Origin: Helicobacteraceae bacterium
Lineage (GTDB): Bacteria > Campylobacterota > Campylobacteria > Campylobacterales > Sulfurimonadaceae
Length of the DNA stretch: 55,129 nt
Direction: 5' to 3'
Assembly: GCA_026988515.1 (NCBI GenBank)
Contig: JALSLA010000041.1
Location: 1 to 55,129 of the forward strand
The notes below the pieces were generated by a model. That model was not told the origin of the DNA. It searched no databases and was given only the letters and a program-made list of their open reading frames with translations. Shown piece after piece: positions 1-55,129 of this stretch (positions within the stretch are counted from its first letter, which is position 1; the number at the start of each line of letters is the position of its first letter). Made by a program: the position numbers and the translations under genes.

Positions 1-125
1 ATAGTGAGCATGGTTTGTCCCAGGTCGGAAATGAACTCAACTTCCATATCTAAAAGTCCTTCATAATCCATCCATGCGAGCTCTTGGGTGGTGTCAAATT
101 CAATACTGTGTTGGTCGGGTAACAT
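1..125 (-). CDS. fliN: Flagellar motor switch protein FliN, N-terminal part (runs off the window)
   Basis: The minus-strand reading frame starts at an ATG at 125-123 and stays open to the window edge (41 codons). The encoded residues include MEVEFISDLGQTMLT, which matches the start of the FliN/FliM C-terminal (SpoA) fold that builds the flagellar C-ring. The start is supported by AAGGAG about 8 bases upstream, lying inside the 3' end of the cheX-like gene. The two genes are separated by only 2 bases, so they are probably co-transcribed and translationally coupled. The rest of the protein lies outside the window. The call rests on a short stretch; FliY, a FliN paralogue, is the main alternative. 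Confidence 0.75.
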   Translation of the reverse strand, partial: MLPDQHSIEFDTTQELAWMDYEGLLDMEVEFISDLGQTMLT

Positions 126-127
126 GG

Positions 128-547
128 TTACAGCTCCTTTAAGGCAATGGTCATGACACTCTCTTTAATGTTTAACGTACGTTTGTCATCATACGCGACG
201 CTAGCGAGTGATGTTTTTTCAAGAAAAGGGGTTGCAATACTAAAAGCGCTCCCTGAATTTTCTGCTAAAACCTTTGCACTGCCCACCACCATATTGGTAG
301 TCTCAAGAAGCATCTCTTGAAGAGTTTGCTCATTGGGAGTCTCTTCTCCTAAAAAGAGTTCGGTAATGTGCGCCAGCAGCGGTTCGTCCATGGCAATATA
401 GACACGATAGACCGTATGCGCCATACTCGTAATATCGATATAGGCAATGTGCGTTTTTTCTTGTGTCGACAGGTCACTTAAAGCACAAGTCGTACCAATT
501 TGATGTTGAAAAAAATGTTCACTTGCCGTTGTAATGTAGTTGATCAT
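128..547 (-). CDS. cheX: CheX-like chemotaxis phosphatase
   Basis: A 139-residue protein of the CheC/CheX/FliY phosphatase fold. The signature ExxN motif is seen as LLETTNMVVGSA (about residues 80-91); in the family this Glu/Asn pair attacks the phospho-aspartate of CheY-P and so resets flagellar rotation. There is no signal peptide or membrane segment, so it is cytosolic. It sits 2 bases upstream of fliN on the same strand, which fits a role at the motor or in the chemotaxis pathway. Length is close to that of ordinary CheX proteins. The CheX assignment is by motif and context; a CheC-type relative is possible. Confidence 0.75.
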   Translation of the reverse strand: MINYITTASEHFFQHQIGTTCALSDLSTQEKTHIAYIDITSMAHTVYRVYIAMDEPLLAHITELFLGEETPNEQTLQEMLLETTNMVVGSAKVLAENSGSAFSIATPFLEKTSLASVAYDDKRTLNIKESVMTIALKEL

Positions 548-584
548 ACATAATCCGTTTATAGAGCTTTGGTAATTGAGCTAA

Positions 585-590
585 ATTATA
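585..590 (-). promoter_or_regulatory. Candidate -10 box (TATAAT) for cheX-fliN
   Basis: Reading the minus strand, a perfect TATAAT lies 38 bases upstream of the cheX ATG. No good -35 hexamer is visible (TCAACA at the right distance), which is normal for Campylobacterota sigma-70 promoters. Confidence 0.45.
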
Positions 591-690
591 CGTAATTGAA
601 TGTAAATTGTTGATTAAAACGGAGGAATTTCGGTGGCTTAGATTCTTTGTGTGGCACAGACAGCTATGCCGTTTTAAAGGAATTTTTCAG

Positions 691-696
691 TACAAT
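691..696 (+). promoter_or_regulatory. Candidate -10 box (TACAAT) for the TSUP exporter and uvrA
   Basis: TACAAT preceded by a T-rich stretch (AATTTTTCAG), 24 bases before the ATG at 720. It would drive the overlapping exporter and uvrA genes. The T-rich element upstream of the -10 is typical of this phylum. Confidence 0.4.
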
Positions 697-719
697 CGCC
701 TCTCGAATCAAGGTGAAGT

Positions 720-1460
720 ATGGTAATTGAGTTAGGTATTGTCGGTGTTTTCGTGGGAATACTTTCCGGTTTTTTCGGAATCGGCGGAGGTACCATTTTA
801 GTACCGATTCTCCTTTTTTTAGGTTATGACATGAAAACGGCAATCGGTATCTCTGTAATTCAGATGGTATTTAGTTCGGTATATGGCAGTTATCTTAACT
901 TTAAAAAAGGTACGCTTGATTTAACAATGGTTTTAATCATAGGTCTGGGCGGCTTTGTCGGGGCATTTTTAAGTGCGATGGTTGTCTCTAAAGTAGATGC
1001 GTTTACTTTGGAAATGCTCTTTTTTACGTTTGTCATTTTTGCATTAGCACGCATGTATGTTAAAACCGAACAGTACGATACGGTGATTGAACCGCATCCG
1101 GTATTGCTTTTTTCAATAGGCAGTGTGATTGGACTCTTTTCCATATCTATCGGTGTCGGCGGCTCTATTTTACTGGTGCCCATTTTAGTAGGGTTTTTAC
1201 ATGTAAATTTAAAGAATGCCATCTCTGCAGGACTCTTTTTTGTCGTCTTTTCTTCGGTTTCAGGGGTCATTGGTTTGAGTTTGGCTCGTGTTTTAGACTA
1301 TGAGAGCGGCATTATTGTCGGTATGGCTTCGCTGTTGGGAGTCTTTATTGGAATTTTTTTAAAGCATAAGGTTGAAGACGACTTGCAAAAAAGACTGTTG
1401 CTGCTGTTTTATATTGTAGTGGCACTCTATATATTTATACGATTGGTGGGTAATGAGTAA
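720..1460 (+). CDS. TauE/SafE (TSUP) family membrane exporter
   Basis: A 246-residue, very hydrophobic protein with about seven to eight membrane segments and the family's two glycine-rich repeats: GILSGFFGIGGGTILVPIL near the N terminus and SIGVGGSILLVPILVGFLH in the middle. The family (PF01925) moves sulfite, sulfonates or other organic anions across the inner membrane. The substrate cannot be told from the sequence; sulfite export would suit a sulfur-oxidising host. The start ATG has AAGGTGA just upstream. The gene overlaps uvrA by 8 bases, so the two are likely co-transcribed although functionally unrelated. It carries one exact copy of the TTTACATGTAAA palindrome. Confidence 0.85.
   Translation: MVIELGIVGVFVGILSGFFGIGGGTILVPILLFLGYDMKTAIGISVIQMVFSSVYGSYLNFKKGTLDLTMVLIIGLGGFVGAFLSAMVVSKVDAFTLEMLFFTFVIFALARMYVKTEQYDTVIEPHPVLLFSIGSVIGLFSISIGVGGSILLVPILVGFLHVNLKNAISAGLFFVVFSSVSGVIGLSLARVLDYESGIIVGMASLLGVFIGIFLKHKVEDDLQKRLLLLFYIVVALYIFIRLVGNE
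1196..1207. repeat. Iterated palindrome TTTACATGTAAA, copy 1
   Basis: Exact 12-bp palindrome inside the TSUP exporter gene, read there as Leu-His-Val codons. One of six exact copies in the window (see finding). Confidence 0.8.
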
Positions 1461-4275
1461 GATTAAAATTTACGGCGCACGCGAGAATAACTTAAAAGAC
1501 ATTTCGTTGGAGATTCCCAAAAACAAACTGGTTGTTTGTACGGGATTAAGCGGTAGCGGAAAATCGACGTTGGCATTTGATACGCTGTATGCCGAAGGCC
1601 AACGACGTTATATAGAGTCACTTTCAAGCTACGCGCGGCAGTTTTTAGATCGTATCGGCAAACCTGATGTCGATAAAATTGAGGGGCTTACCCCTGCCAT
1701 TGCGATTGATCAGAAAACGACTTCAAAAAATCCGCGTTCAACCGTGGGTACCATTACGGAAATTTACGACTATTTTCGTTTACTCTATGCGCGCATCGGG
1801 GTGCAGCATTGCCATAAGTGCGGTAAGCCCATCTCTAAAATGAGCGCAGAAGATATTATAGAACAGGTGCGGCTTCTGCCCGAAGGCGCCAAAGTCATTA
1901 TTTTGGCACCGCTGGTCAACGAAAAAAAAGGAAGCTATCATGATATGATGGAGTCATTGCGTCACAAAGGTTATGTTCGGGCGATGATTGACGGGGTCAT
2001 GGTACGTCTTGATGATGACATTGAGTTGAGTAAAACTAAAAAACATACTATCAAAGTGGTTATTGACCGTGTGATTATTAAGTCCGATAACAAAGAGCGT
2101 ATTGCCGCCGATGTGGAGCGTGCTCTTAAAGAGAGCTATGGAGAGTTGGAACTCGAGATTGTTAATTACGAAGCGCTGGGATTGAGTAAAAAGTTGATTC
2201 ATTACAGTGAACACAGTGCCTGCTTTGACTGCAAGGTTAGTTTTGAGCCGCTAGAGCCGCTTACGTTTTCATTTAATTCACCTAAAGGCGCCTGTTTAGA
2301 GTGTGACGGTTTGGGGATTCGCTATGCGCTTGACCAAGAGAAGATTATTGATGAGTCGCTCTGCATTGAAAAAGGGGCCGTTAAGATTATTTACGGCTTT
2401 AACAAAGGGTACTATTTTACCTTTTTAAAAGCTTTTTGTCTGCAGAACAATATTGATATTACCGTACCGTTTGCAACGCTTGAAGCCCATCAGAAAAAGG
2501 CTATTTTACACGGCAGTGTCGATGAAGTGACATTTGAGTGGAAAAAACATCCCGTCAAGCGTGTCTGGCCGGGTATTATTCGGATTGCTTACGATATGTT
2601 CAAAGATGAAAAAGAGTTGGGTGATTATATGAGCGAGAAGGCATGTGACGTCTGCAATTCGCACCGTTTGCGTCAAGAGAGCCTGGCTGTTCGTGTGGCA
2701 GATAAACGTATTAGCGACATTATTTCACTGCCCATAGAAAAAAGTTACGAATGGTTTAACAATGCCGATACGTTCAGCTATCTTAACCGGCAGCACAGCA
2801 TGATTGCCGCACCCATTTTGAATGAAATCCGTGAGCGACTTTTCTTTTTGTATGATGTCGGATTGGGCTATTTAACGCTCGATCGTGACGCACGTTCAAT
2901 TAGCGGCGGTGAAGCACAGCGTATTCGTATTGCATCACAGATCGGCAGCGGACTGACCGGCGTGATGTATGTGCTTGATGAACCGAGTATCGGATTGCAT
3001 GAACGGGATACTTTAAAGCTTATTCGTACGTTGCGGTCACTTCAGGAAAAAGGCAATACGGTGATTGTTGTAGAGCATGATAAAGAGACCATAGAACATG
3101 CCGACTATATTGTTGACATTGGTCCGGGTGCAGGAAAATACGGAGGAGAGGTCGTATTTAAAGGAACGCTTGCCCAATTGAAAAAATCCAAAACATTAAC
3201 AGCAGATTATCTTGTGGGGCGTAAAAAAATCGAGTATTTTTTTCGTAGACCGCAAGAAGAGTGGCTGGAACTGCATAACGTTTCACTAAACAATATTCAA
3301 AATTTACATGTAAAAATTCCGTTGCACAACTTTGTCTGTATTACCGGTGTGAGCGGTAGCGGCAAGAGTTCGCTCATTTTGCAGACACTGCTGCCGACCG
3401 CACGGGAACTGCTTAATCATGCCCGTAAGGTCAAAAAGATTGCCGGTGTTGAAATTGAAGGACTTGACAAGCTTGACAAGGTTATTTATCTTGATCAAAG
3501 TCCCATTGGCCGCACACCACGCAGTAATCCGGCTACCTATACCGGTGTGATGGATGAGATTCGCGCATTGTTTGCCAAAACGAAAGAGGCGCAGCTTCGC
3601 GGTTACACAACATCACGATTTAGTTTTAACGTGAAAGGAGGGCGCTGTGAGAAATGTCAGGGAGAAGGCGAGCTGAAAATCGAGATGCATTTTTTGCCCG
3701 ACATTCTCGTAAAGTGCGACTCTTGTAAAGGAAAACGCTATAATGAACAATCTTTAGAGGTAGAGTACAAAGGCAAAAACATTGCTGACGTTTTAGCCAT
3801 GAGTGTGGAGGAGGCATTGCGGTTTTTTGATCCTATTCCAAAGATTAAAGCTAAAATGCAGACGCTTTACGATGTCGGTTTGGGCTATATTACTCTTGGA
3901 CAGAATGCCGTGACGCTCTCCGGAGGTGAGGCGCAGCGCATTAAACTTTCGAAAGAGTTAAGCCGTAGAGACACGGGACGTACTCTGTATATTTTAGATG
4001 AGCCGACGACCGGATTACATTTTGATGATGTAAACCGTCTTACCAAAGTACTGCACCATTTTGTCGAACTTGGCAATACGGTACTTGTCATTGAACACAA
4101 CCTCGATATGGTTAAAAATGCCGATTATATCATTGATATGGGTCCTGAAGGCGGCAGTGGCGGCGGTAAAATTATTGCCGTCGGTTCACCTGAAACACTG
4201 GCACAACAGCATGAAAGTACAAACAGTTACACCGGAAAATATCTTGTTAATGAGTTGGCATCGCATCACGCATAG
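1453..4275 (+). CDS. uvrA: Excinuclease ABC subunit A
   Basis: A 940-residue protein matching the usual UvrA length and order. It has two ABC ATPase modules: Walker A GLSGSGKSTLAFDT near residue 30 and GVSGSGKSSLILQTL near 635, with signatures SISGGEAQRIRIASQI and TLSGGEAQRIKLSKEL. Cysteine pairs form the zinc modules (CHKC; CFDC...CLEC; CEKC...CDSC). UvrA dimers find bulky DNA lesions and load UvrB for nucleotide-excision repair in the cytosol. The ATG overlaps the end of the upstream exporter gene by 8 bases, indicating coupling. All catalytic motifs look intact. The gene carries an exact TTTACATGTAAA. Confidence 0.98.
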   Translation: MSKIKIYGARENNLKDISLEIPKNKLVVCTGLSGSGKSTLAFDTLYAEGQRRYIESLSSYARQFLDRIGKPDVDKIEGLTPAIAIDQKTTSKNPRSTVGTITEIYDYFRLLYARIGVQHCHKCGKPISKMSAEDIIEQVRLLPEGAKVIILAPLVNEKKGSYHDMMESLRHKGYVRAMIDGVMVRLDDDIELSKTKKHTIKVVIDRVIIKSDNKERIAADVERALKESYGELELEIVNYEALGLSKKLIHYSEHSACFDCKVSFEPLEPLTFSFNSPKGACLECDGLGIRYALDQEKIIDESLCIEKGAVKIIYGFNKGYYFTFLKAFCLQNNIDITVPFATLEAHQKKAILHGSVDEVTFEWKKHPVKRVWPGIIRIAYDMFKDEKELGDYMSEKACDVCNSHRLRQESLAVRVADKRISDIISLPIEKSYEWFNNADTFSYLNRQHSMIAAPILNEIRERLFFLYDVGLGYLTLDRDARSISGGEAQRIRIASQIGSGLTGVMYVLDEPSIGLHERDTLKLIRTLRSLQEKGNTVIVVEHDKETIEHADYIVDIGPGAGKYGGEVVFKGTLAQLKKSKTLTADYLVGRKKIEYFFRRPQEEWLELHNVSLNNIQNLHVKIPLHNFVCITGVSGSGKSSLILQTLLPTARELLNHARKVKKIAGVEIEGLDKLDKVIYLDQSPIGRTPRSNPATYTGVMDEIRALFAKTKEAQLRGYTTSRFSFNVKGGRCEKCQGEGELKIEMHFLPDILVKCDSCKGKRYNEQSLEVEYKGKNIADVLAMSVEEALRFFDPIPKIKAKMQTLYDVGLGYITLGQNAVTLSGGEAQRIKLSKELSRRDTGRTLYILDEPTTGLHFDDVNRLTKVLHHFVELGNTVLVIEHNLDMVKNADYIIDMGPEGGSGGGKIIAVGSPETLAQQHESTNSYTGKYLVNELASHHA
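3303..3314. repeat. Iterated palindrome TTTACATGTAAA, copy 2
   Basis: Exact copy within uvrA, again read as Leu-His-Val. Confidence 0.8.
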
Positions 4276-4339
4276 CATTGTTGTGATATTTTGCTCTTAA
4301 CAAAAATTAAGATAAAAAATACTAATAAGAAAAATAATT

Positions 4340-4353
4340 TAAGTTGCAACTTA
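4340..4353. promoter_or_regulatory. 14-bp palindrome TAAGTTGCAACTTA, candidate operator
   Basis: A perfect 14-bp palindrome ending 9 bases before a TATAAT (4363-4368) that fits as the -10 box of the following secreted-protein gene. It covers the -35/spacer region, where a bound regulator would block or recruit polymerase. The regulator is unknown. Confidence 0.45.
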
Positions 4354-4362
4354 TATTTTAGA

Positions 4363-4368
4363 TATAAT
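4363..4368 (+). promoter_or_regulatory. Candidate -10 box (TATAAT)
   Basis: TATAAT 41 bases before the ATG at 4410, in a 134-base intergenic gap. A partial TTTACATGTAAA-like sequence (TACATGTAAA, 4368-4377) abuts it. Confidence 0.45.
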
Positions 4369-4409
4369 ACATGTAAATTTTTGATACCTTCACTATAAAA
4401 GGGAGCTGA

Positions 4410-5651
4410 ATGCAATTTGTAGTAATATGGGCAATGTTACTGTCTGCTTTGAATGCCGGTAATTTTATGATGCATGATCGTGTCTGTGCAAATCCTGTAA
4501 GTATGAATAATATTTTTGTGGTCTGTAACGATATTAACTTCAGTAATGCAAATGATGAGTATGCCGTTTACATGTATGAGTTAAACAAAGAGTTAGAGAC
4601 CTTAAGTACAACCAAGCTTATGCTCAATGACCTTTTTGTCGAAAAGGCTATTAAGATCAATACGCATAAAATGTTTTTAATCGCTGAAACCCGCTCAAAA
4701 TGCGTTGAGGTTTTAGCGGTTGAGACGCAGAGTAAAAACATCGATTCCGTTCTTGAGTTTTGTGATAGCGCCGAGCTCTCTTTGGAAGACGAATATCACC
4801 CGCATACCGTTCTCTTTGATGATGGATCATTGTTATTTTCGATGGAACGCGAAGGAGTGGATGCGGCAACCGTTCAGCTGCTTTATTTGAAAGCGACAGC
4901 GCCGAAGAAGTATGAGATAGTACGTCTTAACAACTATAAAAACTATGATATATTTAAAATGATGCCCTATAAAGAGGGTGCTGTCGTCATGTTGCGTTCG
5001 CAACAGCGCGCCAACGATGCCGTGCTGTTGAAGCTGACAAAAAACAAAGAGGGAAGTTTTGATACTTCGGTACTGTATGAGACTCATACGCAAATGTTGA
5101 CATCTTTTGATATTGATGCAGATCGTATTTTTCTTTATGGAAACAAGGTCTCTTCTAAGATGATGAGTCTGTTTCTTTATGAGATAGATACCAAAGGGGC
5201 CGTGCATCGGCATTTGGATGAATACCCTATGGCATTTCAACCTACAGGACTTAAAGTATCGAAATCGAAAGGGTTGTTTTTGGCAGGCATGCTGACCAAC
5301 ACTAAGAAACAGCCCTCAGATTTGGGTTTAATGCGTATTGAAATAGATCATGGTAATGCCATGGTGTCGTACGAACGTTTGGAACGCGACATTTCAGAGA
5401 GTTGCTTGCCCCCTTTATGGGTAGAAGACAATCGCTATATGAGTCTGTTTTTTAAAGATGCCCGTCAGGTTGTACGCATCGATCCTGTGACGGCTCAGGT
5501 GAAAGAGAAGATACTTTTGCCGGTATCTCATGTACTGCTTATTCCGAACAGTCCACGATTTTTACAGTTTGCCGACAAAGTCTTTTTAACCTATACTGCT
5601 ATTGAAGAGAATATTATTAAAAATATTATCCAAGAAGTGCCTGAAGAGTAG
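4410..5651 (+). CDS. Exported protein of unknown function, 413 aa
   Basis: I do not recognise a family. The first 17 residues (MQFVVIWAMLLSALNAG) look like a short signal peptide, so the product is probably periplasmic. The rest is rich in beta-strand-like alternation with recurrent aromatic and charged residues, and could be a beta-propeller, but no clear repeat unit can be read by eye. Few cysteines, no heme motif, no transmembrane segment after the signal. The start has a good ribosome-binding site (AAGGGAGC). It has its own promoter region with a 14-bp palindrome, and a strong hairpin follows the stop, so it appears to be a single-gene transcript. Confidence 0.7.
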   Translation: MQFVVIWAMLLSALNAGNFMMHDRVCANPVSMNNIFVVCNDINFSNANDEYAVYMYELNKELETLSTTKLMLNDLFVEKAIKINTHKMFLIAETRSKCVEVLAVETQSKNIDSVLEFCDSAELSLEDEYHPHTVLFDDGSLLFSMEREGVDAATVQLLYLKATAPKKYEIVRLNNYKNYDIFKMMPYKEGAVVMLRSQQRANDAVLLKLTKNKEGSFDTSVLYETHTQMLTSFDIDADRIFLYGNKVSSKMMSLFLYEIDTKGAVHRHLDEYPMAFQPTGLKVSKSKGLFLAGMLTNTKKQPSDLGLMRIEIDHGNAMVSYERLERDISESCLPPLWVEDNRYMSLFFKDARQVVRIDPVTAQVKEKILLPVSHVLLIPNSPRFLQFADKVFLTYTAIEENIIKNIIQEVPEE

Positions 5652-5654
5652 CGA

Positions 5655-5682
5655 CTAAATTAGGTAAAGGTACCTAATTTAG
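5655..5682. terminator. Bidirectional terminator between convergent genes
   Basis: Perfect 12-bp stem (CTAAATTAGGTA / TACCTAATTTAG) with a 4-base AAGG loop, placed 3 bases after the stop of the exported-protein gene and 8 bases before the end of the superoxide reductase gene. On the plus strand it is followed by GAGTTTTA. It can serve both genes. Confidence 0.8.
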
Positions 5683-5690
5683 GAGTTTTA

Positions 5691-6083
5691 CTACTCAGCT
5701 ACTTCAACAACAACTGGAGTTGATTCCCAAATGCCGTGTTTGGTACAGTATGCTTGAGCAACAAAAGTCATTTTTTTACCGCTTGGCAAGACATTGAATG
5801 TTACAGTGGCATGACCTTTATGATCATCGCCGCCGAGCATGCCGGCAATAAAGTCTGCTTTGGCGAGTAGGGTTTCACCGTTAAAGAGTTGGACACCCTC
5901 AATATAGTGGTCGAAATGATCCGGGTGCGTGTACTCGTTACCCATTTTAATGGTTACGGCAAACGGCTCACCTGCTTTTGCTTTGCTCTCACAGTGAATA
6001 AACGGGGAGTGACGATCAATGTAATCCTTTTTGGACTCTCTTTCTACAGTGTCAATATCGACGTAACGATTGATTTTTGGCAT
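5691..6083 (-). CDS. Superoxide reductase (neelaredoxin/class II type)
   Basis: A 130-residue cytosolic protein without the N-terminal desulforedoxin domain, hence a one-iron class II enzyme. Iron-site ligands are visible: His in DRHSP (about residue 25), His residues in HPDHFDHYIEG and the Cys/His pair in YCTKHGIW near the C terminus. The family reduces superoxide to peroxide without making oxygen, protecting microaerophiles and anaerobes. The usual catalytic EKHxP loop is DRHSP here, so Glu/Lys are replaced conservatively by Asp/Arg. The gene is convergent with the unknown exported-protein gene and divergent from glyS, with a perfect 9-bp inverted repeat in the shared upstream region. Confidence 0.85.
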   Translation of the reverse strand: MPKINRYVDIDTVERESKKDYIDRHSPFIHCESKAKAGEPFAVTIKMGNEYTHPDHFDHYIEGVQLFNGETLLAKADFIAGMLGGDDHKGHATVTFNVLPSGKKMTFVAQAYCTKHGIWESTPVVVEVAE

Positions 6084-6143
6084 AACTTTTCCTTACTTTA
6101 TTTTGATCTGCTAATTGTATCAGTGATAACATTTAATTAAACA

Positions 6144-6170
6144 TAAATAAGAGTATATTTATCTTATTTA
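6144..6170. promoter_or_regulatory. Inverted repeat TAAATAAGA-N9-TCTTATTTA, candidate operator
   Basis: Perfect 9-bp arms with a 9-base spacer, in the gap between the divergent superoxide reductase and glyS genes, about 60 bases before the reductase start. A metal- or peroxide-responsive regulator (Fur/PerR-like) is a reasonable guess from position only. Confidence 0.45.
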
Positions 6171-6187
6171 AGAAATTAATAAGTAAA

Positions 6188-6199
6188 TTTACATGTAAA
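6188..6199. repeat. Iterated palindrome TTTACATGTAAA, copy 3 (intergenic)
   Basis: The only exact copy outside a gene. It lies where the -35 element of the presumed glyS promoter would be, since CATAAT at 6213-6218 is a plausible -10 box. Confidence 0.8.
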
Positions 6200-6257
6200 A
6201 GCACTTTTTAACCATAATAGCGCTAAAATCACCCCAAAAATATGATGGAAACATGCA

Positions 6258-8276
6258 ATGGTCAAACCCTTACTCATAGAGATTGGTGTCGAAGAACTAC
6301 CGGCACTGCCTCTACTCAAAGAACTGGAGAATATTGAAGCCAAGTGGCTCAACATACTCGAAGCACATGCACTTGTGTGCGACTTTGAGTTTTACTACAC
6401 CCCGCGACGCCTGGTACTGTGGCATCGAGAATTTTTACTGAAGCAACCCGACGCAGTCGAAGAGTATTACGGAGCGCCGGTAAGTATTGCATTTAAAGAG
6501 GGTGAAGCTACGAAAGCCGCATTGGGATTTGCTCGAAAATGTGGTGTTGACCTTAAGGATATAGGGCGTGCAAACAAAGACGGCAGAGAGGTTCTCTACT
6601 ATAAAAAAAAGATAGAAGGAGAAGCTTCGGAACTGCTTTTAGAGACGATGATTACAGCATGGATGAAGAGTCTCTCTTTTGGAAAAAGCATGCGATGGGG
6701 TGATGTGAGCGAGAGTTTTATTCGTCCTGTGCGCTGGCTTAATGTCATGCTCGACAACCGATGCCTTCCCGTAACACTTTACGGGGTTACCGCGGCATCG
6801 CAGACGTATCTGCACCGTATGCAGAGCTATGAGGCACAAGACGTTACTGATATACAGGGTTATTTTGAACAGTTACGGCACGGAGGCGTTATGCTCTACC
6901 AAGATCTCCGACGCAATCGTATTGTAGAGCAGTTTGTCACTTTAGAAAAAGAGCAGGGTATTTGTATTGAAAATGACGAGGCCCTTTTAGACGAAGTGGT
7001 TGCCATTACCGAATACCCGACGGCACTTATCGGCAGTTTTGATGCCGAATTTTTACGTCTGCCTCCCGAAGTAATCATTACCTCCATGAAAGAGCATCAG
7101 CGTTACTTTCCTGTCTTTAAAGACGGGAAACTTCTCAACCGTTTTGTAGTCGTGAGCAATGCCTTGTGTGAAGACTTTTCCAAAGTTATTCAGGGCAATG
7201 AGAAAGTACTGCGTCCACGGCTTGCCGATGCGCTCTTTTTTTACGATAACGATTTAAAAAACGGTTTGAGTACCCAAGGACTTGAGAAAGTTGTTTTTAT
7301 TGATGGACTGGGTTCGTTACAGGAGAAAATTGAGCGTGAAAAAGTGATTGCCCTTACATTGGCAGCACGGTATCTTCCGCGAGAAGAGCATCACGATCTT
7401 ATGCGTGCCATGGAGTTGGCCAAAGCTGACCTAATGAGTGAAATGGTGTATGAATTTACAGAGCTGCAGGGGCTTATGGGGTATTACTATGCTAAAGCTT
7501 TGGGTGAAAGCGATGCGGTCGCTTTGGCGATTAAGGAACAATATTTACCGCAAGGTGAAGAGAGTGCGTTACCGTCTGCACCATTGAGTGCGATTGTCGC
7601 ACTCTCCATTAAGCTTGATACGCTCTTGGGACTTTTTAGTATTCATCAGATTCCTACCGGATCGCGTGATCCGTTTGCACTGCGTCGAGCGGTCAATGGT
7701 ATTATTCGCATTGTTAAAGCGTATCGCTTTCGTTTCGATATTGTAGCAACACTCAAAGAGCTTGGAGTCAACTACAAGCCGATCGATTTTGAGCTTTTGG
7801 AGCAGTTCTTTTTAGAGCGTATTAATCAATTCTATAAGGTCAATCCTTCCGTAATTAAAGCGGTATTGGCTTCGGGTGAGCGAGAACTTCTAGCGCTAGA
7901 TGCTAAAATTGAGGCGGTCAATACCATGGTAAAGAGCGCCTCATTTTCAGAAGTCTTTTCAACGTTTAAACGTGTTGCTAACATTACCAAAGATCTGAAT
8001 ACGGCGCATCATTTACATGTAGATTCACAACGGCTCAGTGAGCCTGCTGAAAAAGCACTTTATGAGGCATTTTTAGATGTTAATCAACGCGATTTTAACA
8101 CCTACGAAGAGGAGCTTGACGCACTTTTTTCACTGAAACCGCAGCTGGAGGAATTTTTTGATACGGTGATGGTCAATGTTGACGATGAAGCGCTAAAAAA
8201 CAACCGCAAGGCGCTGGTAGGCAGTATCTATAAAGCACTGCTGAATATTGCGGATATTAAAGAGATTAGTGTTTGA
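6258..8276 (+). CDS. glyS: Glycine-tRNA ligase beta subunit
   Basis: A 672-residue protein of normal GlyS length. Recognisable stretches are LLIEIGVEELPALPLLKEL at the N terminus, FLRLPPEVIITSMKEHQRYF, and GSRDPFALRRAVNGIIRI in the HD-like region, all conserved in the beta subunit of the bacterial alpha2beta2 enzyme. The beta chain binds tRNA-Gly and supports aminoacylation by GlyQ, which is not in this window. Start ATG at 6258; the ribosome-binding site is weak. The downstream FAD oxidoreductase gene begins inside its last codons. The gene contains a near-copy of the palindrome (TTTACATGTAGA, 8012-8023). Confidence 0.97.
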   Translation: MVKPLLIEIGVEELPALPLLKELENIEAKWLNILEAHALVCDFEFYYTPRRLVLWHREFLLKQPDAVEEYYGAPVSIAFKEGEATKAALGFARKCGVDLKDIGRANKDGREVLYYKKKIEGEASELLLETMITAWMKSLSFGKSMRWGDVSESFIRPVRWLNVMLDNRCLPVTLYGVTAASQTYLHRMQSYEAQDVTDIQGYFEQLRHGGVMLYQDLRRNRIVEQFVTLEKEQGICIENDEALLDEVVAITEYPTALIGSFDAEFLRLPPEVIITSMKEHQRYFPVFKDGKLLNRFVVVSNALCEDFSKVIQGNEKVLRPRLADALFFYDNDLKNGLSTQGLEKVVFIDGLGSLQEKIEREKVIALTLAARYLPREEHHDLMRAMELAKADLMSEMVYEFTELQGLMGYYYAKALGESDAVALAIKEQYLPQGEESALPSAPLSAIVALSIKLDTLLGLFSIHQIPTGSRDPFALRRAVNGIIRIVKAYRFRFDIVATLKELGVNYKPIDFELLEQFFLERINQFYKVNPSVIKAVLASGERELLALDAKIEAVNTMVKSASFSEVFSTFKRVANITKDLNTAHHLHVDSQRLSEPAEKALYEAFLDVNQRDFNTYEEELDALFSLKPQLEEFFDTVMVNVDDEALKNNRKALVGSIYKALLNIADIKEISV

Positions 8277-9402
8277 TGTTGCCATAGTCGGTGCAGGCAT
8301 CTGCGGGTGCAGTTGTGCTTACATGCTGACACAAGCGGGCCTGCGCGTCGCACTGATTGATGCAACGGGTATTGCTGCCGGAGGCAGCGGTGCGGCGGGT
8401 GCTTTTGTCTCACCAAAATTTGTGAAAAGCGGTCCGGTTAAAGAGGTGAGTGAGGCGGCATTTCGTTTCTCGTTAACATTTTACCAAGAGCACTTCAGTG
8501 AGCTTACTTCGGTATCTCGACTGCTGCATTTTGCCAATAATGCACTCTCCAACGAGCGCGTGGCATACTTTAGAGAACATACATCATTAGCTCAAGCGAC
8601 ACTGGAACCTGAATATTTAGAACATATTAACCTTGAAGCACGCAGGTTTGAATCACTGGTACTGGAGTCGTCTGCCGTTGTTGATGCGCATGAAATCTGT
8701 AAAAAGATGGCAGCTGCGGCAACGTTTTTTAAAATAGATGTCAATACGCTGCATCATCAAGGGACGAGCTGGTCTCTTAATAATCAGCTGCGTGCGAAAC
8801 GGGTGATATTGACGACGGGAGCTTACAGGCATGTGGTAGATATTCCGTATTTTACGCCGCGTGCCGTATTTGGACATCGTATTAATATTAAAACAAGCAG
8901 TTACAATCCGATTAACGTGCATCAATTTGTCTCAATATCACAATCTGACAGTGAGGGGGTCATTGCCATTGGAGCTACCCATGATGTACACTACAATCCG
9001 CTGAATGCATCAAACCAAAGGTACGATGTTGCCACAGGAAGAGCGACACTTCTTGAAAAAGCGCGACGTACGATGAGACTTGAACATGTTGACATACTTA
9101 AAGATTTTACCGGTGTACGTGCCGGAAGTGTTGATCATCTCCCGCTGTTAGGTTTAGTGGTTGATTCAAAAAAAACACTTGAACATCTGCCGAAGCTACG
9201 GCGTGGAAAACAATATGATATTAATAAATATGAATATTATCCCGACCTTTATATGATGAATGGAGTCGGGGGTTACGGCTTTGTATTAGCCCCCTTTTTA
9301 GCAAAAATGTTACAGGATTTTATAATGAGAGGCAGCGCTGTTACTCCTTTAGTGTTACCGTCTCGCTTCTTACGACGCTGGTGTATTCAAAAATGTCGCT
9401 AA
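8269..9402 (+). CDS. FAD-dependent oxidoreductase, DAO (glycine/D-amino acid oxidase) family
   Basis: A 377-residue flavoprotein. The N terminus FDVAIVGAGICGCSCAYML is the Rossmann FAD motif (GxGxxG), and a second conserved patch, GVGGYGFVLAPFLAKML, near the C terminus is typical of the DAO family, which includes the oxidase half of MnmC, GlpD-like and amino-acid oxidases. The substrate is not evident. A longer frame from a TTG at 8248 exists, but GTG at 8269 is preferred: it gives the expected start just before the FAD motif and has AAAGAG a few bases upstream. It overlaps glyS by 8 bases, so the two are coupled. Confidence 0.8.
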   Translation: MFDVAIVGAGICGCSCAYMLTQAGLRVALIDATGIAAGGSGAAGAFVSPKFVKSGPVKEVSEAAFRFSLTFYQEHFSELTSVSRLLHFANNALSNERVAYFREHTSLAQATLEPEYLEHINLEARRFESLVLESSAVVDAHEICKKMAAAATFFKIDVNTLHHQGTSWSLNNQLRAKRVILTTGAYRHVVDIPYFTPRAVFGHRINIKTSSYNPINVHQFVSISQSDSEGVIAIGATHDVHYNPLNASNQRYDVATGRATLLEKARRTMRLEHVDILKDFTGVRAGSVDHLPLLGLVVDSKKTLEHLPKLRRGKQYDINKYEYYPDLYMMNGVGGYGFVLAPFLAKMLQDFIMRGSAVTPLVLPSRFLRRWCIQKCR

Positions 9403-9472
9403 AGTGACACTGCTGTTACTTTTGATTTATGGTTTCTCATTACAATAAGGGTAATGGACCAAAGGAGTGGGT

Positions 9473-9931
9473 ATGCGGGTTAAAGTTTTTATTTTTGGAA
9501 CACTGTTTTTAATTGGAAATATTACGCTTAATGCACAGCTGCTCGTACGAGAAGGTATGGTCAGTGTTGAAGAGATTGCTACATTGTCACACGGCAGCTC
9601 TACGGTGCGGGATGATCTTGAGGCCGGCTTGACACAACGCGGTATTGATAATAACGTTGCACATGACATTGTTGAAGATTTTTTGAAAGAGAATGACGTT
9701 GTGGCAATGCTTAAAATGCAAAATTATCTGAATGTCATTAAGCAGGTTGATTATGAAATGCTGATTAACGAGATTATCATAGAGCTTCTTTTCGGCAATG
9801 CGGTCGACTTTTCAAGTTATGATACTTTGGTGGCATTAACACAACGTCTATACGGTGTGCATCTTGATGCTGCGCTGCTTGAACAGCTGATGCAGGTTGC
9901 ATCCGTAAATCAAAGCCTAGAAGTGACATAA
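9473..9931 (+). CDS. Small exported protein of unknown function
   Basis: A 152-residue protein with a convincing signal peptide (MRVKVFIFGTLFLIGNITLNA), then a helical, mostly acidic mature part without cysteines or known motifs. It is predicted to be periplasmic. An upstream in-frame GTG at 9467 exists, but AAAGGAG at 9461-9467 is correctly spaced for the ATG at 9473. It lies between the FAD oxidoreductase and hemH with no functional hint from either. I do not recognise a family. Confidence 0.65.
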   Translation: MRVKVFIFGTLFLIGNITLNAQLLVREGMVSVEEIATLSHGSSTVRDDLEAGLTQRGIDNNVAHDIVEDFLKENDVVAMLKMQNYLNVIKQVDYEMLINEIIIELLFGNAVDFSSYDTLVALTQRLYGVHLDAALLEQLMQVASVNQSLEVT

Positions 9932-9958
9932 AAACGTATCATCATAATTCAAATTGGG

Positions 9959-9964
9959 TATAAT
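9959..9964 (+). promoter_or_regulatory. Candidate -10 box (TATAAT) for hemH
   Basis: GGGTATAATCAC, 42 bases before the hemH ATG, in the 69-base gap after the previous gene. It matches the strong -10 elements of this phylum. Confidence 0.5.
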
Positions 9965-10000
9965 CACGCAAAATAATTGATTTTTATGGAGCAGTTGAGA

Positions 10001-10951
10001 ATGAAACAAGCGATTGTATTGCTGAATATGGGGGGTCCCAATAACCTCAATGAAGTAGAACTGTTTCTGGAAAATATGTTTAACGATCCGAATATTTTAA
10101 CGATGAACAGCACATTGCTGCGGAAATTTATTGCACGGATGATTACGTTTATGCGTACGGAAGCATCCCAGGAAATTTACTCCCAACTGGGTGGAAAATC
10201 TCCGATTGTCGGACATACCGAAAACTTGGTTGCTGCCTTACAGCAACGTTTTGACGATGAGACCATTGTCGATTTTGTCATGCGTTACACCCCGCCGTTT
10301 GCTTCGGAAGTGATTGAGCGACTTAAAAAGGAACAGGTCGAAAAAATTTATCTTATACCGCTTTACCCGCAATATTCTACAACGACGACGAAATCGTCAC
10401 TGGAAGATTTTGAAGCACAGTTTCATAACAGCGGCATGGATGCTGTTTTGGTTGAAATTAAACATTATTATGAAAATGCGACTTTGAATAAAGCGATTGT
10501 TAAAAAGATTCGTGAGTGTATCGGCGACAAAGAGAGTGAAAGAGTCGACCTCATTTTCTCAGCACACGGTTTACCGCAAAAAATTGTTGACAACGGTGAT
10601 GCTTATGAACGTCAGGTACGACGTCATGTCGGACTGATTCAAGAAGAACTTCGTGCCCAAAATATTAAGTTTAATGCCGTACATCTGGCGTATCAGTCCA
10701 AAGTAGGGCCCATGGCATGGCTAAAACCGTCACTGGATGAGACCCTTAAGGTCATACTCAACAAAAATGTCATGATATGTCCGGTTGCATTTACCATAGA
10801 CAATTCCGAAACCGACTTTGAACTGGGGGTTGAATATAAAGAGATTGCCGACGAATTGGGCTTTGAATGGTACGGTGTGAGCAAGTGCCTCAATGATGAC
10901 CCACTTTTTGTTGATGCATTGTGTGAGATTTACGAAAAGATGCGTGAATGA
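10001..10951 (+). CDS. hemH: Ferrochelatase
   Basis: A 316-residue ferrochelatase, which inserts Fe(II) into protoporphyrin IX (or coproporphyrin III) as the last or near-last step of heme synthesis. Seen in sequence: the start QAIVLLNMGGPNNLNEV, LGGKSPIVGHT, the metal-site His in LIFSAHGLPQKIVDNGD, and PVAFTIDNSETDFELG. The frame also allows TTG 9977 and ATG 9986, but ATG 10001 puts MGGP where the family has it and has GGAG 9 bases before. It overlaps the following phosphatase gene by 4 bases (ATGA). The supply of heme fits the many cytochromes encoded in this window. Confidence 0.95.
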   Translation: MKQAIVLLNMGGPNNLNEVELFLENMFNDPNILTMNSTLLRKFIARMITFMRTEASQEIYSQLGGKSPIVGHTENLVAALQQRFDDETIVDFVMRYTPPFASEVIERLKKEQVEKIYLIPLYPQYSTTTTKSSLEDFEAQFHNSGMDAVLVEIKHYYENATLNKAIVKKIRECIGDKESERVDLIFSAHGLPQKIVDNGDAYERQVRRHVGLIQEELRAQNIKFNAVHLAYQSKVGPMAWLKPSLDETLKVILNKNVMICPVAFTIDNSETDFELGVEYKEIADELGFEWYGVSKCLNDDPLFVDALCEIYEKMRE

Positions 10952-11580
10952 AGGTGGCAATTTTTGATATGGACGGCACCCTGATTGATTCGGGTCACGA
11001 TATTACCGTTTCTATTAATCATGTCCGGGCACATCTGTATGCGTTAAAACCGTTAGAGGTTTCGTATGTTATTGATGCCATTAATGCGCATCAGCGCAAT
11101 TTGGCACAGCTCTTTTATGAAACGCCCCTTTACGAGTCAAAAGCTCAAGCGCTTTTTGAGGCGCACTATTATGAACAGTGTACGCAAAACGTAAAGCTTT
11201 ACGAAGGGATTTTTGAGGCGTTACAGGCACTTAAAGAGCATGGCGTTCATCTTTGTGTTGCTACGAATGCTCCCACGATTTTTGCAAAAAGAATGTTAAC
11301 ACATCTTCAGGTAACGCCGCTATTTGACCATATTATCGGTGCAGATATGGTACAACGTCCCAAGCCCGACAAACAGATATTGGAGCTGATTTTAGGCCGT
11401 TACGGGTTTGAACACAGACGTGACAGCGCTTGGATGGTAGGCGATAATTCCAAAGACATGCAAAGTGCCCATGATGCCAAGATTTGTTCGATTTTTGCTA
11501 CATGGGGATTTTCTCGTGAAGGCAGAGGGCACCATCAGGCCGATCATCCCCAAAAGGTTGTAGATATCATTCATGCATAA
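10948..11580 (+). CDS. HAD-family phosphatase (phosphoglycolate phosphatase-like)
   Basis: A 210-residue HAD hydrolase. Motif I is AIFDMDGTLIDSG (nucleophile Asp and acid/base Asp), motif II the Thr in CVATNAP, motif III the Lys in RPKPDKQIL, and motif IV GDNSKDMQSAHDA. The helical cap insert between motifs I and II is of the Gph/PGP type. Likely substrates are phosphoglycolate or another small phosphate ester; specificity cannot be read from the sequence. Start and stop overlap hemH by 4 bases and the next gene by 8 bases, indicating an operon hemH-HAD-ldt. Confidence 0.85.
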   Translation: MKVAIFDMDGTLIDSGHDITVSINHVRAHLYALKPLEVSYVIDAINAHQRNLAQLFYETPLYESKAQALFEAHYYEQCTQNVKLYEGIFEALQALKEHGVHLCVATNAPTIFAKRMLTHLQVTPLFDHIIGADMVQRPKPDKQILELILGRYGFEHRRDSAWMVGDNSKDMQSAHDAKICSIFATWGFSREGRGHHQADHPQKVVDIIHA

Positions 11581-13315
11581 ATATCGGATTCTCTTTTTAC
11601 ATGTATTTTTCTTCTCAACGCTTTTGTTTGCAGTAAACAGTGAGATGTCTCCGTCGCAAAAACATTTTGCCAACGAAGCATCGGCAGTCATGAAAAAGTT
11701 GTTGAGACAACAACAGCCGGTGTCAAAATTTTTAAGTAACGGCGCATTGCAACGCTATTACAAAAGAGGCCATTACCGACCGTTTTGGTTTGATGCCGAG
11801 GGTATTAAATCGATTGCCGTTGAGCTGATAAATGCCGTGGAGAATGATCCGGTTTTAAAGCCGGCTTCCAATACAGTCTTTGGATTGCGTGATGTTGTGT
11901 TACAGATCAGTACGCTTGAGAGTGCTGCAGATGCCGAAATGGAAACAGTAATGCGACTCGACGCTACGATTACCGGCATATACGATGAGTATATGAAACG
12001 GGTGGCATCGGGTACCATTGACTGGAAAGAGTTTCAGCTTAAACTCGAAGCACTTGAGGAAGAGAAAAAAATATTGGCAAGTTGGGATCGGTACGGTGCC
12101 TATAAAAACCGTGTTACACTGCTGTATAAGGCACTTGAAACCGATGATATTTACAGTGCCGTTAATGCTGTTAACTACACCTATCCCATGGCAAAAAAGT
12201 TGGAACAGGCTTTGGAGTATTATGAGAAGATTGCCCATGAAGGGGGTTATATACAGTTACCTGAATTTCAAAAACTTTCCGAGGGAGACAGTGATCCTGT
12301 TGTAGTATTGTTACGCGAACGTCTGATTCAAAGTGGTGAACTCAACAGCACAACATGCCTGCCTGAAGAGAGTAATGTGACTCACTGCCTTGAGTATTTT
12401 GACAGCAATGTTAAAAGAGCCGTTAAAACTTTTCAGCGTAATCACGGTCTGTCTGTTGACGGTGTTGTCGGACCCGATACTCGAAAACATCTCAATATTA
12501 CCATTGAAGAGAAAATTGCCACCATACGCTTAAATCTGGAACGGATGCGCTGGCTTCCGCGAACTTTGGGAAAACGGTATGTCCTGGTTAATATTGCCGA
12601 TTACAAACTTTTGGTCATTGATGAGGGAAATGTTTCGTTAGAGATGCCTATTGTCGTTGGTGAAAAACGTCATCCTACACCGGTCTTTAGCAATAAGATG
12701 TCCTCAGTGGTGTTAAACCCTTATTGGCGCGTACCTCAGAGTATTGTGAAGCGCGAGTTGGTACCCAAATTGGTAAAAGATCCTTATGCTCTGGTGGAGC
12801 AAGGCATGCGGATGCATGCCGACTGGAATGAGAGCTCTCCTTATTATGACTTCGGCACCATTGATTGGAGTGTGTACCTGCAAAAAGATGATGAGGAAGA
12901 GAATTTTGAGGTACCGATGCGTTTTATTCAAATTCCCAGCAGTCAGAATCCGTTAGGGCGGGTAAAGTTTATGTTTCCCAATAAGTACTCCGTCTATATT
13001 CATGACACATCGGTAAAACGTTACTTCAGGTACCGACAACGTGCTTTTTCGCACGGTTGTATTCGTGTTTCAAAACCTGATGCCTTATTGCAATCCATTG
13101 CGAAAGTAGACAAAAACGTTAACTACGATGAAGTACAAGAGCTTTTAAAAGAAAAACATAAAACAAAAATAGGTCTGGAAACTAAAATTCCCATACATGT
13201 TGTTTATTTGACCTCATGGGTCAGTCATAATGGTGCAATACAGTTTCGAGATGATATTTATAGTTATGATACAATGCAGAATGAATTACTTAACAAGGCA
13301 GTAGTGAAGCAATAA
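11573..13315 (+). CDS. L,D-transpeptidase, YcbB/LdtD type
   Basis: A 580-residue periplasmic enzyme. It has an N-terminal signal segment (LFLHVFFFSTLLFAVNS), a long helical region, a peptidoglycan-binding PGBD-1 motif (VKRAVKTFQRNHGLSVDGV) near residues 280-305, and a YkuD catalytic domain from about residue 325. The catalytic Cys/His motif is FSHGCIRVSKP. Such enzymes make 3-3 cross-links in peptidoglycan or attach proteins to it. Size and domain order match E. coli YcbB rather than the small ErfK type. It is coupled to the HAD gene by an 8-base overlap. Confidence 0.9.
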   Translation: MHKYRILFLHVFFFSTLLFAVNSEMSPSQKHFANEASAVMKKLLRQQQPVSKFLSNGALQRYYKRGHYRPFWFDAEGIKSIAVELINAVENDPVLKPASNTVFGLRDVVLQISTLESAADAEMETVMRLDATITGIYDEYMKRVASGTIDWKEFQLKLEALEEEKKILASWDRYGAYKNRVTLLYKALETDDIYSAVNAVNYTYPMAKKLEQALEYYEKIAHEGGYIQLPEFQKLSEGDSDPVVVLLRERLIQSGELNSTTCLPEESNVTHCLEYFDSNVKRAVKTFQRNHGLSVDGVVGPDTRKHLNITIEEKIATIRLNLERMRWLPRTLGKRYVLVNIADYKLLVIDEGNVSLEMPIVVGEKRHPTPVFSNKMSSVVLNPYWRVPQSIVKRELVPKLVKDPYALVEQGMRMHADWNESSPYYDFGTIDWSVYLQKDDEEENFEVPMRFIQIPSSQNPLGRVKFMFPNKYSVYIHDTSVKRYFRYRQRAFSHGCIRVSKPDALLQSIAKVDKNVNYDEVQELLKEKHKTKIGLETKIPIHVVYLTSWVSHNGAIQFRDDIYSYDTMQNELLNKAVVKQ

Positions 13316-13333
13316 AAGGCGTAGGAGTATTGG

Positions 13334-14566
13334 ATGTTTGATACAGGAAACATTGTTGTTATTACGCTGATGCTACTGCTTTTTTTGCGACAATTTGCGG
13401 TATTTAAGCAGGCTTCCAAAATTAATTATGCACCGCTTATCCTTATTTTGGGATTATTGGGGTCGCTGCTGTACTTTATGATACATTCACAAGAAACGTC
13501 TCCTCTGTTACTGCGCGAAGCACTGTTACCGTTATTTTCAAGTCTGCTTCTCTATTTTATTTTAAATATTCTCAATCAAACGCAACAAAGTAGCAAAACT
13601 TTGGAACAAGAGGCGTTACAAGCACAGTTCTTAAGCGATATTGATGAGATGAAGCAAGATATTGCAATGTTACATGAACGTGAGTATCACCTTGAAGATA
13701 TCCGTAGCGATACGAAGACAGAGCATGTTGAGCAAATGTTTAAAAAAGATATTGAGACACTGCAACAGATACAAAAAAACCAAGAAGCTTTCATGGAAAA
13801 ATATGATAAAAGCATGCAGGGCTTCAAAGAGTTCACAGAGATTAAAATGCCGGAATTTGATGCCATTATTCATCGTCACATAGAGATACTTCGTATTACC
13901 GAGCAAGATCATTTTAACTACATCAAACAGGCGCTCGAATCGTCTCAAAAGAGTCACAAAACACTGCATGCCAATCTTAACGAAATGCACAAGCTGTTAG
14001 GCAGTATAAAACATACGCATGCCGCTGCAATAGGAAAAGTGATGGAACAGGCGGCTTCAGAGCTAAAGCGACTTTTTACCGGTTATGAAACACAGTTGAC
14101 GCATTTGCAGTCGCAAAGTGAAACCTTGGGCATGGGCATGCGTGAAAACGAGTTGTTGCTAGAACGTCTTAAAGAGCGAAGCGATGTGCTGCTTGGACAA
14201 ATTACACAGATATCGAAACAAATGGATACGATGCTACAGACTGCACAAACACTTCCGAATCTGGATCATCTCATTGAGACACTATCGACACAACGTCATG
14301 ATATTCATGAAGAAATGTCACTCCTTAAAGCGGAGGTATCGGCATTGAAAGAGCGACTCGGCATCTCTGAAAATATGCATGAACAGAGAGTTGAAGATGT
14401 CATAGAAACACTCTCTAAAACGCTCAATGAAAAGGTGGATTATGCCATGACCAAACTGTACGAACAATATTTCTCATTGCAAAACTCGAATGCTTCGACC
14501 ATGAAGGAGTTGGCATCGCGCTCTAAGATGCAACAAACATATCTTTCAAATTCTTCAAAAGAATGA
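13334..14566 (+). CDS. Membrane-anchored coiled-coil protein of unknown function
   Basis: A 410-residue protein with three hydrophobic segments in the first about 85 residues, then about 320 residues of nearly continuous coiled coil (Gln-, Glu-, Leu- and Lys-rich heptads). It superficially resembles RmuC or methyl-accepting signalling helices, but there is no nuclease domain and no chemotaxis hairpin motif. The coiled coil probably projects into the cytosol. It begins 18 bases after the L,D-transpeptidase gene with GGCGTAGGAG upstream, so it belongs to the same transcript; a cell-envelope role is inference from that neighbourhood only. Confidence 0.7.
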   Translation: MFDTGNIVVITLMLLLFLRQFAVFKQASKINYAPLILILGLLGSLLYFMIHSQETSPLLLREALLPLFSSLLLYFILNILNQTQQSSKTLEQEALQAQFLSDIDEMKQDIAMLHEREYHLEDIRSDTKTEHVEQMFKKDIETLQQIQKNQEAFMEKYDKSMQGFKEFTEIKMPEFDAIIHRHIEILRITEQDHFNYIKQALESSQKSHKTLHANLNEMHKLLGSIKHTHAAAIGKVMEQAASELKRLFTGYETQLTHLQSQSETLGMGMRENELLLERLKERSDVLLGQITQISKQMDTMLQTAQTLPNLDHLIETLSTQRHDIHEEMSLLKAEVSALKERLGISENMHEQRVEDVIETLSKTLNEKVDYAMTKLYEQYFSLQNSNASTMKELASRSKMQQTYLSNSSKE

Positions 14567-14588
14567 TATAAATTTAATAAAATTTTAG

Positions 14589-14594
14589 TACAAT
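14589..14594 (+). promoter_or_regulatory. Candidate -10 box (TACAAT) for the cytochrome c peroxidase
   Basis: TTTTAGTACAATAAAG, 33 bases before the ATG at 14622, with the T-rich approach typical of Campylobacterota promoters. Confidence 0.45.
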
Positions 14595-14621
14595 AAAGCT
14601 TATTTAATTTCCGAAAGTTCT

Positions 14622-15533
14622 ATGATGAAATGTTACATAATATTTTTGTTAGTTTTAACTTCTGTTGCTGACGAACCAATAACACCGTTACCGCAACACA
14701 TACAAGTAAACAGTGAAAAAGCGGCATTGGGAAAATTGTTGTTTTTTGAAACGCTGCTCTCTGCAGACAATACAATCTCGTGTGCAACCTGTCACCATCT
14801 TGAAGAAGGCGGAGACGATAATCTGAAGTTTTCATTTGGCGTTAACGGGACAGAAGGTGATATCAATGCACCTACCGTCTATAATGCTGTTTTTAATTTT
14901 CGCCAGTTTTGGAATGGACGCGCCAAAGATCTTGAAGATCAGGTATTTGATCCTATTGTCAATCCGGTAGAGATGAACAACAGTTTTGAGTATTTGATAC
15001 CGCGTTTGCGCGAGACACACTACGACAAAAAATTTAAGAAAATTTACAGCAATGGGATTACCCGAAAGAATATTGCCAATGCCATTGCCGAATACGAAAA
15101 AACGCTGATTACGCCGAATGCTCCGTTTGACCGATTTCTTCACGGCGACCGTACTGCCATCTCACAAGAGGCGAAAGAGGGTTACATTCTGTTTAAAAGC
15201 AAAGGGTGTATTACCTGCCATCACGGCATTAATATCGGAGGCAATCTGTACAATAAATTCGGTGTGATGGATGATGTTGAGAGTAATCGCACCGGACGCT
15301 ACGAAGTGACTCAAAAAGAAGAAGATAAATACTATTTTAAAGTACCGTCACTGCGTAATGTAGCGTTAACGGCACCCTATCTTCACGATGGTCGTTTTGA
15401 GACACTTGACGCGGTGGTTAAATTTATGGCGCACTATCAACTGGGTCGTGTGATTACGCAAAAAGAGGTTGATAACTTAGTGGCTTTTTTAAATACGCTT
15501 ACCGGAGAAATTCCGGTTAATGCTATAAAGTAA
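14622..15533 (+). CDS. Di-heme cytochrome c peroxidase (CcpA/MauG family)
   Basis: A 303-residue periplasmic protein with a short signal peptide (KCYIIFLLVLTSVADEP). Two heme c sites are visible, ISCATCHHL (about residue 50) and CITCHHG (about residue 197), as are the peroxidase family segments NAPTVYNAVFNFRQFWNGR and KVPSLRNVALTAPYLHDGR. The family reduces hydrogen peroxide to water using electrons from small cytochromes c. Length is near the norm for bacterial CCPs. It has its own putative promoter and is followed 18 bases later by the PAS-GGDEF-EAL gene. Confidence 0.92.
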   Translation: MMKCYIIFLLVLTSVADEPITPLPQHIQVNSEKAALGKLLFFETLLSADNTISCATCHHLEEGGDDNLKFSFGVNGTEGDINAPTVYNAVFNFRQFWNGRAKDLEDQVFDPIVNPVEMNNSFEYLIPRLRETHYDKKFKKIYSNGITRKNIANAIAEYEKTLITPNAPFDRFLHGDRTAISQEAKEGYILFKSKGCITCHHGINIGGNLYNKFGVMDDVESNRTGRYEVTQKEEDKYYFKVPSLRNVALTAPYLHDGRFETLDAVVKFMAHYQLGRVITQKEVDNLVAFLNTLTGEIPVNAIK

Positions 15534-15551
15534 GCCTTTGAAAGCGACTGT

Positions 15552-18053
15552 ATGATGCCATTTGATCGAAACAAAATTGATGCTATAACAACACTTCTGT
15601 TTGTATTGCTGTTACTTGTCTTACTGCTTTTCGGTTATCTGCTAAAAATCTACAAAGATACGCAACGGTATACGCACTATCATGACGCCATTATGGAGTT
15701 AAAACTTCTCGATAAATCGTTCGATAATTTTTTACTGCAAAAAGCTACATTTATTAATTATGACACGATTAATAAAAATACAAAACAGTTTGAGAATTTA
15801 ATGAGCTTTTTGGATTCAGATGCGTCGCAAGAACTTTTTAAAAGTAAGCAATATAGGCTGTTGTTGCGTTACATTATTGAAGAGTATTATAAAAAACGTG
15901 ACTATATTGAACTCTTTAAGTCCCAGAATGCTTCGCTTCTAAACTCCATGCACTATCTTTTTGACCTGAACAAGGTGATTCAAGAAGATACACATCTTGA
16001 TAAAAAAAGTATTGCCGTTGCTAATGATACGTTATTGCATCTGATGAAATATTACATTAACACCTATGTTGACAGACGACAGATGCAGAGTAATTTCGAT
16101 TTTTTAGAGCATGCTGTGCACAGTGACAACCATACGGAGCTGTATATCTTTTTGCAAGTTGCCAAGCAAAATATCACCTATATTCAAAAACTGCATCGTA
16201 TCGATGACGTTGTCAAACAGCCGTACATAAACGTATCTCTTGAGAATTTACATAAAGTCGTTGACCGTAAGCACCAAAACGACTTGAACATTGAAAAAAC
16301 CATTGTACTGGTACAGTTTGTGACACTGCTTATTATTTTATACAGCCTGCTGGTAATGTACCGACGAACACTGCGTATTAAAGATGAGCTTGTCGGCTTT
16401 AAGACAGCCGTAGAAAACAGTGATAACTCTATAGTAATTACAGATGCAAACAGTAATATTATCTATGTCAATGATGTTTTTGAACACGATACGGGCTATA
16501 CGAAAGAAGAGGTTATCGGGAAAAATCCGCGTATCTTAAAATCGGGTGAAAATTCTCAAGAATTTTACAACAACATGCATGAGACATTAAACCGTGGTGA
16601 AAAATGGGAAGGCGAGTTTATCAATAAACGCAAAGACGGAACGCTGTACTATGAAAAAGCTTCAATCACTCCGGTGTATGTCAAAGGGCAGCTGGTTAAA
16701 TATTTGGCAATTAATCTGAATATTACCGACTATATTGAACAAAAGCGTGAGGTAGAATATATGGCGTATCATGATGCATTGACCTCATTGCCCAATCGTA
16801 TGAACGTTGAAGAGTATTTGGAGCATCGTCTGGTTGTCGCCAAGCGCCAGTCGTCACGCATTTCCATTCTCTTTATAGATTTGGACCGCTTTAAAATTAT
16901 TAATGATACCCTCGGACACGATGTGGGTGATGAGCTGCTCATTCAAAGTGCCAAACGGATGAAAAAAGCTTTGCGGGAATCTGACATGTTGGCGCGTATC
17001 GGCGGCGATGAATTTGTTATTATTATTGAATCGTTAAACGAAGACTATTCGGCGGCACAGGTGTCTCAGAAAATATTGGAACTCTTCTCAGAACCGATTA
17101 CGACCAGTAATCATCGGCTGAACGTGACATTGAGCATCGGCATTGCCATTTTTCCCGATGACGGAATGGATTGTAAAACCATCTTTAAGCATGCTGATGT
17201 TGCAATGTACAAAGCCAAAGCCAGCGGTAAAAATACCTACCGCTACTATAAAAAGCAGCTCTCCATAGATGTGCATAATCGCTTAACCATGGAGCAGACC
17301 ATGAAAGAAGCACTGGAGAATAGAGAATTTTATGTGATGTATCAGCCAAAATACAATCTTCATAATAAGGCTGTTACGGGCCTCGAAGCACTGGTGCGCT
17401 GGAACAGCGATACATTGGGTATTGTTTCGCCGGTACAGTTTATTCCAGTGGCGGAAGATACCGGATATATCTTAGAAATCGGCAGATTTGTGTTTAAGCA
17501 GGCATGTCAGGACTTTTTAGTGTTTAAAGAGATATGCCCGACTCTTAGAGTAATTGCCATTAATATCTCCGCCATACAACTCTACCAATATAACTTTATT
17601 GATGACATCGCGGCACTGACCAAAGAGATCGGTATTGAAACGCAAGATATCGTATTGGAAATTACCGAGAGTCACATTATGAAAAATACCAAATACAGTA
17701 TGACAATTTTAAGTCGTCTGAAAGCGTTGGGATTTTCTATCTCCATTGATGATTTTGGAACCGGGCACTCTTCAATGAGTTATCTCAAACAGTTCCCGAT
17801 TGACGAATTGAAAATTGACAAGTCGTTTGTTGATGAGCTGCCTCATGACAGCAATGATGTTGCTATTGCCAAAGCCATTATTGTTCTGTCACAAAGTTTG
17901 GGGTATGTTAATGTTGCCGAAGGTATTGAAAATGCGGAACAAGAAGCGTTCTTAGCTGAAAACGGTTGTCAAATCGGGCAGGGATACCACTTTTGTGTAC
18001 CGTTGATACGAGAGAAACTGCGTACGTTTTTACAAGAGCATACCGGTGAATAG
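15552..18053 (+). CDS. Membrane PAS-GGDEF-EAL cyclic-di-GMP signalling protein
   Basis: An 833-residue protein. A transmembrane helix at about residues 12-34 and a second at about 253-272 flank a periplasmic helical sensor region. Then come a PAS domain (TAVENSDNSIVITDANSNII), a GGDEF domain with the intact active site ARIGGDEFVIIIE, and an EAL domain with EALVRW, VLEITESHIM, IDDFGTGHSSMSYL, LKIDKSFV and AEGIENAEQ, so the phosphodiesterase residues all look present. It could make or break c-di-GMP according to the sensor signal. It overlaps the next methyltransferase gene by 8 bases. Confidence 0.93.
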   Translation: MMPFDRNKIDAITTLLFVLLLLVLLLFGYLLKIYKDTQRYTHYHDAIMELKLLDKSFDNFLLQKATFINYDTINKNTKQFENLMSFLDSDASQELFKSKQYRLLLRYIIEEYYKKRDYIELFKSQNASLLNSMHYLFDLNKVIQEDTHLDKKSIAVANDTLLHLMKYYINTYVDRRQMQSNFDFLEHAVHSDNHTELYIFLQVAKQNITYIQKLHRIDDVVKQPYINVSLENLHKVVDRKHQNDLNIEKTIVLVQFVTLLIILYSLLVMYRRTLRIKDELVGFKTAVENSDNSIVITDANSNIIYVNDVFEHDTGYTKEEVIGKNPRILKSGENSQEFYNNMHETLNRGEKWEGEFINKRKDGTLYYEKASITPVYVKGQLVKYLAINLNITDYIEQKREVEYMAYHDALTSLPNRMNVEEYLEHRLVVAKRQSSRISILFIDLDRFKIINDTLGHDVGDELLIQSAKRMKKALRESDMLARIGGDEFVIIIESLNEDYSAAQVSQKILELFSEPITTSNHRLNVTLSIGIAIFPDDGMDCKTIFKHADVAMYKAKASGKNTYRYYKKQLSIDVHNRLTMEQTMKEALENREFYVMYQPKYNLHNKAVTGLEALVRWNSDTLGIVSPVQFIPVAEDTGYILEIGRFVFKQACQDFLVFKEICPTLRVIAINISAIQLYQYNFIDDIAALTKEIGIETQDIVLEITESHIMKNTKYSMTILSRLKALGFSISIDDFGTGHSSMSYLKQFPIDELKIDKSFVDELPHDSNDVAIAKAIIVLSQSLGYVNVAEGIENAEQEAFLAENGCQIGQGYHFCVPLIREKLRTFLQEHTGE

Positions 18054-18735
18054 CGCACTCGATATCTATGCTCAGAGCGAACATCTGCTCGGTATTGAAG
18101 AATCAACGCAACTATTGCACTCTATTTTTCTCACGCTTCTTGAAGATGAAGGCATCGGTTCCGTTCTCGACATCGGCTGCGGTCGCGGCGGTTTTATGTG
18201 TCAGGCGGAAGCTTCCGGTATTGTATGCAGCGGCATCGATCTCTCTCATGTTATGGTTGAAGCGGCACAACGTAAAGGGCTTGATGTTACATGTAAAAAT
18301 ATCTGCGAGGTCAAGGGGCAGTATGAAGCGGCCGTAGCCATCTTTGATGTGCTGAATTTTATTGCTCCAGATGCGTTGAAGCAGTTTTTGAGTTGCGTTG
18401 CCGATGTCTTGAAAGAGGGCGGTTTGTTCATTGCCGATGTGAACAGTGAATACGGCTTTCGCGATGTTGCAGAAGGGAGTATGAGCGCTGAAGATGCAGA
18501 CAGTTTTTTGAATGTCAATGCCGTTTATGCCGATGCAAAGCTTTCCACAGAGTTTACACTCTTTCATAAGCAGGAGAATGGAAGTTATCTGAAATCTCAA
18601 GAGTGTATTGAACAGTACTATCACTCGTTGGAGGCATTGAAACATAACGGGGTGTTGACATTAGTTGAAGATCACCCGCTTTCGCTTTATGATGTAGATG
18701 ATAAAATGTTACTTATATTTCAAAAAAAGCAGTAA
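18046..18735 (+). CDS. SAM-dependent methyltransferase (class I)
   Basis: A 229-residue cytosolic protein with a classical class I motif I, SVLDIGCGRGGFMCQAEA, a motif II/III region around YEAAVAIFDVLNFI and GGLFIADVNSEYGF. The substrate is not evident; the best general match is the Methyltransf_25/11 type. It starts with GTG at 18046, overlapping the c-di-GMP gene by 8 bases. A second, different methyltransferase follows after 3 bases. A near-copy of the palindrome (GTTACATGTAAA, 18286-18297) sits here in a different reading frame from most copies. Confidence 0.8.
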   Translation: MNSALDIYAQSEHLLGIEESTQLLHSIFLTLLEDEGIGSVLDIGCGRGGFMCQAEASGIVCSGIDLSHVMVEAAQRKGLDVTCKNICEVKGQYEAAVAIFDVLNFIAPDALKQFLSCVADVLKEGGLFIADVNSEYGFRDVAEGSMSAEDADSFLNVNAVYADAKLSTEFTLFHKQENGSYLKSQECIEQYYHSLEALKHNGVLTLVEDHPLSLYDVDDKMLLIFQKKQ

Positions 18736-18738
18736 CGT

Positions 18739-19290
18739 ATGTATGATGACAAAGTACGATGGAATAAAAAATACGAAACACTTCCCATGCCGACCCATGT
18801 TGCCAAGGTAGTGAAACACTATGCGGATCAGGCACCTCGCGGCACCGCTTTAGATATTGCGTGCGGACAGGGACGCAATACGGTTTTTTTAGCCGAGCGA
18901 GGTTTTAAGGTCGATGCCATTGATATTTCTGAGGTGGCGCTTTCGTATTTGGACGATATTGAGAATGTCACGACAATTTGTGCCGATATTGACGACTATA
19001 CGTTTGGTAACGAGTATGCACTTATTGTCAATGTCAACTATTTGGACCGCGCCTTAATTCCTAAAATCAAAGAGGCGCTGAAACATCGTGGCATGGTTAT
19101 TTTTGAAACATTTGTCGAGGCAGAGGGCGACGGGTTTCATCAACCCAGCAATACGGAGTACCTTTTACATGTAAATGAGCTCTTAAATCTGTTTCAATCG
19201 TTTGAAATTCTCTACTATGAAGAGCGGATCGATACGAATCTTCGAGGTGAAAAGGTAAAAATCGCTTCGCTGGTAGCGAGAAAACCGTGA
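18739..19290 (+). CDS. SAM-dependent methyltransferase (TehB-like)
   Basis: A 183-residue protein with motif I ALDIACGQGRNTVFLAERGF and the DAIDISEVAL acidic loop. The overall size and the early WNKKYE segment resemble the TehB/Methyltransf_31 group, sometimes linked to tellurite or thiol methylation. The true substrate is unknown. It starts 3 bases after the previous methyltransferase and overlaps the YgiQ-like gene by 4 bases, so the three are translated together. It carries an exact TTTACATGTAAA. Confidence 0.8.
   Translation: MYDDKVRWNKKYETLPMPTHVAKVVKHYADQAPRGTALDIACGQGRNTVFLAERGFKVDAIDISEVALSYLDDIENVTTICADIDDYTFGNEYALIVNVNYLDRALIPKIKEALKHRGMVIFETFVEAEGDGFHQPSNTEYLLHVNELLNLFQSFEILYYEERIDTNLRGEKVKIASLVARKP
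19164..19175. repeat. Iterated palindrome TTTACATGTAAA, copy 4
   Basis: Exact copy inside the TehB-like methyltransferase gene, read as Leu-His-Val. Confidence 0.8.
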
Positions 19291-21017
19291 GCCAGAACAA
19301 TCGTTTTTTGCCGACCACCCGCGAAGAGATGGACGCGTTAGGCTGGAAGCAGTGCGATGTTGTTTTGGTCACGGGTGATGCCTATATTGACTCGCCCTAT
19401 ATGGGAGTGGCTGCAGTAGGGCGAATGCTCGAGAGCTGGGGCTATAAGGTCGGTGTTATCGGTCAGCCCGATATCCATAGCAGTGCAGACATTAGCCGTT
19501 TGGGTGAACCGCGCTTGTATTGGGGCGTGAGCGGTGGTAGCGTGGACTCTATGGTCTCGAACTACACCGCTACCAAAAAGTTTCGTAACTCCGATGATTA
19601 TACGCCCGGAGGAAAAAACACCAAACGACCTGATCGTGCAGTATTGGTCTATTGCAACCTTATTCGTCGATTTTATAAAAATACGGTACCGCTGGTTTTG
19701 GGAGGCATTGAGGCAAGTTTACGCCGTATTACACATTACGATTACTGGTCCAATAAGCTGCGAAAACCCATCTTGTTTGATGCCAAAGCCGATATACTTG
19801 TTTACGGTATGGGTGAAATCGCCATAGAACAATTGACCAAAGCATTGGATTTGCAGCAGGAGTGGCGTGATATTCGCGGAGTGAGTTACATTGCCAAGAC
19901 GCCCAATAATGAGTATCACCAACTCCCTTCGCATGCTGAATGCATTAACGATAAAGAGCGTTACATTGACCTATTCGACTGTTTTTACGACAACAATGAT
20001 CCGATCTCCGCCAAGGGACTCTGTCAAGAGGTTGACGGTCGCTATTTAATTCAAAATCCGCCGTGCGACTACTTGAACGAAGCAGAGATGGATGCCATGG
20101 CGGCGTTACCGTATACGCGTGAACTGCACCCCTATTATGCCAAAGACGGCAAGGTGAAATGTCTGGAGACTATTAAATTTTCTATTGCCACCCATCAGGG
20201 ATGCTGGGGCGAGTGTAATTTTTGTGCTATCGGTGTGCATCAGGGGCGGACTATTCGTACGCGCTCGGAAGCCTCAATTTTACAAGAAGCCAAAGCGTTT
20301 ACCACCTACAAAGACTTTAAAGGTATTATTGCCGATGTAGGCGGCCCCACTGCCAATATGTACGGTTACGAGTGTGATAAAAAACTCAAAAAAGGAACGT
20401 GTGACCACATACGCTGTGTTGATGCCGAGCGTTTGTGTAACGTGATGCATGTCGATCACAGCCGCAATATTAACCTGCTACGGCGTATTCGTGAAATACC
20501 CGGCATTCGTAAAGCATTTGTAGCATCGGGAGTGCGTTACGACTTTATCACCGCCGATAAACAGCACGGCTACGCCTATCTCAAAGAGATGGTGCGTCAC
20601 CATATTTCGGGACAGATGAAAGTAGCGCCCGAACATACGGAACAAGGCGTTCTTGAGCTCATGGGCAAACCGGGCAAGCAGACACTGGTAGATTTTAAAA
20701 AAATGTACGATCGTCTGAACAAAGAGGAGGGGAAGAAGCAGTTTTTAACCTACTATCTGATTGCCGCACACCCCGGATGTGAAGAGAAAGACATGCACGC
20801 TCTCAAACAGTTTACCACCCATGAATTAAAGATGAATCCGGAACAAGCACAGGTATTTACCCCGACACCAAGCACCTATTCCGCAGTAATGTACTATACC
20901 GAACGTGACCCGAAAACCCGTAAAAAAATTTTTGTTGAAAAAGATACCCATCGCAAAGAAAAACAAAAAGCCATTGTGGTAAAAAAAGAGACCTTTAAAA
21001 GTGGATTTGCGTCATAA
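19287..21017 (+). CDS. YgiQ-family radical SAM protein
   Basis: A 576-residue protein of the UPF0313/YgiQ family. The N terminus FLPTTREEMDALGW and VVLVTGDAYIDSPYMG are family signatures. The radical SAM cluster motif CX3CX2C is seen as GCWGECNFCAIG at about residue 308. A C-terminal Lys/Arg-rich tail follows (KEKQKAIVVKKETFK). The biochemical role is not established. It starts with GTG at 19287, overlapping the preceding methyltransferase by 4 bases. It closes the run that begins at 15552; a new promoter region follows. Confidence 0.92.
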   Translation: MSQNNRFLPTTREEMDALGWKQCDVVLVTGDAYIDSPYMGVAAVGRMLESWGYKVGVIGQPDIHSSADISRLGEPRLYWGVSGGSVDSMVSNYTATKKFRNSDDYTPGGKNTKRPDRAVLVYCNLIRRFYKNTVPLVLGGIEASLRRITHYDYWSNKLRKPILFDAKADILVYGMGEIAIEQLTKALDLQQEWRDIRGVSYIAKTPNNEYHQLPSHAECINDKERYIDLFDCFYDNNDPISAKGLCQEVDGRYLIQNPPCDYLNEAEMDAMAALPYTRELHPYYAKDGKVKCLETIKFSIATHQGCWGECNFCAIGVHQGRTIRTRSEASILQEAKAFTTYKDFKGIIADVGGPTANMYGYECDKKLKKGTCDHIRCVDAERLCNVMHVDHSRNINLLRRIREIPGIRKAFVASGVRYDFITADKQHGYAYLKEMVRHHISGQMKVAPEHTEQGVLELMGKPGKQTLVDFKKMYDRLNKEEGKKQFLTYYLIAAHPGCEEKDMHALKQFTTHELKMNPEQAQVFTPTPSTYSAVMYYTERDPKTRKKIFVEKDTHRKEKQKAIVVKKETFKSGFAS

Positions 21018-21058
21018 TTTTCATGTTTGTTTTAATATGGATTTATCTCATGTCGTGA

Positions 21059-21064
21059 TATAAT
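21059..21064 (+). promoter_or_regulatory. Candidate -10 box (TATAAT) for the tetR-hydrogenase operon
   Basis: GTGATATAATTTTC, 30 bases before the TetR start. No copy of the ATGAA-N6-TTCAT element is visible in this upstream region, so autoregulation through that site is not supported. Confidence 0.45.
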
Positions 21065-21093
21065 TTTCTCATATTCTTTGACAATGGAACATA

Positions 21094-21687
21094 ATGGCAC
21101 AAACAATGAAAGAACAGCGTAAAGATGCTATCATCGCTGTCGCACTAGAACTTTTTTCACAAAGAGGGTTTTATGCGACAACTATTCCGGATATTGCAGC
21201 AAAAGTTGGGATGAGTGTCGGAAATTTTTATAACTATTTCACGTCAAAAGAGGTATTGGCCAAGGAGTTGGTTGTTTATATTTCTGAATACTTGGGAAAA
21301 CATATTCGAGATATTAATGAGAGTGAAGCTGACACTGAAGAGAAAATATACAAAATAGTTTCGATGTATTTTAATATGGCTCATGAACGCCCTGAAATGA
21401 TAGAATATTTTTTACGTGTTTATCTCTCTAACCGTGAGATATTTTTAGATGATTGTGAGGGAATGATTTGTGTTTCAGCCTTTGTAACGGAGATGATGAT
21501 TTTTTTCGATGACGGCGTTAGTAGCGGTGATCTGTATGACCAAGATTTTTTCAGTGCTTTTGGTCTGTTTATGGGTTATTTAGGAGGAATGGTATTCCTT
21601 TTTGGAGAGAAAGTACTCCCGGATCCTTTAGAAAACTATAAAGAATCCATTTCAAAAAATATATATAATGCCCTTAAAATCCGATAA
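21094..21687 (+). CDS. TetR-family transcriptional regulator
   Basis: A 197-residue protein with an N-terminal TetR helix-turn-helix: RKDAIIAVALELFSQRGFYA followed by TIPDIAAKVGMSVGNFYNYF, then a helical ligand-binding domain with a hydrophobic stretch near the C terminus. It ends 20 bases inside the following small-subunit hydrogenase gene, an overlap implying tight co-expression. Position at the head of the hydrogenase island suggests it controls hydrogenase genes. The two 5-6-5 inverted repeats upstream of hydA and of the nickel permease are plausible binding sites; this is inference. Confidence 0.85.
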   Translation: MAQTMKEQRKDAIIAVALELFSQRGFYATTIPDIAAKVGMSVGNFYNYFTSKEVLAKELVVYISEYLGKHIRDINESEADTEEKIYKIVSMYFNMAHERPEMIEYFLRVYLSNREIFLDDCEGMICVSAFVTEMMIFFDDGVSSGDLYDQDFFSAFGLFMGYLGGMVFLFGEKVLPDPLENYKESISKNIYNALKIR

Positions 21688-22573
21688 AAAGCTAACGTTG
21701 CTATGGTTGCAGGGACTAACGTGTAACGGTAACAGTCATTCATTTTTAAATCTCTCTTATTTAGCCGATGTGCTTTTAGCATGTGACATACTCTACCACC
21801 CTTCTCTTCCGTCGTTGCAAACGCTCGAGACAATATCTACATGTAAATTGGAATGCGATGTTCTAATTTTTGAGGGAACTTTTGATCCGTTAATGCAACG
21901 TAATAATGTTATGGTAGGTAAACTGCTAAGACATTACGCACAAAAAGCACGTCACATTATTGCCGTAGGAAGCTGTGCTAGTTTTGGCGGAATGTTTAAA
22001 GCATCAGCTCCGCAGAGAAACAGTGGGCTTGTTTTTAATGAGACGGCTCATGAAGGACCATTGCTTCAATATCAAGAGAAAGTTATTAATCTTTCGGGCT
22101 GCCCAATACATCCGGAATGGCTGGGCTATACGTTGAGTATGATTTTGCAAGAAAAAAAAATTTTAGTCGATTCACTACATCGTCCTATTGAATTGTATAG
22201 CTATTTGGCACATCACGGCTGTACGCGAAATGAGTATTTTGAATGGAAAGTCGATTCTAAAAAATTTGGAGAAAAAGAGGGATGTCTTTATTATGAACAG
22301 GGATGCCGTGCACCGATGACCCATGCATCATGCAATAAAATACTTTGGAATGATGTTAGCTCGAAAACACGTTCAGGAACGCCTTGTTTCGGATGTACCG
22401 AACCGGATTTTCCACGAGCTAATTTTTTTAGAACAAAGACAAATATGTCAATTCCCGATGAGGTGCCCGTAGGCATTTCGAAACGAAGCTATTTAACGGT
22501 GGCAGGAATTGCAAAAACCTTTCATATTAAACGACTTGAGGAAAAGCTTATTGATTACAAAACAGCTGATTGA
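21668..22573 (+). CDS. Cytosolic [NiFe] hydrogenase small subunit, HupU/HupS-like (group 2)
   Basis: A 301-residue small subunit without a Tat signal, so cytosolic. It begins TLLWLQGLTCNGNSHSFLNL and continues ILYHPSLPS, which resembles group 2 hydrogenases (cyanobacterial HupS, HupU/HoxB sensors) rather than group 1. The proximal cluster motif is CxxN (C19, N22) instead of CxxC. The other cluster ligands are visible: VGSCASFGG, LSGCPIHPEW, HHGCTRNEY, GCLYYEQGCRAP and TPCFGCTEPD. It is embedded between a TetR regulator and the matching large subunit. It may be a hydrogen sensor or a low-activity uptake enzyme. Confidence 0.85.
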   Translation: MPLKSDKKLTLLWLQGLTCNGNSHSFLNLSYLADVLLACDILYHPSLPSLQTLETISTCKLECDVLIFEGTFDPLMQRNNVMVGKLLRHYAQKARHIIAVGSCASFGGMFKASAPQRNSGLVFNETAHEGPLLQYQEKVINLSGCPIHPEWLGYTLSMILQEKKILVDSLHRPIELYSYLAHHGCTRNEYFEWKVDSKKFGEKEGCLYYEQGCRAPMTHASCNKILWNDVSSKTRSGTPCFGCTEPDFPRANFFRTKTNMSIPDEVPVGISKRSYLTVAGIAKTFHIKRLEEKLIDYKTAD

Positions 22574-23849
22574 ACAGATTGAGGGTGAAGCAACCGTTCA
22601 TTTTACCATGAATGGTAACACTGTAGATTTTGCCACGGTTGCTTTTCCACATTTTAGAGGCATGGAACGTATTTTACAAGGGAAAAATGCATTAGATGCT
22701 TTGGTCATTACACCACGAGTTTGCGGCATATGCGGTCATGCGCATCTCATGGCATCGGTACGTGCTTTAGAGAGTGCTTATGTTCATATGTCACAAGACA
22801 TTCAATTAAGCACTAAAGCACAAATGATTCGTGAATTTACGCTTTTAATGGAGATAGTACAAAACCATTATAAATGGATTTATTTGACACTGATACCGGA
22901 GCTGGGAAAGTTGATGCCATTGTCAAACATGTCAACTCCGTTAAAAGGTGCTTTTGCTGCTTCACTTGCAAGTAAAGCATTGGCCTCTTTTTCTGGGCAG
23001 TGGCCGCACTCTTCCTATATGCTTCCGGGGGGAGTTACTTGTGATCCTACGCATATGGAACGCATAAAAGCACAGAGTTATCTTAGAGAACTGATAGCAT
23101 TCTTTGAGAACGAGACACTAGGAATAGATTTGGAGACCTTTTTATCGTTCGAGTCGTGTAAAGAAATTCGCTCGCTATCAAGTGATATTTCTCGTATTGA
23201 ACAGAGTTTACTTTCCTTGGGCATGCATGAAAAAGGGTTTGCATATGACCGTTTTGTAGTGTTTGGTAACCATGGGTTTTCGGTTCCGTCTAAAATGAAA
23301 CAGACGCGTTCTTACTCGGTAAAAAGTAAATATGTAAGTATAAAAGATTCATACAGTCCGCAAGAAAAAACTTTTGCTAAAAATGCTTTATATAAAAATG
23401 ACTACTACGAGACGGGGCCTTTGGCTCGTGCCATGACAAACAGTGTACCGATAATTAGAAACATACATAGACGTTTTAAAGACAGCGCTTACAGTAGGGT
23501 TGTTGCAAGAATTTTTGAAATAGCATCACTGTTGCAACATGCTTTAGAATTATTAAAATTGATGGAGTTGTCGGAAACCTCGTTGACAATGCCTGAGCCG
23601 ATTCATACACTCACTGCTGAGGGAATCGGCATTGTAGAAGCACCTCGTGGTGTTTTGATTCACAAAGTGTCTATTGAAGAGGGATTAATACGTAATTATG
23701 AGATTATAACACCGACTCAGTGGAATATAGGAAGTGATACCAAAGAGAGTCTCACCCCCGTTCAACTGGCAATGCAAGGCGTTACTCAAGAAGAGGCACT
23801 TTTTATTTTTCGTACCTTCGATGTTTGCTCCGTCTGTACGACGCATTGA
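22551..23849 (+). CDS. Cytosolic [NiFe] hydrogenase large subunit without maturation tail (HupV/HoxC-like)
   Basis: A 432-residue large subunit. The first Ni ligand motif is RVCGICGHAH (C58, C61), the APRG loop appears as VEAPRGVLIHKV, and the second Ni motif FDVCSVCTTH forms the very C terminus. The chain stops at the conserved His, so there is no peptide for an endoprotease to remove, as in HupV/HoxC regulatory hydrogenases. A longer frame from TTG 22509 exists; TTG 22551 is preferred because GAGGAA (22538-22543) lies 7 bases before it and the protein then begins at the family N terminus. It overlaps the small subunit by 23 bases. Confidence 0.85.
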   Translation: MITKQLIEQIEGEATVHFTMNGNTVDFATVAFPHFRGMERILQGKNALDALVITPRVCGICGHAHLMASVRALESAYVHMSQDIQLSTKAQMIREFTLLMEIVQNHYKWIYLTLIPELGKLMPLSNMSTPLKGAFAASLASKALASFSGQWPHSSYMLPGGVTCDPTHMERIKAQSYLRELIAFFENETLGIDLETFLSFESCKEIRSLSSDISRIEQSLLSLGMHEKGFAYDRFVVFGNHGFSVPSKMKQTRSYSVKSKYVSIKDSYSPQEKTFAKNALYKNDYYETGPLARAMTNSVPIIRNIHRRFKDSAYSRVVARIFEIASLLQHALELLKLMELSETSLTMPEPIHTLTAEGIGIVEAPRGVLIHKVSIEEGLIRNYEIITPTQWNIGSDTKESLTPVQLAMQGVTQEEALFIFRTFDVCSVCTTH

Positions 23850-23913
23850 TATTACGACGCATTTTGTCCTAAAACTAAATAAGAATAAATTAATTTCAGG
23901 AAAAATCAAAAGT

Positions 23914-23919
23914 TATAAT
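23914..23919 (+). promoter_or_regulatory. Candidate -10 box (TATAAT) for hydABC
   Basis: AGTTATAATATTAG, 65 bases before the hydA ATG. The shared inverted repeat starts 28 bases downstream, in the presumed early transcribed region. An alternative -10, GATAAT (23945-23950), would overlap that repeat. Confidence 0.4.
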
Positions 23920-23947
23920 ATTAGATTAAGTTATTCTCCGATAGGAT

Positions 23948-23965
23948 AATGAATGATTGTTCATT
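23948..23965. promoter_or_regulatory. Inverted repeat AATGAA-N6-TTCATT upstream of hydA, candidate operator
   Basis: Perfect 6-bp arms with a 6-base spacer (TGATTG), 19 bases before the hydA start. The core ATGAA-N6-TTCAT recurs upstream of the nickel permease gene at 33817-33832. Its place downstream of a -10 box fits a repressor site. Confidence 0.55.
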
Positions 23966-23984
23966 TATTTAGAAGGAGTAGGCT

Positions 23985-25220
23985 ATGGCGGATAGAATAG
24001 AAGGTGTAAAAAAGCTTTTCACATCTAAAAGTGCACGTGTGGATACCAATCGCGGTGATGCTCATTATGAAAGATTATTTCAGATTTGTCAGACAAGAAT
24101 TGAAGCATTAAAGACGCAAACACCCCAACAAAACCGTTTGCATATTGACGATCTCTTAGAAGATCAAGGTATCAGCCGCCGAGACTTTATGAAGTGGGCG
24201 AGCGCTGTCACCGGCATGTTGATGTTACCATCATCATTTACACCGCTTGTTGCTGATGCCGCATTGTTGATGAACCGAGCACCGGTGATTTGGATAGAAC
24301 TTTCGGATTGCGCCGGAAATACTGAGGCAATATTACGTTCTGATGGACCAAAAATTGACGAAATTCTTTTAGATATTATATCGTTAGAATTTAATGAGAC
24401 CATTATGTCGGCATCCGGACATCAGGCCGAAAAACAGCTTGAAGATGCAATGCATACTTTTAAGGACAAATATCTGTTGTTTGTTGAAGGTGCTATTCCT
24501 ATGGGGCTTGACGGTCAATATGGTACCATAGGTGCACATGCTGAAACTTTTTACGATCACCTTATGCGAATTTCAAAACATGCGGCCGCCGTTGTTGCCG
24601 TGGGCAGTTGTGCCACGTTTGGAGGCGTTCCGGCAGCATCGCCGAACCCGACTCAAGCCGTTGGTGTTATGGATGTATTGAAAGGAAAACCGCTTATTAA
24701 TATTCCGGCATGTCCGGCTAATCCGGCCAATATGGTAGGGGTAATTATTCACTATATTTTGACCGGTCAAATTCCTGAGTTAGACTCTTTATTGCGTCCT
24801 AAGTTTGCTTTTGGCTATCGCATTCATGACAATTGTGAGCGACGAGCTCATTTTGATGCAGGAGAGTTTGTTGAAGAGTGGGGAGATGATGGTGCAAAAA
24901 ACAACTTCTGTCTTTATAAGGTCGGCTGTAAAGGTCCTATGACGTTTAATAACTGTTCCATTATCCGCTATAACGAAGGCGTGAACTGGCCCATTGGAGT
25001 AGGTCGAGGCTGTATTGGTTGTTCAGAGCCGGATTTTTGGGATAAATATGCATATGAACGCCCGATGGCAGATGCGAATATTAAAGCACCTACCGGAGGT
25101 GTTGAAAAAACTGTTGACGAATTTGGTTTAGGCTTGCTGACGGCAGCGGGTATCGGTATCGGTATTCATGCAGCAGCAAGTTTGGCGGCAGGTAAAAAAG
25201 AAGAATCAGGAGAAGCATAA
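23985..25220 (+). CDS. hydA: Membrane-bound [NiFe] uptake hydrogenase small subunit
   Basis: A 411-residue small subunit. A Tat motif SRRDFMKWAS lies at residues 64-73 after the long N-terminal leader usual for Campylobacterota HydA, and a hydrophobic C-terminal helix (FGLGLLTAAGIGIGIHAAAS) anchors it. The proximal cluster motif reads DCAGNTEAILR, so C109 is present but the second Cys is Asn112. Other ligands are in place: VGSCATFGGV, IPACPANPAN, HDNCERRAHF, FCLYKVGCKG, GRGCIGCSEP. The complex oxidises hydrogen at the periplasmic face and feeds the quinone pool. Ribosome-binding site AGAAGGAG; the last base overlaps the hydB start. Confidence 0.93.
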   Translation: MADRIEGVKKLFTSKSARVDTNRGDAHYERLFQICQTRIEALKTQTPQQNRLHIDDLLEDQGISRRDFMKWASAVTGMLMLPSSFTPLVADAALLMNRAPVIWIELSDCAGNTEAILRSDGPKIDEILLDIISLEFNETIMSASGHQAEKQLEDAMHTFKDKYLLFVEGAIPMGLDGQYGTIGAHAETFYDHLMRISKHAAAVVAVGSCATFGGVPAASPNPTQAVGVMDVLKGKPLINIPACPANPANMVGVIIHYILTGQIPELDSLLRPKFAFGYRIHDNCERRAHFDAGEFVEEWGDDGAKNNFCLYKVGCKGPMTFNNCSIIRYNEGVNWPIGVGRGCIGCSEPDFWDKYAYERPMADANIKAPTGGVEKTVDEFGLGLLTAAGIGIGIHAAASLAAGKKEESGEA

Positions 25221-26998
25221 TGGGAAAAAAACATATCATAGTCGATCCAATTACTAGAATTGAAGGGCATTTAAGAATTGAGGCGGTGATTGATGAAAAC
25301 AATACAATCGTTGATGCGTACAGTTCATCAACGCTTTTTAGAGGAATTGAGACCATTCTTCAAGGTAGAGATCCTCGTGATGCCGGTCTTTTGGCAATGC
25401 GAATATGCGGTGTATGTACGGGAACACACTATCAGCGTTCTATTGAAGCCGTTGAAGATGCTTTTGATGTCACTATTCCTAAAAATGCGAGAATTGTTCG
25501 TAATTTAATTCAGGGGGCACTCTATTTGCATGATCACCTGGTACATTTTTATCATCTTCATGCACTTGACTTTGTCGATATTGTCTCTGCGCTATCTGCA
25601 GACCCTAAACAAACCAGTGAAGAGGCGGTAAAATGGGCAAAAATAGCGGGCACAAATCCTTTTATAGAAGGGGAAGGGCAGTTTAGAGCAATTCAAGAGA
25701 GGGTTGCAAAATTTGTAAAGCAAGGACGCCTGGGGATTTTTGGAAACGGTTATTGGGGCAATAAGCATTATAAACTAACACCCGAGCAAAACCTTGTGGG
25801 CGTGGCACACTACTTAAAAGCATTGGATATTCAGCGTGATATGGCAAAGATGCAAGCTATTTTCGGTGGAAAAAATCCGCATCCGCAGTCAATTGTAGTC
25901 GGTGGTGTCACGTGTGTTCAAGATATACAAAATCCGGCACGTATAGCACTCTTTAAATCGCTTTTAATAGAAAGCACTAAGTTCATCAAGCAGGCATATC
26001 TTCCTGATATTTATATGGCCGGAACCATGTATGCAGATGAAGCGACGGACAGCGGTGCAACTTTTACGGCGCACAAACAAGGTAAAGGTGTTGGCGGTAC
26101 AGGTGGCGGACTCTTAAACTTTCTCTCCTATGGAGACTTTCGACTTGATGACACCGGGTTTTATAAATCGGCACTTCTATTTCCTTCCGGTGTCGTGCTA
26201 AATGGTGATTTAAGCACCGTGTACCCATTTGATCCTTCCAAGGTAGAAGAAGATGTGACACACTCATGGTACGAAGCTGATAAGCCACAGCACCCGTATG
26301 AAGGGACAACAATACCAAAATATACGGGTATGGAGAAAAAAGCTGATGGTATGGCATACCTTAAAACAGATGAAAAATATTCCTGGATCAAATCTCCTAT
26401 TTATGACGATAAACGAATGGAGGTAGGACCGCTTGCACGAATGGTAATCGGTGTTGCTTCCGGTCATGAACTTATTACAAAATATGTAACCAATTTTTTA
26501 AAACGTGGAAATCTTCCGACGGAAGTACTTTTTTCTACCGTCGGGCGTACAGCAGCACGTGCTATAGAGACGGAACTTATGGCAGATGAAATGTTAAAAT
26601 GGGTTGATGAGTTGGCGGCAAATGCTGCAAGCGGTGATTTGAGCACATGGACAGAGTTTGATTTTGATACGGTAAGTAAAAAAACAAAAGGAGTCGGTCT
26701 TGCTGAAGCACCACGTGGAGGTCTTGGGCATTGGGTCAAGATAGAAGAGGGCAAAATAGTAAACTATCAAGCAGTAGTACCTTCGACGTGGAATGCGGCA
26801 CCAAGAGACTATAAAGACCGCTTAGGTGCTTATGAAGCTGCTTTAATCGGTACTAAAGTGGCTGATCCCGAGCAACCGTTAGAGATAATTCGTACCATTC
26901 ATAGTTTCGACCCGTGTATTGCTTGTGCAGTGCATGTTGTTGATACGAAAGGTAAAGAGCTGAGTGTTTACAAGGTAAATACTCAATGCAATAGCTAA
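25220..26998 (+). CDS. hydB: Membrane-bound [NiFe] uptake hydrogenase large subunit
   Basis: A 592-residue large subunit carrying the NiFe(CN)2CO site. It begins with VDPITRIEGHLRIEAVID. Ni ligand motifs are RICGVCTGTHYQRS near residue 62 and SFDPCIACAVH near the C terminus, followed by a tail of about 20 residues (VVDTKGKELSVYKVNTQCNS) that a HyaD-type protease would remove after the His. It is translated immediately after hydA (one-base overlap) and followed 10 bases later by hydC. It would be exported with HydA through the Tat system. Confidence 0.95.
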   Translation: MGKKHIIVDPITRIEGHLRIEAVIDENNTIVDAYSSSTLFRGIETILQGRDPRDAGLLAMRICGVCTGTHYQRSIEAVEDAFDVTIPKNARIVRNLIQGALYLHDHLVHFYHLHALDFVDIVSALSADPKQTSEEAVKWAKIAGTNPFIEGEGQFRAIQERVAKFVKQGRLGIFGNGYWGNKHYKLTPEQNLVGVAHYLKALDIQRDMAKMQAIFGGKNPHPQSIVVGGVTCVQDIQNPARIALFKSLLIESTKFIKQAYLPDIYMAGTMYADEATDSGATFTAHKQGKGVGGTGGGLLNFLSYGDFRLDDTGFYKSALLFPSGVVLNGDLSTVYPFDPSKVEEDVTHSWYEADKPQHPYEGTTIPKYTGMEKKADGMAYLKTDEKYSWIKSPIYDDKRMEVGPLARMVIGVASGHELITKYVTNFLKRGNLPTEVLFSTVGRTAARAIETELMADEMLKWVDELAANAASGDLSTWTEFDFDTVSKKTKGVGLAEAPRGGLGHWVKIEEGKIVNYQAVVPSTWNAAPRDYKDRLGAYEAALIGTKVADPEQPLEIIRTIHSFDPCIACAVHVVDTKGKELSVYKVNTQCNS

Positions 26999-27008
26999 GG
27001 AGGACGGT

Positions 27009-27743
27009 ATGAAACCTGAGTATAAACAAGTCAAGAGAATGACAACCTTTATGAGAATTAATCATTGGGTCGTTGCCATATGTATGGTTGCTGCCGTAAT
27101 TACCGGTTTGTATATCGGTCATCCCTATTATCAGACTTATATTGCCGATCCGGCTGTAGATAAATATGTGATGGCTTGGAATCGTTGGATACACTTTATG
27201 GTTGCCATTATCTTTGATGTTAGTAGTATTGTGATTGCTTATTTGTATTTCTTTTCACGATTTGAAAAACCTTATAAAAAACTGATTCCGACAGCTGCAA
27301 ACCTTAAAGAATTCTTTGAGGTTATTTTAAACTTGGTAACGCTAAATCGTCGTAAGAAATTTGACTCTACGCACAGTGATAGTTTTAATACGGTGTTCTT
27401 TTTAGTATTTCACTTGATGCTGGTGTGGATGCTACTAACCGGATTACAGCTTTATGTCCATGGTCTTGCATCAGGTTTAAGCTCTATTGGTAATTGGTGG
27501 CCATGGATGCTTCACTTGGTAACGGACTGGACGGTTCCAGTGAGCGGATGGCTAATTGGTACAACAGCCCCGACAGCTTCTATTATGGATGTACGTGTCT
27601 CTCATCACTTAACGATGTGGTTGATTCTTGTGTGGGTGGCATTTCATATTTATTATCAAGTTTGGAGAACCATATACTGGAAAGAGGGCGATATCTCTAT
27701 TGTTGTCGGCGGTTCCAAATTTGTTAAAGATGACAAAGCTTAG
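27009..27743 (+). CDS. hydC: Hydrogenase di-heme cytochrome b subunit
   Basis: A 244-residue inner-membrane protein with four hydrophobic helices and histidines in the expected places: MRINHWVVAICMV in helix 1, VFHLMLVWMLL in helix 3, and SHHLTMWLILVWVAFHIYYQ in helix 4. In Wolinella and Helicobacter HydC binds two hemes b, anchors HydAB and passes electrons to menaquinone. The ribosome-binding site AAGGAGGA lies 10 bases after hydB. The gene is followed after 37 bases by hydE, so the operon appears to continue. Confidence 0.93.
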   Translation: MKPEYKQVKRMTTFMRINHWVVAICMVAAVITGLYIGHPYYQTYIADPAVDKYVMAWNRWIHFMVAIIFDVSSIVIAYLYFFSRFEKPYKKLIPTAANLKEFFEVILNLVTLNRRKKFDSTHSDSFNTVFFLVFHLMLVWMLLTGLQLYVHGLASGLSSIGNWWPWMLHLVTDWTVPVSGWLIGTTAPTASIMDVRVSHHLTMWLILVWVAFHIYYQVWRTIYWKEGDISIVVGGSKFVKDDKA

Positions 27744-27780
27744 GCTTTGCTGGAAGACTGTTATAAGATAAAGGTTCTTA

Positions 27781-29706
27781 GTGGCATTTGTACTTGAATT
27801 GGAGATGCGCTCTTCACAACAGCATATTAAAAACTATATAATATCTCTGATACGACAGTTTCGTATAAAGGCGAAAGTTACACAACAAGACAATGCTATA
27901 GTAGCCGTTTTTGCATCAGACCAAGAGAGACTTCCGGTGTGTCTTGATGCAATTGCACAGCATCTTCCGGCATCACTTTTTCTTAAAAATTCCCGAAGTT
28001 ATTTGTCTGAAGAGCATGTTGACTCCTTGCCTGAAATAATCGACCGTTATCCATTAAATCTCGGTTTATGTCCACTGTGTCAAAAAGAGATGCTTGATGT
28101 AAGCTCGCGTCGATATTACTACCCGTTTACCTCTTGTTCATGTTGCGGAGGAAATTACAGTTTTTTGAAAGCATACCCATATGAAAGAGAGCGGACCTCT
28201 TTTAAGTTTTTTTCACCTTGTGACTCTTGTAATGAAGAGATGCATTGTGTCGGACTTAAGGAGAATCATCCGATTAACAGTTGCCATCATTGCGGTGTTC
28301 CCGTTCGATTGTACAATCATATTTCTGAGCGTTATGCCAATGATGCGGGAAGTTTTCGGACTATGTTTGAAGTGGTGGCAAAAGCCTTGAAAGACGGTAA
28401 AAAAGTGCTTATGAAGACAACATTAGGCTATCGGCTTTTTTACGCTTACAGCATGATACATGTTTCGTCTACATTAATGATGCTTAATGCTTCAAAAATC
28501 ACCGATCATCTCTCTTTAATTACTGAGGAGTTCTATGCGCTTTTAAGTATAGAGCGTCCAATTTTACATGTAACACTAAAAAATGAGGAGCTGAAACAGC
28601 AAAGTAATGCCAATACAATGTATGTTAAGTATCCTGATGACGGCTTTTCTATTCTTTTAGGAGTGGAATTGCAAAAGCTAGGTGTTGACTATATCGGATA
28701 TGAAGAGGCTGATGCCGATGTTGAAGCTGATTTATATATGGATTATGATTTAGATATAACACCCCAGAGTGATTTGAGAGTTTTTTTAAATAAAGAGATA
28801 CTTTTTATTGCCGAGGGAGAGCGAGTGTCATTTCCTTCTGTTGCGTTAAAATCAAGAAACGTTTTAAGTATTGCACACAAATATATTGGAATGCCTTATG
28901 GGCAAGAGATGTTTTTTGATCAAATGGAGCATTTTGAGAGTGTGACGGTAGAAAAGGCTCAAGTGCTCGAAGGTGTTGCGGGGATATTTCATTCGAGACA
29001 GAATACCGTGTTGCAAGATGAGGCCTCTTTTATGTCAGTCATTGCTGAACATCATGCATTTGGAAGAAAATGTGTCGGAGCTTATTTTGAAAATGAACCC
29101 TCTTTTTTGTATTATGATGGAAAAAGAACGCTTCGCATTATCCCTCCCAAGCCTTTTGAAGCATCAACAATACTTGAAGAGATAGCCAATCTTCGTGAAG
29201 GCTCGGACAGACTGGTTCATAATATTGAAAAACGTATGCCTCAGGTATACGAAAAATTGAAACGAGTAGAACATAAAAAACAGGTCAAATTGTTTGAGAT
29301 GGTCGCTCTGTTATTGGAACTTGACGATATTTCGATGCGTGGCGTCACCAAAGAAGCCATGAAGTTTATCGGAAAAGGGGGTATTCAAATAGATATGCGC
29401 ATTGCGGATAATCGCTTTGACAATGTTGCATTTTTATCAAGCATTATCTCTTATCAATTAGCGGGTGTTAGCAGTACAATTCTTGCATACTCTATTTTTG
29501 AAAGCTTGGGAGACTATTTTTGTGAGATACTTCAAGAGTTAAAGGCAAAAACACAAGCTGTTGACATTGTTCTTTGCGGTACCCATTTTGCTAATCAGTC
29601 GCTGTTTTCTCGAATGCAGAGAAACCTTAAAATGAACCCACCTCTCATAAATTTAAGTTATCCGATTGGAGGAGAAAATGCCGTTGTCGGTGGGCTCTAT
29701 CTCTAG
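27781..29706 (+). CDS. hydE: HydE-type hydrogenase accessory protein, a degenerate HypF relative
   Basis: A 641-residue cytosolic protein that parallels HypF over most of its length. Two zinc fingers are kept (C97xxC100...C119xxC122; C147xxC150...C168xxC171), with a linker AYPYERERTSFKFF like that of HypF, and the C-terminal half has a Kae1-like EHHAFGR and CGTHFANQSLF. The acylphosphatase motif (VQGVGFRP in HypF) and the YrdC KGIGGFHL motif are absent. It matches the HydE proteins known to be required for hydrogenase activity in Wolinella and Helicobacter; the mechanism is unclear. Start GTG 27781 has AAAGG upstream. It overlaps hypF. Confidence 0.8.
   Translation: MAFVLELEMRSSQQHIKNYIISLIRQFRIKAKVTQQDNAIVAVFASDQERLPVCLDAIAQHLPASLFLKNSRSYLSEEHVDSLPEIIDRYPLNLGLCPLCQKEMLDVSSRRYYYPFTSCSCCGGNYSFLKAYPYERERTSFKFFSPCDSCNEEMHCVGLKENHPINSCHHCGVPVRLYNHISERYANDAGSFRTMFEVVAKALKDGKKVLMKTTLGYRLFYAYSMIHVSSTLMMLNASKITDHLSLITEEFYALLSIERPILHVTLKNEELKQQSNANTMYVKYPDDGFSILLGVELQKLGVDYIGYEEADADVEADLYMDYDLDITPQSDLRVFLNKEILFIAEGERVSFPSVALKSRNVLSIAHKYIGMPYGQEMFFDQMEHFESVTVEKAQVLEGVAGIFHSRQNTVLQDEASFMSVIAEHHAFGRKCVGAYFENEPSFLYYDGKRTLRIIPPKPFEASTILEEIANLREGSDRLVHNIEKRMPQVYEKLKRVEHKKQVKLFEMVALLLELDDISMRGVTKEAMKFIGKGGIQIDMRIADNRFDNVAFLSSIISYQLAGVSSTILAYSIFESLGDYFCEILQELKAKTQAVDIVLCGTHFANQSLFSRMQRNLKMNPPLINLSYPIGGENAVVGGLYL
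28563..28574. repeat. Near-copy of the iterated palindrome (TTTACATGTAAC)
   Basis: One mismatch at the last base, but the full TTACATGTAA core, inside hydE. Read as Leu-His-Val. Confidence 0.6.
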
Positions 29707-31963
29707 AAAACGTGTACAAATTCACGTAAATGGAATTGTCCAAGGCGTCGGATTTCGTCCATTTGTTTATAAGCTTTCTCAAGAATATCAGCTTGTCGGT
29801 ATGGTTATGAATAATGGCAACGGTGTTACAATAGAGGTAGAAGGCGATATGACAAATATAGAAGCTTTTTTGCAGGAGATTTCGCTTTCACCACCTCCAT
29901 TGGCACGTATCGATAGTATGCGCAGTAGTACCTTGCCATTGCAACAAGATAGTACGTTTCAGATAATAGCATCACATAATAGTAGATCAATCAGTACTAT
30001 GGTCTCACCTGACAAATCACTATGTGCTGATTGTTATGAGGAGATGAATGATAGTAGCAATCGTCGGTACCGACATCCATTTATTAACTGTACAAATTGT
30101 GGTCCACGCTATACAATCGTAACGGATCTTCCTTATGATAGAAACAATACGTCCATGAGACTTTTTTCTCTTTGCCCCGAATGTCAACATGAGTATAATG
30201 ATCCCGGTAATCGACGCTATCATGCGCAGCCGCTTTGTTGCCATCAGTGCGGACCGACGTTACGTCTGGTTACTGTTGACGGCAGTGCCGTCAAAAAAAA
30301 TACTATACTGCATACAACAGCGCTTATTCGTAACGGTTATATTCTTGCTATAAAGGGCATAGGAGGATTCCACTTGGTGTGCGATGCAACCAATGAAGAA
30401 ACAGTTGCCGCATTACGAAGATTAAAACATCGTCCGGCAAAGCCGTTAGCGGTTATGTTTGATACTATAGATGCTGTAAAAAAAGAAGCTGATCTCAATG
30501 ACAATGATGTGAAACTACTGCTTTGTAATGAACGTCCTATTGTTATTGTTTCAAAAAATAAGATAAGCACTCTTGCACCGTCCATTGCGCCAAATATTGA
30601 TCGCATCGGAGTTTTTCTACCGTATACACCGTTACATGAGCTACTGCTTGGAGCGTTGAAAGGTCCTATGGTTGCTACCAGTGCTAACAGAAGCAATATT
30701 CCTATTATTACCGAAGAAGAAGAGATATTTAAGCAACTCTCAACACTGACTTCACATGTACTGACACACGATAGAGCTATAGTGAATGCTTGTGATGACA
30801 GTGTTATGATGAGTGTTGGTCATAAGCAATTGATGCTACGTATGGCCAGAGGGTTTGCACCTCGAAGTTTCTATAAAAAACAGTCCATTCAAAAAAAAAT
30901 ATTGGCTTTAGGTGCACAACAGAAGTCTACAATAACATTGGCTTTTGAAAACAGTATGGTAATGTCACCTCATATTGGAGACCTGGATACTCTTGAAGCA
31001 ATGAATTTTTTTGAAAATACGCTAGACTCTTTATGTCGATTGTATCGATTTACTCCTGATGTTATTGTTTGCGATAAGCATCCCGCTTATGAGACATCCA
31101 AATGGGCACAGCGCTATCTATTGCAGCATAAAAATGTTGAACTGATTTTGGTACAGCATCATTATGCGCATGCATTGGCATGTATGGCAGAATATGCTTT
31201 AGAAAAGCGATATATTGCTTTTTGTTTTGATGGAACGGGTTACGGCGATGATAAAACGCTGTGGGGTGGCGAAGTGTTATTGGCATCACCGCAGGAGTAT
31301 GAGAGAATTTTTCATTTTAAAGAACTGACACTTCTTGGTGCGCACAAAGCGATTAAAGAGCCCAGACGCGTTGCATTGGCACTTCTATTTGAGTATATGG
31401 ATCTAAATACTATACTGAAGATGTCACATCCTGTAGTGCAAAGCTATACGGAAAAGGAGATACGTGTGATGTACCGTATGTATGAGAAACAACTGAATGC
31501 GCCAAGAACTTCATCGCTAGGAAGACTTTTTGACGCTGTTTTTGCACTAAGCGGTTTTACAGGTACCTTGAGCTACGAAGGAGAAAGTGGACTGATAATG
31601 GAACGTTTAGCAACCTCGTTAGGTAGTTCTCAAGGATATTCCTACACAATAGAGGAAGGAGTTATTTCATATAGCGCTATGATTAAAGAGTTATTGCAGG
31701 AAGCAGACAACACTGTTATAGCATCAAAGTTCATAAAAACCATTAGTAATATTATTATTGATATTGCATCACGTTATCCAAATTTACATGTAATTTTAAG
31801 TGGCGGTGTTTTTCAAAACAAAGTTTTACTCGAAGAGGTAATGAATGGCTTAGACGCACAGGGTCAAACTTATTATATTCAACAAAAGACACCGGTTAAC
31901 GATGGTGGTATCTCTCTTGGACAGGCCTACCATGCAATACACAGGAGTTATAATGATGCATAA
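29678..31963 (+). CDS. hypF: Carbamoyltransferase HypF (cyanide ligand synthesis)
   Basis: A 761-residue protein with the complete HypF order. It has an acylphosphatase domain (VQGVGFRPFVY), two zinc fingers (CADC...CTNCGPRYTI; CPEC...CHQCGPTL), a YrdC domain (KGIGGFHLVCDATN), and a Kae1-like carbamoyl-transfer domain (VQHHYAHALACMAE, FDGTGYGDD, LSGGVFQNKVLLEEV). It turns carbamoyl phosphate into carbamoyl adenylate and loads HypE for the two CN ligands. The frame could begin at TTG 29666, but GGAGGAG at 29668-29674 points to ATG 29678. It overlaps hydE by 29 bases and the protease-like gene by 11. Confidence 0.96.
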   Translation: MPLSVGSISRKRVQIHVNGIVQGVGFRPFVYKLSQEYQLVGMVMNNGNGVTIEVEGDMTNIEAFLQEISLSPPPLARIDSMRSSTLPLQQDSTFQIIASHNSRSISTMVSPDKSLCADCYEEMNDSSNRRYRHPFINCTNCGPRYTIVTDLPYDRNNTSMRLFSLCPECQHEYNDPGNRRYHAQPLCCHQCGPTLRLVTVDGSAVKKNTILHTTALIRNGYILAIKGIGGFHLVCDATNEETVAALRRLKHRPAKPLAVMFDTIDAVKKEADLNDNDVKLLLCNERPIVIVSKNKISTLAPSIAPNIDRIGVFLPYTPLHELLLGALKGPMVATSANRSNIPIITEEEEIFKQLSTLTSHVLTHDRAIVNACDDSVMMSVGHKQLMLRMARGFAPRSFYKKQSIQKKILALGAQQKSTITLAFENSMVMSPHIGDLDTLEAMNFFENTLDSLCRLYRFTPDVIVCDKHPAYETSKWAQRYLLQHKNVELILVQHHYAHALACMAEYALEKRYIAFCFDGTGYGDDKTLWGGEVLLASPQEYERIFHFKELTLLGAHKAIKEPRRVALALLFEYMDLNTILKMSHPVVQSYTEKEIRVMYRMYEKQLNAPRTSSLGRLFDAVFALSGFTGTLSYEGESGLIMERLATSLGSSQGYSYTIEEGVISYSAMIKELLQEADNTVIASKFIKTISNIIIDIASRYPNLHVILSGGVFQNKVLLEEVMNGLDAQGQTYYIQQKTPVNDGGISLGQAYHAIHRSYNDA
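31783..31794. repeat. Near-copy of the iterated palindrome (TTTACATGTAAT)
   Basis: Full TTACATGTAA core with one terminal mismatch, inside hypF. Read as Leu-His-Val. Confidence 0.6.
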
Positions 31964-32510
31964 AGTAGCACTGATTGGATCGGGAAATACATTTTTTAAA
32001 GATGAAGGTATTGGGCTTTATGCCGTTAAATATTTAAAAGAGAACTACAGGTTTGAACCCATGGTAGAGATTGTAGATGGAGGAACATTAGGGTTTAAAT
32101 TAATGCCGCTATTGCAGGAATTTGATCATGTTGTCATTGCTAATGCTGCATCAGATGACACCAAAGATTCAGGAACAATCTCTTGTAAAACTGCTCATGA
32201 ATTTTTAGAGGGTGCATTGATTAAAAAAACGGCTAATGAGGTTGAAATTGCCGAGATGCTACAAATTTGTTCACTTTCCGAATCCATGGCTGAGGTGACA
32301 CTAATAAGTATTGTGCCTGAAGATATTATTAGTGTTGAAGTTGCTCTTAGCCAAACACTTCAAGAGTGTTGGAGCGCCTATATCAATACGATTTGTACGC
32401 AACTCAAAGCTTTAGAGGTTACACTAAGCCGTAAAGAAGAGGGAATGGATCTTGAAGAGGTTCTCGATATATTTTCCAATCCGAGTATGGCACTCTCTAA
32501 GGGTTTTTAA
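31953..32510 (+). CDS. HyaD/HydD-family hydrogenase protease homologue with altered nickel site
   Basis: A 185-residue protein with the family start ALIGSGNTFFKDEGIGLYAV and IVDGGTLGFKLMPLL. Aligned by eye without gaps to E. coli HybD (from memory), the three Ni-sensing ligands E16/D62/H93 become E18/N64/N95 here (VVIANAASDD; KTANEVEIAEML). Loss of two ligands suggests it cannot recognise nickel in the usual way, so it may be a chaperone-like or inactive paralogue. ATG 31953 is preferred to the far upstream start because GGAG (31944-31947) is well placed. It overlaps hypF by 11 bases and the convergent protease gene by 14. Confidence 0.75.
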   Translation: MMHKVALIGSGNTFFKDEGIGLYAVKYLKENYRFEPMVEIVDGGTLGFKLMPLLQEFDHVVIANAASDDTKDSGTISCKTAHEFLEGALIKKTANEVEIAEMLQICSLSESMAEVTLISIVPEDIISVEVALSQTLQECWSAYINTICTQLKALEVTLSRKEEGMDLEEVLDIFSNPSMALSKGF

Positions 32511-33027
32511 AGCTCTCAATGATGTTCTCAAGTGATCGATGCGGCATTTTTTGGTGTGCGGTAATATGATACTGTTTTAGCGTTTTTAGAATAGTTTGAA
32601 TGTAAGTTTCAAAAGTGCTTGAAAGCTGTTTGCTAATAGCAATCTTGACATCAATAGTATGAGGAACAATACCGAGAATACAAGAGTGTGGTAACGGTTT
32701 TTCTAAAAGTTCAAGAATGTCAAGGCATTGCAGCACGCCTAACTCATGAGCGCCTCCGCTATTGAGTCCGTACCCGGCAAGTTTTGATGCAGGAATACGA
32801 TAAACACTACCCGGGGTATCGTCAATGTCAAGAGCATCAAGAATAAGAATTGTTTTGTATTCCATAAAAATATTGAGAAGATTGATACCCTCAACACCTC
32901 CATTGATGATATCGATTTCCGGAGTAAAAGTAAAATTATTTTGAAGATAGGCAGCGGTATAAACGGCAATGCCGTCATCATGTTCGAGAATATTACCAAT
33001 TCCTAAAATAGCAACTGTTGATTGCAT
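32497..33027 (-). CDS. hydD: Hydrogenase maturation protease (HyaD/HydD family)
   Basis: A 176-residue endopeptidase homologue with an intact nickel site: AILGIGNILEHDDGIAVYTA (D18), ILILDALDIDD (D64) and GGAHELGVLQCLDILEL (H94). The family removes the C-terminal peptide of the large subunit once nickel is inserted; HydB, with its tail, is the obvious substrate. It lies on the strand opposite to the other hyd/hyp genes, directly after the transposase-derived gene with no spacer, and its 3' end overlaps the other protease homologue by 14 bases. The hydD symbol is by function, not by synteny. Confidence 0.85.
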   Translation of the reverse strand: MQSTVAILGIGNILEHDDGIAVYTAAYLQNNFTFTPEIDIINGGVEGINLLNIFMEYKTILILDALDIDDTPGSVYRIPASKLAGYGLNSGGAHELGVLQCLDILELLEKPLPHSCILGIVPHTIDVKIAISKQLSSTFETYIQTILKTLKQYHITAHQKMPHRSLENIIESFKNP

Positions 33028-33732
33028 TTACCGTCCTGTTGTAAAGTATTCGTCAATAAGAAGTTCCTGAGCTGATGCTTTAGTATGATTATACTTAAAT
33101 TCACATTCTTTCAAAAAGTAGGCAAAGTTTTTATGTTGAATACCACGATATTTTCGCAGTGCTTTTTCAAGGTACTCCCAGAAGGTAACAATACTGTTAA
33201 TACGACTACTGACTTTAATAATTTTACTTTTTCGTTTAAAAGAGTTAAATTCATTAAGGTAGGTATCGGTAAGGTTGTCGTTTATAAACTGTTGTTTGTA
33301 GTGTTGTAATGAGGGTAAAAGTAAGTTGTAAATATGAGTATTGTAATCAAAGGTCAGAAAATTATGTGCATCGAAAACAGCTTCTTTGCAGTGTCTTTTG
33401 GAGTGTTCTAAATAAAAGTACTCTTCATATTCACAAGAAAAATGTCTGCACATCTCATATTCTCGTTCGCATATGGCGGCTGATAATATTCTAAATTCTT
33501 CATAATATTGTTGAACCGATAAGTATGAGAGACCGAGGCGCTTTGCGCTACTATAGGCACTCTCATTATGAACATAAGAGGAGATTAATGTCATGATTTT
33601 ATTGATTTTATGTCGTGAAATGCGCTGTGTACACTGAGAACATTGTATACGACCGTCTTTAAGGTGGTAGACATGACCGTGACAGTAAAGACATGTTACA
33701 AGCCACTGCATTGCTTTGGTATATCTCCTCAT
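33028..33732 (-). CDS. IS1595/ISXO2 transposase-like protein, probably domesticated
   Basis: A 234-residue protein. It has an N-terminal zinc ribbon (CLYCHGHVYHL...CSQC), a helix-turn-helix (SAKRLGLSYLSVQQYYEEFR) and a C-terminal part resembling the end of IS1595-type transposases (INSIVTFWEYLEKALRKYRG, then FLKECEFKYNH). The usual first catalytic motif (ExDE) reads EYEEYF, the IE after the last Asn is IV, and the middle of the domain is diverged, so the DDE/N site looks lost. No terminal inverted repeats were found. Its stop touches the protease ATG with no spacer, so the two form one operon. It may be a DNA-binding regulator. Confidence 0.6.
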   Translation of the reverse strand: MRRYTKAMQWLVTCLYCHGHVYHLKDGRIQCSQCTQRISRHKINKIMTLISSYVHNESAYSSAKRLGLSYLSVQQYYEEFRILSAAICEREYEMCRHFSCEYEEYFYLEHSKRHCKEAVFDAHNFLTFDYNTHIYNLLLPSLQHYKQQFINDNLTDTYLNEFNSFKRKSKIIKVSSRINSIVTFWEYLEKALRKYRGIQHKNFAYFLKECEFKYNHTKASAQELLIDEYFTTGR

Positions 33733-33816
33733 ATTATGAATGTTAATCCGAAAATAGCATAAGAATGGATTTAGTTTAGCTTTCTCTTACATAATGTAGT
33801 ATAAAATTCTTTAAAA

Positions 33817-33832
33817 ATGAATAAGTATTCAT
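33817..33832. promoter_or_regulatory. Inverted repeat ATGAA-N6-TTCAT upstream of the nickel permease, candidate operator
   Basis: Same 5-6-5 element as upstream of hydA (spacer TAAGTA). It lies just downstream of a TATAAA (33800-33805) and 25 bases before the permease start, in the gap between divergent operons. Confidence 0.55.
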
Positions 33833-33842
33833 ATATACTTAT
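33821..33842. promoter_or_regulatory. Second, overlapping inverted repeat (8-6-8)
   Basis: Perfect arms ATAAGTAT and ATACTTAT around a 6-base spacer, overlapping the previous element by half. It may extend the operator or form a small hairpin in the leader just before the ribosome-binding site. Confidence 0.5.
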
Positions 33843-33856
33843 AAAGAGTGATAACG

Positions 33857-34498
33857 ATGGAAGTTGGATATTTTATTATTTTTTGGTATGGTATATTGCA
33901 TGCATTTGGGCCGGATCATTTAACGGCCATAGCAGACTTTTCTATTGGTAAGTCTATGAAAAAAACAATGCTGATTACCGTAATGTTTGCTTTTGGGCAC
34001 GGTCTTATGCTTTTTATTTTTGCAAAAGTGCTTCAGCTTTATGCCTTGCCAGAATCGGTAACGGCGTATGGTGATATAATTTCATCAAGCGTTATTATTG
34101 CAATGGGACTGTATCTACTGTATATGGTAGCAACAGATCGTATTCAGCTCAACAAGCATCTACATAAGGGTGAAGAGCATATCCACATCTATTTTGGTAA
34201 TGCCCACTCTCACGATAGCAATGTAACATCTTTATCGGCATGGGGCATTGGTGCCTTGATGGGTATAGGAGGAGTTCGCGGCATGCTAGTTACACTTGGA
34301 GTAATTCAGGGTCATACCGTTGACTGGGGAATGGTCTTGGCTTTTGTTGCCGGCGTCTCTTTGGTGTTTATGAGTTTTGGGGCTGCTATACTTTATTTAA
34401 ACAGGACACTACTCACTAACATAACCAATGTTCGCAGAGCGTTTATGGGTGCGGGAATCATCTCAATAGCTGTGGGCATTAATATGCTTACGGCATAA
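33857..34498 (+). CDS. NicO/UreH-type nickel permease
   Basis: A 213-residue inner-membrane protein with about six helices. The first helix holds the HX4DH metal signature as HAFGPDHLTAIADF, and helix 2 has FAFGHGLMLF. A His-rich loop (HLHKGEEHIHIYFGNAHSHD) separates the two halves. The family imports or exports nickel or cobalt; at the head of the hyp operon nickel supply for hydrogenase is the natural role. ATG 33857 is chosen over GTG 33848 because AAAGAG lies 8 bases before it. It is followed by hypB after 20 bases. Confidence 0.85.
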   Translation: MEVGYFIIFWYGILHAFGPDHLTAIADFSIGKSMKKTMLITVMFAFGHGLMLFIFAKVLQLYALPESVTAYGDIISSSVIIAMGLYLLYMVATDRIQLNKHLHKGEEHIHIYFGNAHSHDSNVTSLSAWGIGALMGIGGVRGMLVTLGVIQGHTVDWGMVLAFVAGVSLVFMSFGAAILYLNRTLLTNITNVRRAFMGAGIISIAVGINMLTA

Positions 34499-34518
34499 TT
34501 TTAAAAAAAGGACAAAAC

Positions 34519-35286
34519 ATGTGTAAAGATTGTGGTTGCTCTATTACCGACCATGTTCATGAGCATTCTCATGACGTATCTCAAGAGCATCAAGCTGCTC
34601 ATGAAATATTACATCATAACCCCCAGTTAAATGATACTAAAACGATTTCGGTTATTACTAAAATATTAGATAAGAACAATCATGAAGCAGCACACAATAG
34701 AGCGCACTTTGATCAACACGGCGTATTGTGTGTGAACCTAATGAGTTCGCCCGGAAGTGGCAAAACGACTCTACTTGAAAAGATGGCGGAGATGGCTGAT
34801 TTTTCTTTTGGGGTTATTGAAGGAGACTTAGAGACAAGTCGTGATGCCGAACGTATTCAGGAAAAGGGAGTTCCCGCGTATCAAATTCAAACCGGAAGCG
34901 CATGCCATTTAGATGCTTTTATGGTGCATAAAGGGTTGCATGAGATGCCGTTAAAGCAACTGGATGTCTGTTTTATTGAAAACGTCGGTAACTTGGTTTG
35001 TCCGGCGAGTTACGATGTAGGATCACATCTTAATATTGTGCTGGTGTCTATTCCTGAGGGGAGCGACAAAATTGAGAAGTACCCAGTGATGTTTCGTCAG
35101 GCCGACCTTATTTTAATTACTAAAACTGATTTGCTGGATTATTTTGAGTATGATCTGGAACATGAAAAGCAAGAGGCACGAAAAATTAAGCCCGGTGTTG
35201 ATATTCTTGAAATCAATATGAAGGATACGACTTCAATACAAAATGTTATTGACTGGATAGAATTTAAACGAAAGATGCGAAGTTAA
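34519..35286 (+). CDS. hypB: Hydrogenase nickel incorporation GTPase HypB
   Basis: A 255-residue cytosolic GTPase. The N terminus CKDCGCS is the high-affinity nickel site, followed by a modest His-rich stretch (HVHEHSHDVSQEHQAAHE). The P-loop is SSPGSGKTTLLEK, and GDLETSRDAERIQ and TKTDLLDYF are the other G motifs. HypB works with HypA to deliver nickel to the large subunit after HypCDEF have made the Fe(CN)2CO group. Ribosome-binding site AAAAAAAGGA. Its last base is the first base of the hypC ATG. Confidence 0.97.
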   Translation: MCKDCGCSITDHVHEHSHDVSQEHQAAHEILHHNPQLNDTKTISVITKILDKNNHEAAHNRAHFDQHGVLCVNLMSSPGSGKTTLLEKMAEMADFSFGVIEGDLETSRDAERIQEKGVPAYQIQTGSACHLDAFMVHKGLHEMPLKQLDVCFIENVGNLVCPASYDVGSHLNIVLVSIPEGSDKIEKYPVMFRQADLILITKTDLLDYFEYDLEHEKQEARKIKPGVDILEINMKDTTSIQNVIDWIEFKRKMRS

Positions 35287-35576
35287 TGTGTTTGTCCATA
35301 CCGAGTAAAGTGATTCAGATAGATAAAGAACGAAATATTGCAACGGTCGACACTATGGGCGTAACCCGTGAAGCCGGACTAGATCTTATGGAAGAAGGTG
35401 ATGTGTGTATCGGTGATTATGTACTGTTGCATATTGGTTTTGTCATGAATAAAATAGATGAAGACGATGCCCTTGAATCGTTAAAAATATATCATGAAAT
35501 TCTTGAGAAACTTGATGAAGAAGAGCGGCGAAATATAGTGCTTGAGGATGATGACTGCCACAATAGAAGTAGGTGA
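35286..35576 (+). CDS. hypC: Hydrogenase assembly chaperone HypC
   Basis: A 96-residue chaperone with the essential N-terminal Cys (MCLSIPSKVIQID) and the usual beta-barrel pattern (DYVLLHIGFVMNKIDEDDA). HypC carries the iron centre with HypD and hands it to the large-subunit precursor. The C-terminal tail is acidic (DEEERRNIVLEDDD), slightly longer than in E. coli HypC. It is coupled to hypB by a one-base overlap and precedes hypD by 3 bases. No second HypC/HupF paralogue was found in the window, so one copy may serve both hydrogenases. Confidence 0.96.
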   Translation: MCLSIPSKVIQIDKERNIATVDTMGVTREAGLDLMEEGDVCIGDYVLLHIGFVMNKIDEDDALESLKIYHEILEKLDEEERRNIVLEDDDCHNRSR

Positions 35577-35579
35577 ATA

Positions 35580-36725
35580 ATGCAGCTCTGTTTAAAAGAT
35601 CTTTATGACGGTTTTCGTAACCCTGAAGTTATTCGTGGATTTTCCAAGCTAATTCATCAAGAAGCTCAAAAACTTGATCGAACTGTTAGCATCATGGAAG
35701 TATGTGGTGGACATACGCACTCTATTATGAAATATGGACTGTCACAACTGCTGCCTGAATCGATTCGATTTATTCACGGTCCGGGATGTCCGGTCTGTAT
35801 AATGCCTAAAGAGCGTATTGACCATGCTTTTGTTTTAAGTATGCAAGAAGAGGTTATTTTAGTGACACTGGGTGATATGATTAAAGTACCCGGAAGTCGA
35901 GGAAGCCTTCAAGATGCACGTGCTAAGGGAGCTGATATACGTTTTGTCTACTCTCCTCTAGATACGTTGACAATAGCTCGTGAAAACCCGACCAAAAAAG
36001 TGATATTTTTTGCCATTGGTTTTGAAACGACAACTCCTATGACGGCAGCATTGATCGAACTAGTTCTTAAGCAGCGTATTAAGAATATTTATTTTCACAT
36101 TAATCATGTTACCGTTCCTGAAGTCATGGTAGAACTTATTGACAGTCGTGATGAGCATGTAGATAGTTATAATAACCAAATTGACGCTTTTTTAGGTCCT
36201 TCTCATGTGAGTGTGATTACCGGCTCTAAAATTTATGAGCCATTTCCAAAAAAGTATGCACGTCCCGTTGTCGTTGCTGGATTCGAACCGGTAGATATTA
36301 TGGAGGCACTATTGATGTTAGTACGTCAATTTACTGAAGGTCGGTGTGAGCTTGAAGTTGAGTATAAACGTCTGGTTTCACGAGAAGGAAACCTTAAAGC
36401 CCAAGCTGCCATAGAGAACTGTTTTGAAAAACGGCCATTATTTAAGTGGAGAGGGTTAGGGAATGTTCCCCAAAGCAGCTATTGTCTTAAAGAAAAGTTC
36501 AGTGATTTGGATGCAGAAAAAATTTATGAAGATATTTTGCCTAAAGAAGAGATAGAAGATCATAAGCTCTGTATTTGTGGTGATATACTCCGAGGTATAG
36601 CAACGCCGCATGAGTGTACAATTTTTGGTACGGCTTGCAAACCGAGTTCACCATTGGGTTCTTGTATGGTCAGTAGTGAAGGGGCATGCGCAGCATATTA
36701 TAAATACGGAAAGACGGTATTATGA
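35580..36725 (+). CDS. hypD: Hydrogenase iron-cofactor assembly protein HypD
   Basis: A 381-residue protein with the HypD signature residues: EVCGGHTHSIMKYGL, the redox/iron site HGPGCPVCIMPKERID, GFETTTPMTAA, and C-terminal [4Fe-4S] ligands around CICGDILRGIATPHECTIFG and CKPSSPLGSCMVSSEGACAA. HypD is the scaffold on which the Fe(CN)2CO unit is built together with HypC and HypE. Length and motifs are normal. The stop overlaps the hypE start by 4 bases. Confidence 0.97.
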   Translation: MQLCLKDLYDGFRNPEVIRGFSKLIHQEAQKLDRTVSIMEVCGGHTHSIMKYGLSQLLPESIRFIHGPGCPVCIMPKERIDHAFVLSMQEEVILVTLGDMIKVPGSRGSLQDARAKGADIRFVYSPLDTLTIARENPTKKVIFFAIGFETTTPMTAALIELVLKQRIKNIYFHINHVTVPEVMVELIDSRDEHVDSYNNQIDAFLGPSHVSVITGSKIYEPFPKKYARPVVVAGFEPVDIMEALLMLVRQFTEGRCELEVEYKRLVSREGNLKAQAAIENCFEKRPLFKWRGLGNVPQSSYCLKEKFSDLDAEKIYEDILPKEEIEDHKLCICGDILRGIATPHECTIFGTACKPSSPLGSCMVSSEGACAAYYKYGKTVL

Positions 36726-37717
36726 AAACAGTTACATTGGCTATGGGAAATGGTGGTGAAGAGAATCAAGCGCTTATCTCCAAGATATTTTATAAAGCTT
36801 TTCAGAACGATATTTTAAATAAAAAGGAAGATGCCGCTGTGATAGAGCAGGGAAACTTAGCGTTCTCTACCGATTCATTTACCGTTTCACCGCTTTTTTT
36901 CCCAGGCGGAGACATTGGAAAACTCTCTATTTGCGGTACGTGTAATGATCTGGCAATGATGGGAGCTTTACCAAAATATTTAACCTGTTCGGTAATTATT
37001 GAAGAGGGCTTTAGTATGCGAGAACTTGAAAAAATTGTTCGATCCATGAAGAAAGAACTTGAGTGTAACCATGCAATGGTCGTCAGTGGCGATACCAAGG
37101 TGGTCCCTCGGGGAAGTGTTGATAAGATTTTTATTAATACAACGGGAATTGGAGAAATTCGGTACCGAGGTATTAGCTCAAATGCTATTACGACAAATGA
37201 TGTAATTTTGGTAAGTCGTGATGTGGGATGTCACGGTGCCGCAATTTTTGCTGCACGTGAAGGTATTGATCTTGCATCCAATTTACAGAGTGACTGCGCT
37301 TCATTAAGCGATCAGGTTCAGGCGCTCATTCAACACGGCGTTAAGATTACCGCGCTTAGAGATGCGACACGCGGTGGTGTGAGTGCTGTGTTGAACGAGT
37401 GGGCAGTACAATCAAATATCTGCATTGAGATTCAAGAAGAAAATATTCCCGTTACTTGTGAGGTTCAGGGTATTTGTGAAATGCTTGGTTTTGAAGCCCT
37501 TGATCTTGCTAATGAAGGTACTTTTGTTATGGCCGTAGATATGCAAGATGAAGAGCAGGCTTTAGAAGTACTGCACTCTTTTTCCAATTCGGCTAATGCC
37601 GTGCGTATAGGAAGTGTAAGTGATGTATATCGGGGTAAAGTCGTGTTGCATAGTAGTTACGGAACCAAGCGGTTTTTGGAGCTTCCAAGCGGTGAGTTGC
37701 TTCCTAGAATCTGTTAG
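36722..37717 (+). CDS. hypE: Carbamoyl dehydratase HypE
   Basis: A 331-residue PurM-like ATPase. Recognisable parts are FSTDSFTVSPLFFPGGDIG, the ATP loop VVSGDTKVVPRG, and RDATRGGVSAVLNEWA. The chain ends in PRIC, the conserved C-terminal Cys that is carbamoylated by HypF and dehydrated to thiocyanate before CN transfer. Complete and of normal length. It is coupled to hypD by a 4-base overlap and followed 17 bases later by hypX. Confidence 0.97.
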   Translation: MKTVTLAMGNGGEENQALISKIFYKAFQNDILNKKEDAAVIEQGNLAFSTDSFTVSPLFFPGGDIGKLSICGTCNDLAMMGALPKYLTCSVIIEEGFSMRELEKIVRSMKKELECNHAMVVSGDTKVVPRGSVDKIFINTTGIGEIRYRGISSNAITTNDVILVSRDVGCHGAAIFAAREGIDLASNLQSDCASLSDQVQALIQHGVKITALRDATRGGVSAVLNEWAVQSNICIEIQEENIPVTCEVQGICEMLGFEALDLANEGTFVMAVDMQDEEQALEVLHSFSNSANAVRIGSVSDVYRGKVVLHSSYGTKRFLELPSGELLPRIC

Positions 37718-37734
37718 TAATTTTAGGGACTTCG

Positions 37735-39375
37735 ATGCGAATTGCTGTATTATCCAGTGCATTTAATGCGCTAACACAGGCTTTTTTTGTGACACTTAAA
37801 GATAAAGGGCATCAGGTCTGTACTGTTTTTGCTATTAGTGACGAACAGATACTTCAAGAGCTTGAAGGTTTTTGTGCAGAGATGGTGATTGCTCCGTATT
37901 TAAAATATTATCTCTCAAAGAATATTTATGAAAAATATCCCGTCTATATTGTACATCCGGGTCCAAGAGGAGATCGTGGTCCGAATGCGCTGGAGTATGC
38001 ACTACTACAACGAACGCGACAATGGGGTGTTGTTATTTTAAAAGCGGATGCAGTGTATGACGGCGGTAATATTTATGCCGAACACTCTTTTAAGGTACGT
38101 CAAACCTCTAAGGCATCACTCTATCGTCATGAGGTGGTTACAGCTTCATTAAAGGCTTTAGATATGCTATTAACCAACCACAACGACAATAGGCATACGG
38201 CACAGATTTTGAATCCGTTGCATCCAAAATTTACTCAAAAAATGCGTGCTATTGACTGGTCGAAAGATACAACACAGACAATTGTTGATGCAGTAAACCT
38301 TTCAGACAGTTTTCCTGGTGTTCTTGAGAGTATTTTAGGAGTGAGATGTTATCTCTTTGGTGTTTGGAAAGAAGAGAAGTTACGTGGCGGTGTGAAAGAA
38401 ATTTTGGCAAAACGTAACGGGGCTATTTGTATGGGAACGGTTGACGGTGCAGTTTGGATTAGCCATCTGAAAGAACCAAATCGCTTTAAGCTACCGGCAA
38501 CATATGTGCTTAAAGAGCGTCTGCAAGGAGTAAAAGAGGATCGTATACCGCTTATTTTTGATCAAAGTTACGCGACATTTTACGAGATTTTTGTAGAACA
38601 GCGTGATCGGATTGCCTACTTACATTTTAATTTTCACAACGGTGCAATGAGTTCAGAACAGTGCATACGTTTAAAATATGCAGTTGAATATTTAAAAAAG
38701 GAGTGCGATATTTTGGTTTTAATGGGTGGGTTGGATTTTTTCTCTAATGGTATTCACCTTAATATTTTAGAAGACAGTCACAAGCAGGGAGAAGACGGTT
38801 GGAGTAATATCAATGCCATGAATGATTTGATTGCCTCAATTATTGATGCTGACGAGGTGGTTACTGTTGCATCACTTCACCGAAATGCCGGTGCAGGTGG
38901 TCTGTTTTTGGCTTTAGCATGCGATATTATTGTCGCGCAAGAAGGTGTAGTACTTAACCCTCACTATAAAACATTAGGACTAAGCGGTAGCGAGTATCAT
39001 ACCTATACTTTACCAAAACGAGTCGGAAAAAATCTTGCTGAGCAAATCCTTGAAAATGCATTACCGATATCAACAGTCTATGCCAAAAAGATTGGTATGA
39101 TCGACAAATTGTTCGTCCAAGAGGCATATGAGCATCAGTTATATGTATTTTTAAATACATTGGATTACGAAGAGATTGTATGGAAAAAACAAGCGTATCT
39201 TGAAGAGCACCGTGAATATATTGAGAGATTCAAAGAGCAAGAATTGAAATTGATGTATTTAGAGTTTTGGGATAAAAAGAGTGCATTTCATGAGCTTCGA
39301 AGTGCTTTTGTCAATAAAGTCTGCCCGATACAAACGCCACAACGATTACGTTGTAAGGAGAAAAAACATGCATGA
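37735..39375 (+). CDS. hypX: HypX, O2-dependent CO-ligand synthesis protein
   Basis: A 546-residue two-domain protein. The N-terminal formyl-THF hydrolase-like half has VHPGPRGDRGPNALEYALL. The C-terminal half is enoyl-CoA hydratase/isomerase-like, with GLDFFSNGIHLNILEDS, SLHRNAGAGGLFLALACDII and NPHYKTLGLSGSEYHTYTL. HypX makes formyl-CoA from formyl-tetrahydrofolate and decarbonylates it to give the CO ligand of the NiFe site under aerobic conditions. Its place in the hyp operon implies maturation in the presence of some oxygen. It overlaps hypA by 8 bases. Confidence 0.92.
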   Translation: MRIAVLSSAFNALTQAFFVTLKDKGHQVCTVFAISDEQILQELEGFCAEMVIAPYLKYYLSKNIYEKYPVYIVHPGPRGDRGPNALEYALLQRTRQWGVVILKADAVYDGGNIYAEHSFKVRQTSKASLYRHEVVTASLKALDMLLTNHNDNRHTAQILNPLHPKFTQKMRAIDWSKDTTQTIVDAVNLSDSFPGVLESILGVRCYLFGVWKEEKLRGGVKEILAKRNGAICMGTVDGAVWISHLKEPNRFKLPATYVLKERLQGVKEDRIPLIFDQSYATFYEIFVEQRDRIAYLHFNFHNGAMSSEQCIRLKYAVEYLKKECDILVLMGGLDFFSNGIHLNILEDSHKQGEDGWSNINAMNDLIASIIDADEVVTVASLHRNAGAGGLFLALACDIIVAQEGVVLNPHYKTLGLSGSEYHTYTLPKRVGKNLAEQILENALPISTVYAKKIGMIDKLFVQEAYEHQLYVFLNTLDYEEIVWKKQAYLEEHREYIERFKEQELKLMYLEFWDKKSAFHELRSAFVNKVCPIQTPQRLRCKEKKHA

Positions 39376-39709
39376 ATACAGTGTCGTACAAGCACTTATG
39401 CAGCAGTGTGAAGAGCATGCTGATGCCAATACAGCTACAAAAATTCATAAAGTTGTTGTGAAAATCGGTGTGATGAGTGGCATAGAACCGCACCTTTTAG
39501 AGGTGGCATTCAATACATTCAAGCGCAACACTATCTGCCATGATGCCGAATTTATTATGCAACTTCAACCACTGGTTATTCAATGCAATCATTGTCATAA
39601 GAGCAGCGAGTTAAAAGCCATTCACTACTGTTGTCAGCAGTGTAGTTCCACGAATGTTACGGTAACTGATGGTGAAGAAATGTATTTGATGAGCTTAGAG
39701 ATGGAATAA
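39368..39709 (+). CDS. hypA: Hydrogenase nickel chaperone HypA
   Basis: A 113-residue nickel chaperone. The true start is ATG 39368, giving MHEYSVVQALM with the obligatory Met-His-Glu nickel site; an upstream in-frame start would bury it. The zinc site is IQCNHCHKSSELKAIHYC-type: C-x2-C followed by CQQC. It works with HypB to insert nickel. It overlaps hypX by 8 bases and is followed by an 11-base gap and a strong AAGGAGG site for the next gene. Confidence 0.96.
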   Translation: MHEYSVVQALMQQCEEHADANTATKIHKVVVKIGVMSGIEPHLLEVAFNTFKRNTICHDAEFIMQLQPLVIQCNHCHKSSELKAIHYCCQQCSSTNVTVTDGEEMYLMSLEME

Positions 39710-39720
39710 GGAGGTATATA

Positions 39721-40467
39721 ATGCAAGAGTACTGGGAACGCTATATGAAGCCTATTGAAGGGCATCCGGCTATTGTATCATTTAATGCGGGGGTTGCAGA
39801 CAATGTACCCGATACAACACTGATGTATGTCGGTTTTGTTAAGGTGCTGTTGCAACAACCAAAAGAGAATGGACTGATTACTGATGAAGAGAGTGATGAT
39901 ATTGCTGCTGTTGAAGACCGTTTGGAGATGGAATCGTTGCGTTATCGTAGCGGCAAATATATAGGGCGCATTATTACACAAGGAACAGTGCATTTTATCT
40001 ATTATTTAAAATTAAATTTTGAGTGGAGTGATACGGTTGCAGCAGCAATGAATAAATTTTTGCAGTATGATTATGAATGCGGTTCACGAGACGATGCAAG
40101 TTGGGAAGTTTACAGCAACTTGCTGTTTCCTACAACAAAAGAGTGGCAAATTATTGTCAATCATCATGCGTGTAAACGACTAGAAGAACAGGGTGACAAT
40201 TTACATGTAAAACGTGCTATCGAACATACTATGTATTTTCAAACGATGGAAGAGCGAACAGAGTGCTCTCAATGTATTGAAGCAGAGGGGTTTACGATAC
40301 AACAGAAAGCGCACGATACCGACAACGATTACTATACATTGCGTTTTTATAGAATGGATGCTCCTTATTATTACGATATTGATGCAATAACGATACAGCT
40401 GATAGATTTAGGGGAGAAATTTAGAGGAGAATATGATGGTTGGGAGAGTAGTTTGGTAAAAAAATAA
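39721..40467 (+). CDS. DUF695/RraB-like two-part protein at the end of the hyp operon
   Basis: A 248-residue cytosolic protein. The first about 140 residues (EYWERYMKPIEGHPAIVSFN onward) resemble DUF695. The last about 110, from MEERTECSQCIEAEGFTIQQ to LIDLGEKFRGEYDGWES, resemble the RraB/DUF1260 fold, named for RNase E inhibition in E. coli. It is not an established hydrogenase gene, but the perfect AAGGAGG and 11-base spacing tie it to hypA. Function here is unknown. It holds an exact TTTACATGTAAA. Confidence 0.7.
   Translation: MQEYWERYMKPIEGHPAIVSFNAGVADNVPDTTLMYVGFVKVLLQQPKENGLITDEESDDIAAVEDRLEMESLRYRSGKYIGRIITQGTVHFIYYLKLNFEWSDTVAAAMNKFLQYDYECGSRDDASWEVYSNLLFPTTKEWQIIVNHHACKRLEEQGDNLHVKRAIEHTMYFQTMEERTECSQCIEAEGFTIQQKAHDTDNDYYTLRFYRMDAPYYYDIDAITIQLIDLGEKFRGEYDGWESSLVKK
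40200..40211. repeat. Iterated palindrome TTTACATGTAAA, copy 5
   Basis: Exact copy inside the DUF695/RraB-like gene, read as Leu-His-Val. Confidence 0.8.
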
Positions 40468-40581
40468 TATGCATAACTAAATATGAGAAAATAACGTGAA
40501 AATTCATCTATAAAAGTGTGATTCTATGGAAATAATGTTACAATCTATAATATTAAACTGATAATTTTTTGAGGCTTATTA

Positions 40582-42876
40582 ATGATATTGTTGCGATTAG
40601 TGATACTTTTTTACATGGTGGTGAGCAGTGTAAATGCTTCGTATAATTACAAAAAAATTATTGTAGCGTCTTTCCCGACGCAAGAGCATGCCGATCGTGC
40701 ACTTGAAGAGATTGAGAATGCACTGTATGATAATGAGAACATTTTAATACTTCAAAGCGATCACCGTTTTGATGTTGTGAGTCGGGCATCGGGAAAATAT
40801 TTCATTGTCACGATAGAGCCGTTTGTGGACAGAAACGTATTGCAAGAGGTGCTTGATGAGGTACGCAAGATTAAAAAAGATGCTTTTGTCAACCGTTTTG
40901 TTAGTGATGTCGATCTCTTTGCCGTGCACGAGAGTATTCCCAAAGAACCTCTTCAAGAGCCGGTGACGTCAGAGCCCGAACCGGTTAAAGCTCCAAAAGT
41001 TACGGAAAACTATGTCAACATAATGAACGAGACCAAAATCATTGATGAAGAGCAGCGGTTGTTAAAAGAGGCTGTTATTGAAGAGAAAAAAGTACCCGAA
41101 CAGCCGGTCGTGTCGGTACCTCCGGTTGTCGCACCTTCAATGGCTGCGCCATCAACGGTTACAGATGAAGCACAAAGAGTTTGGAGCAAGGTGCTTGGAG
41201 TGTATGAACGTTTTGAAAATAACAAGGCTGTGTTACCGCTGTTGTCAGGCATAGTGCTGTTGGTATTGGTACTCTTTGTTTACATGTATTTTTATTTTAA
41301 AGGTCGGTTACGTTCCCAAGAACAAGCGTACAAACAATTACAGCAGCTGATGCAGCAAAAAGATGAGGCATTTGCAAAAAACATTCATGAGCTTCGTACA
41401 CCGATCCACGGAATTATCGGGATGACCCATCTGTTAAAAGAGAGTGATATTGCCGAGCTTTATATGGATCCGATCAATAAAATTTCCAAATCTTCCGATC
41501 GCATGCTCCAGCTCATTAACGATTTTTTAGATTTTTCCAAACTCGAAGCCAAAAAAATAGAGATTGAACAGATTGAATTTGATCTTAATGATGTACTGGA
41601 GAGTCTTTCGGACAATATCGGTATTGAAGCCAACAAGAAAGGACTGGATTTTCTGTATCGGGTTGACAATACGCTTCCTAAGAAATATATTGGCGATCCC
41701 TTGCGAATATCACAGATTTTACTCAACCTTATCTCCAACGCTATTAAGTTCACTTCAGAAGGCGGTATTTACCTAAAAATAAGTGAGCGTGAACGTAACG
41801 GAACTTTTATTATGTTGGAGTTTGAGGTTGAAGACAGCGGTATTGGACTCTCGCAAGATCAGATTGAGAGCGCATTTGCACTGTTTTCCCAAACCGAGAG
41901 CTCTACGTCTCGCATGTACGGCGGTACAGGGCTGGGGCTTGCTATTTCTAAAGAGCTTGTTGAATTGATGGGAGGCACGATTGAGTGTCGTAAAGCCCAT
42001 CAAGGTAACGGTGCATGCTTTGTCTTTACGATTAAACTGCAAATTTTTGATCCACATGAACAGCGTACCTACAGATTGCCGTCTAAATCAATGATGTTTA
42101 AACGTGTTGTTATTATTGATGAAAATGCGCAGAGTACGGAGTTTTTAACGCAAAAACTTGAATATTTTCATTACAATGTCGTGACATTAGCATCACTCTC
42201 CGAGGTTATGACCAAAGAGAGCAACTTCGATCTGTTCTTTTTAGATGAAAACCATTTTTCCGAGCATTCAGTCGGTTATCTTCACAGCATCAAGGCATCT
42301 TATTCGGCCAAAATTGTTTTAGTCGAAACCCTGTACAATAAAATGAAAAATGGAAAAATCTCTTTCTCTTTTGACTATAAATTGATCAAACCGTTTTCAC
42401 AACAGCGCATTGTCGATATGGTTGTTGAACTCTTTAGTAGCACGGTGGTGACGCCTCAGCCAAGTAAAGTTCAAGTAACGCTTAAAGAGCAGGTTCGACA
42501 GTTGCCTCCCTCAACTATTATGCTTGCCGAAGACAATGAGATTAATCAAAAAGTTATTTTGGGACTTTTAAAAAAGACCCCCATTGAAGTTGTTGTTGCC
42601 AATAACGGTGAAGAAGCCGTAGCCAAAGCGCAAGCGCACCATAACATTGCATTGATCTTTATGGATTTGAGTATGCCGGTGATGGACGGCTATACGGCAA
42701 CGCGTGAGATTAAGCAAATTTCCCGCTATGAGAAGGTGCCTATTGTAGCGCTCTCTGCAAATGTCATGAGTGAAGAGCTTGAGAAAATTTTGCGTGTCGG
42801 TATGGAAGAGTATCTGCCAAAACCGTTTGACATGGATGCTTTCTATAAACTTCTGTTACGATATTTGGCGGCATAG
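40582..42876 (+). CDS. Hybrid sensor histidine kinase with exported N-terminal domain
   Basis: A 764-residue protein. A signal-like helix leads into a periplasmic domain (about residues 20-110) whose pattern KKIIVASFPTQEHADRALEE recalls a SPOR-type fold, then a Pro/Glu-rich linker and a membrane helix (about 218-238). The cytosolic part has HisKA with NIHELRTPIHGIIGMTHLL, HATPase (NLISNAIKFTSEGG; GTGLGLAISKELVELMGG), a degenerate receiver (VVIIDENAQS) and an intact C-terminal receiver (LAEDNEINQK, FMDLSMPVMDGYTA). No cognate regulator gene is adjacent. If SPOR-like, the sensor may read peptidoglycan state. Confidence 0.85.
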   Translation: MILLRLVILFYMVVSSVNASYNYKKIIVASFPTQEHADRALEEIENALYDNENILILQSDHRFDVVSRASGKYFIVTIEPFVDRNVLQEVLDEVRKIKKDAFVNRFVSDVDLFAVHESIPKEPLQEPVTSEPEPVKAPKVTENYVNIMNETKIIDEEQRLLKEAVIEEKKVPEQPVVSVPPVVAPSMAAPSTVTDEAQRVWSKVLGVYERFENNKAVLPLLSGIVLLVLVLFVYMYFYFKGRLRSQEQAYKQLQQLMQQKDEAFAKNIHELRTPIHGIIGMTHLLKESDIAELYMDPINKISKSSDRMLQLINDFLDFSKLEAKKIEIEQIEFDLNDVLESLSDNIGIEANKKGLDFLYRVDNTLPKKYIGDPLRISQILLNLISNAIKFTSEGGIYLKISERERNGTFIMLEFEVEDSGIGLSQDQIESAFALFSQTESSTSRMYGGTGLGLAISKELVELMGGTIECRKAHQGNGACFVFTIKLQIFDPHEQRTYRLPSKSMMFKRVVIIDENAQSTEFLTQKLEYFHYNVVTLASLSEVMTKESNFDLFFLDENHFSEHSVGYLHSIKASYSAKIVLVETLYNKMKNGKISFSFDYKLIKPFSQQRIVDMVVELFSSTVVTPQPSKVQVTLKEQVRQLPPSTIMLAEDNEINQKVILGLLKKTPIEVVVANNGEEAVAKAQAHHNIALIFMDLSMPVMDGYTATREIKQISRYEKVPIVALSANVMSEELEKILRVGMEEYLPKPFDMDAFYKLLLRYLAA

Positions 42877-42938
42877 AGGTTTGGAACAATTTTTGCGCCA
42901 TTACATTTCTGTAAGTATTTTTTACCTAAAATTAGTGT

Positions 42939-43187
42939 ATGAGAATCGATAAATTTTTAAATGCAGTCAATATTACCAAGCGGCGTACTGTCGCACAAGA
43001 TATGATTGCATCACATGTGGTACTGTTAAACGGAAATGTGGTTAAAGCAAGTAAAAATGTAGAGGTGGGTGATACCGTAAAAATTCTTTACCTGAAAGGT
43101 GAAAAAGTATATGAAGTTCTTCAAATTCCGACCACCAAGTCGACGCCTAAAAGTAAACAGCATGAATATATCAAGGAGCTTTCATGA
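42939..43187 (+). CDS. Small S4-domain RNA-binding protein (RqcP/Hsp15-like)
   Basis: An 82-residue protein that is almost entirely an S4 domain: MRIDKFLNAVNITKRRTVAQ, then the RNA-contact loop VLLNGNVVKASKNVEVGD. Relatives are Hsp15/HslR and RqcP, which bind stalled 50S-peptidyl-tRNA complexes. The basic C-terminal tail (TKSTPKSKQHEY) fits ribosome binding. The start is ATG 42939 and the stop overlaps trpD by 4 bases, so it opens the trpD-tsaE-lptB-rpoN run. Confidence 0.85.
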   Translation: MRIDKFLNAVNITKRRTVAQDMIASHVVLLNGNVVKASKNVEVGDTVKILYLKGEKVYEVLQIPTTKSTPKSKQHEYIKELS

Positions 43188-44170
43188 CATATAATGAGGC
43201 ATATACACAGTTTGAAGCGTTGTTCAATCATGAGATGACGGATGCTCAGATGCGGGATTTTTTACTGACAATGCGGCTGGATGAAAGCACTACCGTAGAG
43301 TCTATTGCTGCTGCTGCAAATGTGATGTATGCTCATGCCATAAAAATACATGTAGATGCTTCGTTACGTTCACGGCTCGTAGATGTTGTCGGTACCGGCG
43401 GCGATAAAAGCGGCAGTTTTAATATTTCAACCGCTACTTCAATTGTGTTGGCAAGTTGCGGTGCTTATGTTGCAAAGCACGGAAATCGCTCCATTACCTC
43501 AAAATCAGGCAGTGCCGACGTATTGGAAGCAATGGGGGTGAAACTCGACCTTAACGTTGATCAGACGGCAACCCTCTTGCATGAGTGCGGTTTCTGTTTT
43601 ATGTTTGCACAACATCATCATCCTGCCATGAAGTTTATTATGCCCATACGAAAATCGATTCAGGATAAAACGGTCTTTAATGTTTTAGGTCCTTTGACCA
43701 ACCCTGCCGGTGTGCAAAAGTTTCTTTTAGGTGTTTTTGAAAAGAGCTTTGTCACAAAGATTGCCAAAGTGCTCCAGCAAAACAATGCCGTTTCGGCTAT
43801 GGTTGTCAGCGCAGCTGAGGGCATGGACGAAATTAGTATTAGCGGCATTACCTATGCGGCTTTGTTGCAAAACGGACGTATTCAAGAGTTTGAGATTGAT
43901 CCGGAGCGTTACGGTGTGAAACGGGTTCCCTTTGAAGCGATTCTTGGTGGCAATGCCAAAGAGAATGCGGCCATTTTATACAATATTTTTAGTAACCAGG
44001 CGACCGATGCGCAGCGTGATATTGTTGCGATTAATGCGGCGGCGGCTTTACTGGCCGAAGGCAGCGCACGAGACATGCAAGATGGGGTTTCCATGGCATA
44101 TGAAGCACTTCAAAGCGGTAAAGCGCGGGCAAAACTTCAAGAGATTATTACGGTATCGCAACAGCTGTGA
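43184..44170 (+). CDS. trpD: Anthranilate phosphoribosyltransferase
   Basis: A 328-residue TrpD. The PRPP-binding glycine loop is DVVGTGGDKSGSFNISTATS, followed by KHGNRSITSKSGSADVLEAMG and the FMFAQHHHPAMKFIMPIRK stretch, all typical. It transfers phosphoribose to anthranilate in tryptophan synthesis. Other trp genes are absent here; a detached trpD next to tsaE is consistent with the scattered trp genes of some Campylobacterota. It overlaps the S4 gene and tsaE by 4 bases each. Confidence 0.95.
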   Translation: MTYNEAYTQFEALFNHEMTDAQMRDFLLTMRLDESTTVESIAAAANVMYAHAIKIHVDASLRSRLVDVVGTGGDKSGSFNISTATSIVLASCGAYVAKHGNRSITSKSGSADVLEAMGVKLDLNVDQTATLLHECGFCFMFAQHHHPAMKFIMPIRKSIQDKTVFNVLGPLTNPAGVQKFLLGVFEKSFVTKIAKVLQQNNAVSAMVVSAAEGMDEISISGITYAALLQNGRIQEFEIDPERYGVKRVPFEAILGGNAKENAAILYNIFSNQATDAQRDIVAINAAAALLAEGSARDMQDGVSMAYEALQSGKARAKLQEIITVSQQL

Positions 44171-44601
44171 AACCCTTAACTCCTACAGTCAATTTTACAT
44201 GTAAACTGCATGAAATCGATGTTGTGGTTAAAGCACTGCTTGCGCGACTGAAAGAGGGCGGTGTTGTACTGCTTCAAGGAGATCTTGCGGCAGGTAAAAC
44301 AACACTGGTACAGCGAACCGCAGCTTATCTGCAGCTTGATGATGCCGTTACCTCGCCGACTTTTTCCATTCAGCAATGTTACGCCAATAAGCTGTTTCAT
44401 TACGATATCTACAATCAGGGGTTGGATCGTTTTATAGCATTGGGACTTTTAGAAGAGTTGGAGCGTGAAGGTTACCATTTTATAGAGTGGGGCGATGAGC
44501 GGTTGTATACCATATTGCAGTCGGCGCAGATACCGGTCATTATTGTCGAGATTGACAAAGAGAATACAACGCGACGCTACAGGATTATAGAACATGCATA
44601 G
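44167..44601 (+). CDS. tsaE: tRNA t6A biosynthesis ATPase TsaE
   Basis: A 144-residue P-loop protein with LLQGDLAAGKTTLVQR, SPTFSIQQCY and the C-terminal FIEWGDERLYTIL, all family signatures. TsaE drives the TsaBD complex that makes threonylcarbamoyl-A37 on ANN-decoding tRNAs. It begins with GTG 44167 overlapping trpD (GTGA) and ends 8 bases inside lptB. An exact TTTACATGTAAA occurs near its 5' end, here read in another frame (Phe-Thr-Cys-Lys), which argues that the motif acts at the DNA level. Confidence 0.93.
   Translation: MKPLTPTVNFTCKLHEIDVVVKALLARLKEGGVVLLQGDLAAGKTTLVQRTAAYLQLDDAVTSPTFSIQQCYANKLFHYDIYNQGLDRFIALGLLEELEREGYHFIEWGDERLYTILQSAQIPVIIVEIDKENTTRRYRIIEHA
44194..44205. repeat. 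Iterated palindrome TTTACATGTAAA, copy 6
   Basis: Exact copy in tsaE in a different codon phase from most other copies. Confidence 0.8.
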
Positions 44602-45316
44602 ATTACAAGCGAAAAATTTAGTCAAGCACATTAAAGATTTACAGATTGTCAACGGTATTTCGCTAGAGGTACGAAGCGGTGAAGTGGTAGGGCTGCTGGG
44701 TCCTAACGGCGCGGGAAAAACAACAACGTTTTATATGATTTGCGGTCTCATTGACGCTACAAAAGGCGAAGTACTTTTAGACGATGAAAATATTTCAAAT
44801 CTGCCGTTGCATCGACGCGCCCAAAAAGGCATTGGCTATCTGCCGCAAGAGGCGTCAATTTTTAAAGATTTGAGTGTTGAAGAGAACCTGATGGTTGCGG
44901 CACAGGTTGCAATACAAGAGAAGCAAAAGCGCGAGCAACGTATTGACGAACTTTTGGAGATGTTCAACATTGAACCCATTCGTAACCGTAAAGGCATCAG
45001 TCTCAGCGGGGGAGAACGCCGTCGTGCCGAAATTGCCCGTGCATTGGTCAATTCGCCGCGTTTTTTACTTTTAGACGAACCGTTTGCAGGTGTGGATCCT
45101 TTGGCGGTAAGCGACATTCAAGATGTTATTTCGCAACTGGTATCGTACGGTATCGGGGTTCTTATTACTGACCATAATGTTCGTGAGACATTGGCTGTAT
45201 GCGATCGTGCTTATGTCATTAAGAGCGGTAAACTGTTGGCGTCAGGTACGAGCGACGCTATTGGCAAGAATGATGATGTACGTAAGTACTATTTGGGCGA
45301 ATCGTTTAAGTTATAA
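44594..45316 (+). CDS. lptB: LPS export ABC transporter ATPase LptB
   Basis: A 240-residue ABC ATPase of the LptB type: Walker A GPNGAGKTTTFYMICG, Q-loop GYLPQEASIFKDLSVEENL, signature LSGGERRRAEIARALV, Walker B FLLLDEPFAGVDPLAV and the H-loop ITDHNVRETL. It powers lipopolysaccharide transport through LptFG. The lptB-rpoN order is widely conserved in proteobacteria. It overlaps tsaE by 8 bases and shares one base with the rpoN start. Confidence 0.95.
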   Translation: MHRLQAKNLVKHIKDLQIVNGISLEVRSGEVVGLLGPNGAGKTTTFYMICGLIDATKGEVLLDDENISNLPLHRRAQKGIGYLPQEASIFKDLSVEENLMVAAQVAIQEKQKREQRIDELLEMFNIEPIRNRKGISLSGGERRRAEIARALVNSPRFLLLDEPFAGVDPLAVSDIQDVISQLVSYGIGVLITDHNVRETLAVCDRAYVIKSGKLLASGTSDAIGKNDDVRKYYLGESFKL

Positions 45317-46581
45317 TGATGCTTAAAGTTCGGCAGAGTGTAGAGACTAAAAACAAGCTTTCAAACACACTGCGTAACTGGCTTCCCGTGTTGCATGCAA
45401 GTTTGAGTGATTTAAGTGAAGCCATTGCTCCGTTTGTCGAAGCCAATCCGCTTATTGAAGTGGAATCGGGCTTTGAAGAACATTTTGAAAAAAAGATTCC
45501 TAAAAAAATTCTCAGCGGTTATGTCGGCAATGCCAGCAGTGAAAAAATTGAGGCACTTACCGTTGCTTCAAAATCATTGTATGATGTTCTTGAAGAGCAG
45601 CTGGGAGCACCGCTTTTCCCTACACCGTTTTCTGAAAATATTGCACGTTTTATTGTAGAAAATCTTGATGAAAACGGTTATTATGAAGGCGATTCGGCAC
45701 TGTTTTGCAAGCAGCACCGAATTGATAGGGAGACATTTGAAAAAGTGCGTAAACGGTTTGTCCATGTTGAACCACTGGGCATCGGTGCGACTGATTTGCA
45801 GGAGTGTTTTTTATTTCAGCTTGAATCGAGTAGTATTAGCGATGCGGCCTATACATTGGCTCAAGAGATGATAGGTGCACTTGAGCATATACATACCTTT
45901 TCACAACATCCATATTTTAGTGAAGCGCTTCATGTAATTCAAAAGTTTAAAAACCCACCGGCAATCGATTACCTAGAAGCGTCACCTCAAGTGATTCCCG
46001 ATTTAATGATCTTTTTTAATGATGAGGGAAATATTGAAGTGACGTTAAACGATGCGTACTATCCGACGATTCATATCGATACGCAATATGGCATAGAACA
46101 TGAGTTTGTAAGTGAAAAAATCAAAGAGGCAAAAAGTTTGGTTGACGCACTCGATATGCGTCGCGCCACACTCTATAAGGTCGGTTTAATGATTGTGGAG
46201 TACCAGTACGACTTTTTTGTAGGCGGTGATCGAAAGCCGTTAACGCTTAAAATGCTTGCCGATGAATTTGGACACAACCCATCGACCATTTCACGTGCCA
46301 TTGCCAATAAATATATTGCTTGCGAACGTGGAGTGTTTGCTATGAAAGAGTTTTTTACAACCGCTATTGACGATGACGTATCCAATGCGGCTATTAAGGA
46401 ATATCTGAGCAAGCTGGTTAAAGAAGAGTCGCGAGAAAAGCCGCTTAGCGATATGAAGCTTTTAGAGTTGATTACCAAGAAGTTTCAGATTACCATGGTA
46501 CGACGTACCATTGCAAAATACCGCAAGCAGCTTAATATTGCCGGATCTTCCGAAAGGAAGAAACTTTATAGGCTACAGTAA
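45316..46581 (+). CDS. rpoN: RNA polymerase sigma-54 factor
   Basis: A 421-residue RpoN. The N-terminal activator-interaction region is short (LRNWLPVLHASLSDLSEAI). The core-binding region follows, then the promoter-binding part with DEFGHNPSTISRAIANKYI, and the RpoN box appears as MVRRTIAKYRKQLNI near the C terminus. In this phylum sigma-54 drives class 2 flagellar genes. The first ATG of a tandem pair is used, overlapping lptB by one base. It converges on the large cytochrome gene with a 12-base gap and no clear terminator. Confidence 0.96.
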   Translation: MMLKVRQSVETKNKLSNTLRNWLPVLHASLSDLSEAIAPFVEANPLIEVESGFEEHFEKKIPKKILSGYVGNASSEKIEALTVASKSLYDVLEEQLGAPLFPTPFSENIARFIVENLDENGYYEGDSALFCKQHRIDRETFEKVRKRFVHVEPLGIGATDLQECFLFQLESSSISDAAYTLAQEMIGALEHIHTFSQHPYFSEALHVIQKFKNPPAIDYLEASPQVIPDLMIFFNDEGNIEVTLNDAYYPTIHIDTQYGIEHEFVSEKIKEAKSLVDALDMRRATLYKVGLMIVEYQYDFFVGGDRKPLTLKMLADEFGHNPSTISRAIANKYIACERGVFAMKEFFTTAIDDDVSNAAIKEYLSKLVKEESREKPLSDMKLLELITKKFQITMVRRTIAKYRKQLNIAGSSERKKLYRLQ

Positions 46582-46593
46582 CACGGTAGTGGT

Positions 46594-48657
46594 TTAAGGG
46601 GTGAAGTCTTCAAAAGGAATACCGCTGGTGTTGGTAGCGTGATCATGGCACTGATTGCATTGAGGATCGTAAGAATAAGCATGAGACGTGTCAATACCAG
46701 TGCCCACACTTCGTTTTGCAAATCCACTAAGTTTTAAAGAATTTCCATTGTAATTGTAAGGTTCAGGAAAACTTTCATAGCCCATGAGCCGTGATTTAGT
46801 AGAGCCATGTGGAATGGCAACATGGCATGTTACACAGGTAATATTGAGTGGTGGAAATCCAATAGATTCTGAATTTGCTTTAAACCAATGCGCAGTTACT
46901 TGTGTTAAGTCATGACAGTTGGCACAGAAGAGATCGCTATCGCCTCCGTTAAAAATATCTTGTGCAGTATAGAGTGTTCCATCTGGTTTAGCCGGCCAAT
47001 ATTTCTTTTCCCCTTTTAACATATACTTCATATTGGATCCGTGCGGTCCTCGCGGGTCACCGCCTACCTCGTTATCGGCACCGTGGCAGTCGGAGCAGTA
47101 CATAGCAGTAAAACCGGGATTGGTATTCCAAGGAGCACGTAGTTGATTAGCTTGCAGTGCCTTGGGATCACTTGAACCGGGTCTGCTGTTTAAGGGCATA
47201 ACTACAGGGTGAGCCGAACGGTTATTGGGGTTAAACTCCCACGCCTGATCGGTAGCATACATTCCTTCATTGACTAAAAAATGGCCCGAGACACCGTCTG
47301 GAGCATCACCGACACCCCAGTAAGAGTGACATTTAAGACAGATTTGGTACTCTTTATCTGCCGACTCAAGAGTGGAAAACGTAGTCGGCTGCGTGCCTCT
47401 CGGTGTCCAGTTAGGCTCAACACCCGTGACATTTCGTAAAACATCTGAAACGGCATTGGTCGGCGTGTTTGGGTACCATTGCCCTTTGGGTACGTGTGCA
47501 TTGCTACCGAGTCGGTGCGGGTTGTGGCAGTCCATGCATTCGGCATGCATAGAATCATCCCAGCTAAGTCCTTTGCTGCCGGCAGGAAAGCGTGTTGATC
47601 CGGTGCCGTAAAATACGTCAAGATCGGTATGTACACCATCGGTAATATTGACCGGGTGCGCGTAAGTACGATTGAGTACCGATTCAATATCGACGCCGCC
47701 AACCGTACCGGTACCGTGACATGATGAGAGGTTCGGTGACGAAGCAGCACCTTGAAAACAGGTCTGTTGCTCTACTTTTCGCAGCAGATAGTCGCCTTCA
47801 CCGTTGTGTGGTGTATGGCAGTTTACACAGAAAAAATCACTGGGGCTTTGCGAACCGTATTTGCTGACAACATTAGGGTCGGTGTAGGGCATTCCAATGA
47901 CTTGGTGGGTTGTCGGCCACGGATCACCGCCACTTTTGTCATGACATGACATACAGGTATCACGCATGTTTTTTGCATGATTGCCGCCGCTATCGACCCG
48001 TAAAAATGCTTTGTTCTCTTTATGAGGGTCGTGGCATGATGAGCATTCAACATACTTTTTTCCGCCATAATTAAATAACTTAATGGGTGCATCAGGTACA
48101 ACTTTGAGTTCTGAAGAGCGGCTGCCAATATCAAAGGTTTTGGTAATGGCGGGATTGTATTCGACACCTACCGGATGGTGAACGGAAAGATCGGTTCCAA
48201 TAAAACCTGCGGATGTTGCGGGAATTGTTCCGCTTCCATCTGTTCCGGTCATGGCAATTGTATTGCCGTTCATATATTCACGTCGCAGTTTAAAAACCGA
48301 ACCGACGGCAACCGTACCGTCATGGCAACTTAAACACTGCCGTGACAAAGCACCGGGAGTATCGTTGGCACTTCCAAGATCGGTAGGGGCATCGGGGTAA
48401 CCGAGCCGACGTAAATAGGCACTGTCATACATGGTGTAGTTTGATGTGGGCATACTTCGGTTCCAAAGCGGTTTTCCCAGCGGGCGTGACTGGTGGGGAA
48501 TGTGACAAAAGACACATATTTCGGTTTCAGCCTGAGCTTTAATGGTTCCTGCCGTATTACTAACAGAAAGGTTGTGCTTGGTATTAACGATGCCTGCACG
48601 AAGTTCTGTAATTGAAAATATTAAAAAAATACTACTGATAACACTAAAAAAATGCAT
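46594..48657 (-). CDS. Large multiheme cytochrome c, 11 CXXCH sites plus one CX12CH
   Basis: A 687-residue exported protein with a signal peptide (FFSVISSIFLIFSITELRAG). Canonical heme sites begin at Cys 48, 108, 205, 235, 277, 374, 440, 521, 578, 608 and 667. C300 and C313-H314 form an extra CX12CH pair that could be a twelfth, atypical heme. Many sites continue as CHxPH (doubled-CXXCH/cytochrome c3 style). Likely periplasmic or outer-surface electron carrier; no close named homologue is claimed. Ribosome-binding site GGAG 9 bases before the ATG. It lies downstream of the isomerase gene, with its own possible promoter in the 122-base gap. Confidence 0.85.
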   Translation of the reverse strand: MHFFSVISSIFLIFSITELRAGIVNTKHNLSVSNTAGTIKAQAETEICVFCHIPHQSRPLGKPLWNRSMPTSNYTMYDSAYLRRLGYPDAPTDLGSANDTPGALSRQCLSCHDGTVAVGSVFKLRREYMNGNTIAMTGTDGSGTIPATSAGFIGTDLSVHHPVGVEYNPAITKTFDIGSRSSELKVVPDAPIKLFNYGGKKYVECSSCHDPHKENKAFLRVDSGGNHAKNMRDTCMSCHDKSGGDPWPTTHQVIGMPYTDPNVVSKYGSQSPSDFFCVNCHTPHNGEGDYLLRKVEQQTCFQGAASSPNLSSCHGTGTVGGVDIESVLNRTYAHPVNITDGVHTDLDVFYGTGSTRFPAGSKGLSWDDSMHAECMDCHNPHRLGSNAHVPKGQWYPNTPTNAVSDVLRNVTGVEPNWTPRGTQPTTFSTLESADKEYQICLKCHSYWGVGDAPDGVSGHFLVNEGMYATDQAWEFNPNNRSAHPVVMPLNSRPGSSDPKALQANQLRAPWNTNPGFTAMYCSDCHGADNEVGGDPRGPHGSNMKYMLKGEKKYWPAKPDGTLYTAQDIFNGGDSDLFCANCHDLTQVTAHWFKANSESIGFPPLNITCVTCHVAIPHGSTKSRLMGYESFPEPYNYNGNSLKLSGFAKRSVGTGIDTSHAYSYDPQCNQCHDHATNTSGIPFEDFTP

Positions 48658-48771
48658 AGGTAAACTCCAAATTTATACTTCCTATCTTATCATCTTTTTT
48701 TATAAAACAATATTAAAAGAACATTTTATAGTGGTTTTTCTTATGAAAGTACAAATATGTGATACTGCAAC

Positions 48772-48794
48772 GAATCAAGCTAGTGGCTTGATTC
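48772..48794. terminator. Hairpin across the stop codon of the isomerase gene
   Basis: Perfect 9-bp arms GAATCAAGC / GCTTGATTC around a 5-base loop. It includes the TAG stop of the minus-strand isomerase gene. No U-run follows, so it may be a Rho-assisted end, an attenuator before the next cytochrome gene or an mRNA-stability hairpin. Confidence 0.5.
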
Positions 48795-49874
48795 AGAAGG
48801 AGGGGTGAGAATTGTAACATCAGCAGCGTCTCTGAGTTTTTGTACATGTGAGAGCGTATTTTTAACGATAATACTCTCTTGAAGATATTTTTTAATGAAA
48901 TTGCGTACCTCTTCATAGGGTGCGGTGCGTGGCGGTTCAATAGTATTGACTTTAATAATGTGGTAGCCAAAACGTGTGCGTACCGGTTCACTGATGTCAC
49001 CCTCTTTAAGACTAAAGGCAGCCTCTTCAAACGTTTTGGGCATGTAGCCTTTTTTAATAAAACCAAGACTGCCGTTTGTTTCATTGGCTTCGGCACTTTG
49101 GGAGTACTGTCGTGCCAATGCGCTAAACGATTCACCCTCTTTTAGTCGTGTCCGTATTTTTTGCGCTTTTTCAAATACAATCTTTTGATACTGTGGTGTA
49201 TTGTTATTGTCAAAGCTTAAGAGTATTTGGCTGACATTAACCATTTTACCCCTGCTAAAGTTCTGTTTGCCTTTGTCGTAAAAATCTCGAATCTGTTCCT
49301 CGGGAATATCCGGATCGTTCAGACCGTATTTTTTAAAATACTCCTGAAGATAAATTTTCTCTTTTAAAAAATCATCAAACTGTGATGTATTCATTCCCAT
49401 TGAGGCCATGTAGTGATTAAAAGCCTCTTTGCTACCGAATTTCTCTTCAATAGCCGTACGTTCTGCATCAATTTTTTGTTGAAGGTTTGCAACAGGTTCC
49501 TTAAGGCTTGCCTGACGTAAAACCTCGTCGTTAATCATTTTGTTCAAAACTTTCTGTTTTAAAAGATTTAACTGCGCCGAGTTAGCAGTTGATGTACTGA
49601 AACGTCTGTCTTTTTTAAGTTGCTTTTGTACCATAGCATTGAGCTTGTCTTCGTATAAGGCAATACCATTGACAGTAGCAACGACAGTTTTCTCTTTTAG
49701 TGAGCTATGGTCTGTTTTTGGTGTAGCAATGACCGGCTTGGTAATTGCTGCTGCCTCCTCCTCTTGTGTCTGTGTTTTGGTGTCACATCCAAGAAAAACG
49801 GTGCCGACTAGCAGTGTTGCGAGCATGTGTGATGCCCTGAGTCGCCTTTGGGATTTTGTGGTGCTGGTATTCAT
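48780..49874 (-). CDS. PpiC/SurA-type peptidyl-prolyl isomerase lipoprotein
   Basis: A 364-residue protein. The start is ATG 49874 rather than the upstream open frame, because AGGAG lies just before it and it gives a proper lipoprotein signal (ATLLVGTVFLGC, lipobox Cys30). After a linker comes a SurA-N-like helical region and a parvulin domain from about residue 220 (VNVSQILLSFDN, NGSLGFIKKGYMPKTFEEAA, VRTRFGYHIIKVN). It probably folds or chaperones exported proteins in the periplasm. It follows the subtilase gene by 13 bases. A parvulin isomerase next to a subtilase and an 8-heme cytochrome recalls the Geobacter omcZ locus. Confidence 0.85.
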   Translation of the reverse strand: MNTSTTKSQRRLRASHMLATLLVGTVFLGCDTKTQTQEEEAAAITKPVIATPKTDHSSLKEKTVVATVNGIALYEDKLNAMVQKQLKKDRRFSTSTANSAQLNLLKQKVLNKMINDEVLRQASLKEPVANLQQKIDAERTAIEEKFGSKEAFNHYMASMGMNTSQFDDFLKEKIYLQEYFKKYGLNDPDIPEEQIRDFYDKGKQNFSRGKMVNVSQILLSFDNNNTPQYQKIVFEKAQKIRTRLKEGESFSALARQYSQSAEANETNGSLGFIKKGYMPKTFEEAAFSLKEGDISEPVRTRFGYHIIKVNTIEPPRTAPYEEVRNFIKKYLQESIIVKNTLSHVQKLRDAADVTILTPPSESSH

Positions 49875-49887
49875 GGTGTATCTCCTG

Positions 49888-51408
49888 TTATAGTTTGGTA
49901 AGAGTAATTTGAGCAGTATTGCCACTATTGCCAAGAGGCATAAAGAAGAGTTTAAGCGCATCGGTAGATCCGTCTAAAGAGATCGTAATGGTTTCGTTGT
50001 CTTCTTTGAAAAAGTAGAATTTTGTAAGATCACCCCGAAAGCGGTTCTCGCTATATACCAAGATGACAACAGCAGTAAGTCCACTGTTTTTCATGCTAAT
50101 GCGATACGCCGAATCTTCAAGAAGAACCTCTTGAATACCGTTGAGCAAAGCACTCTCTTTTTTAAGATTTAAAACAATGTCTTCAGTAGTATTGAAAGCA
50201 TCGCGTATATTTAAAAGTCCGTAGCCGAACGTATCATCACGTCCCAAAATACCGAGATCGGTTACAGATGTTTGCAATGTTTTTCTTAGGTCGTCATTGT
50301 TAATAATACCGTCATTGTTACGATCATTGATACCCTTGGAAAGCAGCAGTGCGGCGGCACCACTGACAAATGCGGCTGATTGAGAGGTCCCGCTGAGTGC
50401 AGCATAACTGTTTTCTTGAGCAGTCGAGTAAATATTGAGACCCGGCGCTGCAATTTCCAATACGGGATCAATGGGTGAAAAAAAGCCTTTGGAATCATTC
50501 TGATCGGTTCCGGCAACGGCAACGACAGAGTCGTAAGCAGCAGGGAACTGTGCGGCACCGCTGTAGGTATTTCCGGCAGAAGCTACAATGAGAAGACCGG
50601 CTTGTTCCGCTGCATCACAGGTCGCCTGTAGCAGTGAAGAATCGACTCCGGCAATACTGATATTGGCAATATCCATGTTGTTCTCAACTGCCCATTGTAT
50701 GCCGGCAATAATATCGCTTAGCGACCCAAACGTACTGCCGTCAAGGACTTTGACGGCATAAATGGAGGCGTCCGGAGCCACACCGACCACGCCGATGTCG
50801 TTTGATTCTGCCGCAATAATACCGGCAATGTTGGTACCGTGCTGGTTATAACTGTCGTCAAAAGGGTCATCACTGCCGCGACCGTTAGTAATAAAATTAT
50901 AGCCGCCGCGGTAATTGGCATCAAGATCTTCGTGATTGTAATTAATACCGGTATCGAGTATGGCAATTTTTATGCCGCTACCGGTAATGTTTTTGTCATG
51001 TGCGACTTTAGCACCGATACGTTCAACACCCCATGAGTTGTCATATTCTCCATCAGATGCCAGGCTCTGTATTGAAAGTGGTTTGGTTGACGAGACCTTG
51101 GAAGTTGTGGAGGGGCTAGGGTCAATGGAGTGCACCGTTACATCATCTTCAACAAATGTAACCGATGGGTTTTTCAAGAGGATGGCAATACTCTCCTGAG
51201 GCATATCGGCAGCTATGGCAGGCAGTAGTGAATAGGTACGTTTAATGGTACCGCCAAGGCTTTGAATGAGTTTTTTTTCTGCTTTGTCAGGTTTTTGATG
51301 AAAGCCGACAATAACGGGCTTTCCTGCTATGGCAGTTGTTGCTAAAAGGGTGCAAAAAGTACATAGAAGTAGCATGCGTTTCAAGATTGTCTGTGTTGTT
51401 AACATCAT
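49888..51408 (-). CDS. Subtilisin-like (S8) serine protease, exported
   Basis: A 506-residue secreted protease. It has a signal peptide (LLLCTFCTLLATTAIAG), an I9-type propeptide (residues about 31-95) and a catalytic domain with intact triad: D152 in AILDTGINYNHEDLD, H190 in NQHGTNIAGIIA and S342 in LSGTSQSAAFVSG; the oxyanion Asn is in ASAGN. A beta-rich domain of about 110 residues ends the protein. It lies between an 8-heme cytochrome with a detachable-looking C-terminal half and an isomerase, so that cytochrome is a candidate substrate. It has its own putative promoter. Confidence 0.93.
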   Translation of the reverse strand: MMLTTQTILKRMLLLCTFCTLLATTAIAGKPVIVGFHQKPDKAEKKLIQSLGGTIKRTYSLLPAIAADMPQESIAILLKNPSVTFVEDDVTVHSIDPSPSTTSKVSSTKPLSIQSLASDGEYDNSWGVERIGAKVAHDKNITGSGIKIAILDTGINYNHEDLDANYRGGYNFITNGRGSDDPFDDSYNQHGTNIAGIIAAESNDIGVVGVAPDASIYAVKVLDGSTFGSLSDIIAGIQWAVENNMDIANISIAGVDSSLLQATCDAAEQAGLLIVASAGNTYSGAAQFPAAYDSVVAVAGTDQNDSKGFFSPIDPVLEIAAPGLNIYSTAQENSYAALSGTSQSAAFVSGAAALLLSKGINDRNNDGIINNDDLRKTLQTSVTDLGILGRDDTFGYGLLNIRDAFNTTEDIVLNLKKESALLNGIQEVLLEDSAYRISMKNSGLTAVVILVYSENRFRGDLTKFYFFKEDNETITISLDGSTDALKLFFMPLGNSGNTAQITLTKL

Positions 51409-51452
51409 CTGTTTTACCTTTAATAATAATCTTGTGTTTTTATAAACGTAAT

Positions 51453-51458
51453 ATTATA
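51453..51458 (-). promoter_or_regulatory. Candidate -10 box (TATAAT) for the subtilase-isomerase pair
   Basis: On the minus strand GCTATAATATTACG lies 44 bases before the protease start, so protease and isomerase could be transcribed apart from the upstream cytochrome. Confidence 0.45.
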
Positions 51459-51513
51459 GCAGAAAGTTTTTTGAAATGGATGTTGCAGTATGTAGTTTAG
51501 ATTTAGCTAGAGG

Positions 51514-51541
51514 GTTTGTGGCCTGAAAACAGGCCACAAAC
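51514..51541. terminator. Strong 12-bp hairpin downstream of the 8-heme cytochrome gene
   Basis: Perfect stem GTTTGTGGCCTG / CAGGCCACAAAC with an AAAA (minus: TTTT) loop. It lies 44 bases beyond the cytochrome stop and is GC-richer than its surroundings. There is no long U-run; it probably works with the A/T hairpin next to it or protects the 3' end of the message. Confidence 0.6.
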
Positions 51542-51558
51542 TGTAATGAATTGTTTTA

Positions 51559-51582
51559 AAAAAAGCTTCTGGGTGCTTTTTT
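51559..51582 (-). terminator. Rho-independent terminator of the 8-heme cytochrome gene
   Basis: A stem AAAAAAGC / GCTTTTTT with an 8-base loop followed on the minus strand by a T-tract, 3 bases after the cytochrome stop codon. Confidence 0.65.
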
Positions 51583-51584
51583 AA

Positions 51585-53330
51585 TTAATCACAATCCAAT
51601 AATTTGGTGAAACTTCCTGTATCACTGATAGCAATCAATGTGTCACAACCGCGAATAGGACACTCTTCGGCAACGATTTTAGTATCGCTCCAAGCGGTTA
51701 CTTTACATTCATCACCATTAACCGTGACTTTAGCATTGGCACCAACACCAAAGCCGCTACCGTCAAGGGTTACAATATCCCAATAATAGTCGCTGTCAAT
51801 AGCGTCTATTGTAGGATTCAGTGCTTCAGTACCTGCTGTTTCACACCCACCGTACATGCTGTCAGTTGCGGTGCCAAACAAAGTATTGAGAACCAGTTGA
51901 CCACATTTTTCAGGACATTCGGCAATAACCAATGTGTCTGTCCATGAAGTAATGCTACACTCTGTACCGTTTACAGTGACACTAGAGTTTATTTTGCTAC
52001 CGAAACCACGCCCTTCAACTGTAAGTGTATTACCACTCCAGAATTCAGCCCATTCAATGACTACATCAGGCACAACAACCAGGTAGACCGGAGCACTCTC
52101 TAAAGACTCTTTGACGGCTCGAACTGCATAGCTTCCCGGTTCAAGATTCGGAGGTAGTGTAACAACAGCTTGTGTCGCAGAGATAGACTCTGGGGTTAAT
52201 TCTGTTGTAATGCCGTCAGGATCCGTAAGAACAATAGTTGATTTGTACGTTTTAAGACCGGTAGCTGTTTTGGCATTATTTGTCAGACCGATTCCTGTAA
52301 ATGTGACTTTAGTCGCACTTCCAGCTGTAATTTTGCCAACGCTTAAGTCGTTGATCTGAGGAACGACCGGACCACCACTTGGAATAGGAGTAGAGGCTGC
52401 ACCTAAAATTCCTCCGTGACAACCTAGACAATCAGATTGTTTACCAATGTGTCCAAAGCCCGGTGCTTCACCGTATACTGTAATATTTCCATCTCCGTCG
52501 GTATCAGCTTGAATAGTGTGGATTGAGCTAATTCCATGGCAATCCTCACAACGACGAATTGCCCAGTCAGAACCGGTTTGATCATGACATACGGTACAAT
52601 CCAATACATCGCCGCCGACACCAACTTGGCCAATTCCCGTACTGTGGTGATTTACTGAGTTGGTTTTAACGTCAATACCCGAAACGCTTTCTACTCCGGC
52701 ATTGTGACAGAATGTACAAGCACCTTCACCGTTTGGTCCTTTGCCGCCACTGGTACGCGGTGTCACCATGGATGGTGTGCGTCCGGTCGGAATATAGTGA
52801 CCGTCGTTAGGGTTGTTGATAACAGAACCGTGACAGTGTTTACAGTTGAGTGCTTGTGCAGGTTCGGTTAAGTGGTGAACCGAAGCTTTCCCATCCATTT
52901 GTTTGTGACAGTTAAGGCAGTTTTTAAAGCTTTCATCTACAACAATCATACTGGTTGCCGGGTCAATTGCATGACAGTGTTGACAGTTATAGACTTCACC
53001 TGGGACTCCGTAAGGTGCTTGAGTGTTTGCACCCATTTTCATTTCTCTTACAACACGAAGGTGGTGACGGTCAGGAATAGCACCTGCTTTGACGGTAGGC
53101 GGTGTAAAAGTCCAACCAAGATTGGTACGATTAACATCGGTCAATCTGTCTGGTGCGTGACAATACCAGCAGTTTTCTCTTTGCAGATTATTAAATTGAG
53201 AATCGGGGATACCCAAATTCTGATTAACCGGCGGTGCCGGCACGTCGGCCCAACTGAGTGTAAAGCTTGTTAGCATAATCAGCAATACCGCTTTACATGT
53301 ATTCACTGATGTTTTTATATTTCCAAACAT
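51585..53330 (-). CDS. 8-heme cytochrome c with C-terminal IPT/TIG-like domains
   Basis: A 581-residue exported protein (signal cut probably after SWA, residue 28). Eight CXXCH motifs begin at Cys 54, 116, 138, 163, 205, 245, 261 and 301. A flexible Pro/Gly/Ser linker (about 310-325) leads into a heme-free half with Ig-like/IPT units: one at about 327-425, then two similar to each other at about 426-505 and 506-581 (VTVNGTECSITSWTDT versus VTVNGDECKVTAWSDT). The architecture, 8 hemes in about 280 residues plus a removable tail beside a subtilase, parallels Geobacter OmcZ. Ribosome-binding site AAGGAG before the ATG. Confidence 0.88.
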   Translation of the reverse strand: MFGNIKTSVNTCKAVLLIMLTSFTLSWADVPAPPVNQNLGIPDSQFNNLQRENCWYCHAPDRLTDVNRTNLGWTFTPPTVKAGAIPDRHHLRVVREMKMGANTQAPYGVPGEVYNCQHCHAIDPATSMIVVDESFKNCLNCHKQMDGKASVHHLTEPAQALNCKHCHGSVINNPNDGHYIPTGRTPSMVTPRTSGGKGPNGEGACTFCHNAGVESVSGIDVKTNSVNHHSTGIGQVGVGGDVLDCTVCHDQTGSDWAIRRCEDCHGISSIHTIQADTDGDGNITVYGEAPGFGHIGKQSDCLGCHGGILGAASTPIPSGGPVVPQINDLSVGKITAGSATKVTFTGIGLTNNAKTATGLKTYKSTIVLTDPDGITTELTPESISATQAVVTLPPNLEPGSYAVRAVKESLESAPVYLVVVPDVVIEWAEFWSGNTLTVEGRGFGSKINSSVTVNGTECSITSWTDTLVIAECPEKCGQLVLNTLFGTATDSMYGGCETAGTEALNPTIDAIDSDYYWDIVTLDGSGFGVGANAKVTVNGDECKVTAWSDTKIVAEECPIRGCDTLIAISDTGSFTKLLDCD

Positions 53331-53350
53331 AAAAGACTCCTTTTTTAAAT

Positions 53351-53369
53351 AAGCGCAGACTAAGCGCTT
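53351..53369 (-). promoter_or_regulatory. Leader hairpin A (AAGCGC / GCGCTT)
   Basis: Perfect 6-bp stem with a 7-base loop, 20 bases before the cytochrome ATG in the untranslated leader. Confidence 0.45.
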
Positions 53370-53374
53370 TAATA

Positions 53375-53391
53375 TTAGGTTATGAACCTAA
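53375..53391. promoter_or_regulatory. Inverted repeat TTAGGTT-ATG-AACCTAA
   Basis: Perfect 7-bp arms with a 3-base centre, next to hairpin A. It may be an RNA hairpin or a protein-binding operator. Confidence 0.5.
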
Positions 53392-53489
53392 CGTGATCTC
53401 GACGATTTAAAAACCTCCTTTTTCTGATGTTGATATTTCAGCATACACTGACCTAGTTCTTGAAAGGCTGAGGCAGTTAAAGATGCAAG

Positions 53490-53510
53490 TAATAATTATT
53501 ATAATTATTA
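53490..53510. promoter_or_regulatory. 21-bp AT palindrome resembling a Fur box
   Basis: Arms TAATAATTAT and ATAATTATTA around a single T. The first 15 bases match the holo-Fur consensus recalled for Helicobacter (TAATAATnATTATTA) at 13 of 14 defined positions. It contains TATAAT-like hexamers, so it would overlap a promoter. Iron control of heme proteins would make sense. Confidence 0.45.
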
Positions 53511-53814
53511 ATATTATGACTCGTCTCTTTACTGCGAAACCCTGACACATATTCTACATTGAAAATGTTTCATTTGTATTTCATTGTATTTTTTATGGTG
53601 GGTTAATTTCAATAAGTGAAACTTTATGTAACAAAAACTTAAAGAAATTTATATATTTTATATTTTGTTGTCGGTGCGAATCCGTTCAATTAATATTCAA
53701 CTAACATTGCAATTGTATAATTGTACTATAAAGAAAATACTTAAAGTACGGGGGAGCTTTTAGTAGATAAATGATGTCTGCAGAAATGCTTTAGTTTAGT
53801 AAGGACTTTAAGAT

Positions 53815-54549
53815 ATGGTAACTATGGTAAAAAAACGCACGATACTCATTGTAGAAGATGAATCTGTCGTCGTAGAATGTCTGAGCAGAATGTTAGAATA
53901 TCACGGATTTTTCATCGTAGGAAACTGTGACAAAGGTTCGGATGCCATCAGTAAAGCCAAGGCGCTTAAACCGGACATAATATTAATGGATATTATGCTC
54001 AAAGACGGTGTTAGCGGTTGTGATGCCGCATTGGAAATCCGTAAATGTATTGCTACAAAAATTATCTATCTTACGGGCTACTCCAGCAGTGATATTATTA
54101 ACCATGTTGCCTCTTCCGATGCTGACGGTTACATTCTCAAGCCATACTTGGAGCAACAGGTATTAGCGACTATTGCGCTGGCACTGGTAACAGGCAGTAA
54201 AGAAGTTGCAGATCAACAATCCAGTCATAGCTGTCATATCCATACCATACCGTTAAATAACGGCTACCTGTTTGACCGAAAGCGCATACGACTTTTTAAA
54301 GAAAATCGCGAAGTGATTTTAAGCAGCAAGGCTTTAAAGCTGGTTACTATTTTAAGCGAAAATATTAATGTCAGTATTTCATTTGAGCAGCTCTCACACT
54401 ATATTTACGGCAAACAGATGCCTAAAAAAACGTTGCGATCCTTAGTGTTTCGAACACGAAAAGTTTTAGGAGAGAATCTTATAGTCAACTCAAGCGGACT
54501 GGGCTATAAAATTGTCAGTGCACCTCTGCAAAAAAATTATACTATATAA
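53815..54549 (+). CDS. Orphan response regulator, receiver plus winged-helix DNA-binding domain
   Basis: A 244-residue OmpR-like regulator. The receiver shows TILIVEDESVVVE (acidic pair), IILMDIMLKDGVSG (phospho-acceptor Asp), the Thr in IIYLTGYSS, and ILKPYLEQQ (Lys). The C-terminal winged helix includes LSSKALKLVTILSENINV and TLRSLVFRTRKVLGENLIV. No histidine kinase gene is adjacent. It sits between the divergent 8-heme cytochrome and a downstream multiheme cytochrome, and may control either. The upstream start is used; a second ATG three codons later is possible. Confidence 0.88.
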   Translation: MVTMVKKRTILIVEDESVVVECLSRMLEYHGFFIVGNCDKGSDAISKAKALKPDIILMDIMLKDGVSGCDAALEIRKCIATKIIYLTGYSSSDIINHVASSDADGYILKPYLEQQVLATIALALVTGSKEVADQQSSHSCHIHTIPLNNGYLFDRKRIRLFKENREVILSSKALKLVTILSENINVSISFEQLSHYIYGKQMPKKTLRSLVFRTRKVLGENLIVNSSGLGYKIVSAPLQKNYTI

Positions 54550-54572
54550 GCTGCACTTATTTAAATCCATGC

Positions 54573-54578
54573 TATAAT
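54573..54578 (+). promoter_or_regulatory. Candidate -10 box (TATAAT) for the partial cytochrome gene
   Basis: ATGCTATAATTTCG, 91 bases before the ATG at 54669, in a 119-base gap after the response regulator. Confidence 0.4.
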
Positions 54579-54668
54579 TTCGTTGTAACAAGTATAAACT
54601 GTAACTACAGTAGCATATAGTTATTTTTGGTTAGAGTACGATACTTGGTATGGATACAAGGAGATATA

Positions 54669-55129
54669 ATGATTTTAAACGTTCAATACACATTCAAAAA
54701 AATTTGTTCGGTGAGTTTGCTTATGGCCGTTACGGTATTGCTGCCGACGGATTCTTCAGCACGTGGTATGAGTATTTTTGACGGAGCACCGACGGAAGAG
54801 CAGTGCCGTTTGTGTCATGGAGACAATTCGGGTGTTCCCAATCCTGCAGCAGGTGCTGTCAATGCTGACCGTCACCACTCGCGCGTCGGAAAACCGATTG
54901 AAGGACTTTACTACGGTTGGCACGAAACAGTAGCACCGGGTGATATATCACGAGGCGAGTATCATTGTTTAACATGTCATACGACAGAATATTCTGAAGA
55001 GACAGATTCGGAAACGATTGTATTGACCAATGACTGCTTGCAGTGTCACCCTGCTTGGTCGGTAACGGGGCGCCCGATGCGCGGCAGTAACGTTCACCAT
55101 GCGACACGCTCCTTTCAGCAGCGACAGTG
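54669..55129 (+). CDS. Multiheme cytochrome c, N-terminal part (runs off the window)
   Basis: An open frame of 153 codons to the window end, starting at ATG 54669 with AAGGAG 7 bases upstream. The first about 34 residues form a signal peptide (ICSVSLLMAVTVLLPTDSSA). Three heme c sites are visible: CRLCH, CLTCH and CLQCH, with further His residues (DRHHSR, YGWHET) able to serve as distal ligands. It is likely periplasmic or outer-surface and related to the other cytochromes here. The heme total is unknown because the 3' end is missing. Confidence 0.85.
   Translation, partial: MILNVQYTFKKICSVSLLMAVTVLLPTDSSARGMSIFDGAPTEEQCRLCHGDNSGVPNPAAGAVNADRHHSRVGKPIEGLYYGWHETVAPGDISRGEYHCLTCHTTEYSEETDSETIVLTNDCLQCHPAWSVTGRPMRGSNVHHATRSFQQRQ

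What the first reader, a model, noticed from the sequence alone, without database searches (positions are those of the whole stretch)
48780..53330. Candidate OmcZ-like extracellular cytochrome filament locus in a Campylobacterota genome
Seen: an 8-heme cytochrome with all hemes in residues 54-305, a Pro/Gly/Ser linker and a heme-free beta-rich C-terminal half; next an exported subtilase with intact triad; next a parvulin isomerase lipoprotein; next an 11-12-heme cytochrome. Known (from memory): in Geobacter sulfurreducens omcZ encodes an 8-heme precursor whose C-terminal half is cut off by the neighbouring subtilisin-like protease OzpA, after which OmcZ forms conductive filaments; an isomerase gene lies beside them. 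Inference: the same trio has been recruited here, with IPT/TIG units as the removable part. OmcZ has one CX14CH heme while this protein has eight CXXCH, so it is at best a divergent relative.
Basis: partly seen in the sequence, partly recalled or inferred. Interest (0 to 1): 0.87.

Follow-up and report, generated by a model that had tools for sequence, protein, structure and literature searches.

The report
OmcZ nanowire operon in Campylobacterota
This vent-type bacterium, from a phylum in which no OmcZ nanowires were found reported, carries the same three-gene set that Geobacter uses to make electricity-conducting protein filaments, together with a half-sized copy of the filament subunit that turns up in almost every genome that has the set.

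Summary
Window 51585-53330(-) is a real OmcZ homolog. It matches the Geobacter OmcZ filament structure 8D9M at E=1e-58 across the signal peptide, all eight hemes and the C-terminal Ig/TIG part. All 16 heme-ligand histidines align with Geobacter. The missing CX14CH motif is a Geobacter peculiarity, since all 12 relatives compared have CXXCH there. The next genes, an S8 protease and a PpiC-type isomerase, repeat the published Geobacter operon order (GSU2076-2075-2074). The same trio sits in five unrelated genomic settings. The system is rare in sampled Campylobacterota. The genome also encodes a CymA/NapC-type quinol oxidase and an OmcE-like cytochrome cluster, so an outward electron route is plausible.

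New here: (1) a stand-alone tetraheme protein homologous to hemes 1-4 of OmcZ, at the window edge. It was found in six of seven OmcZ-positive genomes, is linked to omcZ in three lineages, and was absent from all OmcZ-negative genomes sampled outside the window's genus. (2) In three relatives, precursor and protease share a genome-specific tail.

Filament formation, cleavage and conductivity are inferred. AlphaFold gave no usable heme domain. The operon is a new member of a known kind; with its half-subunit, a new variant.

The parts
51585..53330 (-). omcZ homolog, 581 aa octaheme precursor (signal peptide 1-28, heme domain 29-310, linker about 309-324, C-terminal TIG/Ig units 325-581)
   Evidence: phmmer to 8d9m_A E=1.1e-58 and 7lq5_A 3e-36; profile E=4.9e-85; 8 CXXCH; 8 distal His invariant in 13/13
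52401..53246 (-). mature heme-bearing part (residues 29-310), expected filament subunit
   Evidence: one-to-one alignment of eight hemes with Geobacter OmcZ; about 30.5 kDa protein, 35 kDa with hemes
51588..52358 (-). C-terminal TIG/Ig units (residues 325-581), expected to be removed by the protease
   Evidence: PF01833; C-part alone matches Geobacter C-part E=3e-16; AF2 confident here, Foldseek gives IPT domains
51514..51541 (-). RNA hairpin (12 bp stem, 4-nt loop) between omcZ and the protease gene
   Evidence: fold z=-5.2; hairpins after omcZ also in L031, L032 and L011 with unrelated sequence
49888..51408 (-). OzpA-type S8 subtilase with propeptide and signal peptide
   Evidence: PF00082 E=1.5e-54; 49-54% identical to the trio proteases of L004 and G249, triad and oxyanion Asn conserved in 5/5
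48780..49961 (-). PpiC/SurA-type prolyl isomerase lipoprotein (probable start 49874)
   Evidence: PF13616 E=3e-25; 36-41% to trio isomerases
46594..48657 (-). 11 CXXCH + 1 CX12CH cytochrome; its first 240 residues are OmcE-like
   Evidence: 7tfs_A (OmcE) E=1.5e-25; paralog inside a cytochrome/NHL/isomerase cluster on contig C19
53815..54549 (+). response regulator (receiver + C-terminal DNA-binding), divergent from omcZ; conserved in the genus
   Evidence: PF00072 and PF00486; same position in L003/L034 and L041
54669..55129 (+). tetraheme protein homologous to hemes 1-4 of OmcZ, cut by the contig end (complete as L003 6695-7207 -)
   Evidence: hhalign to OmcZ N-half 99.5%, E=3.9e-23; co-occurs with OmcZ

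Best explanation
This is a functional OmcZ nanowire operon. The octaheme precursor is exported. The lipoprotein isomerase helps fold its proline-rich chain. The secreted subtilase cuts in the short linker after heme 8 (around residues 309-324) and removes the TIG units that block polymerisation. The roughly 30 kDa heme part then polymerises outside the cell into an OmcZ-type heme filament that carries respiratory electrons (from H2 or other donors, via menaquinol, a NapC/CymA-like oxidase and outer-membrane cytochromes) to solid or distant acceptors. SHOWN by sequence: homology, conserved heme ligands, intact protease, gene order and its recurrence. INFERRED from Geobacter: export route, cleavage site, polymerisation, conductivity and acceptor.
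For: OmcZ homology over signal peptide, mature N-terminus (VPAPPVNQNLGI vs VPPPPVNQFLGI), eight hemes and Ig tail. Sixteen invariant His ligands. S8 and PPIase adjacent in the same order in five settings: window, L004, L011/L012, L031, L032. Geobacter operon omcZ-subtilisin-isomerase, with the isomerase required on electrodes (PMC5585712, PMC2680965). Protease needed for filament formation (review PMC12307469), and the cluster reported sufficient for assembly in a heterologous host (PMC11208441). Same genome has a NapC-type protein (PF03264 E=3e-33) and multiheme strings on C40, and an OmcE-like/NHL/isomerase/608-aa candidate-porin cluster on C19. [NiFe] hydrogenase in the window.
Against: No experiment. 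The interface loop (CX14CH) of Geobacter OmcZ is absent, so subunit contacts must differ. AF2 of the heme part is unusable. No direct sequence comparison with Geobacter OzpA was possible.
Confidence: 0.8

Rival explanations
1. The octaheme protein is processed and exported but works as a soluble or surface-bound extracellular reductase or shuttle, not as a polymer.
For: The Geobacter heme-1 loop that forms part of the subunit interface is missing (PMC9473688). A filament cannot be read from sequence.
Against: The whole processing cassette is retained, whose known purpose is to release a polymerising form (PMC12307469). OmcZs of Borgs also vary in this motif (PMC11208441).
Confidence: 0.13
2. 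A generic secreted octaheme cytochrome beside an unrelated subtilase; neighbours by chance.
For: Subtilases and parvulins are common families.
Against: Full-length OmcZ match. The trio recurs in identical order in five unrelated surroundings, and Geobacter has the same order (PMC5585712).
Confidence: 0.02
3. The contig is a mis-binned or contaminating fragment, so the phylum assignment is wrong.
For: Genome is a 97-contig draft.
Against: Same-genus genome G417 carries the locus. Two further genera of another family in the order have it, one on a contig with flagellar (flhA-like) and clpB genes. GC of omcZ (0.450) and protease (0.448) lies within the range of neighbouring genes (0.388-0.456).
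Confidence: 0.03

Closest known systems
Geobacter sulfurreducens OmcZ-OzpA-prolyl isomerase operon (GSU2076-2075-2074)
   Same: Gene order, octaheme precursor with C-terminal Ig domains, all heme ligands, exported subtilase, isomerase
   Different: Second heme motif CXXCH instead of CX14CH; about 22 more residues between hemes 1 and 2; third TIG unit; divergent response regulator and half-OmcZ tetraheme; different phylum; 34% identity
Methanoperedens / Borg OmcZ clusters (PMC11208441)
   Same: OmcZ + protease + isomerase outside Geobacter; some also lack the CX14CH motif
   Different: Archaea and their extrachromosomal elements; additional beta domains there; no half-OmcZ partner mentioned in the section read
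ANME-2 OmcZ homologs (PMC9012536)
   Same: Full-length similarity including C-terminal region; inferred horizontal transfer
   Different: In ANME-2a/2b next to giant S-layer multiheme proteins
Geobacter OmcE filament (7TFS)
   Same: N-terminal 240 residues of the 687-aa cytochrome, and a 252-aa protein on contig C19, are homologous to it
   Different: The 687-aa protein carries seven or eight further hemes, so it is not a plain OmcE subunit

Membership tests
OmcZ | Full-length homology to OmcZ, heme part and C-terminal Ig part | tested here: met
   8d9m_A E=1.1e-58, residues 15-486; C-part alone E=3e-16, hemes masked E=5e-36
OmcZ | Eight bis-His c-type hemes | tested here: met
   8 CXXCH and 8 distal His conserved 13/13 including Geobacter
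OmcZ | CX14CH heme motif in the interface loop | tested here: not met
   CXXCH in all 12 non-Geobacter homologs; not a defining feature, as some Borg OmcZs lack it (PMC11208441)
OmcZ | Operon with subtilisin-like protease and prolyl isomerase | tested here: met
   PMC5585712; PMC2680965
OmcZ | Heme arrangement and fold of the OmcZ subunit | tested here: inconclusive
   AF2 heme part pLDDT below 50; Foldseek matched only Ig/IPT domains
OmcZ | Forms extracellular filaments after cleavage | not testable with these tools
   needs protein or cells
OzpA | Exported S8 subtilase with intact triad next to omcZ | tested here: met
OzpA | Sequence orthology to GSU2075 | not tested
OzpA | Cleaves OmcZ after the heme part (FGNSS in Geobacter) | not testable with these tools
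   aligned linker is GAASTPIPSGG
OmcE (for 46594-48657) | Small tetraheme filament subunit | tested here: not met
   OmcE-like only over residues 12-240 of 687; 11-12 hemes

The most novel reading that the evidence does not exclude
OmcZ nanowires have a dedicated half-subunit. The conserved tetraheme protein (hemes 1-4 of OmcZ with both HH ligand pairs, often with a Gly/Arg-rich tail) carries only one of the two stacking faces, so it starts, caps or plugs OmcZ filaments into the cell surface or matrix, controlling their length and attachment.
Probability: 0.3. Interest if true: 0.86.

Novelty: new variant of a known kind. Interest (0 to 1): 0.68.

Why it matters
It puts long-range cytochrome nanowires of the most conductive reported type (OmcZ) into Campylobacterota, dominant chemolithotrophs of hydrothermal vents. 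No paper found in the open library reports OmcZ in this phylum. It shows that the omcZ-protease-isomerase cassette keeps its order while being rare and scattered, as expected of a horizontally moving functional unit. The half-OmcZ partner and the matched precursor/protease tails offer concrete entry points to two open questions: how OmcZ filaments start, end or attach, and how the protease finds its substrate.

Tried and rejected
AlphaFold of the OmcZ heme part (mean pLDDT 53.5, heme part below 50) and of the tetraheme (49.5) gave no usable models. Foldseek matched only the Ig/TIG part. OmcZ was not found on plasmids, and neither OmcZ nor the tetraheme in viral contigs. The multicopper oxidase/copper ATPase genes next to the tetraheme in sister genomes were considered as part of the system and rejected as core: not detected in G000, G249 and G712. 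The idea that eight CXXCH argue against OmcZ was rejected. A phmmer search of the single tetraheme and an hmmsearch of its profile against PDB did not single out OmcZ; homology rests on profile-profile comparison, blastp to closer OmcZs and the hits of its profile to OmcZ N-halves in G788. Promoter and terminator scans were at chance level. No Rfam hit.

Full report
WHAT IS THERE. Reading in gene order: the 581-aa octaheme cytochrome (51585-53330), an S8 subtilase (49888-51408), a PpiC/SurA-type prolyl isomerase lipoprotein (48780-49961, likely start 49874, 13 bases after the protease stop), and a 687-aa cytochrome (46594-48657). Pfam gives TIG, Peptidase_S8 (E=1.5e-54) and Rotamase_3 (E=3e-25) as expected. 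The protease keeps its Asp, His, Ser and oxyanion Asn motifs in all five trio members aligned. The last cytochrome has 11 CXXCH plus a CX12CH motif that is conserved in its paralog.

IS IT OmcZ? Yes, by sequence. A single-sequence search of the PDB returns the two Geobacter OmcZ filament entries first, 8d9m (E=1.1e-58, residues 15-486) and 7lq5 (E=3e-36). A profile of eleven relatives returns only those two at E<=0.001 (4.9e-85 and 1.8e-51). This is not a heme-motif artefact. With every CXXCH masked the match is still E=5e-36. The heme-free C-terminal part alone matches at E=3e-16. Three hundred shuffles that keep all heme C/C/H positions reach at most 41 bits against 214 observed. The mature N-terminus is VPAPPVNQNLGI here and VPPPPVNQFLGI in Geobacter. 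All eight heme-motif histidines and eight further histidines (89, 90, 152, 153, 228, 229, 271, 294) are invariant in 13 of 13 sequences including Geobacter, which accounts for eight bis-His hemes. The motif that is CX14CH in Geobacter is CXXCH in all twelve other homologs. In Geobacter that loop lies at the subunit interface (PMC9473688), and a subset of Borg OmcZs also lack it (PMC11208441).

THE CASSETTE. In Geobacter, omcZ is in an operon with the subtilisin gene GSU2075 (PMC2680965) and the peptidyl-prolyl isomerase GSU2074, disruption of which impairs electrode growth (PMC5585712). The same order, omcZ - S8 - isomerase on one strand, occurs in the window, in L004 (record titled Candidatus Polarisedimenticolaceae, Acidobacteriota in NCBI), in G249 (L011/L012, three tandem omcZ copies), in G597 (L031) and in G615 (L032), each with different outer neighbours where the contig continues. 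In L004 a tetraheme gene lies between omcZ and the protease. Precedents outside Geobacter exist: ANME-2 (PMC9012536), Methanoperedens and Borgs (PMC11208441, PMC10874420). The eLife structure paper states that omcZ/ozpA operons are widespread (PMC9473688). So the kind is known. In the open library I found no report of it in Campylobacterota; subscription papers, including Gu et al. 2023, could not be read.

HOW RARE. With the window protein as query at E<=1e-10, OmcZ was found in 2 of 397 genomes of the phylum sample (the window's genome and G249), 2 of 228 of the family (the window's genome and G417) and 4 of 399 of the order (adding G597 and G615). The samples overlap, and very divergent OmcZs would be missed. 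In the class of G712 it was found in 2 of 185 (G712 and the more divergent G788). L004 OmcZ is 53% identical to the window's protein, against 34% for Geobacter. A 13-row tree groups the Campylobacterota sequences with modest support (64/87) and cannot place Geobacter's long branch. This pattern fits horizontal spread, which I infer rather than show. GC of omcZ and protease (0.45) lies within the range of neighbouring genes.

ELECTRON SUPPLY. On contig C40 the same genome has a NapC/NrfH/CymA-type protein (PF03264 E=3e-33) followed by 3-, 11-, 7- and 8-heme proteins. On C19 it has 11-, 8- and 4-heme proteins, an NHL protein, a second parvulin isomerase, a 608-aa protein without Pfam match (a candidate porin), another NHL protein and a 10-CXXCH paralog of the window's 687-aa cytochrome. 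The 4-heme protein there is homologous to the Geobacter OmcE filament 7TFS (E=8e-20), and so are residues 12-240 of the window's 687-aa cytochrome (E=1.5e-25) (7TFS = OmcE, PMC12954529). A [NiFe] hydrogenase with a cytochrome b lies in the window. An outward electron path from hydrogen or menaquinol is therefore plausible. Porin and conduit roles are inferred.

A HALF-OmcZ PARTNER. At the window edge, divergent from omcZ and behind a response regulator, begins a cytochrome that is complete in L003 (170 aa, four CXXCH). Its profile matches the first half of OmcZ (99.5%, E=3.9e-23) far better than the second half (E=4e-7) or tetraheme stretches of an unrelated cytochrome (best E=6e-5). It keeps both HH pairs, exactly the four distal ligands needed for four hemes. 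Its profile also finds the N-halves of G788's OmcZs (E 1e-17 to 1e-19). It is present as a stand-alone gene in G000, G417, G249, G597, G615 and G712, all OmcZ-positive, and in two incomplete genomes of the window's genus, G416 and G418, in which OmcZ was not found and whose tetraheme contigs end just beyond this gene or its regulator. In 328 phylum genomes it occurs only in the two OmcZ-positive ones. In the class of G712 (185 genomes) only G712 has it stand-alone; G788 shows only its OmcZ halves. It is linked to omcZ three ways: divergently in the window's genus, between omcZ and the protease in L004, and as a fused pair directly upstream of the second omcZ of G615. Several copies end in a Gly/Arg-rich tail. 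[quoted passage not shown] A starter, cap or docking adaptor is my leading guess; a separate shuttle is the rival.

MATCHED TAILS AND HAIRPINS. In G249, G597 and G615 the precursor and the protease end in the same kind of about 60-residue repeats. Tails agree 48-62% between OmcZ and protease of one genome but only 27-42% between genomes, even between OmcZ orthologs. In G615 the tail was found nowhere else in the genome; in G249 one further secreted repeat protein has it. A shared docking or localisation device that is discarded with the pro-part would explain this; concerted recombination is the rival. After omcZ there is a strong RNA hairpin in the window (z=-5.2), L031 (z=-6.3), L032 (z=-3.9) and after the first omcZ of G249 (z=-5.0), with unrelated sequences. 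This is consistent with more cytochrome than protease being made; the function is inferred.

LIMITS. Geobacter OzpA could not be compared directly. All hosts are drafts or MAGs. Cleavage, filament formation and conductivity are untested.

VERDICT. OmcZ operon: supported at about 0.8 for function and higher for homology, a new member of a known kind in an unexpected phylum. Together with the half-OmcZ partner it is a new variant of that kind.

Noticed in passing
window 54669-55129 (+); L003 6695-7207 (-); L004 11593-12075 (+): Stand-alone tetraheme protein homologous to the first half of OmcZ, co-occurring with OmcZ, often with a Gly/Arg-rich C-terminal tail.
   Followed up: yes
L033 9104-9994 (+); L035 6841-7722 (-): Fused double version of the half-OmcZ tetraheme (eight hemes) in G615, directly upstream of a second omcZ that lacks a protease, and in G597.
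   Followed up: partly
L011 13769-20000, L012 1-2153, L031, L032, L033: OmcZ precursors and the adjacent protease share genome-specific C-terminal repeat tails (48-62% within a genome, 27-42% between genomes) with no informative Pfam family.
   Followed up: partly
L074 5617-6492 (-) (G249 contig C45): Secreted protein made of three of the same tail repeats plus Gly-rich ends, apart from the OmcZ locus.
   Followed up: no
window 51514-51541 (-): Stable RNA hairpin after omcZ before the protease gene; hairpins of unrelated sequence at the same place in three other omcZ loci.
   Followed up: partly
L057 5847-16187 (contig C19 of the same genome): Cluster of OmcE-like tetraheme, 11- and 8-heme cytochromes, two NHL proteins, parvulin isomerase, 608-aa candidate porin and a paralog of the window's 687-aa cytochrome: looks like a second nanowire or conduit system.
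   Followed up: partly
window 46594-48657 (-): Cytochrome with an OmcE-like N-terminal module and a conserved non-canonical CX12CH motif.
   Followed up: partly
L034 4256-10375; L041; L042: In sister genomes the response regulator and tetraheme are followed by multicopper oxidase, an outer-membrane-like protein and (L034, L041) a copper P-type ATPase; the oxidase was not detected in the window's genome.
   Followed up: partly
L050, L051, L052 (G788): A more divergent OmcZ group (36-39% identity), three loci in one genome, without adjacent protease; one is next to a partial OmcZ and a 6-heme protein.
   Followed up: no
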